From an uncultured Verrucomicrobia subdivision 3 bacterium (GTDB lineage: Bacteria; Verrucomicrobiota; Verrucomicrobiia; Limisphaerales; UBA11358), in assembly GCA_903875465.1 (NCBI GenBank), contig CAIQWB010000145.1, positions 1 through 37,191 on the forward strand: a stretch of DNA of 37,191 nucleotides, given 5' to 3'. The notes below the pieces were generated by a model. It was not told the DNA's origin and did no database searches. It saw nothing but the letters and a program-made list of their open reading frames with translations. The position numbers and the translations under genes were made by a program. This document shows, piece by piece, positions 1-37,191 of the stretch; position 1 is the stretch's first letter; each line of letters opens with the position of its first letter.

Positions 1-23
1 CGCCGCCACCCCAAATATCCCAT

Positions 24-46
24 CTCGTAGGAAACGAGGTAACGAG
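24..46. repeat. Short inverted/direct repeat with CTCGT and ACGAG units
   Basis: CTCGT at 24-28 faces ACGAG at 34-38, giving a 5-bp hairpin with a 5-base loop. ACGAG occurs again at 42-46 as a direct repeat. There is no associated gene. It could be part of a dispersed intergenic repeat, but only one copy is seen in this window. Confidence 0.3.
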
Positions 47-410
47 TTTCTAATATTTCAGTCAGCAGCCATGCCATCCACCCCCAACCAGAACCCCTCA
101 CGCCGCCCGCGCCCTTCCGAAATTCCGACTTGGCACCCCGAGCCTCGCCTGCTTTTACCGGGCCGCACCAGCCCAAGTCTGGGGTTGCTTTGGCGCGATC
201 TTTGGCTTTATGTGTGCGCTGTGAGCACTGGAACCAACCGATTAGCCGGGATACCAAGGGCAGCCAGCGGATCCCCGCCGGTGTTGTTTCAAGAAAAAGT
301 GTCAATAGTTAGGATTGATGACACCGGCATGAATCCGTCCCCGGTCGCCGTGGCCGCCCTCGTAAATCTTCATGAAAACTTGTTGCCAACCTCATCGCAC
401 CCCGGCCTCG

Positions 411-430
411 GAAAAAAGCATGCTTTTTTC
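411..430 (-). terminator. Perfect 20-bp palindrome, candidate terminator of the DUF4238 gene
   Basis: The arms GAAAAAAGCA and TGCTTTTTTC form a perfect palindrome. It lies about 45 bases beyond the stop of the minus-strand DUF4238 gene. Read on either strand it gives an A-stem/T-stem hairpin ending in a run of T, so it could act in both directions. The G+C core is weak, so termination is inferred. Confidence 0.45.
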
Positions 431-475
431 AAAATCCTAAACCCGCTTTTCGGTGGCCGGTGATCTTATTGAGCA

Positions 476-1345
476 TCAAGGCAATAAGCTGACAAAGGAA
501 AAATTATGCTGGGGCGGAATACATTGTTTTACTGTCCGCCATCCTTCATTCGTGACCTCACAGATAGAATTGCGCTTGGTGGTAAATAGTTGACGCAGTT
601 CCACTAGGTCACCTTCAGAAAAGGCCGATGCCACGTAGACTGCTCTTGCGGCATTAGCGAACTGCAAGTGGTTCATTACAATCAAGTCCTGGAAATTTGC
701 GAAATTGTTTGGCACGCTCAAAAAACGGCTATCAAACGCGAAGGCTACATGGTACGGGTCAATTGGCAACAAAATGACCTGTATTGGAGTCCATTCGCCA
801 GTTGGTTCCTCGAAACTGCAAAAAACCGCCGGATTATCCGAAGTTGCAAACTGCGAAGCGGCCGGAGCTGAGATTATTTCTAGCCGCCAATAGGTATCTA
901 TATGCAGAAGTATTTCAGGATTCGTAATTCGTTGACCCTGTTTTTCGAGGAGCAAAACCTCGAAAAACATGGAAAGCCGGTCGTGGTATGCTGAGATTCC
1001 TTCGCGGCCTGTTTTGTTTTTATGGATTCCATTCCGAAGAGCGAAATCCACCATGAGCAGAATGAAGCCTGTTCGGTATTCTGCTGGAATTTTGCCTTCT
1101 TTACGCACTGTGTCCGCCCGTTCGCAGTAGAGAATTTCTTTCCTGCGAAAGGAGTCTTCGACCTCCTTGGCTCTAGTTTTGGAATAATAATAATTCTCGA
1201 AACATTGGCTTTCAACGGACACCCTTCCCATTTTTTCCCCGTCAAAGCTCCAGAAACGTGAATCCCTGGTGCAGCTTTTCTGGTCATCCGAAAAATACCT
1301 TAAATACGCTGCTGGCAAAAAATGCTGTTTTCTGTAAAGCGCCAT
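476..1345 (-). CDS. DUF4238 domain-containing protein
   Basis: A 289-residue protein of the DUF4238 family (function unknown). The family signs are the N-terminal YRKQHFLPAAYLRYF segment, the mid-protein FENYYY region, ATSDNPAVF, LPIDPYHVAFAF, and a C-terminal Asn/Ala-rich helix (VMNHLQFANAARAVY). I chose the ATG at 1345, which starts directly before the conserved HFLP motif. An open extension to 1429 exists but adds residues unlike the family. No Shine-Dalgarno is visible. The gene stands alone in non-coding DNA, and its codons are visibly more A/T-rich than those of its neighbours, which suggests recent acquisition. Family members often occur as single accessory genes. No function is claimed. 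Confidence 0.8.
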   Translation of the reverse strand: MALYRKQHFLPAAYLRYFSDDQKSCTRDSRFWSFDGEKMGRVSVESQCFENYYYSKTRAKEVEDSFRRKEILYCERADTVRKEGKIPAEYRTGFILLMVDFALRNGIHKNKTGREGISAYHDRLSMFFEVLLLEKQGQRITNPEILLHIDTYWRLEIISAPAASQFATSDNPAVFCSFEEPTGEWTPIQVILLPIDPYHVAFAFDSRFLSVPNNFANFQDLIVMNHLQFANAARAVYVASAFSEGDLVELRQLFTTKRNSICEVTNEGWRTVKQCIPPQHNFSFVSLLP

Positions 1346-1632
1346 CGTTAAAAGATTGTATGGTGCAGGACAGCCGACAACAATGGTTTTTGATTTTGTC
1401 GAATGACCAAGTTGATTTGGCATTGCCACCCAGTGGCTAAAATCGTGTGATTGTCCGAGCCTATCCAGTTTCGGTCCTCACTATTGAAACTATTAAAGGG
1501 AACCGCATGAAGAATTAGTATAACTACCAGGGAACACCCACATTTTCGCCGTGGCGGCGGGTAATCTTGGATTGGAAAGGAGGGCAACCCATAGTTTGGT
1601 TCTTTTTGGTGGTTTCATGAGCCTTCGTTTCT

Positions 1633-1643
1633 GGCACCCTAGG
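1633..1643. repeat. GGCACCCTAGG repeat, copy 1
   Basis: This 11-base sequence is shared exactly with 2046-2056 and lies in non-coding DNA. It is followed by GAGGTGCTGG, so GCACC and GGTGC face each other across the CCTAGG core. Confidence 0.35.
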
Positions 1644-2026
1644 CGAGGTGCTGGCGGGTGCGGGGCACTGGCCAGCGCGAGCCAGCCGGATGGGATTTGA
1701 GGCGTTCAAACGGATCGGTTTTGTTCGGAAATAATGGGTTAGGCATTTTTTTCTGTTCGTAGGCATGGCCGGAGTGGCGTCGCACGGTTTTTGGCGATTT
1801 GACCGCATGGGCATCGAATTTTGTCGCCGAATCGCCATGCTGGTGACTCCGCGCGGAGGTTCTGAAATTTCCACCGGACCCTGCGTGTACCCCGCCACCG
1901 CGTCCGCCACCAAATAAGCTGCCCGGCAAGGTTAACCCCAAAATTGTTTTAATTCGTGCTAATCCGAGTCATTAGCGAATTAAATTAAAAAAGCAAGCGA
2001 AGCGGTTCTTTATATGGTCCTCTTTA

Positions 2027-2056
2027 GCCGGCTTGCCTTCAGGCCGGCACCCTAGG
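2027..2056. repeat. REP-like inverted repeat plus GGCACCCTAGG copy 2
   Basis: GCCGGC at 2027-2032 and 2043-2048 can pair around a 10-base loop. It runs directly into GGCACCCTAGG (2046-2056), followed by TGCACC. The whole unit resembles small palindromic repeats of intergenic DNA. It lies about 190 bases beyond the stop of the minus-strand TPR gene and has no T-run, so I do not call it a terminator. Confidence 0.35.
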
Positions 2057-2245
2057 TGCACCAGCTTCCATTTCTGGCAAAATCGCCCCGTCTGCCCCCC
2101 AAAACACCCCCCGCCCGCGCAAAAACCTTTCAAAAACGGCCCATTTCATAATCATTCACGCTATTTAATGATTTTGCCTTCGGCCGGGCAAAAACCCTGG
2201 CCGCTGGGTGCAAACCAGCCGTCCCCTGGCGACCCAAGCCTCCCC

Positions 2246-3046
2246 TCACTCCGCGCGCCGGCTGGATTTAACCGGTCGCACCGCCTCCGCGATTTTGCCC
2301 TCGGCCGCCGTCCGGCGGGCACTCCAATCCGCCCAATCCCCCTCCCAGGTCACGCCGGTGAAGTTGGTCCGTGCCGCCGGCCAGACGCGCGTCAATTGCA
2401 ACAGCTTCTCCCGGGCGGTGGCGGAGTCATCCCATTGCAGGGCGGACTCACTCAGCACCAGCCAGTTTTCGGGAAAATCCGGGGCGGTATGGGCGGCCCG
2501 GTCCAGCCATTCGCGCGCCTTGCGCTTGCTACCAATGCTGGTGGGCCAGCCCGGCGCCTCGCGGTACAATAGCCCCAGGCTCCGCGCCGGACCGCCGTGA
2601 TCCACCGTGGGGTCCAGGTTCCAGGCGGTCTTAAACTCCGCCTCCATTTCGCGCACCAGCGCGAGGGCCCCCAACAGTTCCGTGCGGGCCAGTTGCCCCA
2701 GGTTCATGCCCAGCCAATAGTGGCCGGGGGCGGACTTGGGCTGTTCTTTGATTAACTTGCGGCAGGCCTCAATCCCCTGCACCGCCAGACTGGCGCGACT
2801 TTCATCGTTCGTCGCAAATTCGGCGAGGTTGTAGCAGGTCCGGGCAAACTGCCAGGCTAGGGGCGCGGCATTAGTGGCGGTTTGCCACTGCGCCAGCGCC
2901 TGCTGGTAAGCCGCCGCCGCCCGGCGGGCATAAGTGCCCTGGCCAATGGGTTCGGCCCGGGAGATTTGCGGCAGCAAAAGCCCCAGGCAAAGCAGAATCA
3001 GTCCGGCCCGGCCGCCCCGGCATTGCGCGGATTTACTGGCCATCAT
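2246..3046 (-). CDS. Exported TPR-like repeat protein
   Basis: A 266-residue protein with an N-terminal hydrophobic signal segment (about residues 14-31, GLILLCLGLLLP then a cleavage-like SRAEP). The rest is almost entirely helical with TPR-like periodicity: AAAAYQQALAQWQ near the start, and an FPENWLVLSESALQ repeat later. The motif GGPARSLGLLYREAPGWP in the middle resembles TPR proteins of the TRAP-transporter T-component type seen in other bacteria. It is probably secreted to the periplasm and binds a partner protein, but no partner is visible. It is divergent from the lipoprotein/hpnH-like cluster, with overlapping promoter-like sequences between them. The start could equally be the second Met (3043). 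Confidence 0.7.
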   Translation of the reverse strand: MMASKSAQCRGGRAGLILLCLGLLLPQISRAEPIGQGTYARRAAAAYQQALAQWQTATNAAPLAWQFARTCYNLAEFATNDESRASLAVQGIEACRKLIKEQPKSAPGHYWLGMNLGQLARTELLGALALVREMEAEFKTAWNLDPTVDHGGPARSLGLLYREAPGWPTSIGSKRKAREWLDRAAHTAPDFPENWLVLSESALQWDDSATAREKLLQLTRVWPAARTNFTGVTWEGDWADWSARRTAAEGKIAEAVRPVKSSRRAE

Positions 3047-3071
3047 GCGAACGGGTCATTGGAATAATTGA

Positions 3072-3099
3072 TTGCCATTATGGGAGACTTGTTTATATT
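3072..3099 (+). promoter_or_regulatory. Candidate sigma70 promoter of the lipoprotein/hpnH-like cluster
   Basis: TTGCCA (3072-3077), a 16-base spacer and TATATT (3094-3099); TATTAT at 3096-3101 is an alternative -10. The predicted transcript start falls at about 3106, on the GTG start codon of the next gene, so that mRNA may be leaderless. This is from sequence only. Confidence 0.4.
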
Positions 3100-3105
3100 A
3101 TCCAA
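3077..3105 (-). promoter_or_regulatory. Candidate promoter of the TPR gene, overlapping the divergent one
   Basis: On the minus strand TTGGAT (3105-3100), a 17-base spacer and CATAAT (3082-3077). It overlaps the plus-strand promoter candidate almost completely, so the two divergent units would compete for polymerase. Confidence 0.3.
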
Positions 3106-3312
3106 GTGCGAATACTTGCAAAAATTCTGGCACTGGCGCTGGTGGTTGGTTGCGCGGTGGTTGGGGCCGGTTGTTCCGGCGTCAACACGGGCACAAGCGT
3201 ATCCCCGGCATCCTTCCTGTTGCCGGGAATCATGCGGGTTGATCCGGCTCCGGCCGGCGGTCGCCTGCTGGTCTCGCCCGAACCGGTGGTCGTAGTCGCC
3301 CAAGTCCGATAA
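3106..3312 (+). CDS. Small lipoprotein upstream of the hpnH-like gene
   Basis: A 68-residue protein with a GTG start. Residues 1-23 form a lipoprotein signal peptide: Arg and Lys near the start, a hydrophobic core ILALALVVGCAVV, then the lipobox GAGC with Cys23 as the lipid-attached residue. The mature part is about 45 residues and contains SVSPASFLLPG, then a Pro/Val-rich end. I do not know its function. It ends five bases before the HpnH-like start, so the two are almost certainly co-transcribed, and it may be a membrane-associated helper of that pathway. There is no Shine-Dalgarno; the start codon sits just after a -10 box. Confidence 0.65.
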   Translation: MRILAKILALALVVGCAVVGAGCSGVNTGTSVSPASFLLPGIMRVDPAPAGGRLLVSPEPVVVVAQVR

Positions 3313-3317
3313 TAAAT

Positions 3318-4754
3318 ATGCGTTTCCCACTCGCGCTGACGGTTAAAATCGCCAGCCACATTGTAAAACATAAAGTCCGCAAGACGCCCAAGTTCGCGAT
3401 GGTCTTGCAACTCGAACCCCTGCATACCTGCAATCTGACGTGCACCGGTTGCGGTCGTATTCGTGAATATTCCACGAATCTCAAGGACATGGTGCCCCTC
3501 GAGAAATGTCTCGCGGTGGCCAGCGAATGCGACGCCCCCATGGTCTCCATTTGCGGTGGCGAACCCCTCATTTACCCCAAAATCGAAGAGCTCGTCGCCG
3601 GTCTGCGCGAACAGGGCCGCGTGATTTATATCTGCACCAACGGCGTGTTCATGCGCAAAAAAATGCGCGATTACCTCGCCGCCATTTACACGCCCGCTGA
3701 GGAACCGAAATTGCTCCGCCTGCTCGCGGACAAGCTCATCACCGAGAAGGAGGCGGAAGCCATTCGCAACGCCAACGAGGCGGCCCGCTCCAAAGTGGTG
3801 ATCCGCCCCACGAAGTGGATGTACTGGAATGTGCACGTGGACGGTCTGGAATTTACCCATGATTTGATCGTGGAACGCGAAGGCGTCTTCAAAGAATGCG
3901 TCGAAGCCATCAAAATGGCCAAGGTCCTGGGCTATCAAGTGGCCACCAACACGACCGTCTACAAGGAAACCGATGTCCAGGAACTCGAGGAAATGTTCAA
4001 GTATTTGAGCTCCCTCGAAGTGGACGGCCACACCATTTCCCCCGGCTACGAATACGACGCCGCCAAGAAGGACATGGTCAAGCGCCTCGGCAAACAACCC
4101 GAGGATTTCTTCCTGACGCGCAAAATGACGCGGCAGAAATTCGCCCGCATTCAGGAATGGGGCGAAAAATTCACCATTTTCGGCACCCCGGTCTACCAGG
4201 AATTCCTCGCCGGCAAACGCGAACTGACCTGCACCGCCTGGGCCATCCCGACCTACAACGTCAAAGGCTGGAAAGCCCCCTGCTACCTCATGACCGATGG
4301 TCATTATGACGGTTATCAGGAGATGTTGACCAAGGTTCAGTGGGACAAATACGGCGTGGTGGACGGCGTGGCCCGTGACCCGCGTTGCGAAAACTGCATG
4401 GTGCACTGTGGCTATGATCCCAGCGGTGCCTTGGGCACCAACTATCAGAGCGGCGATAATTGGAAGAACTTCGCCTATAATTTCGGTTCCAAACCCAAGC
4501 CTTACCCGGCTTCGCAGGAACTGATGAAGATCGCTTTCAACGGCGTGAGCATCGGCAAAGGCCATCTGGCCGAGGCCAAGGCCGCCATCAACTCCCCGCG
4601 TGCCGCCATGAATGGCGCCCAGGCCGCATTCTCGCGCAAGCCGGAAGCCGAGGAGCATCATCATGAAGCCCATGCAGGCGGCTCCTGCGCCACTCCGGAC
4701 ACCTCCGAACGGGATGCCCTGCTGGCCAAAATCAAGGAAGTAAAGAAGGACTGA
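3318..4754 (+). CDS. hpnH: HpnH-like radical SAM protein (adenosylhopene transferase family)
   Basis: A 478-residue radical SAM protein. Cys38, Cys42 and Cys45 in CNLTCTGC bind the 4Fe-4S cluster, GGEP (80-83) contacts SAM, and VHVDG (172-176) continues the barrel. The C-terminal part with TCTAWAIPTYNVKGWKAPCY and CENCMVHCGYDP is the DUF3463 region typical of HpnH. HpnH adds a 5'-deoxyadenosyl radical to diploptene, the first step of the C35 hopanoid side chain. This protein differs by an extra Glu/Lys/Ala-rich stretch at about residues 117-165 and a C-terminal tail of roughly 90 residues with EEHHHEAH (445-452) and a Cys. Canonical HpnH is nearer 340-390 residues. The family is clear; the hopanoid substrate is inferred. 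A hicA-hicB pair and the HpnJ-like gene follow. Confidence 0.8.
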   Translation: MRFPLALTVKIASHIVKHKVRKTPKFAMVLQLEPLHTCNLTCTGCGRIREYSTNLKDMVPLEKCLAVASECDAPMVSICGGEPLIYPKIEELVAGLREQGRVIYICTNGVFMRKKMRDYLAAIYTPAEEPKLLRLLADKLITEKEAEAIRNANEAARSKVVIRPTKWMYWNVHVDGLEFTHDLIVEREGVFKECVEAIKMAKVLGYQVATNTTVYKETDVQELEEMFKYLSSLEVDGHTISPGYEYDAAKKDMVKRLGKQPEDFFLTRKMTRQKFARIQEWGEKFTIFGTPVYQEFLAGKRELTCTAWAIPTYNVKGWKAPCYLMTDGHYDGYQEMLTKVQWDKYGVVDGVARDPRCENCMVHCGYDPSGALGTNYQSGDNWKNFAYNFGSKPKPYPASQELMKIAFNGVSIGKGHLAEAKAAINSPRAAMNGAQAAFSRKPEAEEHHHEAHAGGSCATPDTSERDALLAKIKEVKKD

Positions 4755-4763
4755 TTTATTTGA

Positions 4764-5024
4764 ATGGGCAAGTGGAATAAATTGATCGAGAAGATCCTGC
4801 TCGGCGATTCCGATGCCAACATTGATTTTGATGACCTGTGTCACCTGTTGCGGCGGTTGGGTTTTAGCGAACGAATCAGCGGCAGCCACCACATTTTCAG
4901 CCAGCGTGGGGTTGAGCAAATTATCAACCTCCAGCCGCGGGGTTGAACGGCCAAAAATTACCAAGTTGCGCAAGTTCGCAGCTTGATTTTAAAATACCGG
5001 CTGGGAGATGCCTTGCATGAATGA
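4764..5024 (+). pseudogene. hicA: HicA-type mRNA interferase with an in-frame TGA
   Basis: Residues 1-60 match the small HicA toxin family (dsRBD-like RNase): ANIDFDDLCHLLRRLGF, then ISGSHHIF with the catalytic His (42/43), then INLQPRG. A TGA at 4944-4946 stops translation there. The same frame then continues TAKNYQVAQVRSLILKYRLG, which is the usual C-terminal end of this family, and stops at 5022-5024, overlapping the hicB start by eight bases as in intact pairs. Family members usually have a Ser or Gly at the stop position, so one base change (for example TCA to TGA) explains it. The 60-residue product keeps the histidine but lacks the last beta strand and helix. A sequencing error is the main alternative. 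Confidence 0.7.
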
Positions 5025-5232
5025 ATACAAGTACGAGTTGATTAATTACTGGAGCCAGCCGGACCAGTCATTCCTCGTGGAAGTCCCGGAATTGCCGGGC
5101 TGCTTGGCCGACGGTGCGACCCATGAAGAAGCCATTAAAAATGCCAGCGAAGTCATCCGCCTGTGGATTGAAACAGCCAAACAACTTGGCCGCGAAATCC
5201 CCCAGCCCCGCGGACGTCTGGCCTGTGCCTGA
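5017..5232 (+). CDS. hicB: HicB-type antitoxin
   Basis: A 71-residue protein with the partial RNase H-like fold of HicB antitoxins: YKYELINYWSQPDQSFLVEVPELPGCLADGATHEEAIKNASEVIRLWIETA. The strands before PELPGC and the amphipathic helix after it are typical. There is no C-terminal DNA-binding domain, as in the short HicB subfamily. I chose the ATG at 5017 because GGGAG at 5003-5007 lies nine bases upstream; the ATG at 5008 is too close to it. In intact systems HicB binds and blocks HicA. Here the toxin frame is interrupted, so HicB may be a remnant or a solo regulator. Confidence 0.8.
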   Translation: MNEYKYELINYWSQPDQSFLVEVPELPGCLADGATHEEAIKNASEVIRLWIETAKQLGREIPQPRGRLACA

Positions 5233-5264
5233 ACAACCAAATTTCAACTGATTAAAATTACGTA

Positions 5265-6737
5265 ATGAGCAAAACATTATTCCTTTCCCCTCCCAGTTTC
5301 GACGGCTTTGACGGCGGCGCGGGCGCCCGTTATCAGGCCCGGCGCGAAGTGACCAGCTATTGGTATCCCACCTGGCTGGCCCAGCCCGCCGCCCTGGTTC
5401 CGGACTCCAAATTGCTCGATTGCGCCCCGCATAATATCGGCATGGAGGAAACCCTGCGCATCGCGAAGGATTTCCAGCACGTCATTATCAATACCTCCAC
5501 GCCGTCGTTGAAAAACGATTGCAAGGTGGCCGAGGCCATCAAGGCCCAGAAGCCCGACACCAAGATCGGCTTCGTCGGTGCGCACACCATGGTGCTCCCC
5601 ACAGAAACCCTCAAAGCCTCCCCGGCCATTGATTGGGTCGGCCGCAAGGAATTTGACTTTACCTGCAAGGAAGTCGCCGAGGACCGCGATCTCGCCACCA
5701 TTAACGGCCTGTCCTACAAGGACAAGGACGGCAAGATCAAGCACAACCCCGAGCGCGAAATGATCTCGGACATGGACACCCTGCCCTGGGTGGCCGACGT
5801 CTACAAGCGGGACTTGGAGATTGAGAAGTATTTCATCGGCTACCTGATGCACCCGTACATTTCCATGTACACGGGCCGCGGTTGCCCGGCGCAATGCTCC
5901 TTCTGCCTCTGGCCCCAAACCATCGGCGGCCACAAATACCGCGTCCGTTCCCCCCAAAACGTCGTGGATGAGATGGCTTACATGAAGAAAATCTTCCCGC
6001 AAGTGAAGGAATTTTTCTTTGATGACGACACGTTCACAGCCAACCTGCCCCGTGCCCGCGAAATCGCCAAAAAACTTGGTCCACTCGGCGTGCCCTGGAG
6101 CTGCAACAGCCGCGCCAACCTGGATTACGACACCATTTCCTCCTTCAAGGACAACGGCCTGCGCCTGTTCCTTGTCGGTTACGAAAGTGGCAACGACGAC
6201 ATTTTGTCCCGCATCAAAAAGGGTGTGACCATGGATGAAATGCGCCGCTTCACCAAATCCTGTCATAAGGCCGGCGTGGTGATTCACGGTACTTTCATTC
6301 TGGGCCTGCCGGTGGAAACCGAGCAATCCATTCAGAACACCATCAACTTCGCCAAGGAACTGGACGTGTTCTCCCTGCAAGTCTCCCTGGCCGCGCCCTA
6401 CCCCGGCACGGAACTCTACGAGATGGCCCGCCAAAACGGGTGGTTCAGCAAGAAGGACAAAGGCGACATCCTGCACGGCGACGGCTTCCAACAGAGCGCC
6501 TTGGAATATCCTGGCCTGAACAAGGACAAGATTTTCGAGGAAGTGGACCGTTTTTACCGCACCTATTACCTGCGCCCTAAACCCATCCTGCGCATCATCA
6601 AGACGATGCTCGAGGACAAGGACGTCCTCGTGCGCCGCTGCCGCGAAGGCTATGAGTTCTTCACCAGCCTGAGCCAGCGCAAGCACGATCTCGCCGCCTC
6701 CAAAGCCGCCAGCGCCTCCGCTTTGGCAACCGCTTAA
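5265..6737 (+). CDS. hpnJ: HpnJ-like B12-binding radical SAM protein
   Basis: A 490-residue protein of the B12-binding radical SAM class. The N-terminal segment (LFLSPPSFDGFDGGAGARYQ, then YPTWLAQPAALV) is a strong match to HpnJ, and about residues 1-150 form the cobalamin-binding-like domain. TGRGCPAQCSFC gives the cluster cysteines Cys207, Cys211 and Cys214. GYESGNDDILSRIKKG and ILGLPVETEQ follow as in this class. HpnJ is linked to formation of the cyclitol headgroup of bacteriohopanetetrol from an amino sugar. The usual partners HpnI and HpnK are not in this window. The tail from about residue 475 is Ala/Ser-rich and probably dispensable. It follows hicB by 32 bases, and a strong terminator ends the unit. 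Confidence 0.8.
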   Translation: MSKTLFLSPPSFDGFDGGAGARYQARREVTSYWYPTWLAQPAALVPDSKLLDCAPHNIGMEETLRIAKDFQHVIINTSTPSLKNDCKVAEAIKAQKPDTKIGFVGAHTMVLPTETLKASPAIDWVGRKEFDFTCKEVAEDRDLATINGLSYKDKDGKIKHNPEREMISDMDTLPWVADVYKRDLEIEKYFIGYLMHPYISMYTGRGCPAQCSFCLWPQTIGGHKYRVRSPQNVVDEMAYMKKIFPQVKEFFFDDDTFTANLPRAREIAKKLGPLGVPWSCNSRANLDYDTISSFKDNGLRLFLVGYESGNDDILSRIKKGVTMDEMRRFTKSCHKAGVVIHGTFILGLPVETEQSIQNTINFAKELDVFSLQVSLAAPYPGTELYEMARQNGWFSKKDKGDILHGDGFQQSALEYPGLNKDKIFEEVDRFYRTYYLRPKPILRIIKTMLEDKDVLVRRCREGYEFFTSLSQRKHDLAASKAASASALATA

Positions 6738-6756
6738 GGCCCGGCAATTTCGATTC

Positions 6757-6794
6757 AAAAACCGGCGACCGCGAGGGCGGTCGCCGGTTTTTTT
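6757..6794 (+). terminator. Strong intrinsic terminator after the hpnJ-like gene
   Basis: CCGGCGACCG (6762-6771) pairs perfectly with CGGTCGCCGG (6778-6787) around a 6-base loop. Flanking A and T runs extend the stem, and seven T follow (6788-6794). It lies 20 bases after the stop codon. Confidence 0.9.
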
Positions 6795-6918
6795 CGTTTT
6801 GGCTTTCCCATGGGCCGGAGGGTGGTTCTGCGCGTCGGCGCTGCTGATTGTAATTGCCAAAAAAACTGTGGGCAATTGCCCGTCAACCAGTTAATTTTCC
6901 GTCCGCACCGCCAGCCTT

Positions 6919-8436
6919 ATGAGCACACTCACGCGCAGAAAATTCTTGGGCCAGGTGGCCGGCACCGCTGCCGCTGCCACCTTCGCTAGCCCCATGGTAA
7001 AGGCTCTGGGTCAAGCGCCAGCCGCTGGTAAGCGCCCCAATGTGCTATTTCTCATGTCCGACGACATGCGGGTGGAACTGGGCTGCTACGCCAGTCGTTT
7101 CGGCGCGGTCACCCCGAATCTGGATGCCCTGGCCAAATCTGGCGTGCGCTTCGACCGTAATTATTGCCAGTTCCCCCTGTGCAACCCTTCGCGGTCCTCC
7201 TTGCTGACCGGCCGGCCTCCCACCAAAACCGGTGTGCTGGGCAACCGCACTGCCTTCCGCACCGCGCATCCAGACTGGACCAGCCTGCCGCAACTCTTCA
7301 AAAACCACGGTTACAAATCGCTGCGCAGTGGTAAAATTTTCCACGGTGGCATTGACGATCCGGAGGCATGGGACCATGCGGAGGGTGCCACGGGCGAGGG
7401 CGATGCCAATGGCGGTGGTGCTGGCGGCAAAAATCTGGTGCTGCACGCCAAATCCGGCGGTCGCCTCCCCACCAATGTCCCCGCCGCCCTGCCCCAGGAC
7501 TTGAGCCGGGCGGCGTATTCGGACCGCATTGTGGTCTTGGATGGTAATGGCGAGGGCAATGGCGATTATCATTCTGCCGATCGGGCCATTGCGTACCTGC
7601 GACAATATAAGGATCAGCCCTTTTTCATTGCCTGCGGCATGGTCAAACCGCACAGCCCGCCTTCCGCACCGCAGCGATTTTTTGATTTGTATGATGCCAA
7701 TAAAATCGAATTGCCCCCGGATTTTGCCCCCTGGCCAACCGTGCCGCCGGGCTTTCCCAAGGCCGCCATCCGAGCGCGCAATGCCGATCTCTTCATCGGC
7801 CGCGCCGCCAGTGCGGAAGAGGCGCGCCAGGTGATTCGCGCCTACCTCGCCTCACTCTCTTGGGCGGATTGGAACCTGGGCCGGGTGATCGGGGAACTGG
7901 ACCGCCTGGGTTTGCGCGACAACACGATTATCGTCTTTCTGGCCGATCACGGCTATCACCTCGGTGAAAAGGGCAAATGGTCCAAAGCCGGTTCCCTGTT
8001 CGAATACGGTACCCGCGTGCCCTTGATCATTGACGCCCCCGGCGCCGCCGGGAATGGCCAGGCTTGCCGGCGCATTGTGCAGTCTCAGGATATCTATCGG
8101 ACGGTTACCGAACTGGCCGGCCTGCCCCTGCCGGAGGGTGTGGAAGGCCACAGTTTAGTCCCCTTGCTCAACCAACCGGCAGCGGACTGGAATCATCCCG
8201 CCTACAGCGTCTGGTGTGAGGACGGCACGTCGCTGCATGGCGTGGCGGTGCGCACTGAACAATGGCGTTTTGCCGAGTACGGGCCGGAAGGCAAGAACGG
8301 CGTTATGCTTTTGGATGCACAAGCCGATCCCCAAGAGTTAAAAAATCTCGCAGAGGAGCCGCAATTCGCTTCGGTGCGCGCTGAACTCGCTGCGCTTGTC
8401 CGAAAATACGTGGCAGACTACCGGCCAACCGGGTAA
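6919..8436 (+). CDS. Tat-exported sulfatase, iduronate-2-sulfatase-like
   Basis: A 505-residue S1-type sulfatase. TRRKFLGQ (6-13) followed by an Ala-rich hydrophobic stretch is a twin-arginine signal peptide. LFLMSDDMR holds the Asp pair for calcium. CNPSR, with Cys88, is the C-x-P-S-R site that is converted to formylglycine. GKIFHGG, MVKPHSPP and LADHGYHLGEKGKWSK are the other active-site stretches and resemble iduronate-2-sulfatase-like enzymes. It removes sulfate esters, probably from an algal or animal polysaccharide, in the periplasm or outside. The exact substrate cannot be read from the sequence. The maturase gene follows after 12 bases, so both are likely co-transcribed. Confidence 0.9.
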   Translation: MSTLTRRKFLGQVAGTAAAATFASPMVKALGQAPAAGKRPNVLFLMSDDMRVELGCYASRFGAVTPNLDALAKSGVRFDRNYCQFPLCNPSRSSLLTGRPPTKTGVLGNRTAFRTAHPDWTSLPQLFKNHGYKSLRSGKIFHGGIDDPEAWDHAEGATGEGDANGGGAGGKNLVLHAKSGGRLPTNVPAALPQDLSRAAYSDRIVVLDGNGEGNGDYHSADRAIAYLRQYKDQPFFIACGMVKPHSPPSAPQRFFDLYDANKIELPPDFAPWPTVPPGFPKAAIRARNADLFIGRAASAEEARQVIRAYLASLSWADWNLGRVIGELDRLGLRDNTIIVFLADHGYHLGEKGKWSKAGSLFEYGTRVPLIIDAPGAAGNGQACRRIVQSQDIYRTVTELAGLPLPEGVEGHSLVPLLNQPAADWNHPAYSVWCEDGTSLHGVAVRTEQWRFAEYGPEGKNGVMLLDAQADPQELKNLAEEPQFASVRAELAALVRKYVADYRPTG

Positions 8437-8448
8437 ATTCCCGCTCCG

Positions 8449-9696
8449 ATGCACCGGCCGCCTGAAATCACATCAGCCCATGGTTTCCATGTGCTGACCA
8501 AACCCATTGGGCCGATCTGCAATCTGGATTGCACCTACTGCTTTTATCTGGAGAAACAATCGCTGTATCCCACAGAAAAATCCTGGCGCATGAGCGACCC
8601 GGTGCTGGAAGCCTATATCCGCCAGTACATTCATAGCCAGCCGGGCGAGGCAGTTTATTTTGCCTGGCAGGGCGGTGAACCAACCTTGCTGGGCGTGGAA
8701 TTTTTTAAAAAGGTGGTGAGCCTCCAAAAAAAGCATTCCCACGGCAAAAACATCCACAACGCCCTGCAAACCAATGGCACGCTGCTGGACGACCGCTGGT
8801 GCGAATTTCTCGCGGCCAACCAATTTCTCGTCGGCCTCTCCATCGATGGCCCGCGCGATTTGCATGACCGTTACCGGGTGGACAAAGGTCAAAAACCGAC
8901 CTTCGATGCCGTGATGAGCGGTCTGGGATTCCTCAAGAAACACCAGGTTGAATTTAATACCCTCACGGTGGTCAACCGTGCCAACTCCTTGGAACCGCTA
9001 AAAGTCTATCGTTTCCTTAAGGAGATCGGCAGCGGTTTTCTGCAATTCATTCCGCTGGTGGAACGCCTGCCCGCCAGTCTCACTGCGGCCCCCGGGCTGA
9101 CATTTGCCGAGCCACCCGCTCCCCAGAAGCCCGCAGCCACCCCCTCCTCAGTGACCCCGGAAAGCGTGGACGCCTCACAGTACGGGGATTTTCTCTGCGC
9201 CATTTTTAATGAATGGGTCCGCCAGGACGTTGGCCAGGTCTTTGTTCAGTTATTCGATGTCGCGCTGGGCAACTGGATGGGCCTGGGCTCCTCGTTGTGC
9301 GTGTTTGCCGAAAAATGTGGCTCCGCCCTCGCCATCGAGCACAATGGGGATCTCTACAGTTGCGATCATTATGTTTATCCACAGTACCGCCTGGGCAACA
9401 TCCTCAACCAGAGCCTCGGGGCCATGGCGCATTCCCGCCAGCAATCCCAGTTCGGGCAGGACAAGCTCGCCTCACTGCCTCGGTATTGCCGCACTTGCGA
9501 GGTGCGTTTTGCCTGTCATGGAGAATGCCCCAAACATCGCTTCCTGACCACACCCGGCGGCGAACCGGGATTAAACTACCTGTGCCCGGCTTATAAACAG
9601 TTTTTCCGGCATATTGACCCCTACATGAATACCATGGGCCAGTTACTAAATGAAGGCCGCGCCGCGTCGGAAATCATGTCCCTGATCCATGCCTGA
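8449..9696 (+). CDS. Anaerobic sulfatase-maturating radical SAM enzyme
   Basis: A 415-residue radical SAM/SPASM protein. [10 protein letters not shown] gives Cys24, Cys28 and Cys31 for the SAM cluster, followed by [10 protein letters not shown]. The C-terminal SPASM cysteines include [43 protein letters not shown] and YLCPAY. This architecture is that of anSME, which oxidises the active-site Cys of sulfatases to formylglycine in the cytoplasm before export. Its target is probably the sulfatase directly upstream, whose key residue is Cys88. A linker rich in Pro/Ala (about residues 208-240) is somewhat longer than usual. Confidence 0.92.
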
Positions 9697-9743
9697 AATC
9701 CGGAAACATTGCCGTGGGCCATTTCCAAAGGTATGTTGTCAGC

Positions 9744-10157
9744 ATGAGCATTTTGCCCATCAGCCTGGAAAAGCAGGAGCAACTCGCCGCCCGCATGAGC
9801 GCCTTGGGCGTGCGCGAGGCAGATATTGAGGAATCCTTTGTCCGCTCCGGCGGTCATGGCGGGCAGAATGTCAATAAAGTGGCGACCTGTGTCATGCTCC
9901 TGCACCTGCCCACTCAAGTGCGGGTCAAATGCCAGACCACCCGCCAGCAAGGTCTGAACCGCCTGCTCGCCCGGCGTTTGCTATTGGACAAAATCGAAGC
10001 ACTCCAGAAAGGTTTTGTGGCGAAAGACCGGGAAGCGGCCGAAAAAATCCGCCGGCAAAAATTGCGTCGCAGCCGCCGTTCCAAGGCCAAAATGCTGGCG
10101 GGCAAAGCTCGTAACGCAACCAAAAAAGTCCTCCGCCAGCGGGTGCGTGCGGATTAA
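9744..10157 (+). CDS. GGQ-containing release-factor-like protein (ribosome rescue type)
   Basis: A 137-residue protein with only the catalytic RF-1 domain. [13 protein letters not shown] carries the GGQ motif that triggers hydrolysis of peptidyl-tRNA. The C-terminal third is very basic ([11 protein letters not shown] onward), as in ArfB/YaeJ and mitochondrial MTRFR-like proteins that rescue stalled ribosomes without recognising stop codons. I chose the ATG at 9744, since the product then starts [11 protein letters not shown]; an upstream GTG at 9714 would add ten residues. It is convergent with the ABC permease gene, and the two stop codons overlap on TTAA (10154-10157). Subfamily is uncertain. 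Confidence 0.8.
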
Positions 10158-10990
10158 GATTTAATATCCCGCACGTGAAAGGCCGTAAACCCGATGATCA
10201 GAAACGTCAGGTTAAACCCGGCCAGCACACACAATGACTGGCCCACCTTCCACCAGGGCACCGGTTGCAGCAACAGGTTCTGCCAGATATTCAGATAATA
10301 AGTGAAAAACCAGGGTTGCAACTCCTTGAAGAAGGGAATTTGCATCAGCACAAAACTCACAAAAGTAACCGACAGGGCCAGAATGGTTGCCGCCGCCGGC
10401 TTCATGTTAAAACAGGAAAACATAAAGGCCAGGCTCAATACGGTAACCGACTTGACGGCCAGAAAGACATGTGCGCCGATGTAATGCCAGATGCCATCCG
10501 CCGGCCCCAGCACGCTGAACATCTCCCCAGGAATATACACAAACAAACCGCCCCAGGAAAAAAAGCAACTGGCAAAACCGACCCCAATCCCCCCCAGCAT
10601 CAGCACCAGGAGAATGGAGAAAACCACTCCGGCCAGCCATTTGACGAACAGCAGGCGAAATCGCGATATGGGCCGTGAGAGAATCATGCGCAGAGTTCCG
10701 TCCTCCGCCTCCTTGGCCACCAGATCACCACCGATCAACGAGACATAGAGCGGCAGCAAAACATAGGCGATGGGAAACAACATTACGGTCGCCACGGTCA
10801 GGCTGGTGATATATTGCCCGGAATCATAACCATTGGTCTGGAGTTGCCGAACCATGTCATGCGAGGCGTGTGAATAGCGAAAAACCAGCACGATGATTAC
10901 TTGTGCCAGCAGCAGGGCGCCGAACCCAATGTACGTGCGCGGTTTGCCAAACAATTTCCAAAGTTCGTTGCGGAGTTGAAGAAACAACAT
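10154..10990 (-). CDS. ABC-2 type transporter permease
   Basis: A 278-residue membrane protein with about six hydrophobic segments: [81 protein letters not shown] and [39 protein letters not shown] between segments 2 and 3 is the typical cytoplasmic coupling stretch of ABC-2 permeases. It starts 26 bases after the ATPase gene and forms an exporter with it. The substrate is unknown. The gene is the last of a four-gene unit that begins with a membrane-anchored protein and a pseudopilin. Confidence 0.85.
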
Positions 10991-11016
10991 GGTGTGAGGG
11001 CGGTTATGAAACTGGA

Positions 11017-11913
11017 TTAGACCCGGCTGTCACGCATCAAAGTGAGATAAAAAGTCTCCAAGGTGGGCTCCTCGGGGGCGATCTCAAAGACCGCCATCCC
11101 CTGCTCCACCAAGAAACGCACCACCTGATCGGCACCCACGCCTTTGGCCAGTTCAATGAGACGCCCCTCGCGATCATCGGTGATCAGACCTGTGGCTCGC
11201 AGTTCGCGGGCGGCCGCCGCAAAATCACCCGCCCGCAGGCGCAACCAGTGGCGGTCAGTGCGAATATTGGTCAGCGGACCTTCAAAGACCTTGCGTCCCT
11301 GGTTGAGCACCGCGATGCCCGTGCAGAGTTGCTCGACCTCATTCAAAAGATGGGAGGAGAGTAAAATCGTGAGCCCCAATTCGTGATTCAACCGCAGGAT
11401 CGTCTGGCGCAGTTCATGGATGCCCTCGGGATCCAGTCCGTCCCCCGGCTCGTCCAGAATCAATAAATTGGGATTGGGCAGCAATGCCTGGGCGAGCGCC
11501 AGCCGTGTGCGCATGCCATGCGAATACGTGCGAACCTTGGATTGTTCCCGCCCCGTCAGGCCCACCCATTCGATCACCTCGCGGATGCGCGCCGGGGACG
11601 TGGGCCCGGTGTAATGGCTCAGAATCTCCAAGTTGCGCCAGCCACTGAGATAATCATAAAAAACCGGCGACTCAAAAATAGCCCCCACGCGCTGCAACGC
11701 TTGCTGCCGGTGCGACGTCACCTCATGCCCTCCCACGCGTACTTCGCCATGGGTGGGCCATACCTGTCCAAGCATCATCCCAATGGCCGTGCTCTTGCCG
11801 GCACCGTTATGGCCCAGGAGACCGTAGATCGCTCCCGGGGGCACGGTCAGTGTCACATCATCCACCGCCTTGCGGTGGCCAAAAATTTTCACCACATTTT
11901 TAAGTTCAATCAC
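11017..11913 (-). CDS. ABC transporter ATP-binding protein
   Basis: A 298-residue ATPase. GHNGAGKST (34-42) is Walker A, YSHGMRTRLALAQALLP is the signature loop (YSHGM instead of LSGGQ, common in the ABC-2 CcmA/NatA-type group), LLILDEP is Walker B, and LLSSHLL has the switch His. The last 90 residues form a C-terminal regulatory part as in drug/lipid exporter ATPases. It lies three bases after the pseudopilin gene and 26 before the permease, so the genes are one operon. It energises the permease; the cargo is unknown. Confidence 0.9.
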   Translation of the reverse strand: MIELKNVVKIFGHRKAVDDVTLTVPPGAIYGLLGHNGAGKSTAIGMMLGQVWPTHGEVRVGGHEVTSHRQQALQRVGAIFESPVFYDYLSGWRNLEILSHYTGPTSPARIREVIEWVGLTGREQSKVRTYSHGMRTRLALAQALLPNPNLLILDEPGDGLDPEGIHELRQTILRLNHELGLTILLSSHLLNEVEQLCTGIAVLNQGRKVFEGPLTNIRTDRHWLRLRAGDFAAAARELRATGLITDDREGRLIELAKGVGADQVVRFLVEQGMAVFEIAPEEPTLETFYLTLMRDSRV

Positions 11914-11916
11914 AGT

Positions 11917-12462
11917 TCACCGGGTCCCTTCCACCACCAGCAGGTTTTGAATATGGCTGTCCGCGTAAAGATAATTGACCGCCTTGGCCGCGCCACGCGC
12001 AATGTGGAAATTAGCCTTGTCATACATGAGCGGAATTTCATCGGGCTTGAAATTAAGGCCAAAGACTTGCAAATGATCGGTGTTTTGCCCGTTCAGCAGG
12101 CTGTTCCAGGAATAACTTGCGCCGGTTTGCTGGTACCAGCCATGGTTGTCGGAGGGGCAACGCAGGACCGTCACATTGCCCAACTGCGCGGCGAGCACGG
12201 TATCCGGTCCGGGCAGCACTGGGGTCGGGGGGTTGGTGGCAGTGGAAACATCGCGCATGACCGGCAGGCGGTTATTATTTTCCTGAATATACAACTGCAA
12301 AGCCACCCCGATCTGGCGCAGGTTGCTCAGGCACCCCACCGCCCGCGCCGACTCCTTCGACCGCCCCACGGTTGGCAGCAATAACGCGGCCAGAATGCCG
12401 ATGATCGCCATGACTACCAACAGCTCCACCAAGGTAAATGCGGGCGCGGGAGGGTGCTTCAT
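11917..12462 (-). CDS. Prepilin-type protein (pseudopilin) with N-terminal cleavage/methylation motif
   Basis: A 181-residue protein. [20 protein letters not shown] at about residues 9-28 is the type IV pilin/type II secretion N-terminal helix. The residue before the cleaved bond is Ala8, not the usual Gly, and Glu13 is at position 5 of the mature helix. The remainder has the [21 protein letters not shown] spine helix and ends with [10 protein letters not shown], a variant of the ...ADGHV ending of the large verrucomicrobial/planctomycete pseudopilin family. It overlaps the upstream gene by four bases (ATGA) and precedes the ABC ATPase by three, which is unusual for these normally solitary genes. 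Prepilin peptidase would be needed and is not in this window. Confidence 0.85.
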
Positions 12463-13085
12463 GGCCCGTTGTTTCTCCGGTTTAATTCCATGACTTTTTG
12501 CATCTCTTCCAGCACCGGAGCGAGTTCGGCCCGGGTCTCCGGCGAGCTTTGTGTGTAGTAGGATTTCAAGCCAATGGTGGTAATTTTATCCTGCAATTCC
12601 GGGCTCAGCACCGGTTGGTTGGTGCCGGGATTTTGCGACGACTTGGGTGGCCGCCCGGCTTGCATTTGACCTTGGGAGTCCCGCAGGTTCTTGAGCGTGT
12701 TCTCGATGGTTTTCTGACGACGCTCCGGTGGCAGGGCTTCAAAAGCCCCCAGCATTTGTTTGAACCCGGTCGGCATGGTGGCTTCCAGAAACTTGCCCTT
12801 CTCTGCCTCGGTCATCGCTGCGAACCACCGCGCCATGATATCCCCCCAAACTTTGCGACGTTCCTCCAGGGCAAGACCGTTGAGCATGGCCGCCAGTTTT
12901 TGCAGCGCCTTTTCCCGGTCCGCGGCGGAGAGCCGCGCAAAATCCACGGACTCCTCGTAGGCCCGCACCTTCTCCGGCGTCAATTTGAGGCTGAGTGCCA
13001 GATGGTAGCCCGCCACGGCCAGCAACCAGATGCCCACAATGGCCGCCACCGCATAGGCTACCGGCCGATGTCGCTGCGAAATCAT
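12459..13085 (-). CDS. Membrane-anchored protein of unknown function
   Basis: A 208-residue protein I do not recognise. Residues about 8-31 ([24 protein letters not shown]) form one transmembrane helix near the N-terminus. The rest is charged and mostly helical, with Leu/Ala/Lys/Arg-rich stretches ([35 protein letters not shown]) suggesting a coiled or helical-bundle domain outside the membrane. A Pro/Ser/Asn-rich linker near residues 143-160 precedes a last helix. It is the first gene of the tight unit with the pseudopilin and the ABC exporter, so it may work with them. Confidence 0.7.
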
Positions 13086-13167
13086 GAAAGCAAGTTACTC
13101 CTTCAACCAGACAATGCCACAAAAAAGGACAACCCACTGGATAAAACTGCCTGCCCGGTTCGAGCGT

Positions 13168-13227
13168 TTTCGAATCAGCCCCGGCAGGGCTGCGATTCAA
13201 AGCCAGCACCTAGGCCAACGTCGTTGG
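13168..13227. repeat. Two hairpins between the GAF gene and the membrane-protein gene
   Basis: CAGCCC (13176-13181) pairs with GGGCTG (13187-13192), and outer bases GAATC/GATTC partly extend the stem. Next to it AGCACCTAGG (13205-13214) leads into GGCCAA (13213-13218) pairing with TTGGCC (13222-13227). The first hairpin resembles common dispersed palindromes with CAGCCC arms; the second contains the CCTAGG core also seen at 1638 and 2051. Neither has a T-run. Confidence 0.4.
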
Positions 13228-13249
13228 CCCCCACGCAGCGGAAGCCCCT

Positions 13250-13747
13250 TCACTCCCCACACCAAGATGCGAGCAACTGCCCGGCATCCTCCAGCCAGGC
13301 GGTCTCCTGCAACGTGTATTCGTACTCCCGCCGTGTGCCCACCCCTAGGGTCCCAACGAGCACGCCATCCCGCCGTATGGGTACACAAAGGGCGCCACCA
13401 ACGCCAGTCTGGCGGGCGCCGGGTTTGGCCACCCCGCTGGCATCGGTTTGCAAATTGCACAGTGTGACCGGCCGGTTTTGAGCCGCCACCTGTCCGGCAA
13501 TCCCCTTTCCCACGGGAATGGTACTGACCACATCCAGCAACTGGGGCGGCAACCCTTGTTGCGCCAAAAGTTTGAGCAGCTGGCCCTTCCCATCCAGCCG
13601 GTGGATCGTTCCAGTTTCCGAGTTAAATTGGCTCAACAAGCTGCTCAGCGCGCGTGCCAGCACGCTTTCGCGGGACCCGCCGGCCTGCACCAATGCCTGG
13701 AGCTGGTCATAGATCGGCAACCGAACCGTTTCATAGGGATGGTTCAT
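13250..13747 (-). CDS. GAF domain protein
   Basis: A 165-residue protein made of one GAF domain. LVQAGGSRESVLARALSSLLSQF is the first helix, ETGTIHRLD the first strand, then VGKGIAGQVAAQNRPVTLCNL and GALCVPIRRDGVLVGTLGVGTRREYEYT as in GAF small-molecule sensors. No output domain is attached. It starts one base after the stop of crcB, so it is translationally coupled to the fluoride exporter. The ligand cannot be predicted. Such stand-alone GAF proteins sometimes act as redox or ligand sensors (fRMsr-type enzymes have Cys at set positions); only two Cys besides the last one are seen here, so I do not claim that activity. Confidence 0.8.
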   Translation of the reverse strand: MNHPYETVRLPIYDQLQALVQAGGSRESVLARALSSLLSQFNSETGTIHRLDGKGQLLKLLAQQGLPPQLLDVVSTIPVGKGIAGQVAAQNRPVTLCNLQTDASGVAKPGARQTGVGGALCVPIRRDGVLVGTLGVGTRREYEYTLQETAWLEDAGQLLASWCGE

Positions 13748-13748
13748 A

Positions 13749-14147
13749 TTAGTGTGCTTTCAGGGAATTGAGCAAACCGCCCAGCAAATAGCCCAGCCAG
13801 ACAGCAATCAAACACAGAAACACCGAGAGCATGACATAACTGCTGGCATGGAGCCAGTTGCCACTCTGAATTTGACGCCACGTTTCCAGACTGAAGGAAG
13901 AGAAAGTCGTGTACCCGCCGCAAATGCCGATCATGAAAAACTGCCGGAATGTCGGGGATGCCCCCATGTGGCCCTCCGTTTCATTCAAGGCAGCAAACAG
14001 GCCAATGACAAGGGAGCCGGACACATTAATCACGAGCGTACCCCAAGGAAACCCCGTGCCATAGCGCTCAGCAATCAGGCTGGCGAGCCAGAACCGGCCC
14101 ACACTGCCCAAGGCCCCGCCCACCGCCACGCAAAAGTACGCGAACAT
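13749..14147 (-). CDS. crcB: Fluoride exporter CrcB/Fluc
   Basis: A 132-residue membrane protein with four hydrophobic helices. GGALGSVGRFWLA near the N-terminus, INVSGSLVIGLFAAL in helix 2, and GGYTTFSSFSLET in helix 3 (the Thr/Phe/Ser signature that binds fluoride and the central sodium) are diagnostic. It acts as a dual-topology dimer exporting fluoride. A single gene of this size forms a homodimer. I looked for a crcB fluoride riboswitch in the 150 bases upstream and did not find its conserved parts. The gene is directly followed by the GAF gene. Confidence 0.92.
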   Translation of the reverse strand: MFAYFCVAVGGALGSVGRFWLASLIAERYGTGFPWGTLVINVSGSLVIGLFAALNETEGHMGASPTFRQFFMIGICGGYTTFSSFSLETWRQIQSGNWLHASSYVMLSVFLCLIAVWLGYLLGGLLNSLKAH

Positions 14148-14228
14148 GCAAAAACCTTAGCGTTAATGCCCGGGGATTTCAAACTTAACCGCGTGGCTCG
14201 GGTCCGGTGGAAAATTAAGAACGCTTAC

Positions 14229-15591
<1,363 letters not shown>

Positions 15592-15610
15592 GTCGTTTTA
15601 AAGAATCCAA

Positions 15611-15641
15611 CCCCGGAAGCCTTCTGGCTTCCGGGGTTTTT
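15611..15641 (+). terminator. Intrinsic terminator of eno
   Basis: CCCCGGAAGCC (15611-15621) pairs perfectly with GGCTTCCGGGG (15626-15636) around loop TTCT, followed by five T. It lies 19 bases after the enolase stop. Confidence 0.92.
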
Positions 15642-15813
15642 ATTGACCATAAACAACCCCGGTTAGCCGCCGCCGGTCCTTTGTTACGAAAATCTGTAAT
15701 TGAGCAAACCACGGCTAATGGTGGATTGCGGCAAGGTTCCGAGCTTACAGGGAGGAAATGCGTTTTGATTGCCGGTAAAGCAGGCCTGCCTCCCGGGCAC
15801 CAACCGAATGGGC

Positions 15814-16824
15814 TTAGCTGGATTTTTTGGAAGTCACTTCACTGTCTGATGACTGGCTTAAGATGCTGCGGGCAGCGGCATGGATGGATTCGCGCAGTTC
15901 CAGTGGTTTGATGACCGTGGCATCACCGCCCCAGCTGAGAATCCAGCGTTCGATTTCCGGCAGGCTGGAAAGTTTTAGGCTTAATTCCACACCACCGGCT
16001 TTCAGCTCACGCAACTCTTGGGACTCGTGCCACTTTTTTTCGCGGACATAATCCGCCACCCGGGGGGCAAAGCGGATGACAACATGATAAGCACCCTTCC
16101 CGGAATACACGCCAAAACTGTTCTGCAAGCGCTGCTCCAGGGAAAACCGCTCGGGACGGGGAAAGGTTCGGCCGGTGGCTTTGACTGACTGGATACGCGT
16201 GGGGGCAAAAGTGCGGATGTCTTCGCGCGCGTGATCGTAGGCGAAGAGATACCATTCGCCATTGATATTGGCCAGGTGATACGGGTCCACCAAGCGGGCC
16301 TCGGCTTTGGACTGGCCTGGCTTTCGGTAGCTGAGTTCAATCTGCCGGCGCTCAGCGGCGGCTCGGGAAAGCTGGTCAAAAACCTCCAAATTCAGGAGCG
16401 GTTCGGCCCGGGTGCGGAAGGAAATGGTCTGCTCCAGACTGGCCAGGTTGAGGGAAATCGTGTTCGGCAATGACTGCTCCATCTTTTTGATGGCACTCAG
16501 CAGCGGCTTTTCAAAATTCGTGCCCCGATACTGCTGCAAGGCCTTTTCTGCCACAATCAAAGCGAACAGCTCGCCCTCAGTGATTTGAACATTGGGAAAG
16601 CCACTGACTTCCTCGGTGTAATAAAATCCCTTGGTGGCGCTATTGTAGGCGATTGGCAGGCCCATGCGCTCCCGCATGAACTCTAGATCCCGCCGGACCG
16701 TCTTGGATGCCACTTCACACTCCCGGGCAAGGGATTCGGAATTTGGCGACTTGCCCGAAGCCAAAGCCTGGTGAATGCGCATCATGCGCTCCAGCGGGGG
16801 CCGGCTATGGAGCGAGGCATTCAC
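15814..16824 (-). CDS. WYL-domain transcriptional regulator (DeoR/YafY type)
   Basis: A 336-residue regulator. Residues about 10-65 form a winged helix-turn-helix (RMMRIHQALASGKSPNSESLARECEVASKTVRRDLEFMRERMGLPI). The middle and C-terminal parts contain a WYL domain: RRQIELSYRKPG, then RLVDPYHLANINGEWYLFAYDHAREDIRTFAPTRI and a WCX-like end. WYL domains sense nucleotides, nucleic acids or other ligands. It starts nine bases after the rho stop on the same strand, so it is probably read from the rho transcript. Its targets are unknown. Confidence 0.9.
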   Translation of the reverse strand: MNASLHSRPPLERMMRIHQALASGKSPNSESLARECEVASKTVRRDLEFMRERMGLPIAYNSATKGFYYTEEVSGFPNVQITEGELFALIVAEKALQQYRGTNFEKPLLSAIKKMEQSLPNTISLNLASLEQTISFRTRAEPLLNLEVFDQLSRAAAERRQIELSYRKPGQSKAEARLVDPYHLANINGEWYLFAYDHAREDIRTFAPTRIQSVKATGRTFPRPERFSLEQRLQNSFGVYSGKGAYHVVIRFAPRVADYVREKKWHESQELRELKAGGVELSLKLSSLPEIERWILSWGGDATVIKPLELRESIHAAARSILSQSSDSEVTSKKSS

Positions 16825-16833
16825 CGCAATACG

Positions 16834-17976
16834 TCAGGAACCGCGCTCAAGTTTCGCCAGCAGCTCGTCGTTAGTCTTGTGCTTCTTCAGGGCGGCGGTA
16901 AGTGTTTCCATCGCTTCAATGGGGTTCAAGTCAACCATCGTTCGGCGCAGCTTGCGAATGGCCTCAAGGTTTTTGGAAGCGAACAGCTTTTCCTCTTTGC
17001 GGGTTCCGCTCTTGGGAATATCAATGGCCGGAAACAACCGGCGGTCGGAGAGCTTGCGGTCCAGGATCAATTCCATGTTGCCGGTGCCCTTGAATTCTTG
17101 GAAAATCAGCTCATCCATGCGCGAACCGGTGTCCACCAGGGCTGTGGCCAGAATGGTGAGCGAACCGCCGTTTTCAATTTTACGCGCGGAGGCAAACATC
17201 TTGCGCGGAATTTCCAGGGCGCGGGCATCCACCCCGCCGGTCATCGTCCGACCGCTGCCGCCGTGCACACTGTTGTAGGCGCGGGCGATACGGGTGAGGG
17301 AATCCATGAGCACGAATACATCCTTGCCGGTTTCGACAATGCGGCGGCAGCGCTCAACCATGAAGCGGGAGAGGCGCACATGCGTTTCCAAGTCCATGTC
17401 GTTGGAGGAGGCGACCACTTCCGCCTTCACGGAACGCTGGAAGTCAGTAACTTCCTCGGGGCGCTCGTCAATCAACAGCACCAGCACGTGCACCTCGGGG
17501 TGGTTGGTGGTGATGGCGTTGCAGATCTGTTTGAGAATGGTGGTTTTGCCCGTGCGCGGAGGGGCGACAATCAGGCCGCGGGTGCCCTTGCCAATGGGAG
17601 TGACCAGGTCAATCACCCGGGTTTCCAACTGGTCGGGGGTGGTCTCCAGATTGTATTTTTCAATCGGGTCAATGGTGGTGAGGTTCTCAAAGCGCACTGC
17701 TTTGGTATACTCCTCAAACGGCATGTCATTGACTTTTTCGACCGTCTTGAGCTGGGGGCTGGTGCCGCGGTGCGGCGGTTGGGTGGTGCCAGCCACATGA
17801 CTGCCCTCGCGCAAAAAACTGCGGCGAATGCTATCGGGCGTTACAAAAATATCCGTCGGCTTCGGGTGAAAATGATTGGCGGCAGTGCGCAAAAATCCAA
17901 AACCCTTTTCAGAAATTTCCAAATAGCCCGAGCCATAATTGGCCGCTTTTTCGCCGTTATTATCAGAACTGCTCAT
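16834..17976 (-). CDS. rho: Transcription termination factor Rho, without N-terminal helical domain
   Basis: A 380-residue Rho. SGYLEISEKGFGFLR (16-30) is the start of the RNA-binding cold-shock-like domain, RGLIVAPPRTGKTTIL (133-148) is Walker A with Lys144, LLIDERPEEVTDFQR follows, DVFVLMDSLTRIARAYN is Walker B, GGSGRTMTGGVDA the Q-loop, and KGTGNMELILDRKL the R-loop. The 45-50 residue N-terminal helical (SAP-like) domain of E. coli Rho (419 residues) is absent: only 15 polar residues precede the RNA-binding domain, and a stop lies two codons upstream of the ATG. Rho is a hexameric RNA helicase that ends transcription. The enzymatic core looks intact. Confidence 0.95.
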   Translation of the reverse strand: MSSSDNNGEKAANYGSGYLEISEKGFGFLRTAANHFHPKPTDIFVTPDSIRRSFLREGSHVAGTTQPPHRGTSPQLKTVEKVNDMPFEEYTKAVRFENLTTIDPIEKYNLETTPDQLETRVIDLVTPIGKGTRGLIVAPPRTGKTTILKQICNAITTNHPEVHVLVLLIDERPEEVTDFQRSVKAEVVASSNDMDLETHVRLSRFMVERCRRIVETGKDVFVLMDSLTRIARAYNSVHGGSGRTMTGGVDARALEIPRKMFASARKIENGGSLTILATALVDTGSRMDELIFQEFKGTGNMELILDRKLSDRRLFPAIDIPKSGTRKEEKLFASKNLEAIRKLRRTMVDLNPIEAMETLTAALKKHKTNDELLAKLERGS

Positions 17977-18087
17977 AGTTTATCTAAAGACGAAGGCCGG
18001 AATTTGTCCCGAAAAACCAGTCATGAATGTGTGAACTTGGGAAGTCGCCCGGCTAATGCCAGACTCACAAAACCTTCGACGAAACAA

Positions 18088-18116
18088 GTAATACGAGTAA
18101 AGATTGCAAAATGCAA
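18088..18116 (-). promoter_or_regulatory. Candidate promoter of rho
   Basis: On the minus strand TTGCAT (18116-18111), a 17-base spacer and TATTAC (18093-18088). It lies just beyond the cysK terminator and would give a leader of about 100 bases before rho, long enough for the autoregulation common for this gene. Confidence 0.4.
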
Positions 18117-18140
18117 CAATTATTTTAAGTATTTTAGCGC

Positions 18141-18168
18141 AAAAAAGGACCACGGTAACCCGTGGCCC
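18141..18168 (-). terminator. Intrinsic terminator of cysK
   Basis: On the minus strand GGGCCACGG (18168-18160) pairs with CCGTGGTCC (18155-18147), with one G-T pair, loop GTTA, and six T (18146-18141). It is 26 bases past the cysK stop and separates cysK from rho. Confidence 0.88.
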
Positions 18169-18194
18169 TTGGCAAATATTCAATAAAAAGCGCT

Positions 18195-19178
18195 TTAAGC
18201 ACCCACCGCCGCGCGGGCTTCGGCCGCCAATGCGGTGCTGAGATAACGCTCGCCCGTGGAACAAGCGACGGTGACAATTAGCTTGCCTTTGTTTTCCGGA
18301 CGACGGGCCACCTCGATGGCCGCCACCACATTGGCCCCGGTTGAAATGCCCACCAGCAAGCCTTCTTCCTTGGCCAGCCGACGGGCCATGGCGAAAGCGT
18401 CATCATTGGTAACCTGCACACATTCCACAATTTGCGGATTGCCCGCAGAATCTTTCAAATGCAAATTGCCCGGTACAAAACCCGCTCCCGTGCCTTGAAT
18501 CTTGTGCGGACCAGGCTTGACGGGTTGGCCGGCCAGCGTCTGCGAAATAACCGGTGAATCTTTTGGCTCCACGGCAATCGCCTGAAACGAAGGTTTCCGG
18601 GGCTTGATCACCTCGGTCACGCCGGTGATGGTACCACCCGTGCCCACCGCTGCCACAAAAATATCCACCTGGCCGTCGGTGTCCGCCCAAATTTCCTCAG
18701 CGGTGGTTTTCTTGTGAATAGCCGGGTTGGCCGGGTTGTTAAATTGTTGTGGGATCCAGGCATGGGGGGTTTCCTTGGCCAGTGCCTCGGCCCGGGCAAT
18801 GGCTCCCTTCATGCCTTCGGCCCCCGGAGTGAGCACCAATTTGGCGCCCAGCATGGCCAGCAGCGTGCGCCGCTCCAACGACATCGTCTCCGGCATGGTG
18901 AGAATGAGCTGGTAGCCCTTGGCGGCGGCCACAAAGGCCAGGGCGATGCCGGTATTGCCACTGGTGGGCTCAATGATGATGGTGTCTTTGGTCAACACAC
19001 CCCGGGCCTCGGCATCCTCAATCATGGCCATGCCAATCCGATCCTTCACGCTGCCCAGGGGATTGAAGAATTCGCACTTCAACAAGATGGTGGCACCCAC
19101 CCCGGCCGTGACTTTGTTGAGTTTGACCAAAGGCGTATGGCCCACGGTCTCGACGATGTTGTTATAAATTTTGCCCAT
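18195..19178 (-). CDS. cysK: Cysteine synthase A (O-acetylserine sulfhydrylase)
   Basis: A 327-residue PLP enzyme. [11 protein letters not shown] carries the PLP-binding Lys45, [10 protein letters not shown] (71-80) binds the substrate carboxylate, and [10 protein letters not shown] holds the PLP phosphate. STGANVVAA and [12 protein letters not shown] complete the CysK pattern. It forms cysteine from O-acetylserine and sulfide. Length and motifs are those of CysK rather than CysM or cystathionine beta-synthase, as no extra domains are present. It has its own terminator and a weak promoter candidate. No CymR-type or T-box leader is visible. Confidence 0.93.
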
Positions 19179-19213
19179 AGGATTGAATATGAATGTGAAA
19201 GTTAGACTGATTC

Positions 19214-19242
19214 TATATGGTCTAATTAAAAATCTGCGGCAA
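19214..19242 (-). promoter_or_regulatory. Candidate promoter of cysK
   Basis: On the minus strand TTGCCG (19242-19237), a 17-base spacer and CATATA (19219-19214). It lies between the terminator of the small basic protein and the cysK start and is only a moderate consensus match. Confidence 0.3.
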
Positions 19243-19256
19243 GCCTTTTTTGGCGC

Positions 19257-19284
19257 AAAAAAGGCCGTCCTTACGGACGGCCTT
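19257..19284 (-). terminator. Intrinsic terminator of the small basic protein gene
   Basis: AAGGCCGTCC and GGACGGCCTT pair perfectly (10 bp) around a 4-base loop, and on the minus strand TTTT follows (19260-19257). It lies about 28 bases past the stop at 19313. A second, T-rich inverted repeat (GCCTTTTTT/AAAAAAGGC) overlaps it. Confidence 0.88.
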
Positions 19285-19312
19285 GGTTTGTTGGTGTTAG
19301 GGGAACCGAAAA

Positions 19313-19420
19313 TCAGGCCGCTTGCGCGGCCGCCTTTTTGGCATGCCCGATCGCTTTTTTGCGCTTGACGTAGTTCAACCGGCGTTTTTTCTTGATTTCT
19401 TTATTCAGTTGTTTGCCCAT
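19313..19420 (-). CDS. Very small Lys/Arg-rich protein (35 residues)
   Basis: A short gene with start ATG at 19420 and stop TGA at 19313. The protein begins [20 protein letters not shown] and continues with Lys/Ala-rich residues. About 40% of residues are Lys or Arg, and most of the remainder is Ala. I recall very similar short proteins in Verrucomicrobiota genomes, but not a known function. The composition suggests an RNA- or ribosome-binding role, like the smallest ribosomal proteins. A strong intrinsic terminator follows and AAAGAAAC precedes the start. It is divergent from the lipoprotein gene at 19466. The open frame continues upstream of the Met, but that part is the antisense of the lipoprotein gene. 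Confidence 0.7.
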
Positions 19421-19465
19421 AAGTTTCTTTACTTTGTTCGCGTGATGCGATTTCGTTGTACCACT

Positions 19466-19996
19466 ATGAAAGTTTATGCGGTCCGATTCAACATCTATTT
19501 GGTTCTGTTCACAATCCTGCTGGCGGCGAGCGGGTGCAAAAGCACCAGTAGCGACGAAAAAAAGGTCAGCGCCTTGCGCCTGCACATCGAGTCGACAGCG
19601 GGACTGGCAGGCACCTGCGAAACCGTATCCCTCATCCGGGCGGACCCCGTCAGCGTGACCATTCTCGACAACCCGGTGCTCACCGAAGCTGACGTGGTGG
19701 CGGCCCGGGTGCTGGATACCACGGCCGGTTTCGCCATTGAAATCAAGCTCTCCAGCACCGGCACGCTGGTCCTTGAACAATACACCGCTTCCAATCCCGG
19801 CAGACATCTCGTAATATTTGGGCAGTGGGGCGAAAAAGGAACGGATGGTCGCTGGCTGGCCGCCCCCTTGATCTCCCATCGCATTAGTGATGGCATCCTT
19901 TCCTTCACGCCGGATATGAACCGGGATGATGCCTACCGGCTGGTCCTCGGCTTGAATAATGTCAGCAAAAAAATCGCCAAAGGAACAATGAAATGA
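19466..19996 (+). CDS. Lipoprotein with a SecD-P1-like domain
   Basis: A 176-residue lipoprotein. Starting at the ATG at 19466, residues 1-23 form a signal peptide with core IYLVLFTILLAA and lipobox ASGC, Cys24 being lipidated. The mature part has VLTEADVVAARVLDTTAGFAIEIKLSSTGTLVLEQYT, then NPGRHLVIFG, LAAPLISHRISDGILSFTPD and DAYRLVLGLNN. This pattern resembles the periplasmic P1 head of SecD, but there are no transmembrane helices. An upstream ATG (19445) is a possible start. The stop overlaps the start of the M23 peptidase (ATGA), so the two are translated together. Function unknown; a periplasmic chaperone-like role is only a guess. Confidence 0.7.
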   Translation: MKVYAVRFNIYLVLFTILLAASGCKSTSSDEKKVSALRLHIESTAGLAGTCETVSLIRADPVSVTILDNPVLTEADVVAARVLDTTAGFAIEIKLSSTGTLVLEQYTASNPGRHLVIFGQWGEKGTDGRWLAAPLISHRISDGILSFTPDMNRDDAYRLVLGLNNVSKKIAKGTMK

Positions 19997-21012
19997 TTGG
20001 GTTCATCCTCCGCTCGGCCATCATTTTCACCCTCGGCCTGGCCGCCACCACTATTCTGGCCCAATCGCCGTTTCAGTTTCCCACCGCCAACCGTGCGCTC
20101 TATGAACCAGGTAATGAACTGAAATTTTTAGCCCCCACCGCACCCGAAAAGCCCTGGACGAGCGGGTCGTTCGGTTGTGTCCGTGACAATGGCAACCGCA
20201 TGCATGAGGGCCTCGACATCCGGTCCTTGCAACACGACCGTCACGGTGAACCCACCGATCCGGTGAGTGCCACGGCGGATGGCACTGTGGCTTATTTCAG
20301 TCGCAAACCTGGTTTGTCTAATTACGGCAATTATGTGGTCCTCCGCCACATTGTTGCGGGTTTGGAAATATATTCCCTTTATGCCCATTTAAGTGAAGTT
20401 CAGCCCGGCCTGGCCATCGGCCAGTCCGTGCGGGCTGGCCAGGTTGTCGGGATCATGGGCCGCACCTCCACCGCCGAACCCATCACCCGGGACCGGGCGC
20501 ATGTGCACTTTGAACTCAACTTGCTGGTTAACGATAACTTTGCTGGTTGGTTCAAAAAAAACTCCCCCGGTGAGCGCAATGATCACGGGATCTGGAACGG
20601 CCAAAATCTGAACGGCTTGGATGACCGGGCGATCCTGCTGGAGGAACGCCGGCAAGGCGCGGCTTTCAATTTACTCAATTTTGTCCGCAGTCAGACGGAA
20701 CTGTGCCGGGTGCTGGTTCGCGCGACCTCGTTCCCTTATTTGCAGCGGTATTCCGCTCTGGTATTACCCAATCCCCGCGCCGAAAAAGAAGGCGTGGCCG
20801 GTTATGAAATCGCCCTCAATTACAATGGCGTGGCCTTCGCACTAATGCCACGGGCGGAATCGGAGATTAAAAGCCGGGCGCGCTTTCAATTACTTGGCGT
20901 CAATGAAGGCGAGGCCCGAGCCAACGCCTGCCGCCGGCTCGTAGTCCAGCGTGGCGGTCACTGGGTCCTGGGCAAACATGGGCTGGAGGAGTTAGAAAAG
21001 CTGGTTTATTAG
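19993..21012 (+). CDS. M23 family (LytM-like) peptidase
   Basis: A 339-residue exported protein. Residues 1-23 are a signal peptide (FILRSAIIFTLGLAATTILAQ). MHEGLDIR gives the zinc ligands His71 and Asp75, and HVHFEL gives His170 and His172, the H-x(3)-D ... H-x-H pattern of M23 peptidases, with YSLYAHLS between them. It cuts cross-links in peptidoglycan or related peptides in the periplasm. The last about 140 residues follow the catalytic domain and match nothing I know; they may bind the wall. It is translationally coupled to the lipoprotein gene by a four-base overlap. Confidence 0.88.
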   Translation: MIGFILRSAIIFTLGLAATTILAQSPFQFPTANRALYEPGNELKFLAPTAPEKPWTSGSFGCVRDNGNRMHEGLDIRSLQHDRHGEPTDPVSATADGTVAYFSRKPGLSNYGNYVVLRHIVAGLEIYSLYAHLSEVQPGLAIGQSVRAGQVVGIMGRTSTAEPITRDRAHVHFELNLLVNDNFAGWFKKNSPGERNDHGIWNGQNLNGLDDRAILLEERRQGAAFNLLNFVRSQTELCRVLVRATSFPYLQRYSALVLPNPRAEKEGVAGYEIALNYNGVAFALMPRAESEIKSRARFQLLGVNEGEARANACRRLVVQRGGHWVLGKHGLEELEKLVY

Positions 21013-21131
21013 CAAGGCATATCCCAAGGGCGGCCGGGGGTGAACCATGCCGGCCACCAACCTTTCCTGCCCCACCGCGGCGTGACGCGCAGTGATCGGC
21101 ACGCCCAGCGCCAAGTGACAGCCGGCGCGGA

Positions 21132-21884
21132 TTAGGGTGCCCAATTCATGCGGGCAAACTTCCGCATCGCCTCGGTTCGGGTATGAACGTTTAATTTTTT
21201 AAAAATGCTGGACATATGGACATGGACCGTTCCGGTGCCAATCCCCAGTGCTTCCCCAATTTGCTTGTCGGTTTTTTCCTGACAGAGACACCTCATGATT
21301 TCGGTTTCCCGGGCGGTCAAATGACTGGGGCCCATATTTTTACCCATGATGGAAAAACATTCCATCATGGTTTTCTCCGCCCGGGGGCAAAAGGTCATGG
21401 ACCCGCTCAACATCTTTTCCAGCGCCTGCAAAATTTCTGTGGTCGAAGCCGGCTTGAACAAACACCCAGAAGCTCCGGCCATCATCGCATCAAGCAATGC
21501 TTCATTGTCCACATAGGCGGAAAGCATGATAATTGGCAATCCCGGCAAGCGGGCCTTCAAGTTGCGCACGCACTCAATGCCGGTGATTCCGGGCATGGCA
21601 ATGTCCATTAAAACCGCGTTGGGCGGCGATTGCGGAATTAATTTCAGCGCTTTACGCCCATCTCGATAACTATCCATGACCCAGGATTGGGCGTGCTTGT
21701 TGAGTATTTTCTGCAGCAGCTGGTGCATGCTGTCTTCATCATCCACCAAGGCCACACGCATGTGGGTGGGTGCAGCTGGGCGGTTGTCCCGGGTCACTTC
21801 CAGAACCGGATCAACCACGCCTGCCACCGGTGGTGATTGTTCTAAAGTTTGCGCGTCATCGCTCATGTCGGCACCATTAATCAT
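21132..21884 (-). CDS. NarL/FixJ-type response regulator (orphan)
   Basis: A 250-residue regulator. The receiver domain (about residues 42-160) has VDDED (Asp48/49), phospho-acceptor Asp94 in LMDIAMPG, Ser122 in MLSAY and Lys144 in LFKP. A LuxR-type helix-turn-helix at the end (LTARETEIMRCLCQEKTDKQIGEALGIGTGTVHVHMSSIFKKL) binds DNA. Residues 1-40 form an unusual Pro/Asp-rich extension; starts at Met7 or Met42 are possible. No histidine kinase gene is adjacent, so the partner must lie elsewhere. Its targets are unknown. Confidence 0.9.
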   Translation of the reverse strand: MINGADMSDDAQTLEQSPPVAGVVDPVLEVTRDNRPAAPTHMRVALVDDEDSMHQLLQKILNKHAQSWVMDSYRDGRKALKLIPQSPPNAVLMDIAMPGITGIECVRNLKARLPGLPIIMLSAYVDNEALLDAMMAGASGCLFKPASTTEILQALEKMLSGSMTFCPRAEKTMMECFSIMGKNMGPSHLTARETEIMRCLCQEKTDKQIGEALGIGTGTVHVHMSSIFKKLNVHTRTEAMRKFARMNWAP

Positions 21885-22057
21885 TAGGAAAGCATTCTTT
21901 GATAATCTAGCAGCAATTAAACCATGGTTGATGGCATTAAAACAATAAATTATAGCTGGCTTGGCGGCAGAAGGCGAACCGGGCGGGAAAATGAATGAGA
22001 AATTGAGTTCCCGGTTCAGGTCAATGCCAGGACCGGAAGATCATTGGGTTCGGATAC

Positions 22058-22090
22058 AAAAAAAGGGAATCTTCCTGGCGGAAGATTCCC
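22058..22090 (-). terminator. Intrinsic terminator of fusA
   Basis: On the minus strand GGGAATCTTCC pairs with GGAAGATTCCC (11 bp, 22065-22075 with 22080-22090), followed by seven T (22064-22058). It lies 26 bases past the fusA stop and ends the supercluster. Confidence 0.93.
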
Positions 22091-22116
22091 TCGAGAGGTT
22101 AACAATGCCTGCAATC

Positions 22117-24315
22117 CTAGGTGCGGGCCGCCGGGCGCTTGGCCGCGGCATCCAGAATGGCCGTCAATACGCTGTTGGGCACTTGCTCGAAGTTCAGCGG
22201 TTCCATGGAGTAAGAGGCGCGGCCTTTGCTCAACGACCGGATCGCCGTGGAGTAACCGAACATTTCCTTCAAGGGAACTTGCGCGTTTAACACCGTTTGG
22301 CCGTTCTTGCCTTCAATGCCGTTAATCACCCCGCGGCGGCGGTTGATGTCGCCCAAGAGATCGCCCTGATATTCATCGGGGGTCGTGCATTCTACTTTCA
22401 TGATCGGTTCCAGCAGAATCGGGCCGGCCTTTTTGAAGGCGTCTTTCAAGGCGAAAATGCCTGCCATCTTGAATGCGAGTTCGTTGGAGTCAACTTCGTG
22501 GAAGGACCCATCCACCACCTTGACCTTGATGTCAATAACTTGGAAACCGGCATAAACGCCGCCCTTGATGGCTTCTTCAATGCCGTTGATAACCGCCGGC
22601 ACATACTCCTTGGGAATCGTGCCGCCCACGATTTCGTTCAACACTTCCACGCCTTTGCCCTTTTCATTCGGTTCAACCGTGATGCAGGCATGACCATACT
22701 GACCACGACCACCAGACTGGCGGATGAACTTGCCTTCGCCTTCGGCCGCCTTGGTGATGGTTTCGCGGAAGGCGATTTGGGGTGCACCCGTGTTCGCCGA
22801 CACGTTAAATTCGCGCTTGAGACGATCGCAAATGATTTCCAAATGCAATTCACCCATCCCGGCGATGATCAACTGGCCGGTTTCTTCATTGGTGAAGCAA
22901 CGGAAGGTCGGATCTTCTTCCGCCAGGCGCTGGAGGCCTTCGGACATCTTATCGCGATCCTGCTTGGTCATGGGTTCCACCGACATGGAGATAACCGGTT
23001 CCGGGAACGTCGGCGGTTCAAGCGTCACATCGTACGATTCATCGCACAGGGTGTCACCCGTGGTGATGTTACGCAAGCCGACGAGGGCCGCGATGTCACC
23101 AGCGTGGACTTCGCTGATGTCTTTGCGCTCGCTGCCTTGAATAACCATCAAACGGCTGACACGCTCACGTTTGCGCGTGCGGGGATTGTAAATGGTGTCA
23201 CCCTTCTTGAGCTGCCCGGAGTAAACCCGAAAGAAGACCAGTTTACCGGCATAAGGATCGGTCCAGAGTTTAAACGCGAGGGAACAGAACTTGTTAAAGT
23301 CGCTAGTTTCCACATGCACCGGATTTTCCGTGCCAACTTCCACACCTTCGGCCCCGGGGACGTCCAGGGGACTGGGCAGATAATCAACCACGGCATCCAC
23401 GAGCACTTGAACAGCTTTCTTTTTGAAGGCTGAACCGCACAGCACGGGGATCATTTCGATTTTGCAAGTCAGCCGGCGAATGGCAGCCTTCAAAATCGCG
23501 GGTTCAATCGGCTTCTCTTCGAGGACCATTTCCGCAATGGTGTCATCTTTGTTAGAAACCGCATCGATCAATTCGGCCAGGGCGGCCTTGGCGCGCTCTT
23601 CATATTGGGCCGGAATCGCGGTAACTTCGTAGGCCAAACCTTCGCTGGTCAAATCACCTTCACCCCAGATAAAAGCCTTTTGGTTCACCACGTCGATGAC
23701 GCCTGCAAATTTATCCTCCGCCCCGATTGGGAGGAAAATGGGGAAGGCGTAAGCGCGCAGTTTGGTGCGCATGTCATTCAGGGCGTTATCGAAGTTGGCG
23801 CCAATGCGATCCATCTTGTTGACGAAAGCAATGCGCGGAACTTTATACTTGGTGGCCTGGCGCCATACGGTCTCAGACTGGGGCTGCACCCCGGCCACAC
23901 CGCAGAAGACGGCCACGGCACCATCCAGCACACGCATCGAGCGCTCCACCTCGGCCGTGAAATCCACGTGCCCGGGGGTATCAATGATGTTGATACGGTG
24001 GGGAATATTGTTGAAAGCCTTGTAAATTGCGTCCTCGCCCGGCTTGATGGTTTTTTGGGTCCAGAAGCAGGTCACCGCAGCAGAAGTAATCGTGATGCCA
24101 CGCTCTTTTTCCTGTTCCATCCAGTCAGTCACGGTATTGCCGTCATCCACGTCGCCGATCTTGTGGATCAGGCCAGTGTAAAACAGAATCCGCTCGGTAG
24201 TGGTGGTCTTGCCGGCATCAATATGCGCGGCGATGCCGATGTTACGGGTGCGCTCCAGGGTATATTGACGGCCCGGGGCGTTTAACGGGTGCGGTGCGGT
24301 GGTATCTGCGCTCAT
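22117..24315 (-). CDS. fusA: Elongation factor G
   Basis: A 732-residue translational GTPase, slightly longer than the usual 690-705. AHIDAGKTTTTERIL (Lys36) is the P-loop, RGITITSAA switch I, DTPGHVDF switch II, NKMDRIGA the guanine-specificity loop. Domains II to V follow: GGRGQYGHACITVEP and PNSVLTAILDAAAKR are in domains IV and V. It drives tRNA/mRNA movement through the ribosome. The N-terminal MSADTTAPHPLNAPGRQY is an extra 10-15 residues. It follows rpsG after a terminator, so it may have a separate promoter or depend on read-through. No Shine-Dalgarno is seen before the ATG. Confidence 0.97.
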   Translation of the reverse strand: MSADTTAPHPLNAPGRQYTLERTRNIGIAAHIDAGKTTTTERILFYTGLIHKIGDVDDGNTVTDWMEQEKERGITITSAAVTCFWTQKTIKPGEDAIYKAFNNIPHRINIIDTPGHVDFTAEVERSMRVLDGAVAVFCGVAGVQPQSETVWRQATKYKVPRIAFVNKMDRIGANFDNALNDMRTKLRAYAFPIFLPIGAEDKFAGVIDVVNQKAFIWGEGDLTSEGLAYEVTAIPAQYEERAKAALAELIDAVSNKDDTIAEMVLEEKPIEPAILKAAIRRLTCKIEMIPVLCGSAFKKKAVQVLVDAVVDYLPSPLDVPGAEGVEVGTENPVHVETSDFNKFCSLAFKLWTDPYAGKLVFFRVYSGQLKKGDTIYNPRTRKRERVSRLMVIQGSERKDISEVHAGDIAALVGLRNITTGDTLCDESYDVTLEPPTFPEPVISMSVEPMTKQDRDKMSEGLQRLAEEDPTFRCFTNEETGQLIIAGMGELHLEIICDRLKREFNVSANTGAPQIAFRETITKAAEGEGKFIRQSGGRGQYGHACITVEPNEKGKGVEVLNEIVGGTIPKEYVPAVINGIEEAIKGGVYAGFQVIDIKVKVVDGSFHEVDSNELAFKMAGIFALKDAFKKAGPILLEPIMKVECTTPDEYQGDLLGDINRRRGVINGIEGKNGQTVLNAQVPLKEMFGYSTAIRSLSKGRASYSMEPLNFEQVPNSVLTAILDAAAKRPAART

Positions 24316-24344
24316 ATTAATTTAAAATGTGGTTTTGTATGAAT

Positions 24345-24372
24345 AAAAACGCCCCGACAACTTGTCGGGGCG
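24345..24372 (-). terminator. Intrinsic terminator between rpsG and fusA
   Basis: CGCCCCGACA (24350-24359) pairs with TGTCGGGGCG (24363-24372) around a three-base loop, and on the minus strand TTTTT follows (24349-24345). It lies 17 bases after the rpsG stop, inside what is usually one str operon. Confidence 0.9.
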
Positions 24373-24389
24373 CAAATCCTGACGGTTGT

Positions 24390-24863
24390 TTACCAGCGGA
24401 AATGAGCGAACGCCTTGTTCGCCTGGGCCATCTTGTGAACTTCGTCACGTTTGCGGATGGCATTGCCCTGCCCTTGATAGGCTTCCAAGATTTCCGTGGC
24501 GAGCGCGTCGCGCATCGGCTGACCCTTGCGGGCATCAGCGAAATCCACAATCCACCGGAGTGCCAGGGCGGCCTGACGGTCGCTCGGAATTTCCAGTGGA
24601 ACCTGGTAGGTGGCACCACCTACACGACGGGCCTTGGTTTCAATGCGCGGCTTGGCATTGTCCACGGCACGCTGCAGGATCTCAATCGGATTGCTGGCGG
24701 GATTCTTTTCCGAAATGCTCTCGAAGGCACCATAAACAATGCGTTGCGCAGTGCTTTTTTTGCCGGAATGCATGACGGTGTTAACCAGCCGGGAGACCAA
24801 GGCGCTTTGAAACTTGCCATCCTTGCTCATCGGGCGTCGGGTTGCTTGTCGTCTACGGGACAT
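24390..24863 (-). CDS. rpsG: 30S ribosomal protein S7
   Basis: A 157-residue S7. SRRRQATRRPMSKDGKFQSALVSRLVNTVMHSGKKSTAQRIVYGAFE is the conserved N-terminal part, and NAKPRIETKARRVGGATYQVPLEI and HKMAQANKAFAHFRW the C-terminal part. S7 nucleates assembly of the 3' domain of 16S rRNA and lies near the E site. It follows rpsL after 55 bases that contain a short direct repeat. A terminator directly follows. Confidence 0.96.
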   Translation of the reverse strand: MSRRRQATRRPMSKDGKFQSALVSRLVNTVMHSGKKSTAQRIVYGAFESISEKNPASNPIEILQRAVDNAKPRIETKARRVGGATYQVPLEIPSDRQAALALRWIVDFADARKGQPMRDALATEILEAYQGQGNAIRKRDEVHKMAQANKAFAHFRW

Positions 24864-24892
24864 GAAATCGTTAGGGGGTTAAAACGTGGAAA

Positions 24893-24920
24893 CGTTAATT
24901 GGTTAATTCGTTAATTGGTT
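24893..24920. repeat. Direct repeat CGTTAATTGGTT x2 in the rpsL-rpsG spacer
   Basis: CGTTAATTGGTT occurs at 24893-24904 and 24909-24920, separated by AATT. The second copy overlaps the rpsL stop codon. The unit has a 16-base period and is A/T-rich, so it may be slippage-prone DNA or a regulatory site. Confidence 0.5.
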
Positions 24921-25320
24921 ATTTGGCCGGGGCCGCGCCCGCTTTGGCAGCCTTCGGACGTTTCACCCCGTATTTGGAGCGGCTCACCCGGCGCTTTTCA
25001 ACGCCGGCGGCGTCGAGCGTGCCGCGAACAATGTGATAGCGCACACCGGGCAAATCTTTCACACGACCACCACGCACGAGCACGATGGAATGTTCTTGCA
25101 GGTTGTGCCCCTCGTCAGGAATGTACGCGATGATTTCGTAACCGTTCGTCAGGCGAACTTTGGCTACTTTCCGCATCGCGGAGTTGGGCTTCTTCGGCGT
25201 GCGGGTCATCACTTGGATGCACACCCCACGGCGAAAGGGAGAGTTTTCCAAGGCAGGTGACTTGGATTTGTACTTTACTTTGGTTCGGCCCTTGCGGACC
25301 AGTTGATTAATTGTCGGCAT
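24919..25320 (-). CDS. rpsL: 30S ribosomal protein S12
   Basis: A 133-residue S12. [11 protein letters not shown] is the conserved start, [28 protein letters not shown] contains the Lys linked to streptomycin sensitivity, and [35 protein letters not shown] the decoding-site loop. The C-terminal tail is Ala/Lys-rich and slightly long. AAGAG precedes the ATG by five bases. It follows rpoC after 72 bases containing a TTAACA/TGTTAA dyad (25347-25364). Confidence 0.97.
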
Positions 25321-25392
25321 TTGCTCTTAAAAATGGAATGCTGATGTTAACAAATATGTGTTAAGGCGCAACAAGTATTTGATTTTTTTTGT

Positions 25393-28300
25393 TTATCCCA
25401 ACAACGGATTCTCCGCCGGGGCCGGTTCCGGAGCCTCTTCAGGTTCCGGTTCTTCAATGATTTCCACCAACGGCTTGATCGTCGTCTTGCGATGACGGTC
25501 GAAACCCGTACCCGCAGGAATAATGTGACCCATGATCACGTTTTCCTTGAATCCGCGCAGGTAATCGATCTTGGAGCGCGTGGCCGCTTCGGTGAGCACC
25601 CGGGTGGTGTCCTGGAAGGAGGCGGCGCTCAGGAAGCTGTCCGTCTCCAAGGATGCCTTGGTGATGCCGAGGAGCACGGGCGAAGCCTCGGCCGGCTTGC
25701 CACCCATCTTCTCAACGCGATCATTTTCTTCCTCGAACTCCAGTCGGTCGATTTGTTCGCCCCACAGGAACTGGGTGTCCCCCGCTTCCGTGATGCGGAT
25801 TTTGCGCAACATCTGGCGAACAATGATTTCAATGTGCTTGTCATTGATCGTCACGCCCTGCAAACGATAGACTTCCTGGACTTCGCCCACCAAGTGCTCC
25901 TGCAATTCCTGAGCACCGCAGACTTCCAGAATCTCGTGCGGATCCATCGGGCCTTCCGTGAGCTGCTGGCCTTTCTTGACCATGTCGCCCTTGAAGACAA
26001 TGACGTGTTTACCGATGGGAATGAGGTGTTCCTCTTCCAGCCCGGAAACAGGGTCCTTGATGACAACGCAACGCTTGCCGCGGACGCTGGCGCCAAAGTC
26101 CACCAAACCATCAATCTTGGAGATTTCCGACGCGTCTTTCGGACGGCGCGCCTCGAACAATTCGGCTACCCGGGGCAGACCGCCGGTAATGTCCTTGGTC
26201 TTGGACATGCGCCGGGGCGTTTTGGCCATCAGCGTGCCGGCCACGATCTTGTCCTCTTCATTGACGACAATGTGGGCGCCCGAAGGAATGGGGTAGTTGG
26301 CCACAACTTCGCCCCGGTCATCGCTGATGATGATCTGAGGATGCAAATCTTCCTTGTGGTCAATGATCACCATGGCCTCCTGGCCGGTGGTTTCATCCAT
26401 TTCCTGCTTCATCGTGACACCTTCAATGATGTCATGGAATTTAATTTTGCCCGCCTTCTCGGAGAGAATCGGAATGTTGTACGGATCCCATTGCACGAAG
26501 GTGTCACCCTTCTTGACCTTGGAGCCATCCTTGAAGGAGATGACCGCCCCAATGACAATGGTGTGGGTTTCCAATTCGCGGCCGTCGTCGCCGACGATCG
26601 TGATGGTGCCGTTTTTGTTCAGCACGATGTTATTGCCGTCCTCCAATTGCACCACGCGCAATTCGTTATAAACGATTTTGCCGTCATGCTTGGATTTGAC
26701 CTGGGGCATTTTGAAGACCTGCGCGGCGGTACCACCGATGTGGAACGTACGCATCGTCAACTGGGTGCCAGGCTCGCCGATGGATTGAGCGGCAATAATG
26801 CCGACCGCCTCACCGAGTTTGACCAGGCCACCCGTGGCCAGGTTGCGGCCATAGCAATGGATGCAAATTCCCTGCTTGCTTTCGCAAGTCAGCACGGAGC
26901 GAATCCGCACGCGGTCAATGCCAGCGCTGTCAATGCGCTTGCCTTTTTCCTCGTCGATCTCCTCGTTGGCACGAATCAGGAATTCCTTCGGATTCGTCGG
27001 ATTCACGATATCGTCGCACGCGAAGCGACCCACCAAACGGTCGGCCAGCTTCACCACTTCGTCTTCGCCTTCGAACACAGCGGAAACCCAGATGCCGTTC
27101 GTGGTGCCACAATCCGGCTGCTGAATGATGACGTCTTGCGACACATCAACCAGCTTGCGGGTCATGTAACCGGAATCGGCGGTCTTGAGGGCCGTGTCGG
27201 CCAGACCTTTGCGGGCACCGTGAGTGGAGATGAAGTATTCCAGGACGGAGAGACCTTCGCGGAAGTTCGCCAAAATCGGTTTTTCGATAATGTCCCCGCT
27301 GGGTTTGGCCATCAAACCGCGCAGACCGGCCAACTGGCGAACCTGCTGTTTGTTACCGCGCGCCCCAGAGTCCACCATCAAGTAAACGGGGTTGTACTCC
27401 CGCTTGCCTTGGTTTTGCTCCAGCGTACGGAACATGACGCTCGCGATTTGGTCCGTGCAATGCGTCCAGATGTCGACGATTTTGTTGTAACGTTCGCCCG
27501 GGGTGATGACACCCTTGCGGTATTGCTTCTCGACTTCACGAATCTGGCGGTGTGCCTCTTCGATTTCCTGGTCGCGTTCCTTGGGCACGATCATGTCGTC
27601 AATGCCGATCGACACCCCCGACTTGGTGGCCTCACGGAAACCCAGTTGTTTGAGTTTGTCGAGCATGATGACGGTCTTTTCATGACCGGCGAACTTGTAG
27701 CATTTCCAAATCAAATCGCCGAGCTGGCTCTTGCCGGCCGCGCGATTGTAGAAACCAAGTTCCGTGGGCCAGATTTCGCTGAACAAAACGCGGCCAACCG
27801 TGGTTTCAATGATTTTTTTATTCGCATCGCCGTAAACGGTCTTACGGCCGAAATCAGGATTGGAATAGCGAATGCGGTCGTGCGTTTTCACCGCACCGTC
27901 GTCATAAGCAAAAATGACTTCCTCCTGGGTGCCAAACAAAGGCAATTCCCGGGGATCGGCCGGCATCGCTTTGCGCGGCTCGGCCGTGACGTAATAGCAA
28001 CCCAGCGTAATATCCTGCGTGGGCGTGATGATCGGCTTGCCCGAGGAAGGGCTGAAGATGTTGTTCGTGGCCATCATGAGCAGACGGGCTTCCATCTGCG
28101 CTTCAATGGACAACGGAACGTGCACGGCCATTTGATCACCGTCGAAGTCCGCGTTGTAAGCGGTACAAACCAACGGATGGATGCGAATAGCTTCACCTTC
28201 AATCAATTGCGGTTCAAAGGCCTGAACCGACAAGCGATGCAGCGTCGGGGCGCGGTTGAGCAGCACCGGATGACCCTTGGTCACTTCTTCCAGCACGTCC

Positions 28301-29538
28301 CAAACTTCCCTGGTCTGGCGTTCGATCATCTTCTTCGCGCTGCGCACGGTGTGCACATAACCGAGTTCTTTCAAACGACGAATAATGAACGGTTCGAACA
28401 AAACCAAGGCCATCTTTTTGGGCAGACCGCATTGGTTCAGTTTCAATTCCGGACCGATGACGATCACGGAACGGCCCGAATAATCCACACGTTTGCCCAG
28501 CAAGTTTTGACGGAAACGCCCGCCTTTGCCCTTGAGCATGTCGCTCAACGACTTCAGGGAACGATTGCCGGCACCCGTAACCGGGCGGCCATGGCGACCG
28601 TTGTCAAAAAGTGCGTCCACGGCTTCCTGAAGCATGCGCTTCTCATTACGGATAATGACTTCCGGCGTCTTGAGTTGCAGCAACGTCTTGAGACGGTTGT
28701 TGCGGTTAATCACCCGGCGGTACAGATCGTTCAGATCCGAGGTGGCAAAGCGGCCGCCTTCGAGCGGAACCAACGGACGCAAGTCCGGCGGAATCACCGG
28801 CAGCACCGTGAGAATCATCCATTCCGGACGGCTCTTCGAGATGCCCAAGCCTTGCAACAGTTTGATGCGCTTGGCCAGCTTTTTGCGGATTTGTTTGCTC
28901 TTGGTTTCGGTCATCCCGATTTCCAATTGCTCCACGCCCTTGACCAAATCAACGCGGGCCAAAGCTTCGCGCACCGCCTCAGCGCCCATCTTGGCCACGA
29001 AGGATTCAGCTCCGTAAGTTTCCTTGGCTTCGCGGTATTCATGCTCGTTGAGCAGCGCATGCGGCTTCAACGGAGTGTTGCCCGGATCAATGACCAAGTA
29101 ATCCTCGTAATAAATGACGCGTTCCAAATTGCGCGCCGTCACATCCAGCACCAGGCCGATGCGTGAGGGCATGCATTTGAAGAACCAGATATGGCAGGTC
29201 GGCACGGCCAGTTCAATATGGCCCATGCGCTCGCGACGCACGCGGGACAATGTCACTTCCACACCGCAGCGATCGCAGACGATCCCGCGATGCTTGATGC
29301 GCTTGTACTTACCGCAAGAGCATTCCCAGTCCTTCACGGGACCGAAAATACGCTCACAGAACAAACCGCCCTTTTCGGGCTTGAAAGTCCGGTAGTTGAT
29401 GGTTTCCGGATTCTTAACCTCGCCCTTGCTCCACGACCGGATGGCGTCCGGCGACGCCAGCGTGATCCCGATATAATCAACCTGGTTGACCTTTTCGAGA
29501 CCCAGCAGTTCGCGTGCGTTTTCTTTGGTGCCTGTCAT
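25393..29538 (-). CDS. rpoC: RNA polymerase beta' subunit
   Basis: A 1381-residue beta' subunit. The zinc-binding [20 protein letters not shown] lies near residues 70-90. NADFDGD (462-468) holds the three catalytic Asp that bind magnesium. A second zinc site is made from [14 protein letters not shown] and an upstream Cys. The trigger loop lies around [28 protein letters not shown]. The last 25 residues are Glu/Pro-rich. I chose the ATG at 29538 ([13 protein letters not shown]), preferring it to a TTG two codons upstream. It starts 36 bases after rpoB. No lineage-specific large insertion stands out. Confidence 0.98.
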
Positions 29539-29574
29539 ACTCAAAATATTCCGCGTTGTTAAATGGTTTGCTAA

Positions 29575-33453
<3,879 letters not shown>

Positions 33454-33616
33454 TTTAAACTTTCTGGTTGGGTGCGTTTTCAGGCGCACCGGCATTTTTC
33501 ACTCAACGACACAAGGCAAGCCAGCCGCAATCCGCGGCTAACCTGCCAAAACCAAACCAAACTATGCTAACTGTTGGTAACTAATAAATTCTGTACTCCG
33601 CCCCATCCCAAGGGGC

Positions 33617-33651
33617 AAAAACGGGGCGGCGATGAGACATCGCCACCCCGT
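33617..33651 (-). terminator. Terminator or attenuator between rplL and rpoB
   Basis: A 14-bp stem: ACGGGGCGGCGATG (33621-33634) pairs with CATCGCCACCCCGT (33638-33651) with one G-T pair, a three-base loop, and on the minus strand TTTT (33620-33617). It lies 10 bases after the rplL stop. E. coli also has a partial terminator here, so it may let polymerase through at a fixed ratio. Confidence 0.88.
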
Positions 33652-33661
33652 ATGACAACGA

Positions 33662-34054
33662 TTACTTGATTTCGACTTTGGCACCAGCGTCTTCGAGCTT
33701 CTTCTTGGCAGCATCGGAGTCCGCTTTGTTGGCACCTTCGAGCAAGGGCTTCGGAGCGCCTTCGACGAGGGCTTTGGCTTCCGCCAGACCCAAACCGGCT
33801 TTGACTTCGCGCACCGCTTTGATCACCGCGATCTTTTTGTCCGCCGGCAGCGAGACGAGGATCACGTCAAAGGTGTCTTTGGCAGCCGCCGGAGCAGCCG
33901 CAGCAGCACCAGCAGCAGCGCCACCAGCAGCAGCAACCGCCACCGGGGCAGCAGCGGAAACGCCCCACTTGGTTTCCAGTTGCTTGACCAGGTCAGCAGC
34001 TTCCAAAACGGTAAGCTTGCTCAATTCTTCCACTAAGTTTGCAATATCAGCCAT
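33662..34054 (-). CDS. rplL: 50S ribosomal protein L7/L12
   Basis: A 130-residue L7/L12. An N-terminal dimer domain ([23 protein letters not shown]), a very Ala/Gly-rich hinge ([18 protein letters not shown]), and the C-terminal domain ([37 protein letters not shown]) that recruits translational GTPases. It forms the stalk of the 50S subunit with L10. AAGAAAG lies upstream of the ATG. It follows rplJ after 135 bases that include TTAAAACC/GGTTTTAA facing each other (34162-34178). Confidence 0.97.
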
Positions 34055-34189
34055 GTTTCTTTCTTGTTGTCGTCTCGTCGTCCACCGCGGCCACGGCGAA
34101 TTTCAGTTTACGGCCTGCAAACCGACGATTTACGTTTGTTCTAGTTGTTTGGTTTTTCCAGTTAAAACCGGGTTTTAATCCGGAAATGG

Positions 34190-34720
34190 TTATTCGGCTT
34201 TTTCGCCTTGCTCGCCTTGTTCGGACTTGGCCTTGATGACTTGCGCCAGCATGGAAGCCGGCGTGTTCAGCAACACCACCAGCTTGGTCGCCGGGGCATT
34301 GAACAGACCCAGCAATTTGCCGCGCAGCACATCCAGGCTCGGCAGTTCAGCCAGGGCCAGGATACCGTCTTCTTCGAGACGCGCGTTGTTCAAGTAACCG
34401 AACTTAATTTTCAGTTTGTCGAATTCAGCCGCAAAATTCTTCAGAACCTTGGCGGCCGCCGAGACATCCTTGGCACCAGTGACCACAGCGGTCTGGCCGG
34501 AAATCGAACCATTCAATTCAACGGAGCCAGTTTCCTTGGCCGCGATCGCGAAAATGGTGTTTTTGACCACGTGAACTTCGCCACCAGCCTTGGCGAGGCG
34601 CAAACGCAGCTCGGTCAGGTGAGCTACTTTAAGACCTTGATAGCCGACCACGATAAAGAAAGGCGAGGCGTTCAAACGCGTCGCGTATTCTTGGGTTAAC
34701 AGTTGTTTTTCAGCACGCAT
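34190..34720 (-). CDS. rplJ: 50S ribosomal protein L10
   Basis: A 176-residue L10, base of the L7/L12 stalk. FFIVVGYQGLKVAHLTELRLRLAKAGGEVHVVKNTIFAIAA is the rRNA-binding domain, and the C-terminal helix (TPASMLAQVIKAKSEQGEQ) carries the L7/L12-binding part. The spacer from rplA is only 62 bases, shorter than the long L10 leader of E. coli, so the classical L10-L12 binding leader may be absent or reduced. Confidence 0.95.
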   Translation of the reverse strand: MRAEKQLLTQEYATRLNASPFFIVVGYQGLKVAHLTELRLRLAKAGGEVHVVKNTIFAIAAKETGSVELNGSISGQTAVVTGAKDVSAAAKVLKNFAAEFDKLKIKFGYLNNARLEEDGILALAELPSLDVLRGKLLGLFNAPATKLVVLLNTPASMLAQVIKAKSEQGEQGEKAE

Positions 34721-34782
34721 GGCTTTTTAGTAAATTGGATTAAATTTGTTAAAACTCGAGGGTTTGAATCAATTTATGATGA

Positions 34783-35478
34783 TTAGTTGCTCGAGAACTC
34801 GCGGATATCCACGCGCACTGGGGGGCTCATGGTGGCCGAGATGGTGCAAGAATTGATGTAGGTGCCCTTGATACTGTTCGGGCGGGCCTTGGCGACGGCT
34901 TCGATCACGGCGCGAGCGTTTTCTTCGATGTGCTCAGGCTTGAAGGAGAGCTTGCCCACCACGACGTGAACATTCCCCGCCTTGTCAACCTTGTACTCCA
35001 CACGACCCGCTTTGACTTCGCGAACCGCTTTGGCGGTATCGTCGGTCACGGTGCCAGTCTTCGGGTTCGGCATCAAACCGCGCGGCCCGAGAACCTTGCC
35101 CAATTTACGGACCTCAATCATCGCTTCCGGGGTGGCGATGGCGACATCAAAGTCGGCCCAGCCAGCCTGGCATTTGGCGATCATTTCTTCGAAACCGACG
35201 TATTCGGCACCGGCCGCCTTGGCAGCGTCGGCGGCATTGCCATCACGGGTGAAGACGAGCACACGGACGAGTTTGCCGCTGCCGTGAGGCAAGGGCACCG
35301 TTCCGCGGACCATCTGGTCCGATTGCTTGGGATCCACGCCGAGGCGGAAAGCCAGGTCAATGGTTTCGTTAAATTTGGCCTTGGGGAACTTGGAGAGAAC
35401 CACCACCGCGTCTTTCAAAGTATAATTTTTGGTGGCGTCGACGAGTTCGAGCGCTTTTTTGAAACGTTTACTGGGCAT
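34783..35478 (-). CDS. rplA: 50S ribosomal protein L1
   Basis: A 231-residue L1. [67 protein letters not shown] is the N-terminal part of domain I. The middle [43 protein letters not shown] is the second conserved stretch. L1 forms the mobile stalk near the E site and often represses its own operon. It follows rplK after 58 bases. Confidence 0.97.
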
Positions 35479-35536
35479 TTATATAGGTGCGGTGCATGCG
35501 AACCACAAGGTTCTCCCGCGATTGGATGTTTTTTAA

Positions 35537-35962
35537 TTAACCGACAACTTCAATTCCCATGCTGCGAGCCGTGCCCGAGATGACCCGGAACAGGGCTTCA
35601 TCATTGGTGGCGCTCATGTCCTTGGATTTCATCTTGATGATTTCCATGACCTGCTTGCGGGTCACCTTCCCGACTTTTTCCTTGTTCGGGGTCTTGGAAC
35701 CCGCCGTGATGCCGGCCGCTTTCTTGAGCAGCACGGACGCCGGGGGCGACTTGGTGATAAAAGTGAAAGACTTGTCCTGGTACACCGTGATGACCACGGG
35801 AATGACGAGTCCAGCGTCATTTTTGGTGACGGCGTTGAACTCTTTGCAAAACGCCATGATGTTGACGCCGTGCTGACCGAGCGCCGGACCCACGGGGGGC
35901 GCGGGATTTGCCTGACCAGCGGCAATCTGCAATTTAATCTGTCCTGTAACTTTCTTTGCCAT
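35537..35962 (-). CDS. rplK: 50S ribosomal protein L11
   Basis: A 141-residue L11. [38 protein letters not shown] is the methylated N-terminal domain, with the Pro residues tied to thiostrepton action, and the C-terminal [40 protein letters not shown] binds the GTPase-associated rRNA. It starts nine bases after nusG. No Shine-Dalgarno is visible. Confidence 0.97.
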
Positions 35963-35971
35963 AAAACAATA

Positions 35972-36520
35972 TTAAGCTTTTTCCACCTGCCAGTATTCGA
36001 GTTCCACCGGCGTATTGCGACCGAAGATGTTGACGGTCACTTTCAACTTGCCACGTTCAGGGTCGATTTCCTCAATCACCCCGCTGAAATTCAAGAACGG
36101 TCCGTTATTAATCTTGATGGTCTCACCCACGTCAAAGTTAACTTTCGGCTTCTCCGTTTCCTCAGACGCGTAGATCTGGGCTTTAATGGCCTCGACTTCT
36201 GCCGCCGGAGTGGGCAGCGGCGGTTCCCCACCCACGAAACCGATCACACCTTGGGTTTCTTTGATGAAATACCATGGCGCCTCAATGATGCGGCCATTTT
36301 CATCGAGCAAAACCATGTCCACAAAAACATAACCAGGCCAGAGCTTTCGGTTGGAAACCGTTTTCTTTTGATTGCGAACTTCGACGATTTTTTCCATCGG
36401 AACGAGCACTTCTTTAATGTACTCCTCCATCTCGTCGGACTTCAGCCGCTTCTCAATACTGTCCTTGACCTTGTTTTCCTGGCCAGACAGTGTCTGCACG
36501 ATGAACCATTGGTTCTGCAT
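35972..36520 (-). CDS. nusG: Transcription factor NusG
   Basis: A 182-residue NusG. NQWFIVQTLSGQENKVKDSIEKRL starts the NGN domain that binds the polymerase clamp, and KLWPGYVFVDMVL is its core. The KOW domain follows (about residues 127-180: VGETIKINNGPFLNFSGVIEEIDPERGKLKVTVNIFGR). It links RNA polymerase to the ribosome or Rho. It starts two bases after secE, so the pair is tightly coupled. Confidence 0.97.
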   Translation of the reverse strand: MQNQWFIVQTLSGQENKVKDSIEKRLKSDEMEEYIKEVLVPMEKIVEVRNQKKTVSNRKLWPGYVFVDMVLLDENGRIIEAPWYFIKETQGVIGFVGGEPPLPTPAAEVEAIKAQIYASEETEKPKVNFDVGETIKINNGPFLNFSGVIEEIDPERGKLKVTVNIFGRNTPVELEYWQVEKA

Positions 36521-36522
36521 GA

Positions 36523-36774
36523 TTACAATTTAATGAACACCTGCAACAAAACGAAATCAACCACCACGGTGAAGGCACCGAGAATGACGATAGACATGAA
36601 AATCAGCAGGGTGGAACCCTTCAACTCGTCCCAAGTGGGCCAGGAGCATTTTTCGAGCTCGGTGCGCGTTTCGCGCACATAACCGGCGAACTGGGCAATT
36701 TTGCCCTGTGACCACAGTACCCCGAAGACCACGCCCACGAGGACCACCCAGATTAAAATACTCAAAGTACTCAC
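36523..36774 (-). CDS. secE: Preprotein translocase subunit SecE
   Basis: An 83-residue SecE with a GTG start. Two hydrophobic segments are seen: SILIWVVLVGVVFGVLW (about 5-21) and LLIFMSIVILGAFTVVVDFVLLQV (about 56-80). The conserved amphipathic stretch YVRETRTELEKCSWPTWDELKGST lies between them and contacts SecY. E. coli SecE has three helices and many bacteria only one; two is intermediate. It starts 13 bases after the 3' end of tRNA-Ser, without Shine-Dalgarno, just after a TATAAT. A later TTG codon at position 4 is a weaker start option. Confidence 0.93.
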   Translation of the reverse strand: MSTLSILIWVVLVGVVFGVLWSQGKIAQFAGYVRETRTELEKCSWPTWDELKGSTLLIFMSIVILGAFTVVVDFVLLQVFIKL

Positions 36775-36778
36775 AACA

Positions 36779-36784
36779 ATTATA
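36779..36784 (-). promoter_or_regulatory. Perfect TATAAT -10 element in front of secE
   Basis: On the minus strand TATAAT at 36784-36779, four bases before the GTG start of secE. No good -35 is found at the usual spacing, since that would fall inside tRNA-Ser. If active, it would give a leaderless secE mRNA. Confidence 0.35.
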
Positions 36785-36787
36785 TAC

Positions 36788-36877
36788 TGGCGGAGAGGGA
36801 GGGATTCGAACCCCCGGTGGGAGTTACCCCACAGCGGTTTTCAAGACCGCCGCAATAGACCACTCTGCCACCTCTCC
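36788..36877 (-). tRNA. tRNA-Ser (anticodon UGA)
   Basis: A 90-base gene. Acceptor strands GGAGAGG and CCTCTCC pair, followed by discriminator G and encoded CCA. The anticodon loop CTTGAAA gives anticodon TGA. A long variable arm (TGTGGGGTAACTCCCACC) as expected for serine, and GGTTCGAATCC as the T loop. The 3' end is 13 bases from secE. Confidence 0.97.
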
Positions 36878-36882
36878 GCGGC

Positions 36883-36958
36883 TGGCAGGGCGTGAAGGAC
36901 TTGAACCTTCAACCAACGGTTTTGGAGACCGCTACTCTACCAATTGAGCTAACGCCCT
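36883..36958 (-). tRNA. tRNA-Trp (anticodon CCA)
   Basis: A 76-base gene. AGGGCGT pairs with ACGCCCT, discriminator G and encoded CCA follow. The anticodon loop CTCCAAA gives CCA (Trp). The D arm (GCTCAATTGGTAGAG) and T loop (GTTCAAGTC) are normal. Five bases separate it from tRNA-Ser. A tRNA-Trp between tuf and secE is common in bacteria. Confidence 0.97.
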
Positions 36959-36990
36959 ATTGCACCAAAACTATTTCTTTCGACAGAACA

Positions 36991-37023
36991 TCAGGGGACG
37001 GGGTTACCCACCCCGTCCCCTGA
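36991..37023 (-). terminator. 13-bp hairpin after tuf without a T-run
   Basis: TCAGGGGACGGGG (36991-37003) pairs perfectly with CCCCGTCCCCTGA (37011-37023). No T-run follows on the minus strand (next bases are ATGTTCTG). It lies 12 bases past the tuf stop. It may be a partial terminator, an mRNA-end protector or a processing site before the tRNAs. Confidence 0.5.
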
Positions 37024-37035
37024 CACAGATTCGCC

Positions 37036-37191
37036 TTAGGCGACGACTTCCGCCACACGACCGGCACCAATGGTGCGGCCGCCTTCGCGGATCGCGAAGC
37101 GCTGGCCTTTTTCCATGGCCACGGGCTTCTGCATTTCGATCTCCACGGAGACGTTGTCCCCGGGCATCACCATTTCCACACCGGCGGGCAG
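37036..37191 (-). CDS. tuf: Elongation factor Tu, C-terminal end (cut by the window)
   Basis: The last 51 residues of EF-Tu and the stop codon. [45 protein letters not shown] and the ending AEVVA are the standard domain III end. EF-Tu brings aminoacyl-tRNA to the ribosome. The rest of the gene lies beyond 37191. The tRNA-Trp gene follows 77 bases downstream. Confidence 0.95.

Follow-up and report, generated by a model that had tools for sequence, protein, structure and literature searches.

We detected two genes, hpnH and hpnJ, in the window (the whole 37,191 nt stretch of DNA analysed), and they very probably encode the first and last side-chain enzymes of a C35 hopanoid pathway with genes dispersed across this Verrucomicrobiota subdivision 3 genome. 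Hopanoids are bacterial sterol-like lipids that serve as molecular fossils, and it therefore matters what groups have the capacity for bacteriohopanetetrol cyclitol ether, the product expected here from the genes present, their profile scores and conserved residues, and the way they co-occur and are ordered. Genes predicted for its synthesis are carried by subdivision 3 Verrucomicrobiota. In the proposed pathway, squalene-hopene cyclase (Shc) would cyclise squalene to diploptene, HpnI would add an N-acetylglucosamine that HpnK would deacetylate, and HpnJ would convert the sugar to the cyclitol ether. These roles of the hpn genes follow PMC12583986, according to which hpn genes predict lipids in Alphaproteobacteria. 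Among the papers listed by a literature search, with most subscription papers outside its scope, none named in its title or abstract opening an HpnH insert, a lipoprotein linked to hpnH or a cyclitol ether from Verrucomicrobiota.

The hpnH gene (3318–4754, + strand) encodes a 478 aa radical SAM protein with DUF3463, a predicted divergent lineage of adenosylhopane synthase. It matches PF11946, PF04055 and TIGR03470 (358.6 bits; cut-off 225.05), the last in two stretches split by an insert. Its CxxxCxxC motif lies at residues 38/42/45, and Cys106 and Cys305/322/357/360 are conserved. Among 61 Verrucomicrobiota HpnH rows, Cys106 is present in all and the CxxxCxxC triad in 59, the remaining 2 being gapped; both features are found in 11/11 other HpnH rows. 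Cys106, His173, Cys305, Trp308, Cys322, Cys357, Cys360 and His363 are shared by 54/54 HpnH rows of all types and by 0/2 outgroup rows. The clade-specific insert region (3675–3812, + strand; residues about 120–165) makes this segment 48–57 residues long, compared with 9–10 elsewhere. The insert of ~40 residues is predicted to be helical, with modelled helices at 126–137, 143–150 and 154–158 followed by a strand at 168–173, and a block pLDDT >90.

HpnH is known as an adenosylhopane synthase (Sato et al., 2020, 2021, cited in PMC12583986). The insert-type protein resembles the HpnH described there in its radical SAM CxxxCxxC, DUF3463, aligned Cys106, C-terminal cysteines and co-occurrence with Shc, and it would be expected to catalyse the usual reaction. 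Retention of Cys106 would make 22R adenosylhopane the likelier product, although PMC12583986 describes organisms with this cysteine that form 22S as well. It differs in being longer, in its insert, in its separate deep lineage and in sharing only 29–40% identity with 17 usual-type rows. Because of this divergence, searches that combine a proteobacterial HpnH query with a strict identity limit could miss such proteins. In one relative (G052), insert-type hpnH is directly followed by shc.

The original prediction had tied an ordinary pathway to placement of both proteins within characterised families, which held for HpnJ but not for HpnH. HpnH falls outside the branch holding the usual-type rows (Streptomyces, Burkholderia, Methylobacterium, Mycetohabitans and others), and in sequence trees Verrucomicrobiota HpnH is a deep lineage separate from usual HpnH. 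In a first tree, built without Armatimonadota and Methylomirabilota rows and keeping 5 of the 29 rows from loci L068–L096, insert-type HpnH formed one side of a branch (94). A second tree, from which 21 further near-duplicate insert-type rows were dropped, with 7 canonical rows replaced by other copies and the fragments L257, L259 and L260 left out, joined the insert-type lineage to rows from Armatimonadota and Methylomirabilota (100/100; branch 1.06), although its rooting is unsure owing to a very long outgroup branch (5 + 5). Long-branch attraction could account for the grouping of Armatimonadota with Verrucomicrobiota, two long lineages.

The hpnJ gene (5265–6737, + strand) encodes a 490 aa protein that scores 746.4 bits against TIGR03471 (cut-off 577.6) and is predicted to be the radical SAM enzyme that forms bacteriohopanetetrol cyclitol ether. 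Its B12-binding domain scores 31.3 bits, just under the cut-off of 32.1, and its CxxxCxxC at 207/211/214 is invariant among 14 aligned sequences. Both hpnH and hpnJ are open reading frames with no stop. The two proteins had previously been matched to hopanoid side-chain enzymes, and that assignment is upheld by scores over both curated cut-offs and by the retained catalytic cysteines. Like the HpnJ assigned to the cyclitol ether step (Schmerk et al., 2015, cited in PMC12583986), the protein exceeds the equivalog cut-off, has the same CxxxCxxC and is 53–61% identical to fetched loci outside Verrucomicrobiota; unlike it, its gene lies behind hpnH and not with hpnI and hpnK. In the HpnJ tree (quick method, read unrooted), 39 Verrucomicrobiota-type rows, ours included, lie on one side of a branch with a support of 99. 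This tree drew on the window and two relatives (G002 and G017) from the 30 relatives' HpnJ, together with two plasmid records and the named loci; of 90 rows, 2 shorter than 400 aa were dropped. Its root is worthless and only the unrooted grouping was used, because 2 of the 4 outgroup rows seem to be translated in the wrong frame (branches of 10 and 7.6).

Of the 30 genomes having HpnJ, 28 carry an hpnH gene a short way upstream of hpnJ. Having hpnH beside hpnJ is unusual, being found in 0/43 loci outside Verrucomicrobiota; in 32 of those 43, HpnJ is instead close to HpnI and/or HpnK. Together with the low identity, deep separate lineage and insert of HpnH, this proximity could indicate another adenosylated or rearranged lipid as the product of the pair, the new pathway raised by the original prediction. 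We consider this highly unlikely, given that the cysteines of the radical SAM motif and those specific to HpnH are unchanged, that the same genome holds Shc, HpnK, HpnD and an HpnI homologue, and that HpnJ co-occurs with HpnI and HpnK. In four relatives (G003, G006, G007 and G018), Shc and insert-type HpnH are present but HpnJ, HpnI and HpnK are matched only weakly, at paralogue level, a gene content as expected of a plain bacteriohopanetetrol pathway.

The scattered C35 pathway was traced through the 5.3 Mb genome and a set of 40 related genomes. As had been noted for the window, no other hpn gene was found on the contig; for the families searched, the squalene-hopene cyclase, HpnI, HpnK, HpnG, squalene/phytoene synthase family and sub-cut-off HpnE matches of the genome are on other contigs, and the dispersed-genes option of the original prediction is the one that these locations favour. 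Shc is encoded on contig C139 (685 bits; cut-off 431), while HpnK (294.6 bits; cut-off 232.6) and HpnD (292.4 bits; cut-off 278.6) are encoded by adjacent genes on contig C76. The HpnI homologue scores 291 bits, just under the curated cut-off of 310, which is passed in only 3 of the 40 genomes. HpnG is the best NCBIfam match of an HpnG-like protein (112 bits; cut-off 187.1), a cut-off that such proteins passed in 0/40 genomes; here its gene shares a contig with that of HpnK and lies near it, as is the case in 16 further genomes among the 27 whose HpnK exceeds the cut-off. The profile search found no HpnC over cut-off in this genome, and the best HpnE match reached 84 bits (cut-off 283). A second SQS_PSY protein, on contig C99, scores 88.9 bits to HpnD and 77.1 to HpnC (cut-off 250.45). 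By curated cut-offs the hopanoid set elsewhere in the genome is not fully complete, with Shc, HpnD and HpnK above them and the best HpnI, HpnG, HpnC and HpnE matches below.

Gene content among the 40 genomes is consistent with this pathway. Co-occurrence counts were 29/1/2/8 for HpnJ and HpnI (p = 5e-6), 27/3/2/8 for HpnJ and HpnK (p = 8e-5), and 34/1/3/2 for HpnH and Shc (p = 0.036). Shc, counted with contig-edge fragments in G004 and G016, is present in 34 of the 35 genomes with HpnH over cut-off. Some genomes count against the pathway: G008 has HpnH, HpnJ, HpnI and HpnK and no Shc match, HpnJ and HpnI are found with no HpnK match in G001, G009 and G016, and HpnJ with no HpnI match in G004. 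Two further readings were rejected: a genome with no hopanoid genes, which is ruled out by the Shc, HpnI homologue, HpnK, HpnD and HpnG-like matches, and an HpnJ without its substrate makers, ruled out by the co-occurrence with HpnI and HpnK. Scattered hopanoid clusters in Acidobacteria, as presented in PMC5462960, similarly place pathway genes in several small groups and not in one island. The groupings differ, however, being here hpnH–hpnJ and hpnD–hpnK with an HpnG-like gene.

Directly before hpnH is a gene (3106–3312, + strand; GTG start) for a 68 aa small lipoprotein with a lipobox, GCSG, recognised by eye and an SVSPxxFFLPG-type motif. It ends 5 nt before the hpnH start. The original prediction had listed it as a flanking gene, which is correct, except that it is a conserved and not an incidental neighbour: it precedes hpnH in 53 of the 57 distinct loci having at least 350 nt upstream, and among the 39 measured, 30 lie no more than 15 nt from where hpnH is predicted to start. 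Three of those counted (in L087, L154 and L199) are weak, at 37–43 bits and without the LPG part, and the two-round profile was built from the same loci in which members were counted. Codon-position differences were 0.32/0.17/0.61 across 39 extracted genes. No Pfam or NCBIfam match was found for this uncharacterised lipoprotein. It is also present in relatives without HpnJ (G006, G007, G018 and G037).

Divergent from the hpnH unit is a gene (2246–3046, - strand) for a 266 aa BstC-like TPR protein with a signal peptide recognised by eye. It was found in 39 of the 53 distinct loci having at least 900 nt upstream of hpnH; this search and that for the lipoprotein also took in loci from L068–L096. 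BstC is a sterol-binding protein of Methylococcus capsulatus (PDB 7t1s; PMC10942540). The BstC-like profile (A3) matched 7t1s among PDB entries with an E-value of 7.5e-33, the next TPR protein having 6.6e-12. The fold agrees with that of 7t1s: in Foldseek, 7t1s took ranks 1 and 2 (E 1.8e-8; the better one TM 0.56/0.63, rmsd 5.2), and a generic TPR domain, 7cc7, gave TM 0.60/0.68 with E 1.4e-5. Compared with the BstC of M. capsulatus, the protein is alike in this best Foldseek match, in a common GPxRxLGxLYxxAPxWP-type segment of the profile alignment and in a gene adjoining those for synthesis of a sterol-like lipid. It is unlike it in lying beside hopanoid, not sterol, genes and in its NCBIfam BstC score (NF045602, 101.1 bits), which does not pass the cut-off of 350.

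The frequencies of the two genes beside hpnH suggest that they are non-random neighbours in a hopanoid synthesis-plus-trafficking neighbourhood, in which both proteins may handle the lipid in the periplasm. Alternatively, they could be neighbours by chance or share only a promoter region, unrelated to hopanoids. We give this some weight without favouring it: the BstC-like gene is absent from 14 of the 53 loci and scores far under the BstC cut-off, TPR proteins are common, hpnH of G052 lacks both genes, and neither lies beside usual-type hpnH in the loci fetched. Chance is harder to reconcile with the frequency and close spacing of the lipoprotein gene and its retention in relatives without HpnJ. 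Across 2.2 Mb of fetched DNA no match turned up at a distance from hpnH, but this control is weak, as most of the DNA is hpn-centred. Beyond a trafficking neighbourhood, we tentatively raise, as rather unlikely, a dedicated subdivision 3 hopanoid module in which the separately evolved helical-insert HpnH would make adenosylhopane at the inner membrane, and a new family of small lipoproteins and a BstC-type carrier, encoded in a conserved unit of a BstC-like gene divergent from lipoprotein–hpnH(–hpnJ), would ferry the finished hopanoid through the periplasm to the outer membrane. If true, this would be a sterol-carrier-like hopanoid route in subdivision 3 Verrucomicrobiota. Both proteins are concrete, testable candidates for periplasmic hopanoid handling in this group.

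The toxin-antitoxin pair, earlier placed at the flank, sits between hpnH and hpnJ. It comprises a HicA-like toxin gene (4764–4946, + strand; PF07927, 23.2 bits, under the cut-off of 27) and a HicB-like antitoxin gene (5008–5232, + strand; PF15919, 43 bits, cut-off 27). HicAB was rejected as part of the system, being present in the hpnH–hpnJ interval of only 3 of the 30 HpnJ genomes (G000, G012 and G020; E 1e-4 or better); it looks like a local insertion and would be a passenger. Downstream, a sulfatase and its maturase (6919–9696) found no counterpart among the loci of relatives that were searched (L006–L035 and L068–L096 left out); several of these loci stop shortly after hpnJ. The HicAB insertion, the scattered genes and the missing HpnC and HpnE matches over cut-off could also be read as signs of a decaying pathway, with relict genes and only C30 hopanoids or bacteriohopanetetrol made. 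Such decay seems very improbable indeed, as no stop interrupts the hpn frames examined, hpnH and hpnJ stay close in nearly all relatives with HpnJ, and HpnJ is up to 92% identical to named relatives (best segment).

The window carries hpnH (3318–4754, forward strand; 358.6 bits against a curated NCBIfam cut-off of 225.05) and, downstream on the same strand, hpnJ (5265–6737; 746.4 bits against 577.6). The original prediction left two readings of this pair, a dispersed hopanoid pathway or a new one. Hopanoid genes were indeed found on other contigs of the 5.3 Mb, 96% complete genome, in which the window is contig C145. A squalene-hopene cyclase (Shc; 685 bits against a cut-off of 431) lies on C139 among genes that, judged by eye, are unrelated. 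Contig C76 encodes HpnD (292.4 bits against 278.6), which adjoins HpnK (294.6 against 232.6), and, 2 kb past them, an HpnG-like protein whose best NCBIfam match is HpnG (112 against 187). An HpnI homologue is located on C29 (291 bits against 310), and a second squalene/phytoene-synthase-type protein on C99; a profile search of the genome found no protein above the cut-offs for HpnE or HpnC. The hopanoid pathway is present in this genome, in pieces, and the finding as posed is very probably a scattered hopanoid pathway. What deserves attention is a divergent HpnH lineage with an insert and a conserved lipoprotein/BstC-like neighbourhood.

HpnJ exceeded its cut-off in 30 of 40 relatives (own genome included). 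All of these genomes except G002 and G017, 28 in total, have HpnH no more than 3 kb 5′ of HpnJ and in the same orientation. Among 80 named loci, which overlap in genomes with the previous set so that the counts are not additive, hpnH is adjacent to HpnJ in 32/37 from Verrucomicrobiota and 0/43 from elsewhere; four of the five Verrucomicrobiota loci without it begin at a contig edge, and L155 does not. HpnI and/or HpnK are found near HpnJ in 32/43 loci outside Verrucomicrobiota versus 0/37 within. Of the 27 genomes whose HpnK exceeds the cut-off, 17 have an HpnG-like gene near it on the same contig, and HpnD adjoins HpnK wherever the fetched stretch shows the place. In genome G030, HpnK is 9 kb from hpnH-hpnJ on the same contig. 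Given these recurring hpnH-hpnJ and HpnK/HpnG-like/HpnD groupings, the pathway is divided into small recurring gene groups, which resembles the similarly split pathway described for Acidobacteria (PMC5462960). Weak HpnK-like and HpnI-like genes (118–133 bits) were observed beside HpnJ, away from hpnH, in G002 (C15, L111) and G017 (C44, L112); this set is a separate, predicted cyclitol-ether-type cluster.

Across the 40 genomes, HpnH was above cut-off in 35, Shc in 34, HpnK in 27 and HpnI in three, with 28 others at 130–310 bits for HpnI; HpnG was matched in 35, none above cut-off. In tests that all ignore shared descent, with thresholds of at least 130 bits for HpnI (31 genomes) and at least 118 for HpnK (29 genomes, two below cut-off), HpnJ and HpnI occurred together in 29 genomes, HpnJ alone in one (G004), HpnI alone in two and neither in eight (Fisher p = 5e-6), while the corresponding counts for HpnJ and HpnK were 27, three, two and eight (p = 8e-5), and those for HpnH and Shc, with contig-edge fragments scored as present, were 34, one (G008), three and two (p = 0.036). 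G015 and G037 have HpnI and HpnK without HpnJ. G001, G009 and G016 have HpnJ and HpnI without any HpnK match, and may use a substitute deacetylase; in G001 (L062), the HpnD and HpnG-like genes are neighbours, with HpnK absent between them.

In an HpnJ tree built by a quick method with an unsuitable outgroup, and read as unrooted, Verrucomicrobiota HpnJ forms one branch of 39 rows with support of 99; besides the window, G002 and G017, it holds 36 rows that come from named loci. The window lies inside it, and the placement expected of an ordinary scattered pathway held for HpnJ. A second HpnJ-like copy was observed in a Verrucomicrobiota MAG (L158:13678–15114, 570 bits; first copy at 9995–11449), nearest to the first copy yet on a long branch. 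Two MAGs titled Akkermansia muciniphila (L135, L148) have hpnH-hpnJ of the subdivision-3 type and cluster among MAGs of that subdivision; their titles are probably wrong.

The same expectation failed for HpnH. The window's lineage groups with Armatimonadota-type and Methylomirabilota rows (100/100, to be read with long-branch caution), apart from the usual Verrucomicrobiota type, and the HpnH of the window shares 29–40% identity with 17 usual-type rows. One segment spans 48–57 residues in 61/61 Verrucomicrobiota HpnH rows of one aligned set (some from the same genomes) versus nine in 11 rows from other phyla. In a thinned set, the insert was present in 17/17 own-lineage rows, 0/5 of Armatimonadota/Methylomirabilota type, 0/6 other Verrucomicrobiota and 0/26 remaining rows. 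A phylum-wide sample yielded HpnH in 8/145 genomes, of which six have the usual type, as an unsplit match of 518–548 bits, and two, G000 (the window's genome) and G052, have the insert type. Outside Verrucomicrobiota, 31 HpnJ-bearing genomes, from 43, were searched and 29 had an HpnH match; 28 of these span the insert site unsplit, and that of G194 ends at a contig edge right there. HpnH from the Armatimonadota-type/Methylomirabilota genomes (L253–L256, L258) is divergent too (323–365 bits), without the insert.

Insert-type HpnH most likely catalyses the same reaction as other HpnH, since shc lies directly 3′ of hpnH in G052 and within the 1.5-kb flanks of 3/5 Armatimonadota/Methylomirabilota-type rows (L253–L256, L258), and Cys106 and the C-terminal cysteines are found in 54/54 HpnH rows and 0/2 outgroup rows. 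Residue 106 is described as influencing C-22 configuration in characterised HpnH, and some organisms with Cys106 as still making 22S forms (PMC12583986).

The predicted HpnH model (mean pLDDT 80) matched radical SAM enzymes in Foldseek, best SkfB, BlsE and SuiB (TM to model 0.34–0.40). The insert is modelled as helices, placed after the helix that follows the Cys106 strand and before the strand that comes next. Because helix-to-strand loops of radical SAM barrels are on the face opposite the active site, a docking or membrane role would be more likely for the insert than a catalytic one.

Upstream, the gene for a 68-aa lipoprotein stops 5 nt short of hpnH, and next beyond it lies a divergently transcribed BstC-like gene. 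The lipoprotein precedes hpnH in 53/57 distinct loci with enough sequence (54/58 before duplicate removal; missing in L096, L134, L135 and L226), and is retained in the HpnJ-less relatives G006, G007, G018 and G037. Among 39 genes extractable by motif search, 30 lie at most 15 nt from the predicted hpnH start, and differences of 0.32, 0.17 and 0.61 at codon positions 1, 2 and 3 point to a gene under coding constraint. Pfam and NCBIfam searches gave no match for the lipoprotein.

Where at least 900 nt of upstream sequence is available, the BstC-like protein occurs in 39/53 distinct loci, and where at least 1150 nt is, in 17/28; all 18 members scanned matched the BstC NCBIfam. BstC itself (7t1s) ranked first in Foldseek and in the profile search against structures (7.5e-33; next a TPR protein, 6.6e-12), but the window protein scores far below the BstC cut-off and is therefore labelled BstC-like. 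BstC is reported to bind C-4 methylated sterols as part of a proposed sterol transport system, and the Bst proteins, in the experiment described, favoured sterols in a mixture also containing hopanoids, which argues against assuming hopanoid binding (PMC10942540). In the 2.2 Mb of DNA fetched, every match to the lipoprotein and BstC-like profiles was near hpnH; as this DNA is mostly hpn-centred, the control is weak.

A HicAB-like pair lies between hpnH and hpnJ (4764–5232) in the window and in the same gap in two relatives, G012 and G020, the relatives' pairs being at L028:993–1458 and L008:326–1121. Downstream, at 6919–9696, the window encodes first a sulfatase with a TAT-type signal, which stays below the cut-offs for named sulfatases, and then an anaerobic sulfatase maturase (TIGR03942, 512 bits against 349).
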